Notes under the pieces: model-generated
Told to the model about the DNA's origin: nothing
The model's database searches: none
Seen by the model: the letters and a program-made list of their open reading frames with translations, nothing else
Shown here: positions 1 through 64,000 of the stretch, piece after piece
How the letters are laid out: every line of letters starts with the position of its first letter
How positions within the stretch are numbered: the stretch's first letter is position 1
Origin: Roseicyclus mahoneyensis
GTDB lineage: Bacteria > Pseudomonadota > Alphaproteobacteria > Rhodobacterales > Rhodobacteraceae
DNA: 64,000 nt
Assembly: GCF_003148775.1 (NCBI RefSeq)
Contig: NZ_QGGW01000004.1
Coordinates: forward strand, 62,001-126,000
Direction of reading: 5' to 3'
Made by a program: the position numbers and the translations under genes

Positions 1-459
1 GCCGCCAAAGGTCGGGCCGATCATCGGCGCGATGGCCATGGCAGCGGCGATCGTACCCATCTTTCCCGCCGCCTCGCGTGTCGTATACATGTCGCGCAGC
101 GCCGCCAGCCCCACCACGCTGCCCGCCAGCACCAGCGCCTGCACCAGACGGCACGCCAGAAAGACACTGAAATCCGTCGCCACAGCCGCCCCGAGCGACG
201 CCAGCGCATAGACCGCCACCGCGACGAGAATCACCCGCCGTCGTCCCAGCAGATCCGAGATCGGCCCAAGGATCAGCTGCAACACGCCCGCCGCCACCAT
301 ATAGGCCGACACCGCCAGCCCCATCGTCGCCTCGCTGACGCCGAAGTCTTCTGCCATGTGCGGCAGGGCGGGCAGAAACATGTTGAGCGTCAGAACCACC
401 ATCGCAACCAGCAAGATCATCGTGCCGAGATGAGGCGGGGTGCGGGCAGGCGCGATCAC
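1..459 (-). CDS. Bcr/CflA-type MFS multidrug exporter, N-terminal part (runs off the window)
   Basis: Inner-membrane proton-coupled drug efflux protein of the major facilitator superfamily, Bcr/CflA subgroup. Reading leftward from a GTG at 459, the protein begins MIAPARTPPHLGT, followed by a first helix leading into NMFLPALPHMAEDF, the typical end of TM1 in this subgroup. The TM2-TM3 loop contains GPISDLLGRRR, the MFS motif A. The frame stays open to base 1, so the C-terminal two thirds lies outside. The GTG start is preferred because homologues start a few residues before PPHLGT; an in-frame ATG at 543 would add 28 Gly/Ser-rich residues. The gene is divergent from the ABC-F gene and shares its promoter gap. 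Confidence 0.85.
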   Translation of the reverse strand, partial: MIAPARTPPHLGTMILLVAMVVLTLNMFLPALPHMAEDFGVSEATMGLAVSAYMVAAGVLQLILGPISDLLGRRRVILVAVAVYALASLGAAVATDFSVFLACRLVQALVLAGSVVGLAALRDMYTTREAAGKMGTIAAAMAIAPMIGPTFGG

Positions 460-577
460 GGCGGCGGGGGTCCTGAACAGGTCGAACGCGTCTGCGCTAC
501 CACCCCCCGAGCTGCCGCGCCAGAGCAGGCCCGAACATGGCATTGACCACGCGGGCCCACCCTGCCACATCGCGCCC

Positions 578-2431
578 ATGTTGCGCATCAAAGACATCTC
601 CTATTCCGTCGCCGGCCGCCCCCTGTTCGAAGGGGCAAGCGCCACGATTCCCGCAGGCCACAAGGTCGGCATCGTGGGCCGCAACGGCGCGGGCAAGACC
701 ACGCTGTTCAAGCTGATCCGGGGCGAACTGGTGCTCGATGGCGGCAGCATCGAATTGCCGTCGCGCGCCCGCATCGGCGGCGTCGCGCAAGAGGTGCCCG
801 GCAGCGAGGTGTCGCTGATCGACACGGTTCTCGCCGCCGATGAGGAACGCGCAAGCCTGATGGCCGAGGCCGAGGGCGCCACCGGCCACCGCATGGCCGA
901 GATCCAGACCCGCCTGCAAGACATCGACGCCTGGTCTGCCGAGGCGCGCGCGGCCTCCATCCTCAAGGGTCTGGGCTTCACCGACGAGGAACAGCGCATG
1001 CCCTGCTCCGCCTTTTCGGGCGGCTGGCGGATGCGCGTGGCGCTGGCGGGCGTGTTGTTCTCGCAGCCCGATGTGCTGCTTCTGGACGAACCCACCAACT
1101 ACCTCGACCTCGAAGGCGCGCTTTGGCTGGAAAGCTATCTGGCGCGCTATCCGCACACGGTTCTCATCATCAGCCACGACCGGGAACTCCTGAACCGGGC
1201 CGTGGGCTTCATCTTGCACCTCGAGAACCGCAAGCTGACGCTCTACACCGGCGGCTACGATGATTTCGCCCGCGCGAGGGCCGAGGCGCGCGCGATCCTG
1301 ACGGCGGCGGCCAAGAAGCAGGACCTCCAGCGCGCGCATCTGCAATCCTTCGTGGACCGGTTCAAGGCCAAGGCGAGCAAGGCCAAACAGGCGCAATCGC
1401 GCGTCAAGATGCTGGAAAAGATGACGCCGATCCGCGCCCCCGAGGATGCGGCGCGCACCGTCTTCACCTTTCCCGCGCCAGACCAGCTGTCGCCCCCCAT
1501 CCTTGCGCTGGAAGGCGCGGCCGTGGGCTATGACGGCACGCCCGTGCTCAAGAAATTGTCGCTTCGGATCGATCAAGATGACCGGATCGCCCTTCTGGGG
1601 CGCAATGGTGAGGGAAAATCCACGCTCTCCAAGCTTTTGGCGGACAAACTTCATGTTATGGAGGGCAAGGTCACGTCGTCCTCGAAGCTGCGCGTGGGCT
1701 ATTTCGCGCAGCATCAGGTGGATGAGCTTCACATCGACGAGACGCCGCTGGCCCATATCCAGCGCATGCGGCCCGGCGTGACCCCGCCCAAACTGCGCGC
1801 GATCCTTGCCGGCTTCGGCCTTGGCGCAGATCAGGCCGAGACCGAGGTCGGGCGCCTGTCGGGTGGGCAAAAGGCGCGTCTCTCCCTGTGCTTGGCGACG
1901 CTTGACGCGCCCCATATGCTGATCCTCGACGAACCCACAAACCACCTCGACATCGAAAGCCGCGAGGCGCTGGTCGAGGCGCTGACCGCCTATTCCGGCG
2001 CTGTGATCTTGGTCAGCCATGACATGCATCTTCTCAGCCTTGCCGCAGACCGCCTCTGGCTGGTCAAGGATGGCGCGGTCAGCCCCTATGAGGGAGATCT
2101 GGAAACCTATCGGGCGATGCTGCTCAAGGGTGACGAAAAGCCCGCAAAGGTTCAGAAAGACAAGGAAAAGAAAAAACCCGTCCTGACGCAGGAGCAGGTC
2201 AAGGAGCTGCGCGCCGAGGTCAGGCGCTGCGAGGCGCGGATCGCCAAGATCGAGGAGATGCGCGGCAAGCTGGCCACCAAACTTGCCGATCCCGATCTCT
2301 ACGAGGACGGCCGCGCGGGCGAACTTGCGACATGGCAGAAGAAATACGCCGAGGTGATGGACGGCCTTGGTCGGGCCGAGGCGCTGTGGCTGGCGGCGTC
2401 CGAAAAGCTGGAAGGCGCGCTGGCCGATTGA
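578..2431 (+). CDS. ABC-F family ATPase (YheS/Uup-like)
   Basis: Cytosolic tandem-ATPase ABC protein without membrane domains. ABC-F proteins act on ribosomes, in translation quality control or antibiotic protection. Two nucleotide-binding domains are visible: Walker A GRNGAGKT near residue 34, signature FSGGWRMR near 146 and DEPTNYLD near 168; then GRNGEGKST near 340, LSGGQKARL near 427 and DEPTNHLD near 451. The charged C-terminus (about residues 525-610) looks coiled-coil. At 617 residues it fits YheS/Uup length. ATG 578 is chosen because MLRIKDISYS is the normal family start; an upstream in-frame ATG at 440 would add 46 non-conserved residues overlapping the divergent exporter. Which ABC-F subfamily it belongs to cannot be fixed by eye. 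Confidence 0.93.
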   Translation: MLRIKDISYSVAGRPLFEGASATIPAGHKVGIVGRNGAGKTTLFKLIRGELVLDGGSIELPSRARIGGVAQEVPGSEVSLIDTVLAADEERASLMAEAEGATGHRMAEIQTRLQDIDAWSAEARAASILKGLGFTDEEQRMPCSAFSGGWRMRVALAGVLFSQPDVLLLDEPTNYLDLEGALWLESYLARYPHTVLIISHDRELLNRAVGFILHLENRKLTLYTGGYDDFARARAEARAILTAAAKKQDLQRAHLQSFVDRFKAKASKAKQAQSRVKMLEKMTPIRAPEDAARTVFTFPAPDQLSPPILALEGAAVGYDGTPVLKKLSLRIDQDDRIALLGRNGEGKSTLSKLLADKLHVMEGKVTSSSKLRVGYFAQHQVDELHIDETPLAHIQRMRPGVTPPKLRAILAGFGLGADQAETEVGRLSGGQKARLSLCLATLDAPHMLILDEPTNHLDIESREALVEALTAYSGAVILVSHDMHLLSLAADRLWLVKDGAVSPYEGDLETYRAMLLKGDEKPAKVQKDKEKKKPVLTQEQVKELRAEVRRCEARIAKIEEMRGKLATKLADPDLYEDGRAGELATWQKKYAEVMDGLGRAEALWLAASEKLEGALAD

Positions 2432-2486
2432 GCCACCGCGTGACACACTGCCCTATCGCGCCCAATCGCCGGTCACTTTATTGACA

Positions 2487-3011
2487 ATGTCAAACGCAAC
2501 CCCTGATCGGACGCCCGCCATGGCCCAGCCCACCGGATATACCCGCGCGCAGATCGCGCTTCACTGGATCACGCTTGTGCTGGTCGCGCTGCAATACATC
2601 TTGCACGACAGCATGTCGGTGGCGTGGGCGGCCTTGATCGACGGGCGCGACGTCGTGTTCAACCCGTTGGTGGCACAGCATGTCGCCACCGGCGCGCTGG
2701 TCGCGGTGCTGACCTTCGTGCGGCTTGGCCTGCGGTTGAACCATGGTGCGCCGCCGCCGCCCGCCTCGGAACACGCGGCGCTCAAGATCGTGGCGCAAGC
2801 AACCCATTGGGGGTTCTATGCGCTGCTGATCTTGATGCCCGTCTCGGGTGCGGTGGCGTGGTTCAACAGCGTCGAAGGGGCCGCGCAGGCCCATAACGTG
2901 TTGAAAATCGCCCTTCTGGCGCTCATCGCGCTGCATGTGGTGGCGGCGCTGGTCCACCAGTTCATCTTCAAGACCAATCTGATGGCGCGGATGACACGGC
3001 CCGTCGCCTGA
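2487..3011 (+). CDS. Cytochrome b561 family protein
   Basis: Small inner-membrane b-type cytochrome of the bacterial b561 family, a di-haem protein that passes electrons between quinones and acceptors. About 174 residues with four hydrophobic segments. Histidines lie in the expected places: ALHWIT at the start of TM1, LVAQHVATGAL in the second helix region, ATHWGFY before TM3, and ALHVVAALVHQF in the last helix. A perfect TTGACA lies at 2481-2486, immediately before the ATG at 2487; if it is a real -35 element, translation would more likely begin at the second in-frame ATG (2520, MAQPTGYTRAQ), so the start is uncertain by 11 codons. Physiological partner unknown. Confidence 0.88.
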   Translation: MSNATPDRTPAMAQPTGYTRAQIALHWITLVLVALQYILHDSMSVAWAALIDGRDVVFNPLVAQHVATGALVAVLTFVRLGLRLNHGAPPPPASEHAALKIVAQATHWGFYALLILMPVSGAVAWFNSVEGAAQAHNVLKIALLALIALHVVAALVHQFIFKTNLMARMTRPVA

Positions 3012-3055
3012 GCGGTCCTTGACCTTGGGCGGGCGGCAGGGCATGGCGCGAAGCC

Positions 3056-3682
3056 ATGGATCTCGCCCTGTATATCCCCGCCTTCGTGGCATTGTTCGTC
3101 GTGATCGACCCGATCGGCATGGCGCCCTTGTTCGTGGCGCTGACCGCCGGCCAGACCGCGCGCCAGCGCCGCGCCATCGCCATTCGGGCCTGCGTCGTCG
3201 CCTTCGGCATCCTGACGCTGTTCGGGCTGGCAGGCGAAGCGGTGCTAAACTTTCTCGGCATCTCAATGCCCGCGTTCCGCATGGCGGGGGGCATCTTGCT
3301 GTTCCTGACCGCGCTCGACATGCTTTTCGAACGCCGCGGGCCGCGCCGCAAGGGTCAGGCCGATCAGGCGGAGGCTGACCACCGCGACGATCCTTCGGTC
3401 TTTCCGCTGGCCATTCCGCTGATCGCGGGACCGGGCGCGATTGCCACGATGATCTTGCTGACCGGGCAGGAAGGCGGCGATTTCACCCATGTCTTGCTGG
3501 TGCATCTCGTAATGCTGGCCGTTCTCGTGGTGGTCATGGCGTTGTTCCTGCTCGCTGCCCCACTGGAGCGGTTGCTGGGCCCGACCGGCATCAACGTGGT
3601 CACGCGGCTGCTCGGCATGTTGCTCGCGGCGCTGTCGGTGCAGTTCGTGATCGACGGAATGCGCGACCTGGCCGTGATCTGA
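3056..3682 (+). CDS. MarC family integral membrane protein
   Basis: Multi-pass inner-membrane protein of the MarC/NAAT family. The substrate is not established, and early links to antibiotic resistance were not confirmed. 208 residues, matching the family. The N-terminus MDLALYIPAFVALFVVIDP carries the conserved V-x-DP-x-G motif (DPIGMAPLF); a second half contains FPLAIPLIAGPGAIAT, the conserved repeat proline/glycine motif. Six hydrophobic helices are apparent. It follows the b561 gene by 44 bp on the same strand. Confidence 0.93.
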   Translation: MDLALYIPAFVALFVVIDPIGMAPLFVALTAGQTARQRRAIAIRACVVAFGILTLFGLAGEAVLNFLGISMPAFRMAGGILLFLTALDMLFERRGPRRKGQADQAEADHRDDPSVFPLAIPLIAGPGAIATMILLTGQEGGDFTHVLLVHLVMLAVLVVVMALFLLAAPLERLLGPTGINVVTRLLGMLLAALSVQFVIDGMRDLAVI

Positions 3683-3731
3683 GGCGCGCGCCACCCTATA
3701 TGCGCAATGAAAGCCAAAAAGGACGCGTGCC

Positions 3732-4319
3732 ATGGACATGACCGGGGACCAGATCGGATCGATGATCTACCTGCTTTTGCTGGGCACGGTGATCGCGGGC
3801 TGGTATCTGGTGGCCAACCGCAGGCAATTGGGCCGCGTGGCGCAGCATGCCGCGATCTGGGTCTTCATTTTTCTGGGTGCGATCGTCGCCGTGGGCATGT
3901 GGACCGATGTGCGCGACACCGTGGCACCGCGGCAAACCCTGATGCAGGACGGCGCGCAGGTCGTCATTCCCATGGCGCCTGACGGGCATTTCTACCTGAC
4001 GCTCGAATTGAACGGCGTGCCGGTGCGCTTTGTCGTCGATACCGGCGCCTCCGAGATGGTGCTGTCAGCGGAGGATGCCGCGCGCATCGGCATCAGCCAA
4101 GACGCGCTGGTCTTTTCTGGCCGGGCGCTGACCGCCAACGGTCAGGTCGCGACCGCACCGGTCAGGATCGAGACGGTGGCGCTTGGCCCCCATGTCGACA
4201 CTGGCGTGCGGGCCGTGGTCAACGGCGGCGATCTGTTCGAGAGCCTTCTGGGCATGAGCTACCTGCGCCGTTTCGACCGGCTGGAGATTGCAGGCGGGCG
4301 CATGGTGCTGGAGCGCTAG
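3732..4319 (+). CDS. Membrane-anchored retropepsin-like aspartic protease (clan AA, TIGR02281 type)
   Basis: 195-residue protein with two N-terminal hydrophobic helices (about residues 10-28 and 38-57) followed by a periplasmic domain. The domain contains VVDTGASEMVLS, the single D-T/S-G catalytic motif of retropepsin-type proteases, and a later hydrophobic strand ending LLGMSYLRRFDRLEI, typical of the TIGR02281 family. One Asp per chain implies it acts as a dimer. Natural substrates are unknown. The stop codon shares the tetramer CTAG (4316-4319) with the stop of the convergent holC gene. Confidence 0.88.
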   Translation: MDMTGDQIGSMIYLLLLGTVIAGWYLVANRRQLGRVAQHAAIWVFIFLGAIVAVGMWTDVRDTVAPRQTLMQDGAQVVIPMAPDGHFYLTLELNGVPVRFVVDTGASEMVLSAEDAARIGISQDALVFSGRALTANGQVATAPVRIETVALGPHVDTGVRAVVNGGDLFESLLGMSYLRRFDRLEIAGGRMVLER

Positions 4320-4774
4320 GTTTCCGCCTTCATCGTCCAGCGCCCGCTTTCCTCGGACCAGTATTTCGCCTTGACGCCCGCGTCCTTGTAGAGACGCCAC
4401 TGGTCGCGCGCGCCCTGCACCGCCTGAGGGTGATACCCATCGAAAAGGACCATGGCGCGCTTGAGGCTTGCCAACTCGCCCGTCGCGATTTCCGCGCCTT
4501 CGACGGCCAGAACACAATCGGGCCGGTTCGCAGCCTCGGCCCCGGTCGTCAGCAACACGGGCTGGTCCGCGTCATGCGCCCCCCCCGCCCGCCCGTGCGG
4601 CAAGAACCCCGCCTCATCCCCAAGCCAGAGCGCGGCATCCAGCCGGTCGAGCATGGCGTCCGTCCGCCCCCGCACCGCGACGCGCCAGCCCGCGCCCAGC
4701 GATTTCTCGACCAAAAGACGCAAAGCTCCCTCCAGCGGAGACTGCGTCAGGTGGTAAAAGAAGACCTCGGCCAC
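4316..4774 (-). CDS. holC: DNA polymerase III chi subunit
   Basis: Chi subunit of the DNA polymerase III clamp loader, which with psi links the holoenzyme to single-strand binding protein. About 152 residues, starting from a GTG as MAEVFFYHLTQSPLEGALR, a start typical of alphaproteobacterial HolC. The internal stretch HDADQPVLLT and the C-terminal YKDAGVKAKYWSEESGRW fit the family. It lies 11 bp downstream of pepA, an order common in alphaproteobacteria, so it is probably co-transcribed. The GTG at 4774 is chosen because the frame upstream reads back into pepA. Confidence 0.92.
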   Translation of the reverse strand: MAEVFFYHLTQSPLEGALRLLVEKSLGAGWRVAVRGRTDAMLDRLDAALWLGDEAGFLPHGRAGGAHDADQPVLLTTGAEAANRPDCVLAVEGAEIATGELASLKRAMVLFDGYHPQAVQGARDQWRLYKDAGVKAKYWSEESGRWTMKAET

Positions 4775-4785
4775 GCCTGCCCCCC

Positions 4786-6252
4786 TCAGCCCTCGAACTG
4801 GTCGCGGATCATCTTGTCCAGCGCCATGACCCCCCAGCCCGTCGCGCCCTTGGGCGCCAGCATGGTGTCGGATTTCACCGAGGCGACCCCCGCGATGTCG
4901 AGGTGGATCCACGGCACCTCGGGCTTGACGAAGCGCTGCAGGAACTGCGCCGCCGTGATCGCGCCCCCGTCGCGGCCACCGACATTCTTCATGTCGGCGA
5001 CGCGACTTTTGAGCTTTTCGTCATAGGCAGCCCCCAGCGGCATCCGCCAGGCACCCTCGCCCTCGGCTTTTGCCGCCTTGAGGAAGGCGTCGCAGAGCGC
5101 GTCGTTGTTTGAAAAGACGCCCGCGTTCTCATGACCCAGCGCGATGATGATGGCGCCTGTCAGCGTGGCAAGGTCGATCATGCCCGAGGGCTGGAACCGG
5201 TCTTGGGCATACCACATCACATCGGCCAGAACGAGGCGACCCTCGGCATCGGTGTTGATGACCTCGATCGTGTCGCCCTTCATCGAGCGCACCACATCGC
5301 CGGGGCGCTGCGCATTGGGGCCGGGCATGTTCTCGACCAGCCCGACCAGACCGACGACATTGGCCTTGGCCTTGCGCAGCGCCAGCGTGCGCATGACGCC
5401 CGCCACCACGCCCGCGCCGCCCATGTCCATGGTCATGTCTTCCATACCGGCGGCGGGCTTGAGGCTGATACCGCCGGTGTCGAAGACCACGCCCTTGCCG
5501 ATCAGGGCAAGCGGCGCCTCGTCCGCGCCGCCCTTCCATTGCATCACCACGATCTTGGACGGGCTGTCGGACCCCTGCCCGACCCCCAGCAGCGCGCCCA
5601 TGCCGAGGCTCTGCATCTCGTCTTCCTCGAGGATCTCGATCTCGAGGCCCAGATCGCGCATTGCAAAGAGACGGTCGGCGAAATCCCTGGTGGTCAGGAT
5701 GTTGGCGGGCTCGTTGACCAGATCGCGGGTGAAGAACACGCCCTCGGCCAGCGCCAGCAGCGGGGCTGCCTCGGCGCGCAGGGCATCGGGATCGGACACC
5801 ATGATGACGGCATCCTTCTGGGCCTCGGCGGGTGCGGTCTTGTGATCGGTAAAGTCATAGGACCGCAGAACAAGGCCAAGCGCCAGATCGGCCAAGCGGG
5901 TCGTTCCACCCGTGGCCAGCGTCAGCGCCTCTGCGCCCTTGAACTTGGCCAGCGCCGCGCCGGCCTTGCGCGCCTCCTCGGACGAGGGGCGGCGAGGCAG
6001 CTTTGCGATCAACAGCGCCTTGGCCTCGATGCCGACGGGAAATCCCATCGTGAACCCCTCGCCGACCTTGACCTTTTCCCAGCGGTCGCTGTCCAGCAAA
6101 CGTGCGAGTGCACCGCGCGTCAGCTTGTTCAGCCGCCGCCCCGCCGGATCGAGCTTGCCGTCGGGCGGCACAAGCACGGCCAGATTGCCCTCCGCCGACG
6201 CGAGCGCATCGAGATCGGTCTGGGTGAAGGTGACGGCAATCGGTTTGGTCAT
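4786..6252 (-). CDS. pepA: Leucyl aminopeptidase, M17 family
   Basis: Cytosolic hexameric dizinc aminopeptidase that removes N-terminal residues from peptides. 488 residues. The catalytic metal-binding core is visible: IGKGVVFDTGGISLKP (metal Lys/Asp) and NTDAEGRLVLADV (the M17 signature). The C-terminal stretch WIHLDIAG is also typical. Start at the ATG at 6252 has a GAGGA Shine-Dalgarno about nine bases upstream. First gene of a pepA-holC unit, divergent from lptF. Confidence 0.96.
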   Translation of the reverse strand: MTKPIAVTFTQTDLDALASAEGNLAVLVPPDGKLDPAGRRLNKLTRGALARLLDSDRWEKVKVGEGFTMGFPVGIEAKALLIAKLPRRPSSEEARKAGAALAKFKGAEALTLATGGTTRLADLALGLVLRSYDFTDHKTAPAEAQKDAVIMVSDPDALRAEAAPLLALAEGVFFTRDLVNEPANILTTRDFADRLFAMRDLGLEIEILEEDEMQSLGMGALLGVGQGSDSPSKIVVMQWKGGADEAPLALIGKGVVFDTGGISLKPAAGMEDMTMDMGGAGVVAGVMRTLALRKAKANVVGLVGLVENMPGPNAQRPGDVVRSMKGDTIEVINTDAEGRLVLADVMWYAQDRFQPSGMIDLATLTGAIIIALGHENAGVFSNNDALCDAFLKAAKAEGEGAWRMPLGAAYDEKLKSRVADMKNVGGRDGGAITAAQFLQRFVKPEVPWIHLDIAGVASVKSDTMLAPKGATGWGVMALDKMIRDQFEG

Positions 6253-6369
6253 GGGGCGCGGTCCTCGTGGCGATGGCATGCGCAGGGGCCGGGCGGGACG
6301 CCGTGGCCTGCGTGCCGCAAGACTAGGGCGGGTGTCTTGCCTTGACCAGATCACCCTCGCGCAGGCCGG

Positions 6370-6388
6370 TCGTTTGTCTTACAAACGA
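6370..6388. promoter_or_regulatory. Inverted repeat in the pepA/lptF divergent promoter region
   Basis: TCGTTTGT-CTT-ACAAACGA is a perfect 8-bp inverted repeat with a 3-bp spacer, 118 bp from the pepA start and about 50 bp before the likely lptF start. It could be a protein-binding operator or a short hairpin in the lptF leader. No matching regulator is identifiable from sequence alone. Confidence 0.4.
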
Positions 6389-6435
6389 TGCTATCGGCCT
6401 GCCAGCCGGTCAAAGATATTGGGGGATGTCACGTT

Positions 6436-7566
6436 TTGGGGCGGTATGACCGCTATATCTTGTCCCAGTTGGTCGTTCTGTTCGGCTTTTTCAGCCTGGT
6501 TCTGATCTCGGTCTATTGGGTCAACGAAGCCGTCGATCTGTTCGATTCGCTGATCGCGGATGGGCAGACCCTTTCGGTGTTTCTGGAATTCACCGCGCTG
6601 AGCCTGCCGCAGATCATGGTCATGGTCCTGCCGGTCGCGGGATTCGTGGCCACGCTCTACATCTTCAACCGTCTGATCGGCGACAGCGAAATGGTGGTGT
6701 TGCAGACCGCCGGCCTGTCGGCGGCGCGGCTGTTGCGCCCGGTTCTGGCCTTCGGCCTGATCCTCGGGCTGGTGGTGGCCGTCTTGGGCAATTTCCTGGC
6801 CCCCATCGCGCGCGGGCAGTTCATCGACCGCAGCCAGCAGGTCCAGCAGGACATGACCGGGCGCTTCCTGCGCGAGGGGCAGTTCCTGCACCCCACCGCC
6901 GGTCTGACGGTCTATATCCGCGAGATCACCGATCTGGGCGAGTTCCGCGACCTGTTCTTGCAAGACCGTTCGGACGCGCAGAGCGAGACCACCTATACCG
7001 CGACGCGCGCGCTTTTGCTGCGATCCGAGACCGGCCCGCGTCTGGTCATGTTCGACGGGCTGGCCCAGACGCTCAACATCGCGACCGGGCGCCTGTCGAC
7101 GGTGCGGTTCGAGGATTTCACCTATGACATCGGCGCGCTGATCGGCGATGGCGGGTTTCGCAGCTTCGATCTGCGCGAATTGCCGACATGGGTCTTGTTG
7201 ACGGCGGATGCCCAGACCGCAGACCAGCTTGGGCAAGGGCTGGCGGCCATGCGGCTGGCGGGCCATGAGCGGATCGCACGCGCGCTCTTCGTGATCTTCC
7301 CGCCGCTGATCGCGGCTGCCTGCCTGATGCTCGGCGGGTTTTCGCGCTTTGGCGTCTGGCCACAGATCTTGCTTGCTGTGGGCCTTGTGATCCCGCTCCA
7401 GATGATCTGGAACGCGGCGGAGAGTTTGGCGATCCGGAATGTCGATCTGCAATACCTTGCCTATCTGCAACCGCTGGTGGCAGCCGTGTTGACGGGCGCG
7501 CTGACATGGTTGGCGATGCGGCGCAAAAGACCGCGACGGCACGGGCCGCAGGGAGTGCCGGCATGA
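6436..7566 (+). CDS. lptF: LPS export ABC transporter permease LptF
   Basis: Inner-membrane permease of the LptB2FG complex, which extracts lipopolysaccharide from the inner membrane and feeds the Lpt bridge. About 376 residues: helices at the N-terminus (LSQLVVLFGFFSLVLISVYW onward), a periplasmic beta-jellyroll domain in the middle, and three C-terminal helices. TTG 6436 is chosen because it gives MGRYDRYILSQL, the family's normal start, with a GGGGGAT ribosome-binding site eight bases upstream. An ATG at 6388 would add 16 non-conserved residues and sits on the inverted repeat. The gene overlaps lptG by ATGA. Confidence 0.92.
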   Translation: MGRYDRYILSQLVVLFGFFSLVLISVYWVNEAVDLFDSLIADGQTLSVFLEFTALSLPQIMVMVLPVAGFVATLYIFNRLIGDSEMVVLQTAGLSAARLLRPVLAFGLILGLVVAVLGNFLAPIARGQFIDRSQQVQQDMTGRFLREGQFLHPTAGLTVYIREITDLGEFRDLFLQDRSDAQSETTYTATRALLLRSETGPRLVMFDGLAQTLNIATGRLSTVRFEDFTYDIGALIGDGGFRSFDLRELPTWVLLTADAQTADQLGQGLAAMRLAGHERIARALFVIFPPLIAAACLMLGGFSRFGVWPQILLAVGLVIPLQMIWNAAESLAIRNVDLQYLAYLQPLVAAVLTGALTWLAMRRKRPRRHGPQGVPA

Positions 7567-8657
7567 TCTTGCACCTCTACATCGCGCGCCGTTTCCTGCG
7601 GGCGCTGGGGATCGTCACGGCGGTGTTCGTGGCAATCTTGTTGCCGCTCGATCTGGCCGAACAGTTGCGCCGGATCGGCCCGGAGCAGGGGTTTTCCCCG
7701 GTGCTGGAACTGGCGCTGCTGAACCTTCCGGGCAAACTCTACGAGATGATCCCGCTGTTCGTGCTGCTGGGAACCTTGTTGATGTTCCTCGGTCTCGCGC
7801 GCAGTTCCGAATTGGTGGTGGTGCGCGCCGCAGGCCGGTCGGCGCTGCGGGCAGCCGCCTCGCCGGTGGTGGTGGCGGGCTTGCTGGGCGTGCTCGTGAT
7901 TGCCGTGCTGAACCCCATCGTGGCGGCCACCGAGCAGCAATTCGATCTGCGCAGCGCGCGCTATCTGGGGGCCGAGGAACGCACCGTTTCCGTCAGCGCC
8001 GAGGGGCTGTGGCTCAGGCAGGGCAGTGCGGGCGATCAGACAGTGATCCGGGCGGGAGCGACCAATTCAGATGGCACGCATCTGTTTGACGCGAGCTTTT
8101 TCACCTTCGATCCCGAGGGTCGTGTGGTCAACCGCATCAACGCGCGCGAGGCGGTTCTGATGGATGGCGCATGGGACCTGTCGGGGGTGCGTCGCTGGCC
8201 GCTGGCGGACATCGGCAACCCCGAGGCCGCCGCCGAGAGCTTCGAGCATCTGAGCCTGCCCTCGACGCTGACACGCGAACAGATCCGCGACAGTTTCGGC
8301 AAGCCCGAGACGGTGCCGCTCTATGAATTGCCGGCCTTCATCGCGCAACTGAACGATGCGGGCTTTGCGGCCCTGCAACACCGCGTGTGGTTGCAGATGG
8401 AACTGTCCTCGCCGCTCATGCTGGCCGCGATGGTGCTGATCGGTGCGGGTTTCACCATGCGCCACACGCGGTTCGGGCGCACGGGCGTGATGGTTCTCGC
8501 GGCGATCTTGCTGGGGTTCGGCACCTTTTTCATCCGGTCCTTCGCGCAGGTTCTGGGCGAGACCGGGCAACTGCCCGTGGCCCTTGTGGCCTGGGCCCCG
8601 CCGGTGGCGGCGATCTTGATGGCGTTGGCCTTCTTGCTGCACACGGAGGACGGATGA
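7563..8657 (+). CDS. lptG: LPS export ABC transporter permease LptG
   Basis: Second permease of LptB2FG. 364 residues starting MILHLYIARRFLRALGIV, with TM1-3, a periplasmic jellyroll region (about 130-270), and C-terminal helices including MLAAMVLIGAGFTM. Partner of LptF upstream, with LptD directly downstream. It overlaps both neighbours by four bases (ATGA at 7563 and 8654), so translation is probably coupled across the three genes. Confidence 0.95.
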   Translation: MILHLYIARRFLRALGIVTAVFVAILLPLDLAEQLRRIGPEQGFSPVLELALLNLPGKLYEMIPLFVLLGTLLMFLGLARSSELVVVRAAGRSALRAAASPVVVAGLLGVLVIAVLNPIVAATEQQFDLRSARYLGAEERTVSVSAEGLWLRQGSAGDQTVIRAGATNSDGTHLFDASFFTFDPEGRVVNRINAREAVLMDGAWDLSGVRRWPLADIGNPEAAAESFEHLSLPSTLTREQIRDSFGKPETVPLYELPAFIAQLNDAGFAALQHRVWLQMELSSPLMLAAMVLIGAGFTMRHTRFGRTGVMVLAAILLGFGTFFIRSFAQVLGETGQLPVALVAWAPPVAAILMALAFLLHTEDG

Positions 8658-10801
8658 GACCCGCCGCCCGTCATCTGGCCGCAACCGCCCTTGCCGCGCT
8701 GATCCTGGCGCTGCCTGCCCGTGCGCAGGACGCGACGACACCGCCCGCCACGCTGATCGCCGACAGCATCCGCTTTACCCAAGCCGATCAGGTGATCCGG
8801 GCCGAGGGCGGGGTGGAGATCTTCTTTCAGGGCGCCCGGTTGCGTGCGGCTGCGGTCATCTATGACGGCGCGACCGACCGGGTGCAGGTCACCGGCCCCA
8901 TCACACTGACCGAACAGACTGGCCGCTCGGTCATCTTCGCCGATTTCGCGGAGTTGTCAGCCGACCTTCAGGACGGCGTCCTGCGCTCCGCCCGTCTGGT
9001 TCTGGACCGACAGCTTCAGATCGCCGCGACCGAGATCGAACGGTCCGATGGCCGCTATACCCAGATGTATCAGGGCGTCGCCTCGTCTTGCGAGGTCTGT
9101 TTCGACAACCCTGTGCCCCTGTGGGAAATCCGCGCGCGCCGCGTCGTGCATGACCGGCTGGAGCGCCAGATCTATTTCGACGACGCCAGTTTCCGCGTGA
9201 TGGGCCTGCCCGTTGCCTATCTTCCGCGCCTGCGCGTGCCCGATCCGACGCTGGAGCGCGCCAATGGCGTGCTGACCCCATCGCTCAGAGCCAATGACGA
9301 CACCGGCACGCATCTGCGCCTGCCCTATTTCATTACGCTCGGCCCGTCGGCGGACGTGACGCTGACACCCTGGATCGGGGTGGGGGAGACGCGGACGGTC
9401 GAACTGCGCTACAGGCAGGCCTTCAGCACAGGAACCATTCAGGTCGATGGCGCGATCACCGACGACGATCTGACCGATGCCGATCTGCGCGGCTATCTCT
9501 TCGCCCGCGGGCAATTCGCGCTGCCCCGTGAGTTCACACTCGATTTCGGTATTCAGGGCGCTTCCGACCGTGGTTATCTGACGACCTACGGATTCACTGC
9601 GCCCGATATCCTCGAAAGCTATCTCCGGGTCAGCCGTGCCAGCCGCGACGAGTACCTCGGTTTCGGCGCCACGCTCTACAGTTCGCAGCGCGAAGGCGAC
9701 GACAACGAGATATTGCCCAACCGGGTCCTGCACGGCGAATACACCCGTCGGTTCGTGCCGGGCGGCCTTGGTGGCATCGCAACCATGGGGCTGGAAGGGT
9801 TGAGCTATTACCGCCAGTCCGACGTGGACGGGCCGGACGGGCGGGACGTGGCGCGGCTCTCGGGCTTTGTCGACTGGCGGCGCGACGCGGTTCTGCCGGG
9901 AGGCGTGCTGTTGGCCTTCGAAGGGGCGCTCTACGCCGATATCTACAACACGCGACAGGGTGCGGCCCTGAGCGGCACCGAGACCCGCATCGCGCCGTTT
10001 CTGGGCGTGGAATTGCGCTATCCGCTGGCACGGACGACGGCGAGCGGCGTCACCCATCTGCTGGAACCCGTCGCGCAACTGGTCTGGTCGGATGTGTCGG
10101 GCGGGGCGGTGCCCAACGAGGACAGCCTGATCGTGGAATTCGACGAGGCCAACCTGTTTGCGCTCGACCGCTTTCCGGGTGAGGATCGGCGCGAGGCCGG
10201 CCTGCGCGCGAACCTTGGCCTGGGATATACCCGCACCGATCCGTTGGGCTGGTCGCTGGGCGTGACGGCGGGCATCGTCTTGTTTCAGGAAGACCTTGCA
10301 CAATACACCCCGGGCTCGGGCCTCGACGGCATCCAGTCCGATTTCTTGCTGGCGGCCCATTTCACCCAAGGGGACCGGTGGCGCGTGATCAACCGGGCGC
10401 TCTTCGACAGCAGTTTTTCGTTCACCTCGAACGAACTGTCGCTGGGGTGGCGCGGCGACCGGCATGTGATGGAAACCAGCTACACTTGGCTGCAGGCCGA
10501 CCCGGCCGAGGGGCGCCCGCTCGACATGGGGGAATGGGCTTTTGACGCCGAATACGAGATCGAGCGGGGCTGGGTCGCCGCGGCCGACTGGCGCTACGAT
10601 TTCGTCGAGAGCGCGCCGACCCGCGCGGGCCTTGCGCTGGGTTACAGCAACGAATGCGTCGACATGGAATTTTCCGTCGCGCGCCGGTATACCACCTCCA
10701 CCACCGTCGCCCCGGCGACGGAATTCGGGCTGACCGTCTCGCTCAACGGATTTGGGGCGCAACGATCGAGCCGCACCCACAGCCGCAGTTGCCTTCGCTA
10801 G
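8654..10801 (+). CDS. lptD: LPS assembly outer-membrane protein LptD
   Basis: Outer-membrane beta-barrel that with LptE inserts LPS into the outer leaflet. 715 residues, with a signal peptide ending around LPARAQDATT. The N-terminal jellyroll/OstA domain follows (TLIADSIRFTQADQVIRAEG), then a long C-terminal barrel. Cysteine pairs sit at SSCEVC in the N-terminal domain and ECVDM plus the extreme SCLR in the barrel, consistent with the disulfides that mature LptD. It is the third coupled gene of the operon; SurA, a chaperone for outer-membrane proteins including LptD, is next. Confidence 0.95.
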   Translation: MRPAARHLAATALAALILALPARAQDATTPPATLIADSIRFTQADQVIRAEGGVEIFFQGARLRAAAVIYDGATDRVQVTGPITLTEQTGRSVIFADFAELSADLQDGVLRSARLVLDRQLQIAATEIERSDGRYTQMYQGVASSCEVCFDNPVPLWEIRARRVVHDRLERQIYFDDASFRVMGLPVAYLPRLRVPDPTLERANGVLTPSLRANDDTGTHLRLPYFITLGPSADVTLTPWIGVGETRTVELRYRQAFSTGTIQVDGAITDDDLTDADLRGYLFARGQFALPREFTLDFGIQGASDRGYLTTYGFTAPDILESYLRVSRASRDEYLGFGATLYSSQREGDDNEILPNRVLHGEYTRRFVPGGLGGIATMGLEGLSYYRQSDVDGPDGRDVARLSGFVDWRRDAVLPGGVLLAFEGALYADIYNTRQGAALSGTETRIAPFLGVELRYPLARTTASGVTHLLEPVAQLVWSDVSGGAVPNEDSLIVEFDEANLFALDRFPGEDRREAGLRANLGLGYTRTDPLGWSLGVTAGIVLFQEDLAQYTPGSGLDGIQSDFLLAAHFTQGDRWRVINRALFDSSFSFTSNELSLGWRGDRHVMETSYTWLQADPAEGRPLDMGEWAFDAEYEIERGWVAAADWRYDFVESAPTRAGLALGYSNECVDMEFSVARRYTTSTTVAPATEFGLTVSLNGFGAQRSSRTHSRSCLR

Positions 10802-10875
10802 GCAGGCGGTCCACAACAAGGACAGCGGGCCCCGCCCGCACGCAAAGCCCCAGAGCAGACCGGACGACAGACGCG

Positions 10876-12105
10876 ATGATCCAGATCCCCCAGACCCCGA
10901 TCCGCCGTTTCCTGCGCATGCTTGCGCTGGCCGCGCCTCTGGCCCTGCCTGCCGTGACGGCCTCTGCGCAATCGCCCTTTTCCGCCGCCGTCCGGGTCAA
11001 TGACAGCATCGTGACCTGGTACGAGATCGACCAGCGCGCCCTTTTCCTCGAGGTGCTGCGCGCGCCGGGCGACCTGCGCGCCGAGGCGCTTGAGACGCTT
11101 GTCAACGAACGCCTGCAGGTGGCCGAGGCCCGGCGCGTCGGTGCGCTGGCCTCGCCCGAAGAGATCGAGGCCGGCGTGGAGGAATTCGCCGCCCGTGCAG
11201 ATTTGGGAGCCGAACAGTTCATTCGCGCCATAGGCGAGGAAGGCGTTGCGCCCGAAACCTTCCGCGATTTCGTCGCCAACGGCATCTCGTGGCGCAACGT
11301 GGTGCGCCGCCGCTTTGGCGCGCGCGTCCAGATCACCGACGCCGACATCGACGAGGCCCTGCAGTTTACCCCGCGACTTGACGGCGCGACCATCCTTCTG
11401 GCCGAGATCGTGGTGCCGCGGACACCCGAGAACGAGGAAACCCTGCGCAGCGAACTTGCCCGGCTGGCGGCGGACCTGAATTTCGACACCGAGACCTTTT
11501 CCGAGGCGGCGCGGCGGTTTTCGGCTGCCACCACGCGGGAAAACGACGGGTTGACCGGCTGGCGTCCGCTGAACGCCGTGCCGCCGCAGCTGCGCGAGGA
11601 CATGGTGCTTTTGGCGTTTGGCGAAACCTACGGGCCCGTGTCGCTGGGACCGGCCATCGCCATCTTCCAGATGCGCGGCCTGTCCGAGGGCGCTTATCGC
11701 GCGCAGGCCGTGACCTCGGTCGATTATGTGACGGTGCCCCTGCCGTCCATCAGCACCGAGGACGGGGCTGCCGCCGCCGCCGCGCTGCGTGCCGACATCG
11801 ACGTCTGCGACGATCTCTATGGTCAACGGCCCGGCGCCTTCGAAAGATTTGACCAACCGTTGGGCGCGATCCCCGGCGACATCGCCATGGCGCTGGCAGC
11901 GCTGGATGCAGGCGAGATGAGCTTTTCGGTGACCCGTAACGCAGGGACCACGACGCTTGCAGTCATGCTCTGCGCCCGCAATGTCGCCGAGCCGGAGGCG
12001 GGCCGCGATGCCCTGCGTCAGCAGTTGATCGTCCAGCAGCTGGAAGGCTACGCGGACGCGCTGTTGGAAGAACTGCGCGCCGACGCGATCATCACCTACG
12101 AATGA
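10876..12105 (+). CDS. surA: Periplasmic chaperone/peptidyl-prolyl isomerase SurA-like
   Basis: Periplasmic folding factor for outer-membrane proteins. 409 residues: signal peptide (hydrophobic LALAAPLALPAVTASAQ), then the SurA N-terminal domain (VRVNDSIVTWYEIDQRALF), and one parvulin-like domain (about residues 165-280, ATILLAEIVVPR through LAFGETYGPVSLGPAIAIF). E. coli SurA has two parvulin domains; alphaproteobacterial versions often keep one recognisable copy, as here. The start at ATG 10876 places the signal peptide correctly. The stop overlaps the pdxA start (ATGA). Confidence 0.9.
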   Translation: MIQIPQTPIRRFLRMLALAAPLALPAVTASAQSPFSAAVRVNDSIVTWYEIDQRALFLEVLRAPGDLRAEALETLVNERLQVAEARRVGALASPEEIEAGVEEFAARADLGAEQFIRAIGEEGVAPETFRDFVANGISWRNVVRRRFGARVQITDADIDEALQFTPRLDGATILLAEIVVPRTPENEETLRSELARLAADLNFDTETFSEAARRFSAATTRENDGLTGWRPLNAVPPQLREDMVLLAFGETYGPVSLGPAIAIFQMRGLSEGAYRAQAVTSVDYVTVPLPSISTEDGAAAAAALRADIDVCDDLYGQRPGAFERFDQPLGAIPGDIAMALAALDAGEMSFSVTRNAGTTTLAVMLCARNVAEPEAGRDALRQQLIVQQLEGYADALLEELRADAIITYE

Positions 12106-13085
12106 GCGCCGAGCCCCCCGTTGCCGTCAGCATCGGCGAGCCGTCGGGCATCGCGCCCGAGATCCTGTGCAAGGCATGGCAGCGGCTGGGGTCGCGTCTG
12201 CCCTTCTTTGTCATCGGCGACCCCGCGCATCTGGCAGGATACGGCGTGGAGCCGGTGCCGATCGCACGACCCGCCGATGCGGCTGCCGCCGCGCGCCGCG
12301 GCCTGCCCGTGCTGCCCCATGCCTTTCCGGCCCCCGCAATCCCCGGCCAACCCGCGCCCGAGAATGCCGCGAGCGTGATCGACGTCATCGCCCGCGGCGT
12401 GGATCTGGTCATGCGCGGCGAGGCAAGCGCGCTGACCACGGCCCCGATCCACAAGAAGGCGCTGATGGATGGCGCGGGATTCCGGTTTCCGGGGCACACC
12501 GAATATCTCGCCCATCTGGCGGGGGTCGAGCGGGTGGTGATGATGCTGGCCTGCCCCGACTTGCGGGTGGTGCCGGCGACGATCCACATTGCGTTGTCGC
12601 AGGTTCAGGCCGCGCTGACCCCCCAGCTCTTGACCGACACGATCCGCATCACGCATGCCAGCCTGATCAGCGATTTTGCCATCCCCGCGCCACGCATCGC
12701 GGTGGCGGGCCTGAACCCCCATGCGGGCGAAGGCGGGGCGATGGGGCGCGACGAGATCGAGGTGATCGGCCCGGTGATCCGCGCGCTGCGCGCCGAGGGG
12801 CTGGCCGTCAGCGGGCCCCATTCCGCCGACACGATGTTCCATGCCGGCGCGCGGGCGGGCTATGATGCGGCGATTGCCATGTATCACGATCAGGCGCTGA
12901 TCCCGATCAAGACGATCGATTTCGCGGGCGGCGTGAACGTGACGCTGGGCCTGCCCTTCATCCGCACTTCGCCCGATCATGGCACCGCCTTCGACATCGC
13001 GGGCACGGGCCGGGCCGATGCCACCAGCCTGATCGCCGCGCTGGAGATGGCGCGCGACATGGCCCGCCAGCGGCACGCGACCTGA
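12102..13085 (+). CDS. pdxA: 4-hydroxythreonine-4-phosphate dehydrogenase
   Basis: NAD-dependent oxidation of 4-phosphohydroxy-L-threonine in DXP-dependent pyridoxal phosphate synthesis. 327 residues. Typical motifs: SIGEPSGIAPEI at the N-terminus, TTAPIHKKAL, FPGHTEYLA, and the metal site MYHDQALIPIK near residue 265, then GLPFIRTSPDHGTAFDIAG. Last gene of the lptF-lptG-lptD-surA-pdxA run. rsmA (ksgA), which usually follows pdxA, is not here: the next genes are on the opposite strand. Confidence 0.97.
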   Translation: MSAEPPVAVSIGEPSGIAPEILCKAWQRLGSRLPFFVIGDPAHLAGYGVEPVPIARPADAAAAARRGLPVLPHAFPAPAIPGQPAPENAASVIDVIARGVDLVMRGEASALTTAPIHKKALMDGAGFRFPGHTEYLAHLAGVERVVMMLACPDLRVVPATIHIALSQVQAALTPQLLTDTIRITHASLISDFAIPAPRIAVAGLNPHAGEGGAMGRDEIEVIGPVIRALRAEGLAVSGPHSADTMFHAGARAGYDAAIAMYHDQALIPIKTIDFAGGVNVTLGLPFIRTSPDHGTAFDIAGTGRADATSLIAALEMARDMARQRHAT

Positions 13086-13113
13086 GGGCCGAAGGCCGAA
13101 GGCTTGGGGCCAG

Positions 13114-13287
13114 TCAGACCGGCATGTCGTTGAACAGGTCGTCCTCATCCCCGCCGGGCACACGGTCCTCGGGCACACGCGGTTTCAGCTTTGGCACCTC
13201 TGCCTCGGTCGAAGGCTTTTCCTCGGGGCGACTGCGGCGTCGCAACTCGGTATGCGCCTTGGCGGCTGCGGGTTTGTCATTGGGCAT
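13114..13287 (-). CDS. Small hypothetical protein, 57 aa
   Basis: Short acidic/basic protein starting MPNDKPAAAKAHTELRRRSR and ending DEDDLFNDMPV. No signal peptide, membrane segment or cysteine; rich in Lys/Arg in the first half and Asp/Glu at the end, suggesting an intrinsically disordered soluble protein. A clear GGAGG ribosome-binding site lies seven bases before the ATG at 13287. It is the third of three small genes read leftward with gaps near 43 bp, so probably co-transcribed with the DksA-like gene. Function unknown. Confidence 0.6.
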   Translation of the reverse strand: MPNDKPAAAKAHTELRRRSRPEEKPSTEAEVPKLKPRVPEDRVPGGDEDDLFNDMPV

Positions 13288-13329
13288 GGTTCGGCCTCCC
13301 TTGGCTCGAATGTGGGGGCAAGCCCCCGA

Positions 13330-13581
13330 TCAGCCCGACCGCGCCCAAGGCGATGTCGGGCCGCGGCTTGCGTCAGCGCCGTGGCGGGCTTCAGCGTCTT
13401 TGCCTGCGGCCTTGTCGGCGCGATGCGCCCGAATGTCGGAGACGATGGTCGGGGTCTCGCGCTCTGTGGCCTGAGACAGCAGCGTCCGGGCAACCGCACG
13501 CCCGGTGACCGGCGACAGCAAGATCGCCTCCAGGACACGATGGATATGGCTCTGGTCGCGGTCGGGATCTGGGTTCGACAT
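13330..13581 (-). CDS. Hypothetical protein, 83 aa
   Basis: Soluble protein starting MSNPDPDRDQSHIHRVLEAI, with a helical, His/Arg-rich middle (SPVTGRAVARTLLSQATE) and a Gly/Ser-rich tail. GGAG lies eight bases before the ATG at 13581. No family recognised. It sits between the DksA-like gene (44-bp gap) and the 57-aa gene (42-bp gap), all with good ribosome-binding sites. An in-frame extension upstream of the ATG is low-complexity and overlaps the DksA-like gene, so it is not used. Confidence 0.55.
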   Translation of the reverse strand: MSNPDPDRDQSHIHRVLEAILLSPVTGRAVARTLLSQATERETPTIVSDIRAHRADKAAGKDAEARHGADASRGPTSPWARSG

Positions 13582-13625
13582 CGGCAAAGCTCCGGTCGAG
13601 GGGGTGTGGACGCGACCTCGGGTCG

Positions 13626-13943
13626 CTAGCGGGCGCAGGTCCGGCAAAACGGCGTGTAGGGCAGCAGATCCAGCCGTTCTTCCGAAATCTCCTCGCCGCA
13701 TTTGACACAATCGCCGTATTCGCCCGCGTCCATCCGCACGAGGGCCGCGCGGATCCGCGCGATCTCGGTCTGTCCGGACTGGCCCAGACGTTCCAGCACC
13801 TCGTCGCCCTCGCGCTCGGTGGCCAGTTCCTCCCAGTCCTTGGACTGGTGGCTGTCGAGTTCGGCATCAAGCTCGCGCAGGCGGTCCACCAGAAAGGCGA
13901 GGCGCTCGTCCAACTGGGCGCGGCGGGTGGCAAGATCGGTCAT
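13626..13943 (-). CDS. TraR/DksA family zinc-finger protein
   Basis: 105-residue DksA-like protein: an N-terminal coiled coil (LDERLAFLVDRLRELDAEL) and a C-terminal C4 zinc finger, CVKCGEEISEERL followed by CRTC at the end. DksA-type proteins enter the RNA polymerase secondary channel and modulate initiation with ppGpp; short versions like this one have variable roles. The coiled-coil tip that in E. coli DksA carries the DxxDxA motif is too short here to judge. First gene of a three-gene leftward unit. Confidence 0.88.
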   Translation of the reverse strand: MTDLATRRAQLDERLAFLVDRLRELDAELDSHQSKDWEELATEREGDEVLERLGQSGQTEIARIRAALVRMDAGEYGDCVKCGEEISEERLDLLPYTPFCRTCAR

Positions 13944-14100
13944 CGCGGGCCTCCTCCTTGATGTGTGGTCTTGGGCAGGGCTGACCTGACTGACATAGCC
14001 TAGCAGGGGCGCGCGGCGGTCACTTTGACATGGGTCAACGTGGTCTTTCCCTCGAGCCGGGCTTGCGGCATGGTGCCCCCGACACCGCTGACAGGAGCCC

Positions 14101-14535
14101 ATGATGGATCTGCGCCCGATCACCGACAGCTACGCCGTCGCCCCGCAACTTGACCCTGCCGATATGGTAACGCTGGCAGCCTCCGGCGTCACCACCGTAA
14201 TCTGCAACCGCCCCGACGGCGAAAACCCGCCGTCGCATCAGGCGGCCTCCATGCAGGCCGCGGCCGAGGCTGCGGGCCTTGCCTTTGTCTTCAACCCGGT
14301 CGTGGGCGGCCAGTTGACCATGGACAATGTCGAGGAACAGCGCGACGCGATCGATGCCGCCGAAGGGCCGGTGGTGGCCTATTGCGCCTCGGGCAACCGG
14401 TCGACCATCGTCTGGGCGCTGGGGATGTCTGGCGATCTTCCGACCGACGAGATCATCTCCCGCGGCGAGACATGGGGCTACCAGCTGGAATGGCTGCGCC
14501 CGCAGATCGAGGCACTTGCGGAACGGGCGGACTGA
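14101..14535 (+). CDS. DUF442/TIGR01244 family phosphatase or sulfur transferase
   Basis: Small protein-tyrosine-phosphatase-fold protein of the DUF442 (beta-lactamase hydrolase-like) family, found fused or adjacent to persulfide dioxygenases in many bacteria. About 144 residues with N-terminal APQLDPADMVTLAASGV, VICNRPDGE and active-site loop YCASGNRST (Cys nucleophile; a four-residue gap to Arg, as in rhodanese-like members). ATGs at 14101 and 14104 are equally possible. The DMT transporter gene starts just after its stop. Confidence 0.87.
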   Translation: MMDLRPITDSYAVAPQLDPADMVTLAASGVTTVICNRPDGENPPSHQAASMQAAAEAAGLAFVFNPVVGGQLTMDNVEEQRDAIDAAEGPVVAYCASGNRSTIVWALGMSGDLPTDEIISRGETWGYQLEWLRPQIEALAERAD

Positions 14536-14540
14536 GGCGC

Positions 14541-15419
14541 TTGGCGCGCCTGTCGCCCACGGCACAGGGCATTGTCTTGATGCTCGCGGCGATCTTTCTT
14601 TTTTCTACCATGGATGCCACCGCCAAGGCGTTGATGGACCGCTACGCGCCGATGCAGGTGGTCTGGGCGCGCTATGCCGGCATGATGACGGTGGTGGCCG
14701 TGATCCTCGCGCCGAGGCTGGGGCCCTTGCTGCGCACCCGTCACCTCGGGCTACAACTGCTGCGGTCGGCCTTCCTGTTCGCCGCGACCCTGTCGTTTTT
14801 CACCGCGATCAGCACGATGGACATCGCCGCCGCCACCGCCGTGATGCAGGTGCATCCCGTGATCCTGACGCTTGGCGCGGCGCTTTTGCTGCGCGAACCG
14901 CTGGGGCCGCGACGGATCTTCGGGATCCTGGCAGCGCTGAGCGGCGCGCTGATCGTGATCCGCCCGGGCGCGGATCTGTTTTCCTGGACCGCGCTGCTGC
15001 CGCTTCTGGGGGGCGCGTTCTACGCCAGCTACGCGCTGACCACGCGCTTTTTGGGGCGCGACGAGCCGATCCTGACCTCGTTCCTCTATACCGCGATCAT
15101 CGGCACGCTGGTGGCCAGCGTGCTGACCGTGCCGGTCTGGCAGACACCAAGCGTGGGCGATGCCGCGATCTTTCTGGGGCTGGGCGCGGTCGGGGCGCTG
15201 GGGCAGTTCTTGCTGATCCGCTCGCTGACCATGGCCGAAGCAGGCGCGGTTGCCCCCTTTGGCTATGCGGGCGTGGTCTTTGCCAGCCTCTGGGGGTTCT
15301 TGGCCTTTGACGAGGTGCCGGACCGCTGGACCTTCCTCGGGGCGCTTGTGATCGTGGGGGCGGGTCTTTATGTCTGGCACCGCGAAACCCGCGCGCGGGC
15401 CGCCGCTGCTACGGCATGA
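14541..15419 (+). CDS. DMT superfamily (EamA) transporter
   Basis: Inner-membrane exporter of the drug/metabolite transporter superfamily with two EamA repeats, about 10 helices and 292 residues. The N-terminal helix LSPTAQGIVLMLAAIFLFSTMDATAKALM carries the typical first-helix motif; the second EamA repeat begins near WTALLPLLGGAFYASYAL and ends with DEVPDRWTFLGALVIVGAGL. No ATG precedes TM1 in frame close to the previous gene, so TTG 14541 is proposed; ATG 14580 would truncate the first helix. Substrate unknown. Confidence 0.85.
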   Translation: MARLSPTAQGIVLMLAAIFLFSTMDATAKALMDRYAPMQVVWARYAGMMTVVAVILAPRLGPLLRTRHLGLQLLRSAFLFAATLSFFTAISTMDIAAATAVMQVHPVILTLGAALLLREPLGPRRIFGILAALSGALIVIRPGADLFSWTALLPLLGGAFYASYALTTRFLGRDEPILTSFLYTAIIGTLVASVLTVPVWQTPSVGDAAIFLGLGAVGALGQFLLIRSLTMAEAGAVAPFGYAGVVFASLWGFLAFDEVPDRWTFLGALVIVGAGLYVWHRETRARAAAATA

Positions 15420-15454
15420 CACCCGCGCCCAAGACGGACTGACCTTACGGACCG

Positions 15455-16417
15455 ATGGCCAAACCCCGCCGCCTCTGGGTCGACTGGACCGTCGATCGTT
15501 GTGCCCGCGGCCTGCTCTGGGCGGCCTTCCGCCTGCCCTATGCGCGCCGCGTGCCGATGATGGGGGCGGTATTCCGCGCCCTTGGCGGGATCACCGGCTT
15601 TCGGACGCGGGCCGAGGAACAGCTGGCCTATATCCACCCCGAGATGCGCGCCGATGAGCGGCGGCGCATCGCAGACGCAGTGCTCGACAATTTCGGCCGG
15701 GTGCTGATCGAGAATTATTCGACCACGGACCAGTTGGAATGGGCAAAATGCTGGCAACCGCGGGGGCCCGGCCTTGAGACCTGCGAGCAGGCGCGCCGCG
15801 CAGGGCGCGCGATCCTCTTCGTGTCGGGGCATTTCGGCAATTATCAGGCGGCGCGCGCGGCCATGAACGTGCGCGGCTACCAGATGGGCGGGCTATACCG
15901 GCTGATGAACAACCCCTATGCCAACGCCCATTATGTCGCCTCGGTCGAGGGGGTGGGCGGCCGCGCCTTCCCGCGCGACCGGCGCGGGCTGGCGGGGTTC
16001 GTGCGGGTCTTGCGCGACGGCGGACAGGGCGCGATCTTGATCGACCAGTATTTTTCGGGCGGCGAGCCGCTCGATTTTCTGGGCAAACCGGCCCCCACGG
16101 TGCTGTCGGCGGGCGAACTGGCGTTGAAATACGACGCGCTTTTGGTGCCGATCTATGCCGAGCGGCAGGACAATGGCCTCGATTTCGACGTGACGATCGA
16201 GACGCCGATCCCGCACACCGACGCCCGCACCATGACGCAGGCGCTTAACGACAGTCTCGGCGCCCGGGTCCGCGCCCGGCCGGACCAATGGTTCTGGGTT
16301 CACCGGCGCTGGAAACCGCTGCGGCAGGCGGGCCAGTTCCCGCCGCTCGACCCCGACAGCCCGGCCACCGAAGCCCTGCCCGAGGCTGAAGAGACCCACA
16401 CAACGTCGTCGCAGTGA
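15455..16417 (+). CDS. Lysophospholipid acyltransferase family protein (LpxL/LpxM-like)
   Basis: Membrane-associated acyltransferase related to late lipid A acyltransferases (LpxL/HtrB). 320 residues with an N-terminal membrane segment, LENYS-type motif VLIENYSTTDQL, acceptor motif GLYRLMNNPY, and RPDQWFWVHRRWK near the C-terminus, the typical LpxL ending. The catalytic HX4(D/E) motif reads H126-F-G-N-Y-Q131, with Gln at the acidic dyad position; the codon is CAG. Activity could therefore be reduced or altered. It follows the DMT gene by 35 bp on the same strand. Confidence 0.88.
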   Translation: MAKPRRLWVDWTVDRCARGLLWAAFRLPYARRVPMMGAVFRALGGITGFRTRAEEQLAYIHPEMRADERRRIADAVLDNFGRVLIENYSTTDQLEWAKCWQPRGPGLETCEQARRAGRAILFVSGHFGNYQAARAAMNVRGYQMGGLYRLMNNPYANAHYVASVEGVGGRAFPRDRRGLAGFVRVLRDGGQGAILIDQYFSGGEPLDFLGKPAPTVLSAGELALKYDALLVPIYAERQDNGLDFDVTIETPIPHTDARTMTQALNDSLGARVRARPDQWFWVHRRWKPLRQAGQFPPLDPDSPATEALPEAEETHTTSSQ

Positions 16418-16428
16418 CGATCGGGTGC

Positions 16429-17136
16429 TCAGTCGAGCCGCGCCGCACCAAGGATCGGGCCGTGATCGCGCTGTTGCACGATGACGACCAGAGGCAGGTC
16501 GCTTTGCGGTTCGATCCGCGCGGCAAAGGGGTTCGCGCCGTCCCATTCGGCAACCACCTGCCAGGATGTCACGACATTATAGTGGTGCGCCGTTGTGCCC
16601 GCACGCTCGCCGCGTTCGATGGCCATCTCTTCATGGGGGCTGAAGGTCACGACCTGCACCACCATCTGCGGGCGTGGCGGGTCCATATGCGCCTCGGCCC
16701 TCAGGGCAAGGCCGCCCGCGTCGCGGATCAGGGACACGCTGACCGGGTCAGGCGCCGAGGCATGAGCCTGTATAAGATCGGCCACCGCCATCGGGCGCAC
16801 GCCCACGACATGGTCCTGCCCGCCGATGATGATCTGCGGCGTGTAGACCACCGTGGACCCGGCAGCGTAGGCATATCCGTGCTGGCGCTGGGTCATCTCG
16901 GGCATAGCGAAGGTGTCTTCCCAGCCGATGTAATCCCAGTAATCGACATGCAACGCCAAGGCGATCACATCTTCGCGCATCGCCAATTCGCCCAGCAGCG
17001 CATCCGCCGGAGGGCAGGAGGAACAGCCTTGCGAGGTGAAGAGCTCCACCACCACCGGACCCTGCCGGTCCTGCGCGCCCGCGGCCTGCCCCAGAAGGAT
17101 CAGCACCGCCAAAGCTCCTGCCAGTGTGGTTTTCAT
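16429..17136 (-). CDS. DUF1223 family thioredoxin-like periplasmic protein
   Basis: 235 residues with a cleavable signal peptide (MKTTLAGALAVLILLGQAAGAQ) and a thioredoxin-like domain that opens VVELFTSQGCSSCPPADALL, a CxxC redox-type motif characteristic of DUF1223. Later VYTPQIIIGGQ resembles the cis-Pro loop. The in-frame extension upstream (11 residues) lacks conservation and would spoil the signal peptide, so ATG 17136 is used. Role unknown. Confidence 0.9.
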   Translation of the reverse strand: MKTTLAGALAVLILLGQAAGAQDRQGPVVVELFTSQGCSSCPPADALLGELAMREDVIALALHVDYWDYIGWEDTFAMPEMTQRQHGYAYAAGSTVVYTPQIIIGGQDHVVGVRPMAVADLIQAHASAPDPVSVSLIRDAGGLALRAEAHMDPPRPQMVVQVVTFSPHEEMAIERGERAGTTAHHYNVVTSWQVVAEWDGANPFAARIEPQSDLPLVVIVQQRDHGPILGAARLD

Positions 17137-17224
17137 CACCGTCTCCGTCCCGACGGCCCCATGCCGCATTCCAGACCTAGTTGCCCGCAGACCCGGTTGC
17201 CAATCAAGCCTTTGCGAGACTGCG

Positions 17225-17677
17225 TTACAACCAGCGCCGTGTGGCCGTCAGGTAGCGCTCGGCCTCCGGACCAAAGGCGCGGCGCAGGGCGGCTTCCTCG
17301 GGCTCGATGAAGCGCCGCGAGAGGATGGCGGCGAAGGCAAAGGGCACCGGCACGGCGCTGGCCGCGCCCTGCCACAGGACCGCACCCGCCACGATTGCCA
17401 GCAGGCCCAGATAGATCGGGTTGCGCGACAGCCGGTAGGGTCCCTCGACGATCAGGCTGGTCGGCGCGTGATGCGGCTCGATCGTGGTGCGCTTGCGCCA
17501 GAACCACAGGGCGGCCCATCCGATCAGGCCCAGCCCCGTTAAGGTCAGAAGGATGCCGGCCGCCTGAAACACAGGGCCGAACAGGCGCACAAGCGGCAGG
17601 TAGCTGCCCAAGACCCACACAAGGCCAAGCGCCAGCAAGAACCAAAGCGGCGGCAGGTCGGGAAAGCCCTTGAGCAT
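17225..17677 (-). CDS. Isoprenylcysteine carboxyl methyltransferase-like membrane protein
   Basis: About 150 residues with four hydrophobic segments. The signature ICMT/PEMT stretch VEGPYRLSRNPIYLGLL is clear, followed by RRFIEPEEAALRRAFGPEAERY, the conserved C-terminal E-E-x-x-L motif that binds S-adenosylmethionine in this superfamily. Bacterial members methylate unknown small or lipid substrates. The ATG at 17677 matches the start of the first hydrophobic region; an upstream ATG adds 20 unlikely residues. Confidence 0.88.
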   Translation of the reverse strand: MLKGFPDLPPLWFLLALGLVWVLGSYLPLVRLFGPVFQAAGILLTLTGLGLIGWAALWFWRKRTTIEPHHAPTSLIVEGPYRLSRNPIYLGLLAIVAGAVLWQGAASAVPVPFAFAAILSRRFIEPEEAALRRAFGPEAERYLTATRRWL

Positions 17678-17746
17678 GGCGGCATCTCTTGTGGGGAAGC
17701 TGAAGGGCAGACTACCGCCTGCCCCCTGCCCCCGCAACGCCCGCGA

Positions 17747-18595
17747 TCAGGCGGCGCGCACGATCCCCAGCCGCGCCTGCACCTCGACGGGCAGTTGCCG
17801 CGCCGAGGTGATCCGCGGGGCGGGGTTCTCCGCGATCGCGCGATCCTCGCCGTAGAGCGCGACATACTCGGCGTAATTGTCGAAGGCCTGCCGCCAGGCG
17901 TAGTCGATGTAGGTCTCGGCGGGCGTGCCTTCGGCAAGGATCACGTCGTGGGCTTCGGTCTCGACATGGTAGATCGTGACGCGCTCGGGCAGGTCCGTGA
18001 CCACCGTGATCGTGGTGCCGTTAACCAGGGCACCTGCGTTGACCAGCAGCCCGTCGATCATCAGCGCATGGTCAGCGGTCATGGTCAGGTCGCGCAGCGG
18101 CAGGCCGTTGCTCAAGGCACCGGCAGCGACGCGGATCAGGCGCAGTGGCTTGAACAAAGGGGCGAGCGTCTGGCGGCCCAGCCATTTGACCGGCACAGCG
18201 CGGCCATCGGCGGTGGTGACCAGATCGCCGATGGCAAGCCGTTCGATGGCGACACCGCCCGTCGGCGTGTCGATCTGGGTGCCGGCCACGAAGCAGAAGA
18301 TTGCGGTTTCGTCGACCTGCAAGGTGGCAGGCGGCGAAACAGGCGCTTGAGACATGTAGACCTGTGTCTCGAGGAAGAACATATCGAAAAAGGCTGGCCA
18401 AGTCTCACCGTCAATCACGACGGTTCCAATGTATCCCACATCGAAAAAAAGACCCGTTACCGTGTCGTCAGCTTCAAAAGTCGTGTCCGCATCCCCATCG
18501 TCCAATGTGCCGGAGGAAACCGTGATGGTCCCGAAGCTCGCACCATCTCCGTTTCCGAAGTATCGCACGACGTGGGTGTAGTTGAATGTTGCCAT
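17747..18595 (-). CDS. Hint (Hint_2) domain-containing protein
   Basis: 282 residues. The N-terminal third (MATFNYTHVVRYFGNGDG onward) is Asp/Thr/Gly-rich and resembles secreted repeat-type proteins. From about residue 103 a Hint domain starts: CFVAGTQIDTPTGGVAIERL, then MTADHALMIDG and a C-terminal region VWRQ-like (DYAWRQAFDNYAEYVALY). Hint_2 proteins occur in several copies in Rhodobacterales; the hedgehog/intein fold with a leading Cys suggests autoprocessing, but the C-terminal splice residues of true inteins are not seen. The 5' part is visibly AT-richer than neighbours. No signal peptide. Confidence 0.85.
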   Translation of the reverse strand: MATFNYTHVVRYFGNGDGASFGTITVSSGTLDDGDADTTFEADDTVTGLFFDVGYIGTVVIDGETWPAFFDMFFLETQVYMSQAPVSPPATLQVDETAIFCFVAGTQIDTPTGGVAIERLAIGDLVTTADGRAVPVKWLGRQTLAPLFKPLRLIRVAAGALSNGLPLRDLTMTADHALMIDGLLVNAGALVNGTTITVVTDLPERVTIYHVETEAHDVILAEGTPAETYIDYAWRQAFDNYAEYVALYGEDRAIAENPAPRITSARQLPVEVQARLGIVRAA

Positions 18596-18832
18596 ATCCA
18601 ATGCCCTCGCAAACGCATGCCACCAAGAAGCAGCCCGATAGTTAAGTTCGGGCATATGAGCGCACAGCATTGAGCAACGTGGCAAGTATTTTTGCACGAC
18701 ACGATTGCCGCGGCGACAATATGGTTTCGGATACGCAAAAAAATGTGGCGCACCGCGAAACATGGGCCCAGGCAAAGGCCCGAAACGCAGCCGGTCTTGC
18801 GATCGCCGGATGTATGCGTGCATCGCGACATG
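18596..18832. other. AT-richer intergenic stretch without a recognised gene
   Basis: About 240 bases between the start of the Hint gene and the aconitase terminator. Base composition is visibly lower in GC than the surrounding DNA, with A-runs (for example near 18739). No convincing ORF with ribosome-binding site, tRNA or repeat was found. It presumably holds the promoter of the Hint gene, which reads leftward from here. Confidence 0.4.
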
Positions 18833-18856
18833 AAAACGGGCGCCGTTAGGCGCCCG
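18833..18856 (-). terminator. Rho-independent terminator of acnA
   Basis: On the minus strand, 44 bp after the acnA stop: stem CGGGCGCC, loop TAAC, stem GGCGCCCG, followed by TTTT. A perfect 8-bp GC-rich hairpin plus U-tract. Confidence 0.88.
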
Positions 18857-18899
18857 TGATCACTGTTATTGGTCTTGATGCGGACCTTGTAGCCCCACG

Positions 18900-21599
18900 T
18901 CACTCAGCCGCGGCGGGCGCCTTGGCCAGATCGCGCAGCACGTAATGCAGCACGCCGCCATGTTCGATGTATTCGATCTCGATGGCCGTATCGATCCGGC
19001 ACTTCAGCATGATCTCCTTCACCGAACCGTCGCCATAGGTGATGGTGGCCTTGGTCTCCATCAGCGGCGTCACGGCATCGAGCCCGTGGATATCCACCGT
19101 CTCGTCGCCCTTCAGGCCCAAGGATTTGCGCGTGTCGCCCCCGGTGAATTCGAAGGGGATGACGCCCATGCCCACCAAGTTCGAGCGGTGGATGCGCTCG
19201 AAGCTTTCGGCAATCACGGCCTTGACCCCCAAAAGCGCCGTGCCCTTGGCAGCCCAGTCGCGCGAGGACCCCGCGCCATACTGCTCGCCACCGAAGATCA
19301 CCAGCGGAACGCCTGCCTCCTGCCACGCCATCGCCGCGTCGAAGATCGAGGTCTGCGCACCGTCCGGCCCGAGCGAATAGCCGCCCTCGACGCCGTCCAG
19401 CATCTCGTTCTTGATGCGGATATTGGCGAAGGTGCCGCGCATCATGATCTCGTGGTTGCCGCGCCGCGCCCCGTAGCTGTTGAACTCGCGAGGGGCCACC
19501 TGACGCTCCACCAGATACTTGCCAGCAGGGGTCGTCTCCTTGAACGATCCCGCCGGGCTGATGTGGTCGGTGGTGATCATGTCGCCCAGGATTGCCAGAA
19601 CGCGCGCGCCTTCGATGTTGGAAATCGTGCCCGGCTCCGCCCCCATGCCTTTGAAATAGGGCGGGTTCTGGATGTAGGTCGAGGTGGCGGGCCAGTTGTA
19701 GACTTCCTGCTGGGGGACATCGACGCCCTGCCACTTCTCGTCGCCCTTGAAGACATCGGCGTATTTGGTCAGGAACGCCTCGCGCGTCACGGTGCGCTCG
19801 ACCGTCTCGGCCACTTCCGCCGTGGTCGGCCAGATGTCCTTGAGGTAGACATCCTTGCCATCGGCCGTTTGCGCGATCGGGTCACGCGCGAGGTCGATAT
19901 CCATCGTGCCCGCGATCGCATAGGCCACGACCAGCGGCGGGCTGGCGAGATAGTTGGCCCGCACGTCGGGGGAAATCCGACCCTCGAAGTTGCGATTGCC
20001 CGACAGGACCGCCGTGGCGACCAGATCGCCCTCAGTGATCGCCTTGGTGATCTCGGGCTGCAGCGGGCCGGAATTGCCGATGCAAGTGGTGCAGCCATAG
20101 CCCACAAGGTTGAAGCCCAGCGCGTCGAGATCATCCTGTAGCTCTGCGGCCTCAAGATAGGCGGACACCACCTGCGACCCGGGCGCGAGCGAGGTCTTGA
20201 CCCAGGGCTTGCGCTTGAGCCCCAGCGCGTTCGCCTTGCGCGCCACAAGGCCCGCACCGATCATCACATAGGGGTTCGAGGTGTTGGTGCACGACGTGAT
20301 CGCGGCGATCACGACCTTGCCCGATTCCATCGTGTAATCCTCGCCTTCGACGGCGACCTGCTTGTGCATCGGGCGCTTGAAGGTTTCGGCCATCTCACGG
20401 GTGAAGGCCGTCTTGGCATCCGTCAGCGCGACGTAATCTTGCGGCCGCTTCGGCCCCGAGATCGCGGGCACGATCGAGGTCATGTCCAGATGCAGCGTGT
20501 CGGTGTAGACTGGTGCGTAATCCGCCCCGCGCCAGAACCCGTTTTCCTTGGCATAGGCTTCGACCAGCGCCAGTGTATCCTCGTCGCGGCCGGTGTTGCG
20601 CAGGTAGCGCAGCGTTTCGGCGTCGATCGGGAAGAAGCCGCAGGTGGCGCCATATTCGGGGGCCATGTTGGCGATGGTCGCGCGGTCGGCCAGCGGCAGG
20701 CGGTCAAGGCCCTCGCCGTAGAACTCCACGAACTTGTTCACCACGCCCTTGGCGCGCAGCATCTCCACGACTTTCAGCACCAGATCCGTGCCGGTCGTGC
20801 CTTCCATCATCCTGCCCGTCAGCTCGAAGCCGATGACCTCGGGGATCAGCATGGAAATCGGCTGGCCCAGCATCGCGGCCTCGGCCTCGATGCCGCCCAC
20901 GCCCCAGCCCAGAACGGCCGCGCCATTGACCATGGTGGTGTGGCTGTCGGTGCCGACCAGCGTGTCGGGATATGCAACCAGATCACCGGTCTGGTCCTTG
21001 TCCGACCACACCGTCTTGGACAGGTATTCGAGGTTGACCTGATGGCAGATGCCGGTGCCCGGCGGCACGACGCGGAAATTGTCGAACGCGCTCTGGCCCC
21101 ACTTGAGGAAGGTGTAGCGCTCCATGTTGCGTTCGTATTCGCGGTCGACGTTCATCTGGAACGCCCGCGCATTGCCGAATTCGTCGATCATCACCGAATG
21201 GTCGATCACCAGATCGACGGGCGCGAGCGGGTTGATCCGCTGCGCATCACCGCCCAGCTTGACCAGCGCATCGCGCATCGCGGCCAGATCGACCACAGCC
21301 GGAACGCCGGTGAAATCCTGCAGCAAGACGCGCGCGGGACGGTAGGCGATCTCGCGCGGGTTCTGGCCGCCCTGCTGCGCCCAGACCGCAAAGGCCTTGA
21401 TGTCATCGACGCTGACGGTCTTGCCATCCTCGTAGCGCAGCATGTTTTCCAGCACGACCTTGAGCGCGGCGGGCAGGCGCGAGAAATCGCCCAGCCCCGC
21501 AGCCTCGGCGGCGGCGATGGAATAATAGGCGTAGCTTTTCGTGCCTGCCTTGAGGGTGCGGCGCGTCTTGGCGGTATCGTGGCCGACGGTAATGGGCAT
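18900..21599 (-). CDS. acnA: Aconitate hydratase AcnA
   Basis: TCA-cycle enzyme isomerising citrate to isocitrate through a [4Fe-4S] cluster; IRP1/AcnA-type. 899 residues. Cluster ligands are visible in SCTNTSNP and GCTTCIGNSGPL; other family motifs include GTDSHTTMVNG, the swivel-domain EQYGAGSSRDWAAKG, and the N-terminal YYSIAAAEAAG. Stand-alone transcription unit with its own hairpin terminator. The upstream region carries candidate ScfR-type sites, and an ScfR-family regulator gene lies nearby. Confidence 0.98.
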   Translation of the reverse strand: MPITVGHDTAKTRRTLKAGTKSYAYYSIAAAEAAGLGDFSRLPAALKVVLENMLRYEDGKTVSVDDIKAFAVWAQQGGQNPREIAYRPARVLLQDFTGVPAVVDLAAMRDALVKLGGDAQRINPLAPVDLVIDHSVMIDEFGNARAFQMNVDREYERNMERYTFLKWGQSAFDNFRVVPPGTGICHQVNLEYLSKTVWSDKDQTGDLVAYPDTLVGTDSHTTMVNGAAVLGWGVGGIEAEAAMLGQPISMLIPEVIGFELTGRMMEGTTGTDLVLKVVEMLRAKGVVNKFVEFYGEGLDRLPLADRATIANMAPEYGATCGFFPIDAETLRYLRNTGRDEDTLALVEAYAKENGFWRGADYAPVYTDTLHLDMTSIVPAISGPKRPQDYVALTDAKTAFTREMAETFKRPMHKQVAVEGEDYTMESGKVVIAAITSCTNTSNPYVMIGAGLVARKANALGLKRKPWVKTSLAPGSQVVSAYLEAAELQDDLDALGFNLVGYGCTTCIGNSGPLQPEITKAITEGDLVATAVLSGNRNFEGRISPDVRANYLASPPLVVAYAIAGTMDIDLARDPIAQTADGKDVYLKDIWPTTAEVAETVERTVTREAFLTKYADVFKGDEKWQGVDVPQQEVYNWPATSTYIQNPPYFKGMGAEPGTISNIEGARVLAILGDMITTDHISPAGSFKETTPAGKYLVERQVAPREFNSYGARRGNHEIMMRGTFANIRIKNEMLDGVEGGYSLGPDGAQTSIFDAAMAWQEAGVPLVIFGGEQYGAGSSRDWAAKGTALLGVKAVIAESFERIHRSNLVGMGVIPFEFTGGDTRKSLGLKGDETVDIHGLDAVTPLMETKATITYGDGSVKEIMLKCRIDTAIEIEYIEHGGVLHYVLRDLAKAPAAAE

Positions 21600-21704
21600 C
21601 TTGGCCTCCCTTCATCCGGTCATGTGGGGATCGTCTGATCTGGCTTGGCGATGCCACCTGACCGGCTGTCGATCAAGGGCAAAGCCATTGGCTGCGACAT
21701 TAAT

Positions 21705-21776
21705 GTATGCGATTGCATACCGCAAGAGGCTGTGCGGTCAGGCCGCAGATCCGGCGCTGCCCAAGTTTTGCCGCAA
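21705..21776. promoter_or_regulatory. Candidate operator elements upstream of acnA
   Basis: In the 250-bp gap between acnA and the small membrane gene there are two dyads. GTATGC-GATT-GCATAC (21705-21720) is a perfect 6-bp inverted repeat. TTGC-C-GCAA (21768-21776, in the context TTTTGCCGCAATTGC) resembles the TTTGCAAA-type sites reported for RamB/ScfR-family regulators. Both are 100-180 bp upstream of the acnA start. No other feature is seen in this gap. Confidence 0.35.
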
Positions 21777-21849
21777 TTGCCCCGTTCAGTGAATGATCAG
21801 ACCCGGAAAACCGGGCGATTCGAGGCAGTCACAGGATCGGAGCAGACCG

Positions 21850-21999
21850 ATGGACCTTGTCGATACGGCAATCCATGAGCTAAGCGCGGCACTGGCCGAC
21901 TTGGATCACGCAGCCCTGACGCCGCTTTTGGCGGGCGCGGGGGTGATCGCTCTGGGCCTGTGGCTCTTGGCCCGCCGACGTAAGGCCAACCGCGCCTGA
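21850..21999 (+). CDS. Small single-pass membrane protein, 49 aa
   Basis: Starts MDLVDTAIHELSAALADLDH, continues with one hydrophobic helix (LLAGAGVIALGLWLLA) and ends in a positive tail RRRKANRA. The ATG at 21850 has GGAG eight bases upstream. The helix followed by an Arg/Lys cluster suggests an N-out, C-in small membrane protein; no sorting motif typical of exosortase or sortase substrates is evident. Convergent with the ScfR regulator gene, 24 bp apart. Function unknown. Confidence 0.5.
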   Translation: MDLVDTAIHELSAALADLDHAALTPLLAGAGVIALGLWLLARRRKANRA

Positions 22000-22023
22000 C
22001 ACGCGCCATCTAGGCAAGACGCC

Positions 22024-23349
22024 TCAGCGCCGCGCGGCACAATCCTGCCTTGGGCACAGGTGACATCCCGGCCCCGCCGCGATCGCAGGACCCTTGGCTG
22101 CCTTGCCCGCGGGCGTCACCAGCATCACGGCCTGCATCACCGGCGCTGCGCCAAAACCCGCAGGGCCTGTGGGCTGGCTGACAGCCCAGCTGTGGAACCT
22201 GGCGCCTTGCGGCATCTCGATCAGTGCCGCCTCGGGCTGGCCGGGGCGGCCCAGCGCCCGGTAGAGCGGCCAGAGCGGGCAGCCCGCCCCGAAACGCGGG
22301 ATGGAAAACGCCGTCAGACGGCGGCGAAAGATCAGCGCGCCGGCCCCATCACACACCGCCAGCCCGAAAGGTGGCGGCCCCTCACCGGGTCCGGCCTGAC
22401 GCGGCAGCGTCGCCAGACGACGCAGCACCAGCGCCACGTCGCCCTGCCCAAGATGCAGCAGCGCCGCCGGATCATGCCCGGCCGCTTCGGCGGCGGGCTG
22501 CAAAACCGCCAGCGGCAACCGCGCCGCATCCGCCGCATAGCCCGCCAGCCAGCGCTCGCCAAGCGCCCGTGTGGCGGCATCCTCCATACCGGCCGCGCGC
22601 GCCAGAACGGATGGGATCGCCGCTGCACCCTCAGCCTCGATGCGGGGGAAGTGGTGGCTGGCCGCCTCGAACATCGCCTCGACCGTTTCTATCGGCGTCG
22701 AGGACGCGCGCGCGCCCGCATCCTCCTCGGCCTCGAAATGGCCCAGAAGGGCGGTCGCCCGGACCGACAGGCGCTCGGCCTCTTCATGCAGGTTGCGGTG
22801 GAACCTTGTGCGCCACGCGGGGTCGATCCCCGGATCGCGCACCAAGATATCGGCGGTGGACCGGATGGCGGCCACCGTCGACAGGACCTCATGCATGGCA
22901 TCGGCCAGCACCGGGTCGTGACCGATGCGGTCGCGCAATCCTTCGACCAGCGCTTCAAGCCCGGCGTTACGCTTTCGCTGCGCGGCGATCAGGGCCGCCC
23001 AGCCGGGAAATCGGGCCGCCAACTCGTCGATCCGGTCGGTTTCAGGCGCGGCACTGAACGCGGTGGGCAAAGCCTGCGCTGCCGATTGCAGCGCATCGTA
23101 AAGCGTCGCATCCGCCCCTTCTGACAGTTGTGCCGGTTCCACTTCGAGAGCGCGGGCGATGGCGAGCAGAAGCTTGCCACCGATGCGGCGGCGGTTGTGT
23201 TCGATCAGGTTCAGATAGGACGGAGAGATGCCGACCCGCACCGCCAGATCGGCCTGTTTCATCGCCAGCACCAGACGGCGTTCGCGGATACGGTTGCCGG
23301 TCAGATGCGCGCGGCGCGGAAGGGGCGTTACGGGGGACACGGGGGGCAT
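22024..23349 (-). CDS. XRE/ScfR-family transcriptional regulator (short-chain acyl-CoA regulator type)
   Basis: 441 residues: an N-terminal helix-turn-helix (IRERRLVLAMKQADLAVRVGISPSYLNLIEHNRRRIG), a long helical middle, and a C-terminal domain ending with Cys-rich CHLCPRQDCAARR. This layout is that of the RamB/PccR/MccR (ScfR) group, which senses short-chain acyl-CoAs and controls acetate, propionate or methylmalonate assimilation. No propionyl-CoA carboxylase gene is nearby; the adjacent metabolic gene is acnA. ATG 23349 has AAGG eight bases upstream; a TTG at 23367 is less likely. The IrrE-like HExxH motif is not present. Confidence 0.85.
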   Translation of the reverse strand: MPPVSPVTPLPRRAHLTGNRIRERRLVLAMKQADLAVRVGISPSYLNLIEHNRRRIGGKLLLAIARALEVEPAQLSEGADATLYDALQSAAQALPTAFSAAPETDRIDELAARFPGWAALIAAQRKRNAGLEALVEGLRDRIGHDPVLADAMHEVLSTVAAIRSTADILVRDPGIDPAWRTRFHRNLHEEAERLSVRATALLGHFEAEEDAGARASSTPIETVEAMFEAASHHFPRIEAEGAAAIPSVLARAAGMEDAATRALGERWLAGYAADAARLPLAVLQPAAEAAGHDPAALLHLGQGDVALVLRRLATLPRQAGPGEGPPPFGLAVCDGAGALIFRRRLTAFSIPRFGAGCPLWPLYRALGRPGQPEAALIEMPQGARFHSWAVSQPTGPAGFGAAPVMQAVMLVTPAGKAAKGPAIAAGPGCHLCPRQDCAARR

Positions 23350-23358
23350 GGCAGGGCC

Positions 23359-23456
23359 TTGCTGCAACAGGAGATTCAGAGATTAACAGGAAAACGTCGC
23401 CATGCGAAGGCGTTAGAGCATGGTTTACAAGTGGTCGCTGGAATTTGCGGGGCAAT
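23359..23456. promoter_or_regulatory. Candidate autoregulatory sites before the ScfR gene
   Basis: TTGC-T-GCAA at 23359-23367 overlaps the leader of the regulator gene, and AATTTGC-GGG-GCAATT lies near 23442-23456, about 95 bp upstream. Both have the TTGC...GCAA dyad also seen upstream of acnA. The remaining 23368-23537 stretch shows no gene. Confidence 0.3.
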
Positions 23457-23537
23457 TTAGCCATCCCCTTTCCTCGCGCAGCATTTGGCAAGAGCATGCA
23501 ACCGGGTTGGGGCAGTTCCGAATCGGAGACGCCCGAG

Positions 23538-23867
23538 ATGACATCGCTGCTTGCCGCATCCCCCGGCGCAATTTCGCTCTTGCCCAACGACAGGCTCCAG
23601 ACCAGCCATGGGCGAGGTCCAGTGCGGACCGAGCTTGGTCAACAGGCGGTCACGGCGCCCGTATCCGGCCACGACCTGCGCCATGATCCGCTCCCCCCAA
23701 CGCTGCCGGCCCCGATCAAGGGGCTCGGTATTCCGCCGCTCAACACCCGGCAGGTGGGGGATTTTGACAAGCTTGACGATCCCGAGCCGCCCGTGGGCAT
23801 CAGCCTGTCGGACCTTCTGTCCGATCTTGAGCCCCCAGCGCCTGTCGGCGTGGACCTCAGGCGCTGA
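23538..23867 (+). CDS. Hypothetical Pro/Leu-rich protein, 109 aa
   Basis: Starts MTSLLAASPGAISLLPNDRL; the C-terminal half is rich in Pro, Asp and Leu (PPVGISLSDLLSDLEPP). Third codon positions are GC-rich like genuine genes here, and GGAG lies ten bases before the ATG. No signal peptide, membrane helix or known domain. It is followed within 10 bases by a strong hairpin. A leftward frame across the same DNA has no such signals. Function unknown. Confidence 0.45.
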   Translation: MTSLLAASPGAISLLPNDRLQTSHGRGPVRTELGQQAVTAPVSGHDLRHDPLPPTLPAPIKGLGIPPLNTRQVGDFDKLDDPEPPVGISLSDLLSDLEPPAPVGVDLRR

Positions 23868-23875
23868 CAGGCAAA

Positions 23876-23900
23876 CAGCCCCGGGATCGCGCCGGGGCTG
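23876..23900. terminator. Hairpin terminator between convergent genes
   Basis: CAGCCCCGG, 7-base loop, CCGGGGCTG: a perfect 9-bp stem located 9 bp after the hypothetical gene's stop and 22 bp beyond the stop of the ABC binding-protein gene. On the minus strand it is followed by TTTG, so it most likely ends the pyrimidine-operon transcript, perhaps in both directions. Confidence 0.7.
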
Positions 23901-23922
23901 TCGCAAGGTCTTGGCCAGTGGC

Positions 23923-24906
23923 TCAGTTGGCGAGCGCGGCTTCGGTCACGGCATGGGTCCAGGCACCCTCCGGCTCGGCGGTGATGACCGCATCGCCGCC
24001 TTCCAGCAAGGTGCGCACCGTGCGCTCGTAGCTTTCCAGATCGAGCATCCCGTCACCGCCCGCGACCAGCAACGCCACCTCGCCCATCATGCGCAGCTGG
24101 TGGGTTTCGGTCTGCGCGCCGGTCTCGTCGTAGTCGAGCACGATCATCGCCGCGTCATCGGGGTTTTCCGCCGCCCATTCCCAGCCGCGCATGGAGGCGC
24201 GCACAAAGCGGGTCATCTTGTCGAAGAAGGCGGGATCGTTGAGGTTGTCCTCAAGCACCCAGATGCCGTCTTCCAGCGTGTCCATGCCGTAATCGGAATA
24301 GCGGAAGGTCACCAGTTCCTCGGGCGCGATGCCGGCATCGATGATCTGCCAGTATTCGTTGTAGGTCATGGTCGAGATGCAATCGGCCTGCCGCTGCAAC
24401 AGCGGATCCACGTTGAAGCCCGCCTGCAGAAGCGTCACGCCCCCCTCGGACCCGTCGACCGGGATGCCAAGCTGGTTCATCCAGCCCATGAACGGGTATT
24501 CGTTGCCGAAGAACCAATGCGCGACCGTGTGGCCCGCCAGATCGGCGGGTTCCGCGATGCCGGCATCGGCCCAGCAGGTCAACATGAGCCCGGAGCGCAC
24601 GAAGGGCTGGGCGATGTTGACGACCGGGAGGCCGCGTTCGCGGGCCGCCAAGGCCGACGGCATCCAGTTCAGCATCGCATCCGCGCCGCCACCGGCCAGA
24701 ACCTGCGGGGGCGCGATATCGGGGCCGCCGGGCAGGATGGTGACAGCCAGCCCCTCTTCCTCGTAATAGCCGTTTTCCAGCGCGACGTAGTAGCCCGCGA
24801 ACTGAGACTGGGTCACCCACTGCAGTTGCAGACGCACTTCGTCCTGCGCTTGTGCCGCGGTGGCGGCCAGACCCATGGCGAGGGCCGGGATCAATGTCTT
24901 CTTCAT
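23923..24906 (-). CDS. ABC transporter substrate-binding protein, NMT1/THI5-like
   Basis: Periplasmic binding protein, 327 residues, with signal peptide MKKTLIPALAMGLAATAAQA. The mature start VRLQLQWVTQSQFAGYYVA is the hallmark of the NMT1/THI5-like (pyrimidine-precursor or nitrogenous-base) family; ILPGGPDIAPPQVLAGGGAD continues it. An AGGAGG ribosome-binding site is visible before ATG 24906. It is the last gene of the pyrimidine catabolic operon, so a pyrimidine base or a degradation intermediate is the likely ligand (inference from context). Confidence 0.9.
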   Translation of the reverse strand: MKKTLIPALAMGLAATAAQAQDEVRLQLQWVTQSQFAGYYVALENGYYEEEGLAVTILPGGPDIAPPQVLAGGGADAMLNWMPSALAARERGLPVVNIAQPFVRSGLMLTCWADAGIAEPADLAGHTVAHWFFGNEYPFMGWMNQLGIPVDGSEGGVTLLQAGFNVDPLLQRQADCISTMTYNEYWQIIDAGIAPEELVTFRYSDYGMDTLEDGIWVLEDNLNDPAFFDKMTRFVRASMRGWEWAAENPDDAAMIVLDYDETGAQTETHQLRMMGEVALLVAGGDGMLDLESYERTVRTLLEGGDAVITAEPEGAWTHAVTEAALAN

Positions 24907-24942
24907 TCTATTACCTCCTGTTGGTCTTGGTTGTTATTGCCG

Positions 24943-25860
24943 TCATCCCCGTCTTTGCGACGGATGCCAGAATGTCAGTCGTTTCTCGATCAGGGCCACC
25001 AGCCCGTAGAAGCCCGAACCCGCAAGCGCCGCTACCGCGATCTCGGCCCAGACCATATCCATGGCAAGGCGGCCCATCTCGATCTTGATGCGAAACCCCA
25101 TCCCCACCGTGGGAGAGCCGAAAAATTCAGCCACAATCGCCCCGATCAGCGCAAGGGTCGTGCAGATCTTCAACCCGTTGAAGATGAAGGGCATGGCGGT
25201 GGGCAGGCGCAGTTTCACGAGCGTCTGCCCGTAGCTGGCCGCATAGGTGCGCATCAGGTCGCGCTGCATGACGTCGGACGCCTTGAACCCCTGCACGCAA
25301 TTTACCAGCATGGGAAAGAACACCATGGCGACGACGACCGCCGATTTCGACTGCCAGCCAAAGCCGAACCACATCACGAAGATGGGCGCGGTGCCGACGA
25401 TGGGCAGTGCTGCGATGAAATTGCCGACCGGCAGAAGGCCCCGCTGCAGAAAGGCGGATCGGTCGATGGCGAGTGCGGCAAGAAACGCCGCGCCGCAGCC
25501 CATGACATAACCCGCCAGCGCGCCCTTGAGGATCGTTTGCTGGAAATCGGCCCAAAGCGTCGGCGTCTCCGTCACCATCCGTGCCCAGATCGCCGAGGGC
25601 GCGGGCAGGATCACGAAACTGATCTGGTAAAGCTGGACCACCAGTTCCCACAGGACCAGCAGCGTAACCCCGAAGATCACCGGCACAACAAGCCGCGTGG
25701 CCCCTGCGCCGCTGCGATTGGCAAGCGCCGCGTTCAGCGCCCAAGCCCCGAACCAGACCGCAAGGATGACCGCAAGCCGCGTGTCGCTGACCAGTGCCAG
25801 CGCGATCAAGCCAGCCCCCAGCGCGGGCAGGCCCCAAGGCGGAAGGCTTGCCGCCCTCAT
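24943..25860 (-). CDS. ABC transporter permease (pyrimidine operon, first of two)
   Basis: 305-residue inner-membrane permease of the binding-protein-dependent family. The coupling (EAA) loop is MRTYAASYGQTLVKLRLP. Extra hydrophobic segments at the N-terminus (GLPALGAGLIALALVSDTRLAVILAVWFG) make it longer than a minimal SsuC/TauC-type permease. It overlaps the following permease gene by ATGA, and the two probably form a heterodimer. The start at ATG 25860 is fixed by that overlap. Confidence 0.92.
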   Translation of the reverse strand: MRAASLPPWGLPALGAGLIALALVSDTRLAVILAVWFGAWALNAALANRSGAGATRLVVPVIFGVTLLVLWELVVQLYQISFVILPAPSAIWARMVTETPTLWADFQQTILKGALAGYVMGCGAAFLAALAIDRSAFLQRGLLPVGNFIAALPIVGTAPIFVMWFGFGWQSKSAVVVAMVFFPMLVNCVQGFKASDVMQRDLMRTYAASYGQTLVKLRLPTAMPFIFNGLKICTTLALIGAIVAEFFGSPTVGMGFRIKIEMGRLAMDMVWAEIAVAALAGSGFYGLVALIEKRLTFWHPSQRRG

Positions 25861-26846
25861 GACCGCGCGCCCATGCGACGGAGGGTGATTTTCTCGATCA
25901 CGCCCAGCAAGATCACCAGCGCCGCCGCACAGATCGCGGCCATGAAGAGGGCCGACCAGATCTGGATCGTCTGGCCGTAATAGCTGCCCGTCAGCAGCCG
26001 CGCGCCAAGGCCGAAACGCGCCCCCGTGGGCAATTCAGCCACGATCGTGCCCACAAGCGCGGCGGCGATCGACACCTTGAGCGAGGTGAAGAGGAACGGC
26101 ACCGAGGCGGGAAGGCGCAGTTTCCACAAGGTCTGGCTGCGGCTTGCTGAATAGGTGCGCATCAGGTCCAGATCGGTCGCCTGCGGGCTGCGCAACCCTG
26201 CGACCATGCCGACGACCACCGGAAAAAAGCTGAGATAGGAGGAAATCAGCGCCTTGGGCACCAGAAGCTTGGTATCCTCGCTGATCCATCCTGCGCTGAC
26301 CGCGCTGTTCAGCGCGGGCAGGTTCGAGACCACCACCACGATGATCGGCGCGATGGCAAGGATCGGGATCGTCTGGCTGGCGATGGCCCAGGGCATCACG
26401 CTCATGTCCATGGCGCGGCTGTGCACGATGCCTATGGCCAGCAAGATGCCAAGAAAGCTGCCGATGCCAAAACCGAGGATGGTGGGCCATAGCGTGTGAT
26501 AGGCGTGAAAGATAAGGTTGCGGGGGTTGCCCTGCATCTGGCCGCGGCGTTCGCGCATCACGGGCTCGCCCACGGTGGTGTTCCAGATCTCGGCGAAAAC
26601 CTGATGGGGGGCGGGCAGGACGGGGCGTTCCTGGGTCATCGCGGCCGTCAGGATTTCCGCTTGCGTCATCTCGAGGCCCTGCCGCTGGATCTGGTCCAGC
26701 GTCCAGGCGCGGTTCATCATCACGCTGGCCGCATACCAGATGGCGACAATCGCCAGAACGACCGTCAGCACCGGAACCACGGCACCCGTCAGCGCCGAAA
26801 TCGCGCCGAGCCCGCGCGGGCGGGCAATGTCGGCGGCGGCTGTCAT
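25857..26846 (-). CDS. ABC transporter permease (pyrimidine operon, second of two)
   Basis: 329 residues, paralogous to its neighbour: the EAA-type loop reads MRTYSASRSQTLWKLRLP. The N-terminus has a helix (GAVVPVLTVVLAIVAIWYAASVMM), then a roughly 75-residue region before the core helices. Both ends overlap neighbours by four bases (with the DMT-like gene at 26843 and the other permease at 25857), implying coupled translation. Confidence 0.92.
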   Translation of the reverse strand: MTAAADIARPRGLGAISALTGAVVPVLTVVLAIVAIWYAASVMMNRAWTLDQIQRQGLEMTQAEILTAAMTQERPVLPAPHQVFAEIWNTTVGEPVMRERRGQMQGNPRNLIFHAYHTLWPTILGFGIGSFLGILLAIGIVHSRAMDMSVMPWAIASQTIPILAIAPIIVVVVSNLPALNSAVSAGWISEDTKLLVPKALISSYLSFFPVVVGMVAGLRSPQATDLDLMRTYSASRSQTLWKLRLPASVPFLFTSLKVSIAAALVGTIVAELPTGARFGLGARLLTGSYYGQTIQIWSALFMAAICAAALVILLGVIEKITLRRMGARS

Positions 26847-27178
26847 CCCTGCCCCCTCTGCGGCCAGACGATCAGCGCAACCGCGACAATACCCAGCGCA
26901 AGCCCCGCCAATTGCTGGCCGGTCGGGCGTTCGCCGAAGACCGTCAGGCCAACGGCGCTGGCCAGCACCAGTTGCAGCACGGCCGAGACCGAGATCGCCA
27001 CGGCCATCCCCGTTTCGCGCATCAGCCGCACCATCATCAGATTGCCCAGCGTATAGAGGCAGAGCGCGATCAGAAGCACCCAGAGCTTGGGCTGGTCGAC
27101 GTAGTGGCGCAGGGTCGCGCTGGCGGTCAGGAACACCAGCATCGCGCCGCCAAGCCAGAGAGACAGCCCGCCGCTCAT
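26843..27178 (-). CDS. Four-helix DMT/EamA-like small membrane protein
   Basis: 111 residues with four hydrophobic helices: LSLWLGGAMLVFLTASATL, LWVLLIALCLYTLGNLMMV, VAISVSAVLQLVLASAVGLTVFGERP and GLALGIVAVALIVWP. The FGERPTGQQLAGLALG stretch is the typical end of an EamA/SMR-type repeat, so it looks like a half-size drug/metabolite transporter that would have to dimerise. It lies inside an ABC importer operon, overlapping the permease gene and 9 bp after the ATPase gene. Why an importer operon contains it is unknown. Confidence 0.82.
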   Translation of the reverse strand: MSGGLSLWLGGAMLVFLTASATLRHYVDQPKLWVLLIALCLYTLGNLMMVRLMRETGMAVAISVSAVLQLVLASAVGLTVFGERPTGQQLAGLALGIVAVALIVWPQRGQG

Positions 27179-27187
27179 GCGCGCCCC

Positions 27188-28009
27188 TCAGTCGTCATAG
27201 GCATGGCCCGCGCGCAGCCCCTCGCGGACGCGGTGGGCGATGGCCAGAAATTCGGGCGTGTCGCGGATGTCGAGCGGGCGCTCACGCGGCAGGTCGCTTT
27301 CGATCACATCGGTGATGCGGCCCGGGCGCGGGCTCATCACGACGATTTTCGTCGAGAGGTAAACAGCCTCGGGAATCGAATGGGTGACGAAGCCGATGGT
27401 CTTTTCCGTCCGCGCCCATAGCTTGAGAAGCTGTTCGTTCAGATGGTCGCGCACGATCTCGTCCAGCGCACCGAACGGTTCGTCCATCAGGAGGATGTCG
27501 GCGTCAAAGGCCAGCGCGCGGGCGATGGAGGCGCGTTGCTGCATGCCGCCCGACAACTGCCAAGGGAATTTCTTGCCGAACCCTTCCAGATCAACTAGTT
27601 GCAAGACGTTCTTCACGCGCTTGTCTTGCTCGGCCCGGTCGAAGCCCATGATCTCCAGCGGCAGGGCGATGTTCTTTTCGATGGTCCGCCACGGGTAGAG
27701 GCCAGCGGCCTGAAAGACATAGCCATAGGCCCGGCTCAACCGCGCCTCTTCGGGCGTCATGCCGTTGACGGTGATGGAGCCGCCCGTGGGCTGTTCCAGC
27801 GCCGCGATGACGCGCAGAAAGGTGGTCTTGCCGCAGCCCGAGGGGCCGATGAAGCTGACAAACTCGCCCTTGTCGATGGTCAGCGACACATTGCTGAGCG
27901 CTTGCACCGCCCCATCGGCAGTCTGAAAGACAAGATCGAGGTTTTTCGCCGCGATCACAGGCCTTTGCGGGGCTGCACCGGTGTGGATAAAGCGCGCGGG
28001 TTCAGCCAT
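27188..28009 (-). CDS. ABC transporter ATP-binding protein (pyrimidine operon)
   Basis: 273-residue ATPase of the NrtD/SsuB/TauB group. Walker A GPSGCGKTT, Q-loop region VFQAAGLYPWR, signature LSGGMQQR, Walker B ILLMDEPFGALDE, and switch histidine FVTHSIPEA are all intact. It energises the two adjacent permeases. ATG 28009 overlaps the dihydropyrimidinase stop (ATGA), which fixes the start; the N-terminal extension MAEPARFIHTGAAPQRP precedes the core domain. Confidence 0.95.
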   Translation of the reverse strand: MAEPARFIHTGAAPQRPVIAAKNLDLVFQTADGAVQALSNVSLTIDKGEFVSFIGPSGCGKTTFLRVIAALEQPTGGSITVNGMTPEEARLSRAYGYVFQAAGLYPWRTIEKNIALPLEIMGFDRAEQDKRVKNVLQLVDLEGFGKKFPWQLSGGMQQRASIARALAFDADILLMDEPFGALDEIVRDHLNEQLLKLWARTEKTIGFVTHSIPEAVYLSTKIVVMSPRPGRITDVIESDLPRERPLDIRDTPEFLAIAHRVREGLRAGHAYDD

Positions 28010-29463
28010 CACACCCCCGTCGCGGGGATGCCCGTCCGTTCCACCGGTCGCGGCGCGGTCAGCTCTTTCCACGTCGAAAGCGCGCGGTTCACCGTCCCGT
28101 TGCCGGGCCGTTTGACGAATTCACCATGGCCTTCTTTAGTGCGAATCTCGCCGTCATGCACCGCCACATGCCCGCGCGTCAGGGTAAAGCGCGGCAGACC
28201 CTTGACCTTGTGCCCTTCAAAGACGTTGTAGTCGATGGCCGATTGTTGCGCCCCCGCCGTGATCGTCTTTTCCTTTTCCGGGTCCCAGACCACGATATCG
28301 GCATCCGCCCCCACCAAGATCGCGCCCTTTCTCGGATAGCAATTCAGCACCTTGGCGATGTTCGTTGACGTGACCGCCACGAATTCGTTCGGCGTCAGCC
28401 GCCCCGTCGCAACCCCATGCGTCCAGAGCATCGGCATCCGGTCCTCAAGCCCCCCGGTGCCGTTGGGGATCTTGGAGAAATCACCGACCCCGTAGCGCTT
28501 CTGCTCGGTGGTGAAGGCGCAATGATCCGTCGCCACGACACTCAGCGACCCCGACATCAGCCCGGCCCAGAGGCTGTCTTGATGTTTCTTGTTGCGAAAG
28601 GGCGGCGACATCACGCGGCGGGCGGCATGGTCCCAGTCGGGGTGGAAATATTCGCTTTCATCCAGCGTCAGGTGCTGGATCAAGGGCTCGCCCCAGACCC
28701 GCTTGCCAAGGCTGCGCGCGCGCCGGATCGCCTCATGCGCATCCTCGGAGGAGACATGGACGACATACAGCGGCACACCCGCCATGTCGGCGATCATGAT
28801 GGCGCGGTTCGTCGCCTCCCCCTCGACCTGCGCGGGGCGGGAATAGGCATGCGCCTCGGGGCCGGTGTTGCCTGCGGCCAGCAGTTTCGCGGTCAACTCG
28901 GCCACCACATCGCCGTTCTCGGCATGGACCATGGCGATCCCGCCCAGTTCCGCCAAACGGTTGAACGAGGCGAACATCTCATCGTCATTGACCATGAGCG
29001 CGCCCTTGTAGGCCATGAAATGCTTGAAGGTGTTGATGCCCCGATCCTCGATCACGGGTTTCATCTCGTCGAAAACCTGCTCGCCCCACCAGGTCACGGC
29101 CATGTGGTAGGAGTAATCGCAATTGGCGCGACCGGCCTTGTTGTCCCACATCTTCAGCGCGTCGAGCAGCCCCTGACCGGGCGCGGGCAGTGCGAAATCG
29201 ACCACCATCGTGGTGCCGCCCGAAAGCGCTGCGCGGGTGCCGGATTCAAAGTCATCGGCGGAATAGGTGCCCATGAAGGGCATTTCCAGATGGGTATGCG
29301 GGTCGATGCCACCCGGCATGACGTAGCAGCCCGTGGCGTCCAGAACCGTGTCGCCCTTCAGGTCCGGCCCGATCTCGGTGATGCGCCCGCCCTCGATGCG
29401 GACATCGGCGGCATAGCTCAGGTCCGCCGTGACGACGGTGCCGCCCTTGATTACCGTGCTCAT
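28009..29463 (-). CDS. hydA: Dihydropyrimidinase
   Basis: Zinc amidohydrolase that opens 5,6-dihydrouracil or dihydrothymine to N-carbamoyl-beta-alanine or its methyl derivative; second step of reductive pyrimidine breakdown. 484 residues. GGIDPHTHLE gives the metal HxH, FKHFMAYKGALM contains the carboxylated lysine, VVHVSSEDA and VATDHCAF complete the active site. The start at ATG 29463 gives MSTVIKGGTVVTAD, the normal family start. It is flanked by the lipoprotein gene (29 bp gap) and the ABC ATPase gene (ATGA overlap). Confidence 0.96.
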   Translation of the reverse strand: MSTVIKGGTVVTADLSYAADVRIEGGRITEIGPDLKGDTVLDATGCYVMPGGIDPHTHLEMPFMGTYSADDFESGTRAALSGGTTMVVDFALPAPGQGLLDALKMWDNKAGRANCDYSYHMAVTWWGEQVFDEMKPVIEDRGINTFKHFMAYKGALMVNDDEMFASFNRLAELGGIAMVHAENGDVVAELTAKLLAAGNTGPEAHAYSRPAQVEGEATNRAIMIADMAGVPLYVVHVSSEDAHEAIRRARSLGKRVWGEPLIQHLTLDESEYFHPDWDHAARRVMSPPFRNKKHQDSLWAGLMSGSLSVVATDHCAFTTEQKRYGVGDFSKIPNGTGGLEDRMPMLWTHGVATGRLTPNEFVAVTSTNIAKVLNCYPRKGAILVGADADIVVWDPEKEKTITAGAQQSAIDYNVFEGHKVKGLPRFTLTRGHVAVHDGEIRTKEGHGEFVKRPGNGTVNRALSTWKELTAPRPVERTGIPATGV

Positions 29464-29492
29464 CGCATCTTTCCCCCGGTTTGGCGTATCGG

Positions 29493-29750
29493 TCAGGTCG
29501 TCGGCGCGCGGACGCAGATCATCCGGTTGTCGCGCGTCATCAGCGGCAGGAAGGTCGTTTCCACCCGCCCCTCGTAGCGGTACCAGTAGCAGCCGTCGCT
29601 TTCGATGCGGACCTGCGTCAGGTCCTGGTTCGGGGCGGCCAGCGCGCGCACCTCCTCGCTCAGCTCCTCGGTTTGCCCTTCCGGCGTGGTCGAAACACAG
29701 GCCGACAGGCCCAAGATCGCGGCAATACCCAGATAACGCATTACGTTCAT
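29493..29750 (-). CDS. Small lipoprotein of the pyrimidine operon
   Basis: 85 residues. The N-terminus MNVMRYLGIAAILGLSACVS is a lipoprotein signal with lipobox LSAC, so the mature protein is an approximately 67-residue lipid-anchored periplasmic domain with a second Cys pair candidate (DGCYWYRY and RMICVRAP). No family recognised. Its ATG overlaps the stop of the amidohydrolase gene (ATGA at 29747-29750), so it is translated as part of the operon. Function unknown. Confidence 0.8.
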   Translation of the reverse strand: MNVMRYLGIAAILGLSACVSTTPEGQTEELSEEVRALAAPNQDLTQVRIESDGCYWYRYEGRVETTFLPLMTRDNRMICVRAPTT

Positions 29751-30997
29751 TCAACAATCTCCGCGGTTTCCACGACGGCGTGGAACAATACATTGGCGCC
29801 GGCGGTCGCCCATCCGGGGCTGATTTCCTCGGCCTCGTTATGGCTCAACCCATCCACACACGGCGTCATGATCATCGTGGTCGGATAGAGGCGGTTGATC
29901 CAGCATGCGTCATGCCCCGCGCCCGACACGATGTCCATGTGGCTGTAACCCAACCGCGCGGCCGCGTCGCGCACGCGGGCGACCAGCGTCTCGTCAAAGG
30001 CAGGCGGGTCGAAGAAGCCCACGACCTCGGCTTTGAACTTCACACCCACCTCGGCGCAGACGGCGGGCGCGCGGGCGTTCAGTTCGGCCACCATCGTTTC
30101 AATGACCTCGAGAATATGGCTGCGGAAATCCACCGTGAAGACGATCTTTTCCGGGATGATATTGCGACTGTTTGGGTAGACATCGATATGGCCGATCGCT
30201 CCCACGGCATTGGGCTGGTGGCGCATGGCGATCTCGTGCACCAGCTCCGTCACACGGGCCAGCGCCCGCCCAGCATTGCGGCGCATGTACATCGGCGTGG
30301 AGCCCGTGTGCTGGCCCTTGCCCGTCACGGTGCATTCGATCCAGCGCAACCCCTGCCCATGGGTCACGACGCCGATATCCTTGCCCTCAGCCTCGAGGAT
30401 CGGACCCTGTTCGATGTGCAGCTCGAAAAACGCGTGCATCTTGCGCGCGCCGACTTTCTCGCTGCCCTTCCAGCCGATGCGCTTGAGTTCCTCGCCGAAT
30501 GTCAGGCCCTTGGCGTCGGTGCGCGCATAGGCCCAGTCCTGATCCAGAACGCCCGCAAAGACACCCGAAGCCAGCATGGCAGGGGCAAAGCGCGTGCCTT
30601 CCTCGTTCGTCCAGTTGGTCACGACGATGGGGTGCTTGGTCTTGATGTCGAGATCGTTGAGCGTGCGCACGACCTCCAGCCCCGCCAGAACGCCCAGAAC
30701 CCCGTCATATTTGCCGCCCGTGGGCTGCGTATCCAGATGGCTGCCGATATAGACCGGCAGCGCGTCGGGGTCGGTGCCGGGGCGGGTGGCGAACATGGTC
30801 CCCATCTCGTCCACGCCCATGGTCATGCCCGCCGCCTCGCACCAGCTTTGGAACAGCGCGCGGCCTGCCGCATCCTCATCGGTCAGGGTCTGGCGGTTGT
30901 TGCCGCCCGCCACGCCCGGCCCGATCTGCGCCATGTCCATCAGCGCATCCCACAGCCGTTCGCCGTTGATGGTCATGTTCTCGGCCGCGGCGGGCAT
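29747..30997 (-). CDS. Zn-dependent M20 amidohydrolase, probable N-carbamoyl-beta-alanine amidase
   Basis: Hydrolyses N-carbamoyl amino acids; in this context N-carbamoyl-beta-alanine to beta-alanine, CO2 and ammonia, the third step of pyrimidine reduction. 416 residues of the HyuC/AllC/beta-ureidopropionase group. Motifs: GSHLDTQPTGGKYDG (metal His/Asp), NWTNEEGTRF (metal Glu/catalytic Glu), GKGQHTGSTPM in the dimerisation domain, GAGHDA near the C-terminus. The start at ATG 30997 is supported by AAGGGGAAG just upstream. Allantoate or L-carbamoyl specificity cannot be excluded by sequence, but the operon favours the pyrimidine role. Confidence 0.93.
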   Translation of the reverse strand: MPAAAENMTINGERLWDALMDMAQIGPGVAGGNNRQTLTDEDAAGRALFQSWCEAAGMTMGVDEMGTMFATRPGTDPDALPVYIGSHLDTQPTGGKYDGVLGVLAGLEVVRTLNDLDIKTKHPIVVTNWTNEEGTRFAPAMLASGVFAGVLDQDWAYARTDAKGLTFGEELKRIGWKGSEKVGARKMHAFFELHIEQGPILEAEGKDIGVVTHGQGLRWIECTVTGKGQHTGSTPMYMRRNAGRALARVTELVHEIAMRHQPNAVGAIGHIDVYPNSRNIIPEKIVFTVDFRSHILEVIETMVAELNARAPAVCAEVGVKFKAEVVGFFDPPAFDETLVARVRDAAARLGYSHMDIVSGAGHDACWINRLYPTTMIMTPCVDGLSHNEAEEISPGWATAGANVLFHAVVETAEIVE

Positions 30998-31032
30998 GGC
31001 TTCCCCTTGATCCGGTGATGGACGGCGCGGTG

Positions 31033-32364
31033 TCAGTGCAGCCGCTTGAGAATGTCGCGCAAGGTGCCGAAGAGCGTGTCGATATGCGCCTTCTCGATGA
31101 TCAGCGGCGGCGACAGCGCGATGATGTCGCCCGTGGTCCGGATCAGCACGTTATGCTCGTAGGCGTCGAGGAAGGCGGTGAAGGCGCGCTTGGTCGGCTC
31201 GCCCGCGATGGGTTCCAGCTCGATGCCGGCGATGAGCCCCATGTTGCGGATGTCGATCACATGGGGGCAATCGCGCAAGGAATGCACCGCATCCTCCCAA
31301 TAGGACGCCATTCCGGCGGCGCGCTCGAACAGCCCTTCCTCGCGGTACAGCTCAAGCGTGGCAAGGCCCGCGGCGGATGCGATCGGGTTGCCCGAATAGG
31401 TGTAGCCGTGGAACAGCTCGATCATGTGCTCTGGGCCCTGCATGAAGGCCTCGTGGATCTCTTTGGTGGCCAGCACCGCGCCCATCGGGATCACGCCATT
31501 GGTCAGGCCCTTGGCGCAGGTGATCATGTCGGGCATCACCCCGAAATGGTCGGCGGCAAAGGGGCTGCCCAGACGGCCGAAGCCGGTGATGACCTCGTCG
31601 AAGATCAGCAAGATGCCGTGCTTGGTGCAGATCGACCGCAGCTTCTCCAGATAGCCCTTGGGCGGCATCAAGACACCGGTCGAGCCCGCCATCGGCTCCA
31701 CGATGCAGGCGGCAATGGTCTCGGGCCCGTGCAGCGCCACGATGCGCTCCAGCTCATCGGCCAGATGCGCGCCGTGTTCGGGCTGGCCGCGGGTGAAGGC
31801 GTTTTGCGCCGGCAGATGCGTGTGCGGCAGGTGGTCGACGCCGTTCAGAAGCGTGCCGAAGAACTTGCGGTTGTTGACGATTCCGCCCACCGAAATGCCG
31901 CCGAAGCCCACGCCGTGATAGCCCCGCTCGCGCCCGATCAGGCGGGTCCGCGTACCCTGACCTATGGCGCGCTGATAGGCGATGGCGATTTTCAGCGCCG
32001 TATCCACCGCCTCGGAGCCGGAATTGGTGAAGAACACATGCTCGAACGGCTCGGGCGCCATGTCGCGCAGCCGGTTGGCCAGCTCGAAAGCCTTGGGGTG
32101 GCCCATCTGGAAGGCAGGGGCATAATCCAGCTCGCCTGCCTGCTGGCGGATGGCCTCGACGATCTTGGGTCGGTTGTGGCCCGCGTTGCAGCACCACAGT
32201 CCCGCCGTGCCGTCCAGAACCTCGCGCCCGTCCGCCGTCTTGTAATGCATGCGGTCGGCCGAGACCATCATCCGCGGCGCCTTTTTGAACTGGCGGTTGG
32301 CGGTGAAGGGCATCCAGAACGCGGACAGATCGTTCGGCACCGGGTTGGATCGGTCAAGCGCCAT
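31033..32364 (-). CDS. Class III aminotransferase, probable beta-alanine--pyruvate transaminase
   Basis: PLP enzyme of the omega-aminotransferase family, 443 residues. N-terminal DLSAFWMPFTANRQFKKAPR is typical of beta-alanine:pyruvate aminotransferases; LIFDEVITGFGR and MITCAKGLTNG hold the PLP-contacting Asp and the Schiff-base Lys; TNSGSEAVDTALK binds phosphate. In the operon it would convert beta-alanine to malonate semialdehyde. No malonate-semialdehyde dehydrogenase gene is present in the window. First gene of the long leftward operon, with a RutR-type box 58 bp before its start. Confidence 0.93.
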   Translation of the reverse strand: MALDRSNPVPNDLSAFWMPFTANRQFKKAPRMMVSADRMHYKTADGREVLDGTAGLWCCNAGHNRPKIVEAIRQQAGELDYAPAFQMGHPKAFELANRLRDMAPEPFEHVFFTNSGSEAVDTALKIAIAYQRAIGQGTRTRLIGRERGYHGVGFGGISVGGIVNNRKFFGTLLNGVDHLPHTHLPAQNAFTRGQPEHGAHLADELERIVALHGPETIAACIVEPMAGSTGVLMPPKGYLEKLRSICTKHGILLIFDEVITGFGRLGSPFAADHFGVMPDMITCAKGLTNGVIPMGAVLATKEIHEAFMQGPEHMIELFHGYTYSGNPIASAAGLATLELYREEGLFERAAGMASYWEDAVHSLRDCPHVIDIRNMGLIAGIELEPIAGEPTKRAFTAFLDAYEHNVLIRTTGDIIALSPPLIIEKAHIDTLFGTLRDILKRLH

Positions 32365-32421
32365 GGCGGCAGTCCCTGTCTTGCCGGTCCGGTCGCGCGC
32401 CGCCGAACCCGTGTGTTGTTT

Positions 32422-32437
32422 TTGACCAAACGGTCAA
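32422..32437. promoter_or_regulatory. RutR-type operator
   Basis: TTGACCAAACGGTCAA is a perfect 6-bp inverted repeat with a 4-bp centre. It matches the published E. coli RutR consensus TTGACCANNTGGTCAA at 13 of 14 defined positions. It lies between the aminotransferase gene (58 bp away) and the TetR gene (about 200 bp), so it could control both directions. It is the strongest regulatory call in the window. Confidence 0.82.
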
Positions 32438-32641
32438 GGCCACGCTAGCAGAGGCGCCATACCAGTCAACGGCCTGTTCGGAACGATGACAGGATTGTCC
32501 GCGAGCAGGCGCGCAAAGACAAGGCAAATGATGCATGTCGGGGCATCCCTGCCCGACGCATGGGCGGCGCGCGAAACGTTCCGGGCGGCGGGTCCTGAAA
32601 CAGGGCTTGTGCGGCTCCGCGCCCGCGGGTCTGATGGTCGC

Positions 32642-33256
32642 ATGGGGCCGCAAAAGACACCACGCACCAAGATCCAGACCCGCAACCGCGAGACCATTCT
32701 CGAGGCCGCGCTCGAAGTGTTTTCCCAGCATGGCTTCCGCGGCGCGACGCTCGACATGATCGCGGTCGAGGCAGGCCTGTCGAAACCCAACCTGCTCTAC
32801 TATTTCCCGTCGAAGGAGGCGATCCATGTCGCGCTCCTGAGCCAATTGATGGACACCTGGCTCGACCCGCTGCGCGACCTCGACGCCGCGGGCGACCCGA
32901 TCGCCGAACTCCTCGCCTACGTCCGGCGCAAGCTGCAGATGAGCCGCGACTTTCCCCGCGAATCGCGGCTTTTCGCTAATGAAATCGTGCAAGGCGCGCC
33001 CCGGATGCAAGCGGCGCTCGCCACCGATCTCAAGGCGCTGGTGGATGACAAGGCGGCCGTCATCCGCGGTTGGGCCGAGGGCGGCCGCATCGCGCAGGTG
33101 GACCCCCATCACCTGATCTTCTCGATCTGGGCGCTGACCCAGCATTACGCGGATTTCGACGTGCAGGTCCGTGCGGTGCTTGGGCAGAACCGCGACCCCA
33201 TCGAGGAAGCCGCGCGTTTCCTGGACACGCTGTTCACCCGCCTTCTCGCGCCCTGA
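32642..33256 (+). CDS. rutR: TetR family regulator, RutR-like
   Basis: 204-residue repressor with an N-terminal TetR helix-turn-helix: RETILEAALEVFSQHGF, then GLSKPNLLYYFPSKEAI. The ligand domain is followed by a C-terminal LTQHYADF stretch as in RutR, the uracil/thymine-responsive regulator of pyrimidine use. Start ATG 32642 gives MGPQKTPRTKIQTRNRETIL, the typical family start; the frame is open 52 codons further upstream but that part is low-complexity. Position between the two pyrimidine units and the matching operators support the assignment. Confidence 0.88.
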   Translation: MGPQKTPRTKIQTRNRETILEAALEVFSQHGFRGATLDMIAVEAGLSKPNLLYYFPSKEAIHVALLSQLMDTWLDPLRDLDAAGDPIAELLAYVRRKLQMSRDFPRESRLFANEIVQGAPRMQAALATDLKALVDDKAAVIRGWAEGGRIAQVDPHHLIFSIWALTQHYADFDVQVRAVLGQNRDPIEEAARFLDTLFTRLLAP

Positions 33257-33265
33257 TCCCCTCAC

Positions 33266-33350
33266 CTTTCCAAAAATATGCTCGGGGGTCGCCATCGAAG
33301 CGCCATCGGTCCGAGTGACGATGGCGACCGAAGGGGCAGACAGCCCCCTC
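33266..33350 (+). repeat. Dispersed intergenic repeat, copy A (convergent rutR/preA gap)
   Basis: Core CTTTCCAAAAATATGCTCGG (33266-33285) is followed by GGG, an 11-bp inverted repeat (GGTCGCCATCG at 33287-33297 and CGATGGCGACC at 33319-33329), and a GGGGC-AGACA-GCCCC hairpin (33333-33347). The core and the terminal hairpin recur at 41.14-41.20 kb (inverted) and 48.83-48.91 kb. It may act as a transcription terminator between the two convergent genes. No other feature is seen in this 127-bp gap. Confidence 0.7.
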
Positions 33351-33383
33351 GCTCGGGTCGACGCGCAAAGCGCGGCGAAATTC

Positions 33384-34688
33384 CTATTCAGCCGCCTTGA
33401 TTGTCGCCGGATTGTTGGGATGCGTCGTCCAGTTGGCATAGGCGGGATCGACGGGCTTGCCGGTCCGGGGGTCCATGGCACCCGCGGGCATTTCCTCCAT
33501 CGTGATGCAGCCCTCGACGGGGCAGACATTCACGCACAGGTTGCAGGCGACACATTCGTCATCCATCACCTCGAACACCCGGTCGGGCGACATCGAAATC
33601 GCCTGGTGCGAGGTATCCTCGCAAGCCGCATAGCAGCGTCCGCATTTGATGCAGGCGTCCTGATCGATGCGCGCCTTGGTGACGTAGTTGAGGTTCAGAT
33701 ATTGCCAGTCGGTCACATTGGGCACCGCGCGCCCGATCAGGTCCGACAGGCTCATGCCGTGGCCGTCCAGATACTGCGACAGGCCCGATTTCATCTCTTC
33801 GACGATCTTGAACCCGTAGGTCATCGCCGCCGTGCAGACCTGCACGTTGCCCGCCCCAAGCGCGAGGAATTCGGCCGCGTCGCGCCATGTGGTGACGCCC
33901 CCGATCCCCGAAATGGGCATGCCCCGGGTTTCCGCGTCGCGCGCGATTTCCGCCACCATGTTCAGCGCGATGGGCTTGACCGCAGGCCCGCAATAGCCGC
34001 CGTGGCTGCCCTTGCCGTCGATCGAGGGCTCGGGGCTGAACGTCTCGAGATTGACGCTCGTGATCGACGAGATTGTGTTGATCAGGCTGACCGCATCCGC
34101 CCCGCCGCGCCTGGCCGCCCGGGCGGGGTAGCGGATGTCGGTGATGTTGGGCGTCAGCTTGACGATCACGGGCATGCGGGTGTTTTGCTTGCACCAGCGC
34201 GCGACCATCTCGATGTATTCGGGCACCTGCCCCACCGCGCTGCCCATGCCGCGTTCGCTCATGCCGTGCGGGCAACCGAAGTTCAGCTCGATCCCGTCCG
34301 CGCCCGTCTCCTCGACCAAGGGCAAGATCGCCTTCCACGCCGCTTCCTCGCAGGGCACCATGATCGACACGATCATCGCGCGATCCGGCCAGTCGCGTTT
34401 GACCTGCTTGATCTCGCGCAGGTTCACCTCCAGCGGGCGGTCGGTGATCAGCTCGATGTTGTTCAGCCCCAAAAGCCGCCGGTCCGCCCCCCAGATCGCG
34501 CCGTAGCGCGGGCCATTGACGTTGACCACCGGCGGTCCCGCCTCACCCAGCGTCTTCCAGACCACGCCACCCCAGCCCGCCTTGAAGGCGCGGACCACGT
34601 TGTATTCCTTGTCGGTCGGCGGCGCAGAGGCGAGCCAGAACGGGTTGGGCGATTTGATTCCCAGAAAGTCGGAGGTCAGGTCGGCCAT
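33384..34688 (-). CDS. preA: NAD-dependent dihydropyrimidine dehydrogenase subunit PreA
   Basis: Catalytic subunit that reduces uracil/thymine to the dihydro form. 434 residues. The FMN barrel carries NFGCPHGMSERGMG, whose Cys corresponds to the proton-donating Cys of mammalian dihydropyrimidine dehydrogenase. Two C-terminal [4Fe-4S] motifs are present, CIKCGRCYAAC and CVACNLCVNVCPVEGC. It works with PreT, encoded upstream in the same operon and separated only by the 176-aa gene. Confidence 0.97.
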   Translation of the reverse strand: MADLTSDFLGIKSPNPFWLASAPPTDKEYNVVRAFKAGWGGVVWKTLGEAGPPVVNVNGPRYGAIWGADRRLLGLNNIELITDRPLEVNLREIKQVKRDWPDRAMIVSIMVPCEEAAWKAILPLVEETGADGIELNFGCPHGMSERGMGSAVGQVPEYIEMVARWCKQNTRMPVIVKLTPNITDIRYPARAARRGGADAVSLINTISSITSVNLETFSPEPSIDGKGSHGGYCGPAVKPIALNMVAEIARDAETRGMPISGIGGVTTWRDAAEFLALGAGNVQVCTAAMTYGFKIVEEMKSGLSQYLDGHGMSLSDLIGRAVPNVTDWQYLNLNYVTKARIDQDACIKCGRCYAACEDTSHQAISMSPDRVFEVMDDECVACNLCVNVCPVEGCITMEEMPAGAMDPRTGKPVDPAYANWTTHPNNPATIKAAE

Positions 34689-34713
34689 GGCGCGTCTCCT
34701 TGGGGCTCGGGTC

Positions 34714-35244
34714 TCAGGTCATCAGTGTCGCCGGATCGACCCCGGCGTCGGTCAGGCGGGCGGTCGCGGCGGCGCGGGTGGCGTCGTCGAAAGCGTCGGG
34801 ATGGGTCAGAACGATGGCCTCGGCGGTGTAGCCGGGCAGCGCGCGCGCCATCAGTTCGTCGAACCGCTCAGAGGGGCCGGGCTTGGCCACGATCTTGCCG
34901 ATGGCGGCGGCCTCGCCGACCTTCTGGATGTCGCGGCGCAACATGCTCAGGCGGATGGTCTTGCCGCTGTCCTCGCGCTTGATCTGCTCGACGGCGTGGA
35001 TCATTTGCCAGACCGCGTTTTCAACGCTGCCCTCATCCCCGTCGGATTGCACGGCGGCAAGGCGCTTGAAGGCGGCCTCACGCACCGGCTCGACCCCAAG
35101 ACGCGTGGCATTGGCCATCAGGTTGCGCAGCCCCTCGGGGTCGGTCATGTCGGCCACACGGGCCAAGGCAGCCGCATTGCGGTTTTCCAGCTTCTCGGCG
35201 GAAGGCGCGGCGGAGTGGGCGGGTTTTTTGGGTTTTTTGCTCAT
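34714..35244 (-). CDS. Unknown protein between preT and preA, 176 aa
   Basis: Soluble, helix-rich protein starting MSKKPKKPAHSAAPSAEKLE. A Lys-rich N-terminus is followed by repeated short helices (NRNAAALARVADMTDPEGL, RLGVEPVREAAFKRLAAV, ENAVWQMIHAVEQIKRED), reminiscent of HEAT/TPR-like packing, although no family is recognised. ATG 35244 overlaps the preT stop (ATGA), and the stop lies 25 bp before preA. Its position between two subunits of one enzyme suggests a role in that enzyme's assembly or regulation (inference). Confidence 0.82.
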   Translation of the reverse strand: MSKKPKKPAHSAAPSAEKLENRNAAALARVADMTDPEGLRNLMANATRLGVEPVREAAFKRLAAVQSDGDEGSVENAVWQMIHAVEQIKREDSGKTIRLSMLRRDIQKVGEAAAIGKIVAKPGPSERFDELMARALPGYTAEAIVLTHPDAFDDATRAAATARLTDAGVDPATLMT

Positions 35245-36584
35245 GGGATACCATGGGTGAGCGCCGCGTGGATGTCCATCGCGGCGTCGCGTCCCTCGGC
35301 CACCGCCGTCACGGTCAGATCCTCGCCGCCTGCCGCGCAATCGCCGCCCGCCCAGACACCGGGCAGCGACGTGCGCCCCACGTCGCTGACCGCGATCTTG
35401 CCACCGGTGATCTCAAGGCCCCCCGGTGCGCCTTGCAGGGCCTGACCGATGGCCTTGAGCACCTGATCGGCGGGGATCTCGAAGGTTTCGCCCGTGCCCA
35501 CCAGCGATTTGCCCTCGGACCGCGTGTATTCCACCCGAACACCCGTCACGGCCCCATTGCCGAGGATGGCTACAGGCATCGCGTCAAAGACAAAGCGCAC
35601 CCCCTTTGACGCCGCAAGATCCTGCTCGTAGCGGCTGGCGGGCATCGCATCCCTGCCCCTGCGGTAGAGGATGGTGACATTTTCCGCGCCCAAGAGCTTG
35701 GATTGCACGGCCGCGTCGATGGCGGTCATGCCGCCGCCGATCACCACCACGTTGCGCCCCACGGGCAGCGTCGTCAGGTCCGACGCCTGCCGCAGGTCCG
35801 AGATGAAGCCCACGGCGTCCGACACGCCCGCGCGCGCCTCGCCCTCGGCGCTCAGTGCGTTGACCCCCGCAAGACCCATTCCGAGGAACACGGCGTCGAA
35901 GTCATCCCGCAACCCGTCGAGCGTGATATCGCGCCCCAGCGCCTTGCCGGTCTCCATCGTGATCCCGCCGATCTTGAGCAGCCAGTCGACCTCCGAGCCG
36001 GCGAAACCGCCGACCGCCTTGTAATAGGCGATCCCGTATTCGTTGAGCCCGCCACCCTTGGGCCGAGCGTCAAAGATCGTAATGTCATGCCCCTGCATGG
36101 CCAGCCTATGCGCACAGGCAAGCCCCGCAGGCCCCGCGCCCACGACAGCGACACGCTTGCCCGTGGCCGCTGCCCGCACATAGGGATGCACCCCCGCCGC
36201 CATCAGCGTGTCGGTGGCGTAGCGCTGCAGCCGCCCGATCTCGACCGGTTTGCCTTCGGCCGCTTCGCGCACGCAGGCCTCCTCGCACAGTGTCTCCGTG
36301 GGGCAGACCCGCGCGCACATGCCGCCCAGAATGTTCTGGTCGAAGATGGTCTTTGCAGCCGCCTCGGGCGTGCCAGTGGCGATCTGGCGGATGAAGAGCG
36401 GAATGTCGATCGAGGTCGGGCAAGCCGTGATGCAGGGCGCGTCATGGCAGAAATAGCAGCGGTCGGCGGCCACCAGCGCCTCATGCGCGTCGAGGGGGCC
36501 GTGCAGGTCGGCGAAATTCGAGGCCAGCGTCTGAGCGTCAAGCCGCGCGGGCGCGATGCCGGGGGTGAAGGGGCTGTTCGTCAT
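35241..36584 (-). CDS. preT: NAD-dependent dihydropyrimidine dehydrogenase subunit PreT
   Basis: Electron-input subunit, related to the small subunit of glutamate synthase. 447 residues. N-terminal Fe-S cysteines CYFCHDAPCITACPTSIDIP and ILGGMCARVCPTETLCEEAC, FAD site VAVVGAGPAGLACAHRL, second dinucleotide site VVVIGGGMTAIDAA, and C-terminal GVWAGGDCAAGG. Start ATG 36584 gives MTNSPFTPGIAPARLD; the 20-residue upstream extension is unconserved. A RutR-like box lies 63 bp upstream. Confidence 0.96.
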   Translation of the reverse strand: MTNSPFTPGIAPARLDAQTLASNFADLHGPLDAHEALVAADRCYFCHDAPCITACPTSIDIPLFIRQIATGTPEAAAKTIFDQNILGGMCARVCPTETLCEEACVREAAEGKPVEIGRLQRYATDTLMAAGVHPYVRAAATGKRVAVVGAGPAGLACAHRLAMQGHDITIFDARPKGGGLNEYGIAYYKAVGGFAGSEVDWLLKIGGITMETGKALGRDITLDGLRDDFDAVFLGMGLAGVNALSAEGEARAGVSDAVGFISDLRQASDLTTLPVGRNVVVIGGGMTAIDAAVQSKLLGAENVTILYRRGRDAMPASRYEQDLAASKGVRFVFDAMPVAILGNGAVTGVRVEYTRSEGKSLVGTGETFEIPADQVLKAIGQALQGAPGGLEITGGKIAVSDVGRTSLPGVWAGGDCAAGGEDLTVTAVAEGRDAAMDIHAALTHGIP

Positions 36585-36646
36585 CGGGCGCGTCTCCCTG
36601 GCGGCGAATGGCTGGGTGTGGGGAGACGCTGGCATGGGTCCCATTT

Positions 36647-36662
36647 TTTATCAAATGGTAAA
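36647..36662. promoter_or_regulatory. RutR-like operator upstream of preT (degenerate)
   Basis: TTTATCAAATGGTAAA is a dyad (TTTA-Y-CA, AA, TGGTAAA) with one mismatch. It matches 11 of 14 defined positions of the RutR consensus TTGACCANNTGGTCAA. Its distance to the preT start (63 bp) is nearly the same as that of the stronger box to the aminotransferase start (58 bp). The rest of the 300-bp preT-accB gap holds presumed promoters, a TTGC-G-GCAA dyad at 36682-36690, and an imperfect GGGTTTTCC...GGGAAACCC hairpin near 36780. Confidence 0.55.
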
Positions 36663-36886
36663 TTTATTGGCGAAGGCCCTGTTGCGGCAATTTCCTCGCG
36701 CAGGGGAGGATTTGCCGAAAATTCGGGCAGGCTTGGACTCACATCACCGCGATACAACCCCATATGCGGTGCACAGAGCGGGTTTTCCTTGGGGAAACCC
36801 TGCGCTATAGCCGTCGTCCAGACGCCCGACCAACAGGGCAGGATGGGACCGCGGCCAAGACACCGGCCCGGAGTGCGAGGACAGAC

Positions 36887-37375
36887 ATGAGCGACGAAAC
36901 GGATGCAACCCGCGCCAGCGACGTGGCCTTCATCAAGGCTCTGGCCGAGCTTCTGGACCAAAACGACCTGACCGAGATCCAGGTCAAGCGCGAGTATGGC
37001 GAGAACGACTGGCTCAACGTGCGCGTGGCCCGCGGCGGCGTGATGATGCAGGCCCCCGTGGCCTACGCCCCTGCCCCCGCCACGCATGTCGCCCCGGTGG
37101 CGACGGCCTCTTCCGCGCCTGTCAGCGACCCCGCACAAGCGCCGGGCGCCGTGACCTCGCCCATGGTGGGCACGATCTATCTGCAGTCCGAGCCGGGCAC
37201 GAAACCCTTCGTCTCGGTCGGCGATCAGGTGGTCGAGGGTCAGACGTTGCTGATCGTCGAGGCGATGAAGACCATGAACCAGATCCCCGCGCCGCGCGCG
37301 GGCACCGTCAAGCGCATCCTCGTTGAGGATGGCGCGCCCGTCGAATACGGCGCGCCCCTCATGATCATCGAGTAA
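36887..37375 (+). CDS. accB: Acetyl-CoA carboxylase biotin carboxyl carrier protein
   Basis: 162-residue BCCP that carries biotin between carboxylase and transcarboxylase half-reactions in fatty acid synthesis. N-terminal helix region ([20 protein letters not shown]), an Ala/Pro-rich linker, then the biotinyl domain with [10 protein letters not shown], the biotinylated Lys. ATG 36887 gives [15 protein letters not shown]; the frame upstream is open but unconserved. accC follows 11 bp downstream. Confidence 0.96.
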
Positions 37376-37386
37376 GCGGGGCGGGC

Positions 37387-38733
37387 ATGTTCAAGAAAAT
37401 CCTCATCGCCAACCGCGGCGAGATCGCGCTGCGTGTCATCCGGGCCGCGCGCGAGATGGGGGTGGCGACCGTCGCGGTGCATTCCACCGCCGACAGCGAC
37501 GCGATGCATGTGCGCATGGCCGACGAGGCGATCTGCATCGGCCCACCGCCCAGCATGCAATCCTACCTCTCGATGCCCGCGCTGATCTCGGCCTGCGAGA
37601 TCACCGGGGCGGAAGCCATCCACCCCGGCTACGGTTTCCTGTCGGAGAACGCCAATTTCGTGCAGGCGGTCGAGGATCACGGGATCAAGTTCATCGGGCC
37701 CTCGGCGGCCCATATCCGCTTGATGGGCGACAAGATCACCGCCAAGGACACGATGAAGAAGCTGGGCGTGCCTTGCGTGCCCGGCTCCGAGGGCGGCGTG
37801 CATCACCTCGACACGGCCTATACGGTGGCGCGCGAGGCGGGCTACCCGGTCATCGTCAAGGCCACCGCCGGCGGCGGCGGACGGGGCATGAAGCTGGCGC
37901 GCTCCGAGGCGGAACTGGAAACCGCGTTCCGCACCGCGCGGACCGAGGCCAAGGCCGCCTTCGGCAATGACGAAGTCTATATCGAGAAATACCTCGGTCG
38001 GCCGCGCCATATCGAGGTGCAGGTCTTCGGCGACGGCCGTGGTCGCGCCGTGCATCTGGGCGAACGCGATTGTTCGCTGCAACGCCGTCACCAAAAGGTG
38101 TTCGAGGAAGCGCCCGGCCCCAGCATCGATACCGCCACCCGCGAGCGGATCGGCGCGACCTGCGCCAAGGCCGTGGCCGATCTGGGCTACGAGGGGGCCG
38201 GCACGATCGAGTTCCTGTATGAAGATGGCGAGTTCTTCTTCATCGAGATGAACACCCGGCTTCAGGTCGAGCATCCCGTGACCGAAGCAATCTTTGGCGT
38301 CGATCTGGTGCGCGAACAGATCCGGGTGGCCGCAGGCCTGCCGATGTCGTTTGTGCAAGAGGATCTCAAGGTGAACGGCCACGCCATCGAGGTCCGGATC
38401 AACGCCGAGAAACTGCCGAATTTCTCGCCCAGCCCCGGCAAGATCACCCAGTATCACGCGCCCGGTGGCCTGGGCGTGCGGATGGACAGCGCGATCTATG
38501 ACGGCTACCGCATCCCGCCCTATTACGACAGCCTGATCGGCAAGCTGATCGTGCATGGCCGCGACCGGCCCGAGGCTTTGGCGCGTCTGCACCGGGCATT
38601 GGGCGAGTTGATCGTGGACGGCGTCGACACCACGGTGCCGCTGTTCCACGCCCTTCTTGACGCGCCTGCCGTGCAATCGGGCGATTACACGATCCACTGG
38701 CTGGAAGGCTGGCTTGCCGAGAACCTCGGCTGA
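37387..38733 (+). CDS. accC: Acetyl-CoA carboxylase biotin carboxylase subunit
   Basis: ATP-dependent carboxylation of biotin on BCCP. 448 residues. [20 protein letters not shown] start, ATP-grasp glycine loop GGGGRGMK, [19 protein letters not shown] motif ([20 protein letters not shown]), and catalytic [14 protein letters not shown] are all intact. Co-transcribed with accB. Confidence 0.98.
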
Positions 38734-38893
38734 TCCCTCCCGCGACAGACCCCTGTCGCGGCCCATCCCGCCCGAGGCGATTGGGGCCCTGCCCGAGGGC
38801 AGGCCGCTGGTCGAGCTTGGCACCGGAATGCCGCTCGCAAGACTTTTTCGTTTCCCCCATGACTTTCCGGGATGGCACCCCATATCCCCCGCT

Positions 38894-39556
38894 ATGGCGC
38901 ATGACATGTTCACGCCGGCCCGCCCGGCGCTGACCCCGGAACTGATGATACGGGCCTATGCGGCCGGCATCTTCCCGATGTCGGACGGTGCGCAGCATGA
39001 CAGCATTTTCTGGGTGGACCCGCAGCGGCGGGGGGTGTTCCCGCTGGACCGGTTCCACGTCTCGCGCAGTCTGCGCCGCCGCCTCCGGCAGGGTGGCTTC
39101 GAGATTGCAGTCAACCGCGATTTCGCCGGTGTCGTTACCGCCTGCGCCGACCGCGACGAGACCTGGATCAACGCCGACATCTTCAGCACCTACATGGCGC
39201 TGCATGCCTTGGGACAGGCCCATTCGGTCGAGGTCTGGATGGATGGCGCGCTGGCGGGTGGCGTGTTCGGTGTGACGCTGGGCGCGGCGTTTTTCGGCGA
39301 GAGCATGTTCTCACGCCGCACCGACGGCTCGAAATTGGCGCTGGTGCATCTGGTGGAGCGGTTGCGGATGGGGGGCTTTCAGCTGTTCGACACGCAATTC
39401 ACCACCGGCCATCTCGAGAGCCTGGGCGCGATCGAGGTTCCGCGCGCGGATTATCGGCGCCAATTGCAAATGGCCATCAGCAGCCCGGCGGATTTCTTCG
39501 CGCCGGAGCGTTGCGCCGATCAGCCCTCCGAGCAGCGCAGCACCCAGACATCGTAA
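38894..39556 (+). CDS. aat: Leucyl/phenylalanyl-tRNA--protein transferase
   Basis: Adds Leu or Phe to N-terminal Arg/Lys of proteins, making N-degrons for ClpAP. About 220 residues. LIRAYAAGIFPMSD-type N-terminus (LMIRAYAAGIFPMSDGA), FWVDPQRRGVFPLD, WINADIFSTYMALHALGQAHSVE and GGVFGVTLGAAFFGESMFS match the family. ATG 38894 or 38906 could be the start; neither has a clear Shine-Dalgarno. The 3' end overlaps the convergent DUF2155 gene by 37 bp. Confidence 0.94.
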   Translation: MAHDMFTPARPALTPELMIRAYAAGIFPMSDGAQHDSIFWVDPQRRGVFPLDRFHVSRSLRRRLRQGGFEIAVNRDFAGVVTACADRDETWINADIFSTYMALHALGQAHSVEVWMDGALAGGVFGVTLGAAFFGESMFSRRTDGSKLALVHLVERLRMGGFQLFDTQFTTGHLESLGAIEVPRADYRRQLQMAISSPADFFAPERCADQPSEQRSTQTS

Positions 39557-40110
39557 CGCGCATGCTCCAGCGCGCTGAGCGCGGGGGATGACGCGACCAT
39601 CCAGCCGTCAAAGAGCGTGACACCCTCGGTATCGAGGATCTCGACGTGCGCGAAGGCGTCCGAGGACGGGTCCTCGGTCGGAAAGCGGCATTCTATGGCG
39701 CGGATCGCAAGCCGGCCGAAGACAACCGTTTCCCCCATCGCGAGATCCACATCCGTGGGCCGGCCCAACATCTTGTCCAGCGCCCGCAAGACGACACGCG
39801 GCGCCTGCGAGGTCTCGGGCTGGAACACCGACGTGACCGGCGAGCCGGTGCCCGGAAAGCTGCGCAAGGTCACGCTGGACTGGCCTTCGGTGATCTGCAG
39901 CTGGATTTCGGGTCCCACGGGTTGCAGCACGCCCTCGTCGCTCAGGCTGGGTGCGGTCGGGTCGGCCGTGCCCTGATCGTCGAGGGCGAAACCTTCCAAC
40001 GGGCCGTCGCCGAAACTGTCGAACTGCTGCGCCACGGCCGGGCCAGCCCCTGCAAGCGCCGCGCATCCCAGCGCCAGCGCAGCGACAAGGAGCCGGGCGC
40101 GCATGCTCAT
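39520..40110 (-). CDS. DUF2155 domain-containing periplasmic protein
   Basis: 196 residues with signal peptide (MSMRARLLVAALALGCAALAGAGPAVAQ). The C-terminal DUF2155 domain begins around RVVLRALDKMLGRPTDVDLA and includes CRFPTEDPSSDAFAHVEI and FDGWMVASSPALSALEHARYDVWVLRC, the typical ending with a terminal Cys. Unknown role, always near mlaD and NDUFA12 in Rhodobacterales. The start overlaps the mlaD stop (ATGA). Confidence 0.92.
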   Translation of the reverse strand: MSMRARLLVAALALGCAALAGAGPAVAQQFDSFGDGPLEGFALDDQGTADPTAPSLSDEGVLQPVGPEIQLQITEGQSSVTLRSFPGTGSPVTSVFQPETSQAPRVVLRALDKMLGRPTDVDLAMGETVVFGRLAIRAIECRFPTEDPSSDAFAHVEILDTEGVTLFDGWMVASSPALSALEHARYDVWVLRCSEG

Positions 40111-40565
40111 TCCCCTTCGTCGCCGGTGACGAAACGCATCAGCAAGGTGATCAGGCTGACCGAGCCCTGCGTGTCCATGATCTGGTCGCCGGGCGCATAG
40201 CTGAAGGGCGAGCCACCGGGAATGATCTCGACGAAATTGCCGCCCAGAAGCCCCTCGGAGGAGATGGCGATGGCGCTGTCATCGGGCAGTTCGATGTCGT
40301 CGCGGATGGTGAAGGTGGTCTCGGCCCGGAAGGTCTGGGGGTTCAGCGCCATGCCCGTGACCGTGCCCACGCGCACGCCCGCCAGCCGCACTTCGGTCCC
40401 GACGGAGATACCGTCGGCGCTGCGGAACGAAGCCGACATGGCATAGGCGCCGCCCGAGGGGCCGCCGCCTGTGCTGTTCGAGGCATAGACGAAAAAGCCC
40501 ACGGCCACCGCCATGACGGCGGCGCCGACGAGAACCTCGGTGATCGTGTTGTCCTGCGCGGCCAT
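40107..40565 (-). CDS. mlaD: Outer membrane lipid asymmetry protein MlaD (MCE domain)
   Basis: Membrane-anchored MCE protein, hexameric in E. coli, that binds phospholipid for the MlaFEDB transporter. 152 residues: short cytosolic start MAAQDNTITEVLVGAAVMAV with one helix, then an MCE domain (FRSADGISVGTEVRLAGVRVGTV, SEGLLGGNFVEIIPGG). The Mla ATPase and permease are not in this window, as is common in Rhodobacterales, where this gene sits beside NDUFA12. Confidence 0.94.
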   Translation of the reverse strand: MAAQDNTITEVLVGAAVMAVAVGFFVYASNSTGGGPSGGAYAMSASFRSADGISVGTEVRLAGVRVGTVTGMALNPQTFRAETTFTIRDDIELPDDSAIAISSEGLLGGNFVEIIPGGSPFSYAPGDQIMDTQGSVSLITLLMRFVTGDEGE

Positions 40566-40656
40566 CGGTCCTGCCCTTCTTGTCACCCGCCGCTTATCGC
40601 AACTGGGCGCGGGCGTTCCAAGGGGTCTTGCGCCATCGTGTGGCCGAAACCCGCCG

Positions 40657-41034
40657 TCACTCGGGCGTCCAGGCCTCGTAATCGCGGCGCTCGACGGGAT
40701 CGGGGCGGCGGATTGACCCGGCCGGGGCATGCGCCAGCGGCGTGCCGGTAGGATTGGGCAGATGCGGCTTTTCCCAGCCCTTGTGGACCAGCGGACGCTC
40801 GGTCGGGGTCTCGGCCCAGGTGTGGTGCAACCAGCCATGCCAGTCGGGGCTGATCCTGCTGGCCTCGGCCACGCCGTTAAAGATCACCCAGCGTCGCTTT
40901 CCGTCCTTGGAACGGTAGTAGATGTTGCCCTGATCGTCTTGCCCCACCTTGGTGCCGTATCGCGCGGTCCAGATCTGGGTGCCGACCGTCTGGCCGTTCC
41001 ACCAGGTCACGAGGCGGTTGAGAAAGCTGAACAT
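40657..41034 (-). CDS. NADH:ubiquinone oxidoreductase accessory subunit NDUFA12
   Basis: 125-residue alphaproteobacterial homologue of the mitochondrial complex I subunit NDUFA12 (B17.2). Diagnostic motifs: [49 protein letters not shown]. The complex I nuo operon itself is elsewhere. First gene of a leftward NDUFA12-mlaD-DUF2155 unit. Confidence 0.97.
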
Positions 41035-41138
41035 GGGCGAAACCCTTCGGGCGGCTGTATGGTCTGTTGCCCTGCGTTTTGCCCGATGTGGCGCAGGGCG
41101 TCCAGTGCCATGGGGTCGCGCGGGATGACGGGCGGAGG

Positions 41139-41191
41139 CGAGGGGGGCTGTCTGCCCCCCTCGACCCCCCGAGGATATTTTTGAAACGAAG
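41139..41191 (-). repeat. Dispersed intergenic repeat, copy B (NDUFA12/metY divergent gap)
   Basis: Inverted relative to copy A: a perfect 10-bp hairpin CGAGGGGGGC-TGTCT-GCCCCCCTCG (41139-41163), then CCCCCCGAGGATATTTTTG and AAACGAAG. Reverse-complemented, the core CAAAAATATCCTCGGGGGG equals that of copy A. It sits in the middle of the 323-bp gap between NDUFA12 and the sulfhydrylase gene. Nothing else in that gap was recognised; no SAM-II, SAM-V or SAM/SAH riboswitch consensus is evident before the sulfhydrylase. Confidence 0.72.
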
Positions 41192-41357
41192 AAGGGAAGA
41201 ACACCACGACCCGGTGTCGGACATGGGCAGGATGCGCGTCATCGGGACTTTGCGTGCGGCGAACGGGCGACCTTTCCGGCATGCCGCAGATTGCCCGGCG
41301 GGTCGGGTTTGCCTAATGCTGCGCCAAAGACCGGCTTTCACGGAGAGAGAGACAGAC

Positions 41358-42650
41358 ATGACCGACGCACCATCCTATGGCTTTGACACGCTGCAGATCC
41401 ATGCAGGCGCCCGGCCCGACCCCGCGACGGGCGCGCGGCAGACGCCGATCTACCAGACCACCGCCTATGTGTTCCGCGACGCAGAACATGCCGCCGCCCT
41501 CTTCAACCTGCAGGAGGTCGGCTACATCTATTCGCGCCTGACCAATCCGACCGTGGCAGTGTTGCAAGAACGCATCGCCACGCTGGAGGGCGGCGTGGGA
41601 GCCGTTTGCTGTTCCTCGGGCCATGCAGCACAGATCATGGCGCTGTTCCCGCTGATGGCACCGGGGCGCAACATCGTGGTCTCTACGCGGCTTTACGGCG
41701 GGACGGTCACGCAGTTCTCGCAGACCATCAAGCGCTTCGGCTGGTCGGCCAAGTTCGTCGATTTCGATGATCTCGACGCCGTGGCCGCGGCCATCGACGA
41801 GGACACCCGCGCGGTGTTTGGCGAGGCCATCGCCAACCCCGGCGGCTACATCATGGATGTGCGCGCCATCGCAGATATCGCCGATGCGGCGGGCATCCCG
41901 CTCATCATCGACAACACCACCGCCACCCCCTACCTGTGCCGCCCGATCGAGCATGGCGCGACGCTGGTGGTACATTCGACCACCAAATATCTCACCGGCA
42001 ACGGCACGGTCACCGGAGGCGCGGTCGTCGATTCGGGGCGCTTCGACTGGTCGGCCAGCGACAAGTTCCCGTCCCTTTCGGCGCCAGAACCCGCCTATCA
42101 TGGGTTGAAGTTCCACGAGACCTTCGGACCTTTGGCCTTCACTTTCCACGGCATCGCTATCGGGCTGCGCGATCTGGGCATGACGCTGAACCCGCAGGCC
42201 GCCCATTACACGCTGATGGGGATCGAGACGCTGTCCTTGCGGATGGAGCGTCATGTGCAGAACGCGGTCACCATCGCCAAATGGCTGGAGGCCGATCCAC
42301 GCGTCGATTTCGTGACCTATGCGGGGCTGGAAAGCTCGCCTTATTTCGCACGGGCCAAGACCGTCTGCCCCAAGGGCGCGGGTGCGCTGTTCACCTTTGC
42401 GGTCAAGGGCGGCTACGCGGCCTGCGTCAAGCTGGTCGATTCGCTGCAGATCTTCAGCCATGTGGCCAATCTGGGCGACACGCGCAGCCTGATCATCCAC
42501 TCGGCTTCGACCACGCACCGGCAATTGACCCCGGAACAGCAGGTGGCGGCCGGCGCCGCCCCCAATGTCGTACGCCTGTCGATCGGAATCGAGGATGCGG
42601 CCGACCTGATTGCCGATCTCGATCAGGCATTGGCAAAAGCGGTCGGCTGA
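41358..42650 (+). CDS. O-acetylhomoserine aminocarboxypropyltransferase / sulfhydrylase
   Basis: PLP enzyme of the Cys/Met metabolism family that makes homocysteine from O-acetylhomoserine and sulfide in methionine synthesis. 430 residues. GFDTLQIHAGARPDPATGARQTPIYQTTAYVF is the typical MetY start; SRLTNPT binds phosphate; HSTTKYLTGNG holds the PLP lysine; NLGDTRSLIIHSASTTH is the family C-terminal motif. The start at ATG 41358 follows GGAGAGAG. It has its own strong terminator. Exact substrate (O-acetyl versus O-succinyl) is inferred from family only. Confidence 0.94.
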   Translation: MTDAPSYGFDTLQIHAGARPDPATGARQTPIYQTTAYVFRDAEHAAALFNLQEVGYIYSRLTNPTVAVLQERIATLEGGVGAVCCSSGHAAQIMALFPLMAPGRNIVVSTRLYGGTVTQFSQTIKRFGWSAKFVDFDDLDAVAAAIDEDTRAVFGEAIANPGGYIMDVRAIADIADAAGIPLIIDNTTATPYLCRPIEHGATLVVHSTTKYLTGNGTVTGGAVVDSGRFDWSASDKFPSLSAPEPAYHGLKFHETFGPLAFTFHGIAIGLRDLGMTLNPQAAHYTLMGIETLSLRMERHVQNAVTIAKWLEADPRVDFVTYAGLESSPYFARAKTVCPKGAGALFTFAVKGGYAACVKLVDSLQIFSHVANLGDTRSLIIHSASTTHRQLTPEQQVAAGAAPNVVRLSIGIEDAADLIADLDQALAKAVG

Positions 42651-42676
42651 TCGCCGCCGCCATATCGGGACGATCC

Positions 42677-42710
42677 AAAGGGGCGCCACGTGTTTGCGCC
42701 CCTTTTTTCT
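42677..42710 (+). terminator. Rho-independent terminator of the sulfhydrylase gene
   Basis: AAAGGGGCGC, 9-base loop, GCGCCCCTTT then TTTCTT: a perfect 10-bp stem with a T-rich tail, 27 bp after the stop. Confidence 0.92.
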
Positions 42711-42858
42711 TGCTGCATTTGGACATAGACTGATTTCCGCCGATATCTGCAGACAACGACGGGCAAGTGTTTTCCCGGCGGGATTTGTGCTGTAGACCGG
42801 CGTGACAAGGGCGCACACCATGGTGTGACCTGTCTGTGTAGGACGACCGGGGTCGGAT

Positions 42859-45800
42859 GTGACTGTCGAATTCGCGCTGTTTGTATCGCCGGAAGGCATC
42901 GCGCTGGCCCATCGCCAGCCCAAGGGCCATTGGGCGCTGGTCGCAGAGGCGCGGCTGGATACCGATGACCTCGAGGCCGCGATGGCCGGTCTGAAATCCA
43001 CTGCTGCGGACCGCGGTGGGGCGGAGGCGCCCGTGCTGCTGGTCCTGCCTGATGATCAGGTGCTCTATACCTCCTTCCTGGCGCCCGCGGACGATGCCGA
43101 TCTTGTCGCGGACAGGATCGTCGAAGGTCTGGACGGCATGACGCCCTATGCCGTGGCCGACCTCGTCTACGATTGGCGCAAGGTCGAGGAAGACCGGATC
43201 AAGGTCGCGGTCGTGGCCCGCGAAACCCTGGGCGAGGCGACGGAGTTCGTGGCGGCCCATGGCTTCAAGCCGGTTGGCTTTGCGGCCATGCCCCCGGCCG
43301 AACGGTTTCCCGGCATGCCGCTGTTCGGGCCGGAAAGCAGCGCTCTGGGGCTTGACCGCGGCGGGCTGGCCTTTGGCGGCGACGATTGGATCGCGCCCGC
43401 CCCCGAAACGTCGGAGATGCCGGCTACTCCCGCTAAGACCGAGGCGGAAGATGTCACGGAACTACAGCCGCCGGCGGAACACCTGCACGCAGAGCCTGCG
43501 GACGCCCCGACATCCGACATGGCCCCCGAGCCGCCGCCCCCGGTGCCGGTGGATCTGTTCGAAGCGGCGGGCAACCCGGCTGAAGCGGTGGTGGCGACTG
43601 CCGAAGTGGTGCAGCAGCCCGATGATGCTGCCAGTGACCCGAAGACCGTCGAAGCCGATGGTCCTGCAGGGTTCGACGCCCCCGTCGCGATCTCCGATCC
43701 GACGCTGGAGCAGCCGGTCGCGCCCCTGTCGGACGCCGATAGGCCCTGGCCCGAGCAAGAAACCAGCTTGGAGGAACCGCCCGAGACGATCTGGCCATGG
43801 GATTTCGACCCGGAGCCGTCCGGCGATCTGACGCCCCAGACACCAGAGGCGGCACCTGCCCCAAACCCCGTTGACGATCTTCCAGATGACATACCGCCGA
43901 TGCCGACGGCAACGCGCGGGCGGGTGGCAGGCCCGTCGACGCGGCCGCTGACCGCATCCAAACCAGAAGAGGTCGCCGGGCGGGGGATCGACCCGACCGC
44001 CGGACTGTCGGCCACGGAGCTGCGCGGAGACGGCACGGAAACCGACAGTCCAGATGACGCAACCCCCACGCTCGGCTTTGCCGCGCGGCGGGGCAAGGCC
44101 CCTAAAGCCACCTCGGGCGACATCGTGTCGACGCGCCAATCCCGGCTTGGCTTCGGCACCCCATCCGACGCGACCGGCGGCCCGGTGCTGCACCCGGACG
44201 CGGCGCCCGTCAGACCGGCCCCCGCCACGACGCCGGCGCGCCCCGGCACCTTGTTGGCGGCACAGCTGGCGCGTGTTAGGGATGCCAGCAAGACAAAGCC
44301 GCAACCGGCCGTTGCGCCGCCTCCGCGCGGGGGCACGGCCCTTGACCCCCTGACCGAAGGTCCGACCCGGGCCGAGCCCGAAAGCACCGCGTCCGCCGTC
44401 CCCGCCAAGGATGCCCAGACGGCCGGGCGCGGCGGCTACGGCTTCGCGCGCCGCCGAAAATCCGAGGCGGCCCCCGCCCCGTCGACAGGTTCCGTCGCCA
44501 GTGGCCAGAATGCCTTTGCCAGCGGCTTGCTGGCGCGCAAACCCGCAGAGGCTTCGGGCCCGTCCTTTCGCATGGGGCTGATCCTGACGTTGGTCCTGCT
44601 GGTCTTGCTGGCACTGATCGCGATCTGGTCTGCCATGTTCCTGCCCGACAGCCCGATCGCGCGGTTGTTCAGCTCCGGATCGAACAGCGAGGCCAGTCAA
44701 CGGGCCGACAGCCCCGCGCCGCCTCTGGCGATCAGTGCGCCGCCCACAATTGGTGCGCTGGATCCGGAAAGCGCCGTGTCGGAGGCCGTCTCGGACGCGC
44801 CCATCATCGACAGCGAGACAGCCGTCCTGCCCGTTCCCGAGACCGACGGGCCCGAGACGGATGAAACATCGCCCGAACAGATCGCCCAAGCGCCGCTCCC
44901 GGATATCGATGCCGAGCTTGATCTGCCCCCCCTGCCGCCTTTGCCCGAAGAGCTGCTGCCGTCGCTCGAGGAGACCGAGCGCATCTATGCCGAAGACGGC
45001 ATCTGGCCGCGCCCGCCCGATCTGCCGGTTCTTGGCGCGCTCAGCAGCGCCAATGACATCTACGTCGCCTCCATCGACCCCGAGGTGCCTATCACCGATG
45101 CCATCGCGCTGTCCGATCCGCAGCTGGATCCGAGCGAGGTGCTGAGACGGGTGCCGCCTCCGCCGCCTTTCGGTGCCACGCCGGACCGCACCGCGCTTGG
45201 GCTCATCGCTCCGACGCCCGAAGGCGTGCTGACCCCCGAGGGGGCTTTTGTCGTTCTGGGGCGGCCCCCTGTGGCTGCCATCCCGCGCCCGCGCGAGATC
45301 GCGCCTGCCGTTGAGGCGGTGCCGCAAGAGGATGTCGAGGATGCGGTCCTCGGCACCTTCCAGCCATCACCGCGCCCGGCCGATCTGGACGAAACGCGCG
45401 AGCGACAGGTGTTGGGCGGCTTTTCCGCGACTGAGCTGGCCGGTTTGCGCCCCGATCCCCGTCCCGTCTCGGCGCAGGAGGCGGCGGCGCAAGCCTCGCT
45501 CTTTCCTCAAGCTGCAACGGATGCAGCACCTGCCACCGAGCCCGAGCCGGAAATAGAAACCGAAACCGCGGCGCCCGCCGCCGTGATCGAGGCCACGCCT
45601 CTGGCCGTTGCCGCGTCGCGCCTGCCTGCTGCGCGGCCCGCCAATATCGACGCGCTTGTGGCTGCCGCCGCCGAAACACCCGGCCCGGCCGTCGCCACCG
45701 AAGCCATCGCCCGCGCACCCTCCATTCCGTCCAGCGCCGATGTCACCCGGGCGGCGACCGAGCGCAACGCGATCCGCCTGCGCGATGTCAATCTGATCGG

Positions 45801-45972
45801 CGTGACCGGCACGCCCAACGACCGGCGCGCGCTTGTGCGTCTGCCGTCGGGCCGGTTCGTGCGGGTGGGCGTGGGCGACCGTCTGGATGGCGGCCGTGTC
45901 GCCGCCATTGGCGAGACCTCGCTGCAATACGTGCGAAACGGCCGCAATGTGACGCTGGAAATCCCGGGCTGA
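42859..45972 (+). CDS. Large bitopic protein with PilM/GspL-like N-terminus and PilP/GspC-like C-terminus
   Basis: 1037 residues, GTG start. Residues 1-165 read MTVEFALFVSPEGIALAHRQ, then alternating strands and helices with LLVLPDDQVLYTSFLAP and DRIKVAVVARETLGEA, resembling the actin-like cytoplasmic domain of GspL/PilM. Residues about 166-565 are Pro/Ala/Asp-rich and probably disordered. One helix follows at 572-595 (MGLILTLVLLVLLALIAIW). The periplasmic part is again Pro-rich until a compact C-terminal domain (970-1037) with VNLIGVTGTPNDRRALVRL and RVGVGDRLDGGRVAAIG, a GspC/PilP-type HR domain. No other secretion or pilus genes are nearby. It is a single-gene unit; function unknown. Confidence 0.85.
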   Translation: MTVEFALFVSPEGIALAHRQPKGHWALVAEARLDTDDLEAAMAGLKSTAADRGGAEAPVLLVLPDDQVLYTSFLAPADDADLVADRIVEGLDGMTPYAVADLVYDWRKVEEDRIKVAVVARETLGEATEFVAAHGFKPVGFAAMPPAERFPGMPLFGPESSALGLDRGGLAFGGDDWIAPAPETSEMPATPAKTEAEDVTELQPPAEHLHAEPADAPTSDMAPEPPPPVPVDLFEAAGNPAEAVVATAEVVQQPDDAASDPKTVEADGPAGFDAPVAISDPTLEQPVAPLSDADRPWPEQETSLEEPPETIWPWDFDPEPSGDLTPQTPEAAPAPNPVDDLPDDIPPMPTATRGRVAGPSTRPLTASKPEEVAGRGIDPTAGLSATELRGDGTETDSPDDATPTLGFAARRGKAPKATSGDIVSTRQSRLGFGTPSDATGGPVLHPDAAPVRPAPATTPARPGTLLAAQLARVRDASKTKPQPAVAPPPRGGTALDPLTEGPTRAEPESTASAVPAKDAQTAGRGGYGFARRRKSEAAPAPSTGSVASGQNAFASGLLARKPAEASGPSFRMGLILTLVLLVLLALIAIWSAMFLPDSPIARLFSSGSNSEASQRADSPAPPLAISAPPTIGALDPESAVSEAVSDAPIIDSETAVLPVPETDGPETDETSPEQIAQAPLPDIDAELDLPPLPPLPEELLPSLEETERIYAEDGIWPRPPDLPVLGALSSANDIYVASIDPEVPITDAIALSDPQLDPSEVLRRVPPPPPFGATPDRTALGLIAPTPEGVLTPEGAFVVLGRPPVAAIPRPREIAPAVEAVPQEDVEDAVLGTFQPSPRPADLDETRERQVLGGFSATELAGLRPDPRPVSAQEAAAQASLFPQAATDAAPATEPEPEIETETAAPAAVIEATPLAVAASRLPAARPANIDALVAAAAETPGPAVATEAIARAPSIPSSADVTRAATERNAIRLRDVNLIGVTGTPNDRRALVRLPSGRFVRVGVGDRLDGGRVAAIGETSLQYVRNGRNVTLEIPG

Positions 45973-46016
45973 CGGATTATGCGACGGGTGCGGCGTCAAT
46001 GCCCTCACGATAGGGA

Positions 46017-47423
46017 TCAGAGCAGGAAAAGCGACGCCAGCCCCAGAAATGCGAAGAATCCGATCACATCCGTCACCGTCGTCACGAACACGCCCGAGGC
46101 CAGTGCCGGGTCGAGGTTGAGCCGGTCCAGCGCGAGCGGCACCAAGGTTCCCGCCACGGCCGCAACGAAAAGATTTATGATCAGCGCGGCGCCGATCACC
46201 ACCCCAAGACCAACAGACCCGAAGACCAGCCCCGTCACCAGCGCAAGCGGCAGGGCAAGCGACAACCCGTTGAACACCCCCACCCCGGCTTCGCGCAGCA
46301 CAAAGCGCCAAGTGTTCGCGCGCGTCAAATCGCGTGTGGCAATGGCGCGCACTGCCACGGTCAGGGATTGCGTGCCGGCGTTGCCGCCCATCGAGGCCAC
46401 GATCGGCATCAAGATCGCCAGTGCCACCAGAGCGGAAATCGTCGCCTCGAACTGCGCGATCACCAGCGCCGCCAAGGCCGCCGTCCCAAGGTTCACCACC
46501 AGCCAGGGCACCCGGCGGCGCGTCGTCTCGATCACCCCGTCCGACAGGCTGGATTCGTCGTTCACGCCGCCAAGCAGCAACAGGTCCTCCTCGTTGCGCT
46601 CGTCCAGCACGATCATCGCGTCGTCGATGGTGATGACGCCCACCAGCCGCCCGTCCCCGTCCACCACCGGCGCGGAAATCAGGTGATACTGGTTGAAGGC
46701 GTAGGCCACGTCATCCTCGTGCTGGGTCGCGGGGATGGTGCGAAAACTGTCCTCGGTGATGGCGCGCATTTCTGTCGTGCGGGCCGAGGCAAGCATCCGT
46801 CCCAAAGTCACATAGCCGACCGGCTTTAGTCGCGGATCGGTCAGGATGACGTGATAGAATTGTTCGGGCAGCCCTTGGGTATTGGCGCGCAAATGATCGA
46901 TCATCTGGCCAACGGTCCAATGCTCGAGGGCATGGACCACTTCGCGCTGCATCAGACGGCCAGCAGATTCCTCGGGCCAGGCCAGCGCCTGTTCGACCGC
47001 AACACGATCGGCGGGTTCGAGCGCCTCGAGAATGGCCTCGATCTGCGCCTCTTCAAGATCCTCGACCAGATCGACCACATCGTCCGAATCAAGCTCGCGC
47101 ACCGCATCGGCCAGCACCTGATCGGGCAGAAGATCGATGACCTCCTCGCGCAGGCCCCAATCGAGTTCCGAAAGCACCTCGCCATCGATCCCCTTGGACC
47201 ACAGAGCCAGCCAGGCCGCGCGCTCGCCCTCGGAGACCTGTTCCAGCAGGTCGGCGATGTCGGCTGCATGCAGCGGCTCCATCAGCGCATCAATGGCCGC
47301 AACGTCGCGCGCTGCGACCATTGCCTTCAGCTGCGCGCGCAGCGTGTCATCCAGCGCGTAGGCATCTCGGCTTTCATCGGCCGCCCGCTCGCGCAGGATC
47401 GTGTCCTCGTCCCGGTCCGCCAT
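46017..47423 (-). CDS. mgtE: Magnesium transporter MgtE
   Basis: Mg2+-gated magnesium channel. About 468 residues: N-terminal superhelical domain (IDALMEPLHAADIADLLEQV), two CBS domains (about 150-270), then five helices starting VPWLVVNLGTAALAALVIA with PIVASMGGNAGTQSLTVAVRA, the conserved selectivity-filter region. ATG 47423 is chosen; a GTG two codons upstream is possible. It converges on the 1037-aa gene (44-bp gap). Confidence 0.97.
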   Translation of the reverse strand: MADRDEDTILRERAADESRDAYALDDTLRAQLKAMVAARDVAAIDALMEPLHAADIADLLEQVSEGERAAWLALWSKGIDGEVLSELDWGLREEVIDLLPDQVLADAVRELDSDDVVDLVEDLEEAQIEAILEALEPADRVAVEQALAWPEESAGRLMQREVVHALEHWTVGQMIDHLRANTQGLPEQFYHVILTDPRLKPVGYVTLGRMLASARTTEMRAITEDSFRTIPATQHEDDVAYAFNQYHLISAPVVDGDGRLVGVITIDDAMIVLDERNEEDLLLLGGVNDESSLSDGVIETTRRRVPWLVVNLGTAALAALVIAQFEATISALVALAILMPIVASMGGNAGTQSLTVAVRAIATRDLTRANTWRFVLREAGVGVFNGLSLALPLALVTGLVFGSVGLGVVIGAALIINLFVAAVAGTLVPLALDRLNLDPALASGVFVTTVTDVIGFFAFLGLASLFLL

Positions 47424-47532
47424 GGCCACCCCCGTATCTCGCGTCGCTCCTCCGGTTTGCCCCTAACATAGCGCGCCAAGGGGGGCTATCACCGGAGGCG
47501 ACGTATTGGGCAGAAAACCGGGGACCCGCTCC

Positions 47533-48819
47533 ATGACCGACCGCCTGATCCTGGGCCAGACGCTTGCCTTTGCGGGCGACCCTTTTCTCGAGGGGCCGGG
47601 GGTCGCCCGCCACGAGACCCAAAGCGGCGTGCTGATCCAGGACGGTCGGATCACGGCACTGGGCGACGGTGCCAGCCTGCGCGCCCGCCACCCCCAGGTC
47701 GAGGTGACCGACCATGGCGCGGGCCTGATCCTGCCGGGCTTTGTCGATGCGCATGCCCATTACCCGCAAACCGCGATCATCGCATCCTGGGGCAAGCGGC
47801 TGATCGACTGGCTGAACACCTACACTTTCCCCGAGGAGGCGCGGTTTTCAGATCCCGCCTATGCAGCCGGGATCGCAGACTGCTATCTCGACCTGCTGCT
47901 TTCGAACGGCACGACCACCGTCGCCAGCTACGGCACGATTCACCCCGAAAGCGTGGACGCCTTCTTTGCCGCCGCACAAGCGCGCGGCCTGCGGGCGCTC
48001 GCGGGCAAGACCTGCATGGACCGCGACACTGCGCCCGCCTATCTCCGCGACACCGCGCAATCCGCCCATGATGACAGCAAGGCGCTGCTCACCCGCTGGC
48101 ATGGGGTGGACCGGCTGTCCTACATCATCACACCGCGCTTCTCGCCCACCTCGACGCCGGAACAACTCGACGCTCTGGGCCGTTTGTGGGCAGACCACCC
48201 CGATTGCCTGATGCAGACGCATCTGAGCGAACAGACCGACGAGATCGCCTGGGTCAGATCGCTCTACCCGCAAGCGCGCGACTACCTTGACACCTACGAG
48301 GCGCATGGCCTGCTGGGCCCCAACGGCCTTTACGGCCACGCCATCCATCTCACGCCACGCGAAATCGACCGCCTGGCCGAGACCGGCGCGGCGGTGGTCC
48401 ATTGCCCGACCTCCAACAGCTTCATCGGCTCGGGGCTTTTCGACATGGGTCTGCGCGCAAGGCTGCGCGTGGGGCTCGCCACCGATACCGGCGGCGGCTC
48501 GTCCTTCTCGATGCTGCGCACCATGGCTGCGGCCTACGAGATCGCGCAGTTGCGCGGCACGGCGCTCCACCCAGCCGAGCTTTTGTGGCTTGCCACCGGC
48601 GGCTCGGCCGCAGCGCTCCGGCTCGGCGACCGGATCGGGCGGCTCGCACTCGGATACGAGGCCGATCTCGTCGTCCTCGATCTCGCCTCCACCCCCGCCA
48701 TAGCGCAGGCGCAAGCGCGGGCGGATGACATCTGGCAGGCGGTCTTTCCCACGATCATGATGGGCGACGACCGCGCCATCTCGCAGGTCTATGTCGCCGG
48801 GCACCCGGTCAAACCATGA
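47533..48819 (+). CDS. guaD: Guanine deaminase
   Basis: Zinc amidohydrolase converting guanine to xanthine. 428 residues. PGFVDAHAHYPQT gives the metal HxH; the guanine-deaminase motif is seen in QTHLSEQTDEI, GHAIHLTPREIDRL, HCPTSNSFIGSG and LATDTGGGSSFS. ATG 47533 gives MTDRLILGQTLAF; an upstream start would add nine residues. Stand-alone gene; the nearby pyrimidine locus is about 11 kb away. Confidence 0.95.
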   Translation: MTDRLILGQTLAFAGDPFLEGPGVARHETQSGVLIQDGRITALGDGASLRARHPQVEVTDHGAGLILPGFVDAHAHYPQTAIIASWGKRLIDWLNTYTFPEEARFSDPAYAAGIADCYLDLLLSNGTTTVASYGTIHPESVDAFFAAAQARGLRALAGKTCMDRDTAPAYLRDTAQSAHDDSKALLTRWHGVDRLSYIITPRFSPTSTPEQLDALGRLWADHPDCLMQTHLSEQTDEIAWVRSLYPQARDYLDTYEAHGLLGPNGLYGHAIHLTPREIDRLAETGAAVVHCPTSNSFIGSGLFDMGLRARLRVGLATDTGGGSSFSMLRTMAAAYEIAQLRGTALHPAELLWLATGGSAAALRLGDRIGRLALGYEADLVVLDLASTPAIAQAQARADDIWQAVFPTIMMGDDRAISQVYVAGHPVKP

Positions 48820-48830
48820 GCCCTGCTTCT

Positions 48831-48907
48831 CTGTTTCACAAATATCCCGGGGGAGGCGCGCAAGGCGCGACGGGGGCAGAGCCCCCTGAATTTTCGTAGG
48901 AAAATTC
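48831..48907 (+). repeat. Dispersed intergenic repeat, copy C, with an added hairpin
   Basis: Core TGTTTCACAAATATCCCGGG (48832-48851) is a diverged version of copies A and B. It is followed by GGGGGC-AGA-GCCCCC (48872-48886) and, directly after, GAATTTTC-GTAG-GAAAATTC (48888-48907), an 8-bp stem with a 4-base loop. It lies between convergent guaD and glmM, so it may terminate both. Confidence 0.68.
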
Positions 48908-48930
48908 GCACGTCGCTTCACACCGTCGCG

Positions 48931-50274
48931 TCAGACCGCCGCCTCGACCGCGCCCACGATCTCGTCCACCACGGCCACCATCAGCGCCTCGTCCTCCGCC
49001 TCGGCCATCACCCGGATCAGCGGCTCCGTCCCCGACTTTCGGATCAGCAAACGCCCCTGCCCGACCAATTTGGCCTCGCCCGCCGCGATCGCCGCCTTGA
49101 CCGCCGGCGCGTCCAGAGGCGCCTGACCAGCGGCAAACCGCACGTTGCGCAACAGCTGCGGCACCGTCTCGAAACTATGCGCCAGCAGGCTCGCGGGCTG
49201 ACCCGTGCGCACCATCTCGGCCAGAAACTGCAGCCCCGCGATCAGCCCGTCGCCGGTCGTGGCGTAATCTGTCATCACGATATGGCCCGACTGTTCCCCG
49301 CCCAGATTCAGCCCCAGCGCGCGCATCGCCTCCACCACGTAGCGGTCACCCACAGGCGTGCGATGCAACCGGACGCCGCGCGCGTCCAGATAGCGCTCGA
49401 GCCCAAGGTTCGACATCACGGTCGCAGCCAGCGCGTGGCCCTTCAGCCGCCCCTCTTCGGCCCAGCGATTGGCAAACAGCGCCATGATCTGGTCGCCATC
49501 GGCCACAGCGCCGGTCTCGTCGAGCAAGATCACCCGGTCGGCATCGCCGTCCAGACAGATGCCCACATCGGCCCCAACCTCGCGGATCTTGGCCGCAGCC
49601 GCCTCGGGCGCGGTCGATCCCACACCGGCGTTGATGTTGTAGCCGTCAGGCGAGACGCCGATGGCCACCACCTCCGCCCCCAGTTCCCACAACACCTCAG
49701 GGGCCGCGCGATAGGCCGCGCCATTGGCACAGTCGATCACCACCTTCAGCCCCTCCAGCGTCAGGCCGTGGGGGAATGTGCCCTTGACCCGCTCGACATA
49801 GCGGAACCGGCCATCGTCGATCCGCTTGGCGCGTCCGATGTCGCGCGCCTGCGCGGGCTGGATCTCGGCTTCGACCAGCGCCTCGATCTCCATCTCGGCC
49901 TCGTCCGACAGCTTGAACCCGTCGGGGCCGAAGAACTTGATCCCGTTATCCTCGGCCGGATTGTGGCTGGCCGAGATCATCACCCCCACATCCGCCCGCA
50001 TCGAGGGCGTGAGCAAGCCCACCGCGGGCGTCGGCACCGGACCCAGCAGCAGCACGTTCATGCCCGTGGATGTAAAGCCAGCCGTCAGCGCGTTTTCCAG
50101 CATGTAGCCCGACAGGCGCGTGTCCTTGCCGATCACGACCCGATGTGCCCGGCTGCCGTCGCGGCGGAAATAGCGCCCGGCCGCAGCGCCAAGGCGCAGC
50201 GCCATCTCGGCGGTCATCGGATGGGAATTGGCGCGCCCACGGACGCCATCGGTGCCGAACAACTTGCGTGTCAT
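48931..50274 (-). CDS. glmM: Phosphoglucosamine mutase
   Basis: Interconverts glucosamine-6-P and glucosamine-1-P for UDP-GlcNAc, peptidoglycan and LPS synthesis. 447 residues. [13 protein letters not shown] at the N-terminus, active-site serine [17 protein letters not shown], metal loop DGDADR, and the phosphate-binding [12 protein letters not shown] are intact. ATG 50274 gives [11 protein letters not shown]. Follows folP in one leftward unit with a 30-bp gap. Confidence 0.98.
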
Positions 50275-50304
50275 GTCTGCCCTCATTCTCTCAAACATCG
50301 CCGG

Positions 50305-51321
50305 TTACTGCACGGCCAAGGCCTGCCACAGGGCCAGCGCCTGTTGGTGGGTCTCCATATCATGAACCCGCAGCATCTGCATGCCCTGTGCAACGGCCCA
50401 AAGGCCGATTGCCGCCGATCCCGGCGCGCGGCGCGCGGCAACAGGCTCGCCCGCGATGGTGCCGATCATCCCCTTGCGCGAAGCCCCCAGCAGCACCGCG
50501 CAGCCCAGGCCGTGAAACAGGCTCAGCCGCCGCAAGATCGCAAGGTTCTGATCCAGCGTCTTGCCGAACCCGATGCCGGGGTCGATCATAATGCGCGTGC
50601 GGGGCACACCCGCCGCCTCGGCCTGTGCCACGCAGGCGGCCAGCGCGTCATAGACATCAAGCACCACATCGCCATAGGCATCGGCCGCGAGCGCCTGCAT
50701 GGTCTGCGGCGTGCCGATGGAATGCATCACGATCAACGCCGCCCCGGCCTCGGCCACAACGCCCGCCAAGGCGGGATCAAAACGCAAGCCCGAGACATCG
50801 TTGACGATCCGCACCCCCGCCGCCAGCCCCGCGCGCGCCACGCCCGCCTTGCGGGTGTCGAGGCTGACAGGCGTCGCCATGCCGCGCGCCGCCAGCGCCT
50901 CGATCACCGGCAGGATGCGGGCGATCTCTTCGGCCTCGGCCAGTTCCCTCGCGCCGGGCCGGGTCGATTCGCCGCCGATGTCGATCACATCAGCGCCTTG
51001 GGCCAGCATCGCCTCGACCTGTGCCAGCGCCGCGGTGGGGTCCGCATGGCGCCCGCCGTCGGAAAAGCTGTCGGGCGTGACATTCACGATGCCCATCAGC
51101 CGCGGACGATCAAGGCTCAGCCCCGCGAAGGGCGCGCGGGGGGCCAGAAACGGGGCCAGATGCTCGGGCGGCAGGTCGGCGGCAGCGATGATCCGGGGAG
51201 GTGCGCCGCGCGACAGGCTCTCGACATGGGTAAAGCGCACCCAACCGCCCGCAAGCATCAGGGCGTCGCCACAGGGCGCGGGGTCGGTCAGGGGGATCGG
51301 GCGCAGGTATCTTGGCTCCAT
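50305..51321 (-). CDS. folP: Dihydropteroate synthase
   Basis: Condenses p-aminobenzoate with 6-hydroxymethyl-dihydropterin pyrophosphate. 338 residues, with an N-terminal extension of about 70 residues (MEPRYLRPIPLTDPAPCGDAL) before the TIM barrel, longer than E. coli FolP (282). Barrel motifs: MGIVNVTPDSFSDGG, DIGGESTRPGA, VSLDTRKAGV, DPGIGFGKTLDQN, LLGASRKGMIG. A folB gene lies on the same strand about 550 bp upstream, separated by the acetyltransferase gene. Confidence 0.96.
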   Translation of the reverse strand: MEPRYLRPIPLTDPAPCGDALMLAGGWVRFTHVESLSRGAPPRIIAAADLPPEHLAPFLAPRAPFAGLSLDRPRLMGIVNVTPDSFSDGGRHADPTAALAQVEAMLAQGADVIDIGGESTRPGARELAEAEEIARILPVIEALAARGMATPVSLDTRKAGVARAGLAAGVRIVNDVSGLRFDPALAGVVAEAGAALIVMHSIGTPQTMQALAADAYGDVVLDVYDALAACVAQAEAAGVPRTRIMIDPGIGFGKTLDQNLAILRRLSLFHGLGCAVLLGASRKGMIGTIAGEPVAARRAPGSAAIGLWAVAQGMQMLRVHDMETHQQALALWQALAVQ

Positions 51322-51397
51322 GACCGCGCCCTACCGGGCCGCGGGCCGGTTTGGCAAGGGCAGCGCGCCACAGCGCGAACCACTGTGCAGGCAAACT

Positions 51398-51410
51398 TGA
51401 CCTAAGGTCA
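51398..51410. promoter_or_regulatory. Inverted repeat between folP and the acetyltransferase gene
   Basis: TGACCT-A-AGGTCA is a perfect 6-bp dyad with a 1-bp spacer, in the 102-bp gap between divergent folP and the GNAT gene, 13 bp before the GNAT start. Its first half forms TTGACC, a possible -35 element for either direction. Candidate operator only. Confidence 0.3.
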
Positions 51411-51423
51411 CTTTGTACGTCAG

Positions 51424-51918
51424 ATGATCGGCATGAGCGGGCCCATCCTTTTTCGCACTGCGCGACTTTCCGGCCGGGCCCCGTATCCGGGCGCGGCTGC
51501 GCTTTACGGCGCGCTTTTCGGGCCGGATCGCGGCCCTGCGCGCCTGTCGGCCGACTTGCAGGACTGGACCCGCCATCAGGTCGCGCCTTGGGTTCTGTTT
51601 CACGCCGATCATCCCGTGGGCGTCGCCGGGTTCCGCATCGGCTTTGGCGAGACCGGGCTGGAGCTGAGTTTCCATTTCCTGCCCGATGTCGCCGGTCAGG
51701 GCTTGGCGAGCGAATTCGTGCAGGCCGCGCTGGATACAGCCGTGGCGGACCTGCGCGAGGATAGGTTCTTTGCCTTCGTCAGCGCCGAGAACGCCGCATC
51801 CATCCGGGTGCTGGACAAGGCCGGATTCGTGCGCGAGCGCGAGGCGAAGGGGAAGCATCTGATGCGCCTGAAGCTTACGCCCCGCCCCCCGGCATCGCCA
51901 AAGGGTCAAGACGGCTGA
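51424..51918 (+). CDS. GNAT family N-acetyltransferase
   Basis: 164 residues of the RimJ/RimL-type GNAT group. AGFRIGFGETGLELSFHFLPDVAGQGLASEF covers the strand and acetyl-CoA loop (the Q/RxxGxG/A motif appears as GQGLASE), and AENAASIRVLDKAGFVRE is the typical C-terminal motif. Substrate unknown. Start is 51424 or 51433. Its 3' end overlaps the convergent folB gene by 44 bp. Confidence 0.88.
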   Translation: MIGMSGPILFRTARLSGRAPYPGAAALYGALFGPDRGPARLSADLQDWTRHQVAPWVLFHADHPVGVAGFRIGFGETGLELSFHFLPDVAGQGLASEFVQAALDTAVADLREDRFFAFVSAENAASIRVLDKAGFVREREAKGKHLMRLKLTPRPPASPKGQDG

Positions 51919-52816
51919 CGCGCAGTCTTTCCGGGAGAGGATCACCCAGCAGCGCGCCGAAGGCCAGCACCTCGATCGCCTCGAAGGCCTGCGCCAGCCA
52001 CAGCGTCAGTGCGAACGCATCGCGCACATGCGCCCCCGGCCCGTCATGGGCGTCGAGCACCAGTTTCGACGGGGCCCAGACACTGATCCGACCCTGCCGC
52101 ATCGCCCATTCCAGTTCCGTCCGGCTGGCGACAACCACACAACGCGGATCACACGCGGCCAGCACCCAGGCCGATTGCTCGATGGCGAGCAGATCGATCC
52201 GGCGCTGCGGCATCGCATGGGCGGCCCGTGGCACGGGCGCGTCGGGACGGCCGACGCACAAGATCAGCGGCGCGTCATCGGTCTCGAGCCTGTCCAGAAG
52301 GGCAGAGAGGTCAGGGCGCGCGACAGCCTCGGCCGACAAGTAGACGACGCGCGGATGGGGCGCATCATCGGGCAGCAGCCGCAAAGGCGCGCGTGTCTCG
52401 GGCGCGTTGCGGAGGATCTCCACCCCCAGCACGTAAGGGCCACGATCCAGCTTGCCGATCCGCACGATGCAGCGCACGGCCAAGGGATGTGCAAGGATGC
52501 GGTCGGCGATGCGCGCGGCCAGCGTTTCCAAAAGGTTGACCCGCTCGGCGGCCAACGCGGCGTCGATCGCCTCGACGATAGTGTCATAGCTCAGGATGCG
52601 GTCAACGTCGTCGACGGCCTGTTCGGCGCGGGTCACGACCTCGACGACCACGTCGAATTGCACCGTCTGGGTGATGCCCCGCTCGGTCTGAAAGGCGCCG
52701 ATCTCCACCTCGCGGCGATGCTCGGTCATGGAAATACGGTCGCGCGGCGGGTCGCCCGCCAGCGCGCGCGCCCGTTCGGAAGGGTGGCCGAAGGCCTGTG
52801 CTATCTCGTCGGTCAT
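51875..52816 (-). CDS. folB: Dihydroneopterin aldolase with long C-terminal extension
   Basis: FolB cleaves 7,8-dihydroneopterin to hydroxymethyldihydropterin and glycolaldehyde. About 313 residues, far longer than the usual 120. The aldolase domain is at about residues 25-135: GAFQTERGITQTVQFDVVV, DRILSYDTIVEAID, NLLETLAARIADRIL. Residues 140-313 form a second region (RVVYLSAEAVARPDL, RIDLLAIEQSAWVLAACDPR, ISVWAPSKLVLDAHDG), vaguely like an amino-acid-kinase-type fold, but this is only a visual impression. No HPPK motif is present. ATG 52816 is chosen by the family's usual start region. Confidence 0.88.
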   Translation of the reverse strand: MTDEIAQAFGHPSERARALAGDPPRDRISMTEHRREVEIGAFQTERGITQTVQFDVVVEVVTRAEQAVDDVDRILSYDTIVEAIDAALAAERVNLLETLAARIADRILAHPLAVRCIVRIGKLDRGPYVLGVEILRNAPETRAPLRLLPDDAPHPRVVYLSAEAVARPDLSALLDRLETDDAPLILCVGRPDAPVPRAAHAMPQRRIDLLAIEQSAWVLAACDPRCVVVASRTELEWAMRQGRISVWAPSKLVLDAHDGPGAHVRDAFALTLWLAQAFEAIEVLAFGALLGDPLPERLRVSRLDPLAMPGGGA

Positions 52817-52889
52817 GGCCCGGCCTAGCACGCCAGCCCGAAACCGGCCAAGCCCGCGGGCGGCGTATCGGCGGCGATCCGCGACGCCT

Positions 52890-53567
52890 TCAGTATTGCT
52901 GGCGGTAGAAGATATGCGTCCCGTAGGTCGCGGTGCGCGGATAGACGCGCGCCCAGTGCGGGTTGACCCAATCGGCATGGTAATGCGTGGCCCCGGCCGT
53001 CAGCGGGCGCGGCGCGTCATCTAGCATGATGCGCGCGATCTGGCCGGCGCGGTTCCAGGCGCGCTGGTCGGTGATGACCTCGGGAATGCCGTCGCACGTG
53101 TAGGTGAACTGGCAAGCATAGCGCCGCCCGGTGCCCTGGGTGATGACGCCGCAGACCGTGTCAGGGTAGTTGGCACTGTCGACGCGGTTCAAGATCACCT
53201 CGGCAACAGCGTATTGCCCCTCGATGGTCTCGCCACGGGCCTCGAAATAGATGGCTTCCGTCATGCAGCGCCATTGCGCGTCGCCACGCGGTTCGGGCAA
53301 CGCGTCAAGGTCGCTGCCCGACATCAGGCGGCCGTCGAGGGCATCCTCGCTTGGGCCGATGAAAGGCGCGCCGATCCGGCGCAACCTGTCGCCCGATAAA
53401 CCCGACAGTGAACTGGTCTCGAGCCCCATCAGCGCGCCCAGACGAACGCCGATCCCGGTATCGACCGGGGGGTTGGAAGTGCTGACCGTGACATCTGCCC
53501 ATGCCGAGGTCGCAAGCGTCACGGCCGCCGCGCAAAGCGCGACGCAGATCCGACATGCCGTCATCAT
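52890..53567 (-). CDS. SleB/CwlJ-type cell wall hydrolase
   Basis: Periplasmic peptidoglycan hydrolase of the Hydrolase_2 family. 225 residues with signal peptide ([24 protein letters not shown]). The C-terminal domain has [28 protein letters not shown], with catalytic Glu in AIYFEARGE, and [23 protein letters not shown]. The SPOR or LysM domain seen in some relatives is absent. Located downstream of the glyQ-glyS group on the same strand after a 154-bp gap with no gene. Confidence 0.92.
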
Positions 53568-53721
53568 GTTACCCTTTCCGGGGTCTTTTGCCCCGCTTCG
53601 GCCTGCTCAATCCTTGGCCGCGAATCGGGTTCTACCCCTGTCGGCGCAAAGCTCAAAATCGGCACCGGGTCTTGGGGATGACGCCTTGTGGATAACTACA
53701 AATAGATTGAGAACAAGAAGA

Positions 53722-56277
53722 TCAGAGCCGTTCCTCATCCAATCTGTGAGGATCTGCCTGCAACTGCCTGTCTTGTATAGACAACTGCGCCGCAGCAAGT
53801 TTCGCCACCGGGACCCGGAAGGGCGAGCAGGACACATAGTCGAACCCGGCCTTGCGGCAAAAGGCGATGGCCGAGGGTTGGCCCGCGTGTTCGCCGCAGA
53901 TCGAGATGATGAGGTCAGGCCGCGCCCGCCTGCCACGATCTGCGCCAAGATGCATCAATTCACCCACCCCGTCGACATCGAGCTGGGTGAACGGATCCTC
54001 GGGAAAGACACCCTGTTGCACATAGGCCGACATGAACCGTCCGGCATCGTCGCGCGACAGGCCATAGGTCATCTGGGTCAGATCGTTGGTCCCGAAGGAC
54101 AAAAACGCCGAATGTTCCGCGATCTCGCCCGCGCGCAGCGCGGCCCGCGGCGTTTCCACCATGACACCGAGGCGATAGGTGAAGTCTTGCCCGGTCTGGG
54201 AACGAACCTCGGCCGCGATGGCATCGACCCGGCCCTTGACCAGTTCCACCTCGCGCCGGGCGGACACCAAGGGAATCATGATTTCGGGCACCACAGGCGC
54301 GCCCTTGGTCGAGGCCTTGATCGTCGCCTCGAAAATCGCGCGCGCTTGCATTTCGTAAATCTCGGGCACCGTCACCCCAAGCCGGACGCCCCGCATGCCA
54401 AGCATCGGGTTGAATTCCTGCAAGCTTTCGATGCGCGCCGCCACCCGGCTGACGGGCAGGTCGAGCGCTTCGGCGAGCGCCCGGATACCGTCGCGGTCGC
54501 CCGGCAGGAATTCGTGCAAGGGCGGGTCGAACAGGCGGATCGTCACCGGCTGGCCCTGCATCATCTGGAACAGCTCGATGAAATCGGCCCGCTGCATCGG
54601 CAACAGCCGGTCCAGCGCCGCGGCGCGGTCAGCCGGGTTCTCGGCAAAGATCATCTCGCGCATCACGGTCAGGCGGGCGGGGTCGAAGAACATGTGTTCG
54701 GTCCGGCACAGCCCGATGCCGTCCACGCCAAACCGCTGCGCCATCGCCGCATCCTCTGGCGTGTCGGCATTGGCACGGATGCCGATGTCGCGCGCCGCAT
54801 CGGCCCAATCCATCAGGGTGGCAAAGGCGCCCCCCAGCGCGGGCTCCACCATCGCGGGCGCACCCACAAGCACGTCGCCGGTTGAGCCATCGACGGTGAT
54901 GATATCGCCCTCGTGAAACACCCGGCGCCCCGGCACGGTCAGCGTCTTCTTGCGACCGTCCAGTTGCAGCCGCGTCGCCCCGCTGACGCAAGGCAAGCCA
55001 AGGCCACGCGCGATCACGGCGGCATGGCTCGTCATGCCGCCCCGTTCGGTCAGCACGGCCTGCGCCGCATGCATGCCGCGGATATCCTCGGGCGAGGTTT
55101 CGCGCCGCACGAGGATGCAGGGCTCGCCCTGCGAGGCCATGGCCTGCGCGGCGCTGGCGGAAAACACGATCTTGCCGGTCGCGGCCCCAGGTGCTGCGGC
55201 AATGCCGCGGGTCAGCACATCGCGTGACGCCGTCGGGCTGACCTGCCGGTGCAGAAGCTGGTTGAGCGTAAAGGGCGGGATGCGCAAGATTGCCTCGTCG
55301 CTGGTGATGATCCCGTCCTCGGCCAGCGCCACGGTGATCGCCACCTCGGCCCGGCCCGAGCGCGGGCATTTCACCGCGTCGAGGATCGAAAGCTGCCCGT
55401 TCATCAGCGTGAACTCGATCTGCATTTCCTCGCGCAGCCGCTCGCGCATCAGCGCGCCCGCAGCCTTCAGGGCCGCGACCTGTTCGGGGGCCACATCTTC
55501 GAGCGACTTGCCGCGCGTGTCAGTGACGATGAACTGCGCCTCGCCTTCGGACAGCGCCGCTCGGCCTTGGGCCTGCGGCAGCCAGCGGCCCGTCGCGCGC
55601 GCCTCGCCGGTCTCGGGCGAGGCGAATTGCACCACACCCGATCCCGACACGCCCTGCCCGATACCCAGCGCCATTTCCTGTACCAAAAGGCCCAAGCCTG
55701 CATCAAGCGGTGCGCCCTGCGCTTGCCTAAGCAGGCGCGCGGTGGTGCCTTCCCAAGCCCGCGCCATGGACCGCAGAACCTCGGCCATCTGTTCAGCCGG
55801 GTCTTGCGGAAAGGGCTCGTCCATCTCGGCCTCAAAGGCCGCCTTGGCCAGCCGGGGCGTGATCGGCCCTTCGAACCCGTCGGCATCCAGCCGCAGCACA
55901 TCGACCGCATAGGCCCGGATGAAGCTGACATAAAGCGCGTCGGCCGCCGAGGGGCCATGCGTCTTGGCCAGATGGGCCGCCTTTTCGTCGTTCATTCCGA
56001 TGTTGAGGATCGTGCCCGGCCCACCCCAATCAGCCATTTGCGAGGACGACCGCACCGACAAGAGCGCCCCGTCGCCGAAGACGCCCAGCAGCGCGCGGAT
56101 GTCAGGCATCCGCCCGCCCGCGATAGTGCGCACCGTGTCAAAGCGAAGCGCGACGGTTTTGGGCACGGGCAGATTCAGGCGCAGCAGGCGCTGCAGGCAT
56201 TTCGCGCGGTTGCCATGCGTCGAGGTGCGGATCTCGGCGGTGGGGGTGATCGTGGTGTAATCGGGCGTGCTCAGCAT
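53722..56277 (-). CDS. Pyruvate phosphate dikinase-like PEP/pyruvate-binding protein
   Basis: 851 residues. Three PPDK-type modules: a shortened N-terminal ATP-grasp domain (LLSVRSSSQMADWGGPGTILNIG), a swivelling His domain with catalytic LTERGGMTSHAAVIARGLG, and a C-terminal PEP/pyruvate barrel with GIGLCRTEHMFF, SFGTNDLTQMTYGLSRDD and the catalytic Cys in SICGEHAG. The ATP-binding part lacks the canonical N-terminal GGKGANLAEM motif (HGNRAKCLQRLLRLN instead). It may be a genuine dikinase or a specialised relative. ATG 56277 has AAGGG nine bases upstream. It lies directly after glyS on the same strand. Confidence 0.88.
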   Translation of the reverse strand: MLSTPDYTTITPTAEIRTSTHGNRAKCLQRLLRLNLPVPKTVALRFDTVRTIAGGRMPDIRALLGVFGDGALLSVRSSSQMADWGGPGTILNIGMNDEKAAHLAKTHGPSAADALYVSFIRAYAVDVLRLDADGFEGPITPRLAKAAFEAEMDEPFPQDPAEQMAEVLRSMARAWEGTTARLLRQAQGAPLDAGLGLLVQEMALGIGQGVSGSGVVQFASPETGEARATGRWLPQAQGRAALSEGEAQFIVTDTRGKSLEDVAPEQVAALKAAGALMRERLREEMQIEFTLMNGQLSILDAVKCPRSGRAEVAITVALAEDGIITSDEAILRIPPFTLNQLLHRQVSPTASRDVLTRGIAAAPGAATGKIVFSASAAQAMASQGEPCILVRRETSPEDIRGMHAAQAVLTERGGMTSHAAVIARGLGLPCVSGATRLQLDGRKKTLTVPGRRVFHEGDIITVDGSTGDVLVGAPAMVEPALGGAFATLMDWADAARDIGIRANADTPEDAAMAQRFGVDGIGLCRTEHMFFDPARLTVMREMIFAENPADRAAALDRLLPMQRADFIELFQMMQGQPVTIRLFDPPLHEFLPGDRDGIRALAEALDLPVSRVAARIESLQEFNPMLGMRGVRLGVTVPEIYEMQARAIFEATIKASTKGAPVVPEIMIPLVSARREVELVKGRVDAIAAEVRSQTGQDFTYRLGVMVETPRAALRAGEIAEHSAFLSFGTNDLTQMTYGLSRDDAGRFMSAYVQQGVFPEDPFTQLDVDGVGELMHLGADRGRRARPDLIISICGEHAGQPSAIAFCRKAGFDYVSCSPFRVPVAKLAAAQLSIQDRQLQADPHRLDEERL

Positions 56278-56376
56278 CTCGGACCCTTGTGCATCTGCAG
56301 CATTAGATACAACCATGGCGCGAAGTGTCCAGAGAAACGGCACGTCGCGGCTGGGTCTGCCCGATTTTGCGGCGGA

Positions 56377-58665
56377 TCAGCCCTCCAGTTTGGACAGATC
56401 GGCCACCGCGCCGCAGGTTTCCACGATCCGGTGGAGCAGGTTCAGCCGGTTGCGGCGCACGATCTGGTTGTCGGCATTGACCTGCACCGCCTCGAAAAAC
56501 GCGTCGATGGGGGCGCGGAGGCTGGCCATCTGGGTCATGGCGCCGGCGAAATCCTCGGCCGCGAGCGCGGGTTTGATCGCGGCCTGCGCTTGCGCCAGTG
56601 CGTCAAAAAGCGCGCGTTCAGCGTCCGTCTCGGCGAATTTCGGGTCGGCGCCGTAGCGGTATTCGACGCCGTCCTTTTCCTCGGCTTGGGTCAGGATATT
56701 GGCCGCGCGGCGGTAGCCCTGCACAAGGTTTTCGCCATCGGGCGTGGCGAGGAAGGCCGCCAGCGCGCGGGCGCGGGCGACGACGAGGAACAGGTCATCG
56801 GCGGGCGGTTTGGCAAGGGCTGCGTCGATGATGTCGTGGCGGATGCCCTCGTCGCGGAGGTGGACCTTGAGGCGGTCGTGGAAGAAGGCGAGGAGGTCGG
56901 AGGCTAGAGTGTTTAGCGGACGCACTGGGATCAATGTCTGAATTCTGGGGTAGTCGAACATCGTGCCTTTTTCGGTGCTCAAGAAGAAAGAACCCTCCAC
57001 GAGCTTCTCGGTGACCAAGCCTGCGCCGTCGAAACTCGCGTCTTTTGCGCTGTAAAAGGACAGAAAAACTGAATCATCGGGCAAAGCGGGGTTCCCAGCC
57101 TGGAAATAAGCCCAGCAATCTTCTGCGCGCTGCACAGCGATATGGACAAACGAAGCTCGGAGAGGCTGCTCAAGGCCCAACCTGACCCCATTCTCCAACA
57201 CCATCCGCACCACACCCAGCGCCGCCCGCCGCAGAGCATAGGGGTCCTTCGACCCCGTTGGCTTCTCGTCAATCGCCCAGAATCCCGTCAGCGTGTCGAT
57301 CTTGTCGGCCAGCGCCACGGCGAGCGACACGGGCGCGGTCGGCACGGCGTCGCCCTGCCCCATCGGCTTCCAGTGGTCGCGGCAGGCATCGGCCACCTCG
57401 GGCGCACGGCCAGAGGCCAGCGCATAATACCGCCCCATCACGCCCTGCAATTCGGGAAATTCGCCCACCATTTCCGACCGCAGATCGGCCTTGGCGATCC
57501 GCGCGGCCTCCTCCGCCAGATCCGCATCCGCCCCCACCATCGGCGCGATCTCGCGCGCAAGCGCCGCGATCCGCCCGATCCTGTCGGCCTGCGACCCAAG
57601 TTTCGCGTGGAAGGTGACATTCGCCAGCCCGTCGAGCCAATCGCCCATCCCTGCCTTTGCCACCCGGAGGTCGTTTTCCCAGAAAAACGCCGCATCCGAC
57701 AGACGGGCCGACAGAACCTTCTGATTTCCCGCAAGAATCGTCGCGCCATGATCCGCCGTCTCGCGGTTGGCGACGGTGATGAAGCGTTCGATCCGGCCCG
57801 TTTTCGGGTTGCGCACCGAAAAGAATTTCTGGTGCTCCTTCATCGACGTCTGCAGCACCTCGGGCGGCAGGTCGAGAAAGCGGTCCTCGATCGTGCCCAT
57901 CAGCACCACCGGCCATTCCACCAGCCCTGCGACCTCGGCCAGAAGCCCCGGATCGGCAACCAGCTCAAGGCCCGCGGCAAAGGCCATCTGCTCGGCCTCG
58001 TGCCGGATATGTTCGGCGCGTTCGCTGGCAGACAAGATCACATGCGCGCGCTTCAGCTTTGCCTCGTAATCCTGGAAACTCGTGACGGAAAATCGCCCCG
58101 GCGACATGAAGCGATGCCCCTCGGTCGTGTCGCCCGCGGTGATCCCGTCGACGTCAAAAGCAACGACTTCCGACCCCGTCTCCGACGACAGGACACACAA
58201 GATCGACTGCAAGGGACGCACCCAGCGCAAGGACCCCGCCCCCCAGCGCATCGACTTGGGCCATGGGAAATCGCGGATCACCTGAGGCACCAGATCGGCG
58301 ATGATGTCTGACGCCGCGCGCCCCGGTTTCTCGATGACGGCGAAAAATACCTCGCCCTTCTTGTCAGCCCGCGCCTCAAGCTGATCGCGCCTCACGCCCG
58401 CGCCGCGCAAAAAGCCTTCGATGGCGGCCTCGGGCGCATCGGTGCGCGGCCCGCGCCGTTCCTCGCGCGTCGTCGGGCTGTGGGCGGTCAGCCCCTCCAC
58501 CGTCAGCGTCAGACGGCGCGGCGTGGCAAAGGCCCCGGCGCCGGCATAGGTCAGCCCTGCCTCGACCAGACCGTCGGTCACCAGCCGCTTGAGATCCTCG
58601 GCGGCGCGCGCCTGCATGCGGGCGGGAATTTCCTCGGAGAAGAGTTCGAGGAGAAGATCGGGCAT
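56377..58665 (-). CDS. glyS: Glycine--tRNA ligase beta subunit
   Basis: Beta subunit of bacterial-type heterotetrameric glycyl-tRNA synthetase, with tRNA-binding and HD-like regions. About 762 residues against 689 in E. coli. PDLLLELFSEEIPARMQ at the N-terminus, VLQTSMKEHQKFFSV, GSKDPYALRRAALG and the C-terminal DALP-like domain (NADNQIVRRNRLNLL) are normal. Between about residues 497 and 588 is an inserted, visibly AT-richer segment (SVFLSFYSAKDASFDG, GSFFLSTEKGTMFDYPRI) with codons such as CTA, AGA, ACT and AAA that are rare elsewhere here. The frame stays intact. Confidence 0.95.
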   Translation of the reverse strand: MPDLLLELFSEEIPARMQARAAEDLKRLVTDGLVEAGLTYAGAGAFATPRRLTLTVEGLTAHSPTTREERRGPRTDAPEAAIEGFLRGAGVRRDQLEARADKKGEVFFAVIEKPGRAASDIIADLVPQVIRDFPWPKSMRWGAGSLRWVRPLQSILCVLSSETGSEVVAFDVDGITAGDTTEGHRFMSPGRFSVTSFQDYEAKLKRAHVILSASERAEHIRHEAEQMAFAAGLELVADPGLLAEVAGLVEWPVVLMGTIEDRFLDLPPEVLQTSMKEHQKFFSVRNPKTGRIERFITVANRETADHGATILAGNQKVLSARLSDAAFFWENDLRVAKAGMGDWLDGLANVTFHAKLGSQADRIGRIAALAREIAPMVGADADLAEEAARIAKADLRSEMVGEFPELQGVMGRYYALASGRAPEVADACRDHWKPMGQGDAVPTAPVSLAVALADKIDTLTGFWAIDEKPTGSKDPYALRRAALGVVRMVLENGVRLGLEQPLRASFVHIAVQRAEDCWAYFQAGNPALPDDSVFLSFYSAKDASFDGAGLVTEKLVEGSFFLSTEKGTMFDYPRIQTLIPVRPLNTLASDLLAFFHDRLKVHLRDEGIRHDIIDAALAKPPADDLFLVVARARALAAFLATPDGENLVQGYRRAANILTQAEEKDGVEYRYGADPKFAETDAERALFDALAQAQAAIKPALAAEDFAGAMTQMASLRAPIDAFFEAVQVNADNQIVRRNRLNLLHRIVETCGAVADLSKLEG

Positions 58666-58669
58666 GGTC

Positions 58670-59374
58670 TCAGATCCAGTCAAGGTTGACGCGGGTGACG
58701 GGGTATTGGGCGGCGACCGCCTCGCGCAGGGCGGCGAAACGCGGGCGCAGGTCGCGGAACTTGTTCTCGTGGGTTTCGGCCACGGTCAGGCCGACAAACT
58801 CGAACAGGCCATGGGCCTGCATGTGTTCGAGCAGCTCCAGCTCGGCCCCCTCGATATCCATCTTGAGAAAGGCGATGCGGCCCGCCTGAGCGGCGACGCT
58901 TCGGATCATGTCGGGCAGCGCGATCATGGCCACCTCGATGGTGGCGTCGTCGCGCTCGTCGATGTTGCGGCCACCCGCGATGACGGTCGATTTCACCGAT
59001 CCGCCCAGCGGGTTATCCTCGAAATTCGCCGCCCGCATCAGGCGCACGGACCCCGCCGTGACGCCCACGGCAACATTGTGGAGCACCACGTTTTCCATCC
59101 CCTGCACGCGCTGCGACAACTGCCCGAAGGCGAAGGGATCGGGCTCGAAGGCATGGACCGTCGCGCCGGTCTCGGCCAAGGGCCCCGTGACCGCACCGAC
59201 ATTCGCGCCGCAGTCAAAGACCACATCGCCGGGTTTGAGCATCGACATGATGCCCTGCAACAGACCACGGGCGAATTGCGCCCGCTCGTTGCGCTGCGCG
59301 CGGCGCTTGAGCTTCTGGTGGGCGGCCTTCAGGGCGTCGTGTTCGGCCTGCAGGTCGGGCGTGTCGTCACTCAT
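58670..59374 (-). CDS. FkbM family methyltransferase
   Basis: 234 residues. An N-terminal helical segment (QAEHDALKAAHQKLKRRAQRNE) leads into a Rossmann SAM-dependent methyltransferase with VVFDCGANVGAVTGPLAETGATVHAFEPD (SAM-binding glycine loop and acidic residue) and FLKMDIEGAELELLEHM, the FkbM signature. Substrate unknown. It sits within the glyQ-glyS operon, stop five bp before glyS, start overlapping the DUF6446 gene by 8 bp. Confidence 0.92.
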   Translation of the reverse strand: MSDDTPDLQAEHDALKAAHQKLKRRAQRNERAQFARGLLQGIMSMLKPGDVVFDCGANVGAVTGPLAETGATVHAFEPDPFAFGQLSQRVQGMENVVLHNVAVGVTAGSVRLMRAANFEDNPLGGSVKSTVIAGGRNIDERDDATIEVAMIALPDMIRSVAAQAGRIAFLKMDIEGAELELLEHMQAHGLFEFVGLTVAETHENKFRDLRPRFAALREAVAAQYPVTRVNLDWI

Positions 59375-59834
59375 CGAGCGTTCCGTTCAACTGTTGCCAC
59401 GCAAAGGCGCGGCCATCGGGGTAAACCGCGATGATCCGGTCGACGCCGCGCGCGATCTCGTGGGTCGCCAGCACCGCCTGCGCCGCGCCCTCTTCCAGCG
59501 CGGCACCAATGTCGGCGGCGCTGTAGCAGTCGAACCAGGCGGGCGCGACCAGCGGCGTCGGATCGGTGGCGGGCGCGGCGCGGTCGACCAGCCGTGCGGC
59601 CAGATCGGGGCCGATGTTGAAGCAGGCCCGGAAGCGGAGCGGCGATGTCTCGGCGTCGATGGCCTGCGCGCCGATCAGTTGCAGGTTGACGGTCTCGCCA
59701 TCGGCCATCGTCACGGGCAGGGCATTGAGCGGAACGGTGTCGTAATAGGCGCGGGTCTGGGCGTACCACATGCCCGCGGCGAACAGCGCCGTGACGCCGA
59801 GGATGGCCACGACAACCCAACGCCCGGAGGTCAT
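59367..59834 (-). CDS. DUF6446 family membrane-anchored protein
   Basis: 155 residues with one N-terminal helix ([21 protein letters not shown]) and a periplasmic domain containing two Cys ([12 protein letters not shown] and [14 protein letters not shown]) and a C-terminal [13 protein letters not shown]. This small protein is regularly found between glyQ and glyS in Rhodobacterales. Function unknown. The start overlaps the glyQ stop (ATGA). Confidence 0.85.
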
Positions 59835-60766
59835 GCCACGGCCCCCTCGGGCACCCAGCCGCCCGCCGCCGTTTGCACGAAAGCATCCGCGCAGAGCTTG
59901 GCCAGCGTGCGCACCCGCCCGATATAGGCCTGCCGTTCCGTCACCGAGATGACGCCGCGCGCGTCGAGCAGGTTGAACAGGTGGCTCGCCTTGATGCACT
60001 GGTCATAGGCCGGGTGCACCATGATGATCCGCTTGGCCGTCTTGGGGTCATCGGGCGTGGCGTCGAGCAGGCGGCGGCATTCGGCCTCGGCATCCTCGAA
60101 ATGCTGCAGCAGGTTTTCGGTCGAGGCCGCATCGAAGTTGTGGCGGGAATATTCCTCCTCCGTCTGGCGAAAGATGTCGCCGTAGCTGAGCGGGATGGGT
60201 GCTGCGGGGTCGTTGAAGGGCATGTCCATCACGTGATCCACGCCCAGCACATACATCGCCAACCGCTCCAGCCCGTAGGTCAGCTCGCCCGAGACGGGAT
60301 GGCAATCATGCCCGCCGACCTGCTGGAAATAGGTGAATTGCGACACTTCCATGCCGTCGCACCACACCTCCCAGCCCAAGCCCCATGCGCCCAGCGTCGG
60401 GCTTTCCCAGTCATCCTCGACAAAGCGGATGTCGTGCAGGCCCATGTCGATCCCGATGGCTTCCAGACTGCCAAGGTACAGCGCCTGAAGATCGGGCGGC
60501 GAGGGTTTGATGATGACCTGATACTGGTAGTAATGCTGCAACCGGTTGGGGTTTTCACCGTAGCGCCCGTCGGTCGGGCGGCGCGACGGCTGGACATAAG
60601 CCGCGGCCCAAGCGCGCGTGCCAAGACTGCGCAGCGTGGTCGCGGGGTGAAAGGTGCCCGCCCCCACCTCCATGTCATAGGGCTGCAAGATCGCGCAGCC
60701 CTGCGCGGCCCAGTAGGCTTGCAGGCGCAGGATGATTTCCTGAAAACTCCGCGGGGTCTGGGTCAT
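59831..60766 (-). CDS. glyQ: Glycine--tRNA ligase alpha subunit
   Basis: Catalytic subunit of glycyl-tRNA synthetase. 311 residues. [66 protein letters not shown], and [22 protein letters not shown] are unmistakable class II motifs. ATG 60766 is chosen; a GTG three codons upstream is possible. First gene of the operon glyQ-DUF6446-fkbM-glyS. Confidence 0.98.
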
Positions 60767-60971
60767 GGCGTGCACCGGATCTTTCTGGCAAGGGGCCGGG
60801 TCTCTCTAGTGTCACAGGTCGGGGCGGTCAACGCGGACCCTGCGCCAAGCGCCTTGCGGTCACGGGTTTTTCTGGTGCAATCAGACGTGGCTTTGTTAAC
60901 GTCTGGGCCGAATGGGGCTTGCGCACCCATGCGCGGCATTTAAACCGGCTGACCAAGGGAATTTGACCAAG

Positions 60972-62801
60972 ATGCGACTTAACGGATTTCGCGGGCTGCT
61001 GGCCCTGATGCTGACCGCCACACTGGCACTGGCCCTGTTCTGGCCCGGTGCGGCGCGCGCGCAGCAAGGTGTCTTCATCCAGATCGAAAGCCATGCCTCG
61101 CTGACCGAGGCCGAAAGCCGCGCGCGCGCCTATGCGCAACTAGTGCCGAATGTGAACGCCTTCCGCGCGCAGACCGGGCTTTATGCCGTGTCGCTCGGGC
61201 CCTATGCGCCCGCCGATGCGCAGACCCTGCTAAGCCAATTGCTGGCGCAGGGCCTTGTGCCGCGCGACAGTTTCGTGGTCACGGGCACGCCCTATGTGGC
61301 GCAGGTCTACCCGATCGGCGCCAACGCGCTTGCCGCCCCCGCACAGCCGGTCACGGGCGGGGCCGAGGCGCCGGTGATCGAACAGACCGCCCTGCCCGAT
61401 GCCTCTGCGCAACCCGGCACAGCCCCCGTCCTGACCGCGCCCGAGGCGACCATCGTCCTTGCCCCCGAAGAGCCCGAGGAAACCCTGCAACAGGCCCGCA
61501 ACAGCGAGGCGCAACTTGACCGCGCGGGCCGCGACGCGCTGCAGATCGCGCTGCAATGGTTCGGCTTTTACAATTCTGCCATCGACGGCGCATTCGGCCC
61601 CGGCACACGCAACGCCATGTCGGCTTGGCAACAAGACCGCGGGCTGGACCCCACGGGCGTTCTGACGACACGCCAGCGCGAGCAACTTCTTGGGGAATAT
61701 CAGGGCGAACTGGCGTCTCTTGGCATGCAGACCATCCGCGACGAACGCGCGGGCATCCAGATCGACCTGCCGCTCGCCATGGTGCGGCAGGGCGACTACA
61801 ATTTCCCCTTCGCCCAGTTTGACCAGATCAACGACAGCGCCGTGCAGATCCTGCTCATCAGCCAGCCCGGCGACCGCAACACGCTGTTTGGCCTGTATGA
61901 AATCATGCAGACGCTGGAAATCGTGCCGCTTGAGGGCGCGCGAGAGCGGCAGGGCGACCGGTTCGTGCTGACCGGCCAGTCCGACACCTTGCGCAGCCAT
62001 ACCGAGGCGCGGCTGGTGGGCGGTGCTGTCAAGGGCTTCACGCTGGTCTGGCCGCCCGAGCGCGATGATCAGATCGCCCGCGTCCTGCCGATGATGCAGC
62101 AAAGCTTCACCGCGCTCGATGGCGCGTTGGACCCCGGCGCGATCCCCGCGGGCCTCGAGGAGAATATCGACATGGTCTCGGGTCTCGAGGTGCGCCAGCC
62201 CGATCTGGTGCGCTCGGGCTTTTACATCGACGCCCAAGGCTCGGTCCTGACCACGACCGAGGCGGTTGCGGGCCAATGCGCGCAGGTGCTGATCGACAAT
62301 GCCTACGAGGCCGAGGTGTCCTATCGCGATGACGCTTTGGGACTGGCCGTGCTGCGCCCGCGCCAGCGGCTGGCGCCGATGGCCTTCGCCGAGATGGCGT
62401 CAAGCCCCGGGCGCCTGCGGTCCGATGTGGGCGTGGCGGGCTTTCCCTTTGACGGTGCGCTGTCCTCGGCCTCGATGGCCTTCGGCACGCTGGCCGATCT
62501 GCGCGGGATGAACGGCGAGGAAACCATCCAGCGCCTTGCGCTCGACACCGCCGACAGCGAGGCGGGCGGGCCGGTGTTCGACCTGACCGGCACGGTTGTG
62601 GGAATGGTCCTGCCCGGCGCCACCGAGGCGCGCGCCTTGCCCGCCGATGTGACGCTGGCGTTGCGCGCGGACCAGTTGGGGGCTGCCTTGGCGGCGGCAG
62701 GGCTGACGCCCACCATCTCCACCCGCACCACCACCATGAGCCGCGAGCGGCTGGCCCGGCTGGGGGCCGACATGACGGTGACGGTCACCTGCTGGAACTG
62801 A
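60972..62801 (+). CDS. SPOR-like / peptidoglycan-binding protein with inactive trypsin-like domain
   Basis: 609 residues. Signal peptide (LLALMLTATLALALFWPGAARAQ), then a SPOR-like region (GVFIQIESHASLTEAESRAR), a linker, a PG_binding_1 domain (about 190-255: ALQWFGFYNSAIDGAFGPGT), a middle domain, and a C-terminal HtrA/trypsin-like beta-barrel (about 415-590). At the catalytic sites the usual residues are changed: TTTEAV has Glu430 instead of His, DDALGLAVLR has Gly457 instead of Asp, and DSEAGGPV has Ala531 instead of Ser. It is thus predicted to be a pseudoprotease with a cell-wall role. ATG 60972 gives the best signal peptide. Confidence 0.88.
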   Translation: MRLNGFRGLLALMLTATLALALFWPGAARAQQGVFIQIESHASLTEAESRARAYAQLVPNVNAFRAQTGLYAVSLGPYAPADAQTLLSQLLAQGLVPRDSFVVTGTPYVAQVYPIGANALAAPAQPVTGGAEAPVIEQTALPDASAQPGTAPVLTAPEATIVLAPEEPEETLQQARNSEAQLDRAGRDALQIALQWFGFYNSAIDGAFGPGTRNAMSAWQQDRGLDPTGVLTTRQREQLLGEYQGELASLGMQTIRDERAGIQIDLPLAMVRQGDYNFPFAQFDQINDSAVQILLISQPGDRNTLFGLYEIMQTLEIVPLEGARERQGDRFVLTGQSDTLRSHTEARLVGGAVKGFTLVWPPERDDQIARVLPMMQQSFTALDGALDPGAIPAGLEENIDMVSGLEVRQPDLVRSGFYIDAQGSVLTTTEAVAGQCAQVLIDNAYEAEVSYRDDALGLAVLRPRQRLAPMAFAEMASSPGRLRSDVGVAGFPFDGALSSASMAFGTLADLRGMNGEETIQRLALDTADSEAGGPVFDLTGTVVGMVLPGATEARALPADVTLALRADQLGAALAAAGLTPTISTRTTTMSRERLARLGADMTVTVTCWN

Positions 62802-62823
62802 ATGTTCCACCCCCTAGGCCATC

Positions 62824-63309
62824 TCAGGCCGGGCGGAACACCAGCGACACCCCGTTGAGACAATGCCTCAGCCCGGTGGGCTGGGGGCCGTCGTCGAAGA
62901 TATGCCCCAGATGGCTGCCGCAGCGGCGGCAATGGCATTCCGTGCGGGTGGTGAAGAAGCTGCGGTCTTCCATCGTGCCGATGGCACCCGGCAGCACGTC
63001 CCAGAAGCTGGGCCAGCCGGTGCCGCTGTCGTATTTCGCCTCCGAAGAATAGAGCGGCAGATCGCAGCCCCGGCACTGATAGAGCCCCGCCCGCGTCTCG
63101 GCGTCGAGGGGGCTGGTGCCTGCCCGTTCCGTCGCACCTTGCCGCATCACAGCATATTCATCGGCGCTCAGCATCGCACGCCATTCGGCATCCGTGCGCG
63201 TGAACTCGAACGGGCCTTGGGCGATGGCGGCATCGGCGCGGCGCGCGGCCAGCGGCAAGGCGGCCATCACGGCAAGCGCGGCTGTCAGGGTCTGGCGGCG
63301 GGTGGGCAT
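62824..63309 (-). CDS. msrB: Peptide-methionine (R)-S-oxide reductase, exported
   Basis: Reduces methionine-R-sulfoxide in proteins. 161 residues with an N-terminal TRRQTL then hydrophobic segment, a possible Tat signal, so likely periplasmic. Zinc-binding CRGC and CRRC, the conserved GTGWPSFW and GHIFDDGPQPTGLRHCLNGVSL, where the catalytic Cys is in RHCLNG. All hallmark residues intact. Confidence 0.96.
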   Translation of the reverse strand: MPTRRQTLTAALAVMAALPLAARRADAAIAQGPFEFTRTDAEWRAMLSADEYAVMRQGATERAGTSPLDAETRAGLYQCRGCDLPLYSSEAKYDSGTGWPSFWDVLPGAIGTMEDRSFFTTRTECHCRRCGSHLGHIFDDGPQPTGLRHCLNGVSLVFRPA

Positions 63310-63476
63310 GGGTGGGATCCTTTCTGAGGGGCACGCTCAAGGCGGAAAAGAGGCCGGGCGGTCGGATCGACAGGCGGGGGGATGGGGACCCCTGTTGCCC
63401 GGGGCGCAGGGAAATGCACCCCCGCCCGGCAGATGCGGCCGGCCCCTGATCTGGGATGGGGCGGGGCCGACCGCGC

Positions 63477-63509
63477 ACCACGGGCAGGGCGCAAGAGCCT
63501 GCCCGTGGT
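63477..63509. terminator. Hairpin, probable terminator of the fasciclin gene
   Basis: ACCACGGGCAGG, 9-base loop, CCTGCCCGTGGT: a perfect 12-bp stem, 11 bp beyond the fasciclin-gene stop on the minus strand. No T-run follows, so it is terminator-like rather than canonical. The remainder of the 211-bp gap shows only GC-rich sequence and the msrB leader. Confidence 0.6.
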
Positions 63510-63520
63510 ATCGTTTGGGG

Positions 63521-64000
63521 TTACATTGCGTCGGGCAAAAGCACCGTGTCGATCACATGGATCACGCCGTTCGACTGGTCGACATCGGCAATGGTCACGG
63601 TCGCCATGCGGCCCTGTTCATCCTCGATCATCACCCGACCGTTCACCATGCGCGCGGTAAAGGTGCAGCCGCCGACGGTCTCGATGGGATGCGCGCCACC
63701 CGAGGCGCGGATCATGCCGACGATATCGCTCGAGAACGCCTCGGCGGCGACAACATGGCAGGTCAGGATCTCGACCAAACGGTCGCGGTTGCGCGGCTCG
63801 AGCAGGGCCGCGACCTGATCTTGCGGCAGAGCGGCAAAGGCGTCGTTGACCGGCGCGAAAACGGTGAAGGGGCCTTCGCCCGCCAGCGTGTCGACAAGGC
63901 CCGCGGCCTGCACGGCGGCCACCAGCGTGGTGTGATCGGCGGAATTGACCGCGTTCTCGACGATGTTGCGCTCGGGGAACATCGGCGCGCCGCCCACCAT
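63521..64000 (-). CDS. Fasciclin domain-containing protein (truncated by window edge)
   Basis: At least 159 residues of a FAS1 domain: DHTTLVAAVQAAGLVDTLAG, GPFTVFAPVNDAFAALP (H1 box), and GVIHVIDTVLLP (H2 box). The Met at 64000 (MVGGAPMF) is probably internal, because relatives have a signal peptide before it, so the true start lies beyond the window. Secreted or surface FAS1 proteins mediate adhesion; here the role is unknown. Confidence 0.92.
   Translation of the reverse strand: MVGGAPMFPERNIVENAVNSADHTTLVAAVQAAGLVDTLAGEGPFTVFAPVNDAFAALPQDQVAALLEPRNRDRLVEILTCHVVAAEAFSSDIVGMIRASGGAHPIETVGGCTFTARMVNGRVMIEDEQGRMATVTIADVDQSNGVIHVIDTVLLPDAM

Follow-up and report, generated by a model that had tools for sequence, protein, structure and literature searches.

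How can one reading frame hold both ends of a link that elsewhere is assembled from several parts? In type II secretion systems (T2SSs) and type IV pili, several proteins together connect the motor side to the secretin. In Roseicyclus mahoneyensis, however, an open reading frame (ORF) with a GTG start at positions 42859 to 45972 of the forward strand of the window (the whole 64-kb stretch of DNA analyzed) encodes a 1,037-amino-acid product that seems to carry both ends. The first-pass annotation had read this frame as a single protein with one membrane helix at residues 572 to 595, two Pro-rich stretches, and terminal likenesses to GspL/PilM and GspC/PilP. The frame is present and is kept as a single one in relatives; hydropathy places one transmembrane (TM) helix at residues 572 to 590, the linkers (residues 166 to 571 and 596 to 955) consist of 16 to 17% Pro and 17 to 18% Ala, and profile and structure comparison agree on both termini, refining the domain limits to residues 1 to 160 and 975 to 1037 (Table 1). 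Neither of the opposite outcomes, both ends failing to match GspL/PilM or GspC/PilP, or folds that are unrelated, occurred. A GspL-type head, one TM helix, a tail of ~380 residues, and a C-terminal GspC/PilP-type homology region (HR) domain are one chain. Residues 161 to 571 would lie on the cytoplasmic side, as judged from the homology of the N-domain and from the charge immediately ahead of the TM helix, which is positive on average.

TABLE 1 Features of the fusion gene and its upstream neighbor in the window
Feature	Residues	Position in window	Strand	Basis
GspL/PilM-type cytoplasmic domain	1-160	42859..43338	+	Fold and profile
Pro/Ala-rich cytoplasmic linker, weakly conserved	161-571	43339..44571	+	Composition, column conservation
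Single transmembrane helix	572-590	44572..44628	+	Kyte-Doolittle peak 2.94
Periplasmic Pro/Ala-rich tether	591-974	44629..45780	+	Conservation, motif counts across homologues
GspC/PilP HR-type six-stranded beta domain	975-1037	45781..45969	+	Fold and profile
metY-like PLP enzyme gene (Cys_Met_Meta_PP), flanking		41067..42650	+	Pfam; conserved upstream neighbor

The structure model of residues 1 to 160 has the fold of the GspL/PilM cytoplasmic domain and is confident (pLDDT 91), and GspL cytoplasmic domains and PilM rank at the top of a fold search with residues 1 to 170. Compared with a GspL set by hhalign, the N-domain profile reached a probability of 98.3%; chance resemblance was considered and rejected, as 29 other neighbor families, some of them antisense shadow frames, gave at most 1.4% against the same profile. 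The profile also retrieves a genuine GspL inside a T2SS operon, in genome G268, and in the reciprocal search the focal gene is the one host gene that this GspL matches, with a weak score (E = 7.7e-4), whereas the three other family genomes of the same sample gave no match. Pfam gave no match for the window N-domain alone; among the N-domains of 73 members, PilM_2 matched 9 (best E, 0.0045) and T2SSL matched 3 (best E, 0.015), in a scan where 13 other families match one or two members each, one of them, DUF7158, with a better score (E = 0.0028). Searching the sequences of the PDB with the N-domain profile brought up nothing relevant, and 30 N-domain columns of the alignment are invariant or nearly so.

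The protein shares the fold and profile of residues 1 to 160 with GspL and PilM and, with GspL, a single TM helix later in the same chain. It differs from GspL in having no periplasmic PilN/GspL_C ferredoxin-like domain (a whole-protein Pfam scan at E-values up to 1 returned PilP only; in the same library, the G268 GspL scores PilN at 1.4e-12) and in the ~410-residue linker that precedes the TM helix. The genomic setting differs as well: a search of the host found no GspG, no T2SS gene is among the nine neighbors, and the sole secretin match is of the Tad type. Excerpts of PMC3815138 describe the GspL cytoplasmic domain as self-dimerizing and binding GspE.

At the other end, residues 975 to 1037 are modeled as a GspC/PilP HR domain, in agreement with sequence profiles, and a fold search with residues 936 to 1037 places GspC-HR and PilP at the top. 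Sequence scores are lower: the window copy misses the curated cutoffs for PilP (16.6 versus 25.6 bits) and pilP_fam (25.3 versus 34.65 bits), and a PDB search with the C-domain profile returned PilP, PilP, and GspC as the first three of five rows, at E-values of only 0.15 to 0.23. Unrelated families also match C-domains, namely, Ribosomal_L2_C in 24 and type_III_yscD in 32 of 69. Thirty-six C-domain columns are invariant or nearly so, some of them fixed by choice, since the loci were picked by their C-domain pattern. GspC and PilP are separate from the head in their own systems, whereas the window HR domain is joined to a GspL-type head, and the sole secretin of the host shows no N0-type Pfam match. 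To our knowledge, OutB of Dickeya has no GspL-type head. GspB/OutB also carries a C-terminal extension beyond its HR domain, whereas in the window protein the HR domain is the extreme C terminus. The HR domains of GspC (PMC3169554) and OutB (PMC9239104) are reported to bind the N0 domain of the secretin, and the C-terminal extension of OutB is reported to cross-link to peptidoglycan (PMC9239104).

Short stand-alone relatives of the HR domain were seen at 10 loci picked for a second C-domain match (L071:9458-9706 and like ORFs in L072 to L080), with no TM helix or signal peptide by eye and, in one, a Pfam PilP match at 0.0045. They lie between genes that, from a look at their sequences, we take to be purF-like and SDR-like; a cytoplasmic protein with the HR fold would be unexpected.

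How widespread is the fusion? A survey of 101 relatives covered 61 Rhodobacteraceae and 40 genomes outside the family. The full-length protein matches 57 of the 101, every one in the family. The N-domain is matched in 56 of the 61 family genomes, once in each, and in 0 of the 40 others; the C-domain is matched in 56 family genomes and in two outside (G064 and G098). Either domain is found in 59 of the 61, and the two misses, G008 and G045, are 73 to 74% complete. Among the best 80 of 453 confirmed named loci, which were found by the C-domain pattern, the domains are fused in 72 and the other 8 are cut by contig edges; alignment A4 comprises 68 of these 80, and, apart from the window, A1 is built from 34 loci and A2 from 36.

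A few genomes depart from this layout. In G026, the usual place is taken by a separate ORF for each domain, the two lying side by side with a slight overlap (L066:8360-9843), either a fission or a prefusion state; G027 has the HR domain alone, behind a signal-like N terminus and three PRPRP repeats (L069:9051-9722); G041 has a short C-domain-only ORF; and G044 has an N-domain ORF that overlaps a C-domain ORF read in another frame (L065:5396-8519), by a frameshift or a sequencing error in the linker. Could the gene be a decaying, functionless relic of a lost T2SS? The fast evolution of the linkers and the split or partial forms in G026, G027, and G041 would fit, but the 30 N-domain and 36 C-domain columns stay (nearly) invariant, even if some of the latter are fixed by locus choice, and the frame is open across 589 to 1,797 amino acids in the 72 fused loci among the best 80 of 453, making decay very improbable.

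Hydropathy counts in 73 proteins gave one TM helix in 69, two in 3, and none in 1. The periplasmic tether holds conserved islands at about residues 706 to 720, 736 to 750, 766 to 805, 826 to 870, and 916 to 930. A strict Arg-Pro motif, [RK]P-x(0,2)-RP-x2-hydrophobic, occurs 131 times in the periplasmic linkers of the 73 proteins, compared with 1.3 times in shuffles and once in the cytoplasmic linkers, a count inflated by common descent, although 52 less similar proteins still carry 92 copies. It is present at least once in 63 of the 73; the window protein lacks the strict form and has four loose copies (RP-x2-hydrophobic, at 718, 810, 839, and 926). These recurrent periplasmic motifs would also suit a cell division or polarity scaffold, with the actin-like head as a membrane hub and with its periplasmic portion in contact with peptidoglycan or the Tol system. 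Such a role would agree with the near-universal presence in the family, the one N-domain match per genome, and the conserved place of the gene; like FtsA, the N-domain is a member of the actin-like superfamily, and FtsA comes after GspL/PilM in the fold lists. We regard a scaffold as improbable.

The neighborhood of the gene was weighed as a hint at its role and set aside. Of the 41 loci compared, 36 have a metY homologue on the upstream side (35 of them on the same strand), and the downstream gene is, as we presume from a look at the sequence, KefB-like in 18 of the 41; surE and similar neighbor names are likewise our assumption. The first-pass annotation had also stated that no other secretion gene is nearby, which holds for the nine neighboring ORFs (38.7 to 51.3 kb of the window), none a secretion gene by Pfam, though the genome does have a Tad cluster on another contig.

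Where might the two halves have come from? In 21 of 29 alphaproteobacterial GspL-like loci, picked on GspL alone, a C-domain-like ORF lies 325 to 608 bases downstream of gspL on the same strand (profile A1, E < 0.01, with E-values that refer to a small ORF set), and two more match at E < 0.5; profile A4 gave weaker matches on the same loci. Both halves of the fusion are therefore near neighbors in alphaproteobacterial T2SS loci. In G268, gspM occupies the gap between gspL and the downstream C-domain-like gene. The fusion may have arisen from such an alphaproteobacterial gspL-gspM-gspC-like set, losing GspM and the periplasmic part of GspL.

Does the fusion still work with a secretion machine? 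The survey against secretion loci proposed in the first-pass annotation sets the 59 of 61 family genomes with a match to either domain beside 7 with GspG, the T2SS marker, and 53 with the Tad marker (the CpaC N-terminal domain, CpaC-N). STN, taken as the N0-type partner of the HR domain, was found in 0 of the 61, a weak test, as it is also missing from the seven GspG-bearing genomes. GspG as the sole marker may miss systems, because G004, G010, and G036 have long-frame secretins (663 to 809 amino acids) and no GspG match. G013 and G043 each have a short GspC-like ORF within their T2SS region (weak matches, E = 0.017 and 0.027), so the T2SSs of these two may have their own GspC. A secretin search of all 61 genomes gave no match in G006, G033, G042, G045, and G057, and a T2SSE search of 21 of the 61 gave none in G006, G035, G042, G045, and G057. 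As G035 has a secretin and CpaC-N, its missing T2SSE match is probably a search or assembly miss, and the absence of the ATPase from G057 is accordingly soft.

G057 is a single contig, 100% complete, with no match to secretin, T2SSE, GspG, CpaC-N, or STN, and it keeps an intact fusion of 681 amino acids in which both domains are present, along with a TM-like stretch and two copies of the strict Arg-Pro motif. It is the only genome with a proven intact fusion and all markers unmatched; in G042, the markers are unmatched as well, and the ORF hits the contig end before any C-domain. G001 and G026 have no Tad marker and are not machinery free, since a divergent secretin, a secretion ATPase, and a PilP-like ORF lie on one contig in each. 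These PilP-like ORFs (L171:6709-7611 and L172:11170-12273) perhaps belong to a type IVb pilus cluster, which is a guess.

The host itself has one secretin, with domains T2SS-T3SS_pil_N, BON, and Secretin and with neighbors read by eye as Tad; its CpaF matches T2SSE and weakly DEAD only in Pfam, with no GspE-type N-domain match. Beside this Tad cluster, coding sequence is repeated and a run of N occurs (L162:13300-13900). Could the fusion serve the Tad (type IVc) pilus as an accessory that bridges the membranes, with the head at the CpaE/CpaF motor side and the HR domain reaching CpaC, as a substitute for GspC and GspL? The sole secretin match of the host is Tad CpaC/RcpA, and the Tad marker is widespread in the family, making a Tad role conceivable for most of its species. 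In genomes without the marker, the gene is somewhat more often non-intact (2 of 5 marker-minus versus 2 of 43 marker-plus genomes; Fisher P = 0.049, or 0.025 with G044 counted as intact, kinship ignored in both), in a comparison that was sorted by eye, leaves out as undecidable 13 of the 61 genomes, where the gene is absent, lies at a contig edge, or is split over several contigs, and counts as Tad-minus G006, 78% complete. CpaB and CpaI are encoded together with Tad. The likeness to them would be one of role, a proposed trans-envelope bridge; in excerpts of PMC13170226, Caulobacter CpaI is proposed to bridge the secretin and the inner membrane, yet many Tad systems have no clear CpaI, and so there is room for another bridge. 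Against a Tad accessory, the gene is neither in nor beside the Tad locus of the host (contigs C4 and C8, respectively), and it is not confined to genomes with Tad, being intact in G057 and G001, both without a CpaC-N match. Moreover, the host CpaC shows only the three domains named above, and outside the family 17 of 40 relatives carry the Tad marker and 0 of 40 match the N-domain. We consider a Tad accessory the main rival but rather unlikely.

We lean instead toward a T2SS-derived trans-envelope tether that has been repurposed in Rhodobacteraceae and is not an obligate secretion component. Of the two options raised by the first-pass annotation, a platform component or a repurposed envelope protein, the latter fits better because the gene is intact in a genome with no match to a secretin or a secretion ATPase. 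Since most family genomes lack the T2SS marker, an old part may have a new job. The partners of the tether are probably not a secretion machine, as searches of the host for GspG, a GspE-type N-domain in CpaF, and an N0-type domain in its secretin did not find the usual ones and G057 has no secretin match; this argument leans on the missing secretin match rather than on the less certain absence of the ATPase. The GspL-type head would dock a cytoplasmic partner, the disordered tether would thread the peptidoglycan, which the recurring Arg-Pro motifs may bind, and the HR domain would capture a partner in the periplasm or outer membrane through the kind of strand pairing that HR domains use on the secretin N0 domain; the module would thereby be repurposed for envelope organization. 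It is conceivable, more tentatively, that the whole family domesticated the inner-membrane platform of a lost T2SS as a secretion-independent housekeeping tether linking the cytoplasm with the outer envelope, with new partners for its GspL head and GspC tip and with Arg-Pro motifs that dock a periplasmic structure.

We found no paper on the fusion in the PMC literature, a scope outside which most subscription journals lie; PMC12507015 contains the words "PilP" and "Rhodobacterales," and excerpts of PMC6668835, which surveys the type IV filament superfamily, do not mention the fusion. Both ends of the link lie on one chain, in nearly all sampled genomes of a family mostly without the T2SS marker. 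The fusion offers a single-gene, possibly secretion-free setting for asking what a GspL head and an HR domain bind and transmit, and it may reveal an unrecognized envelope system.
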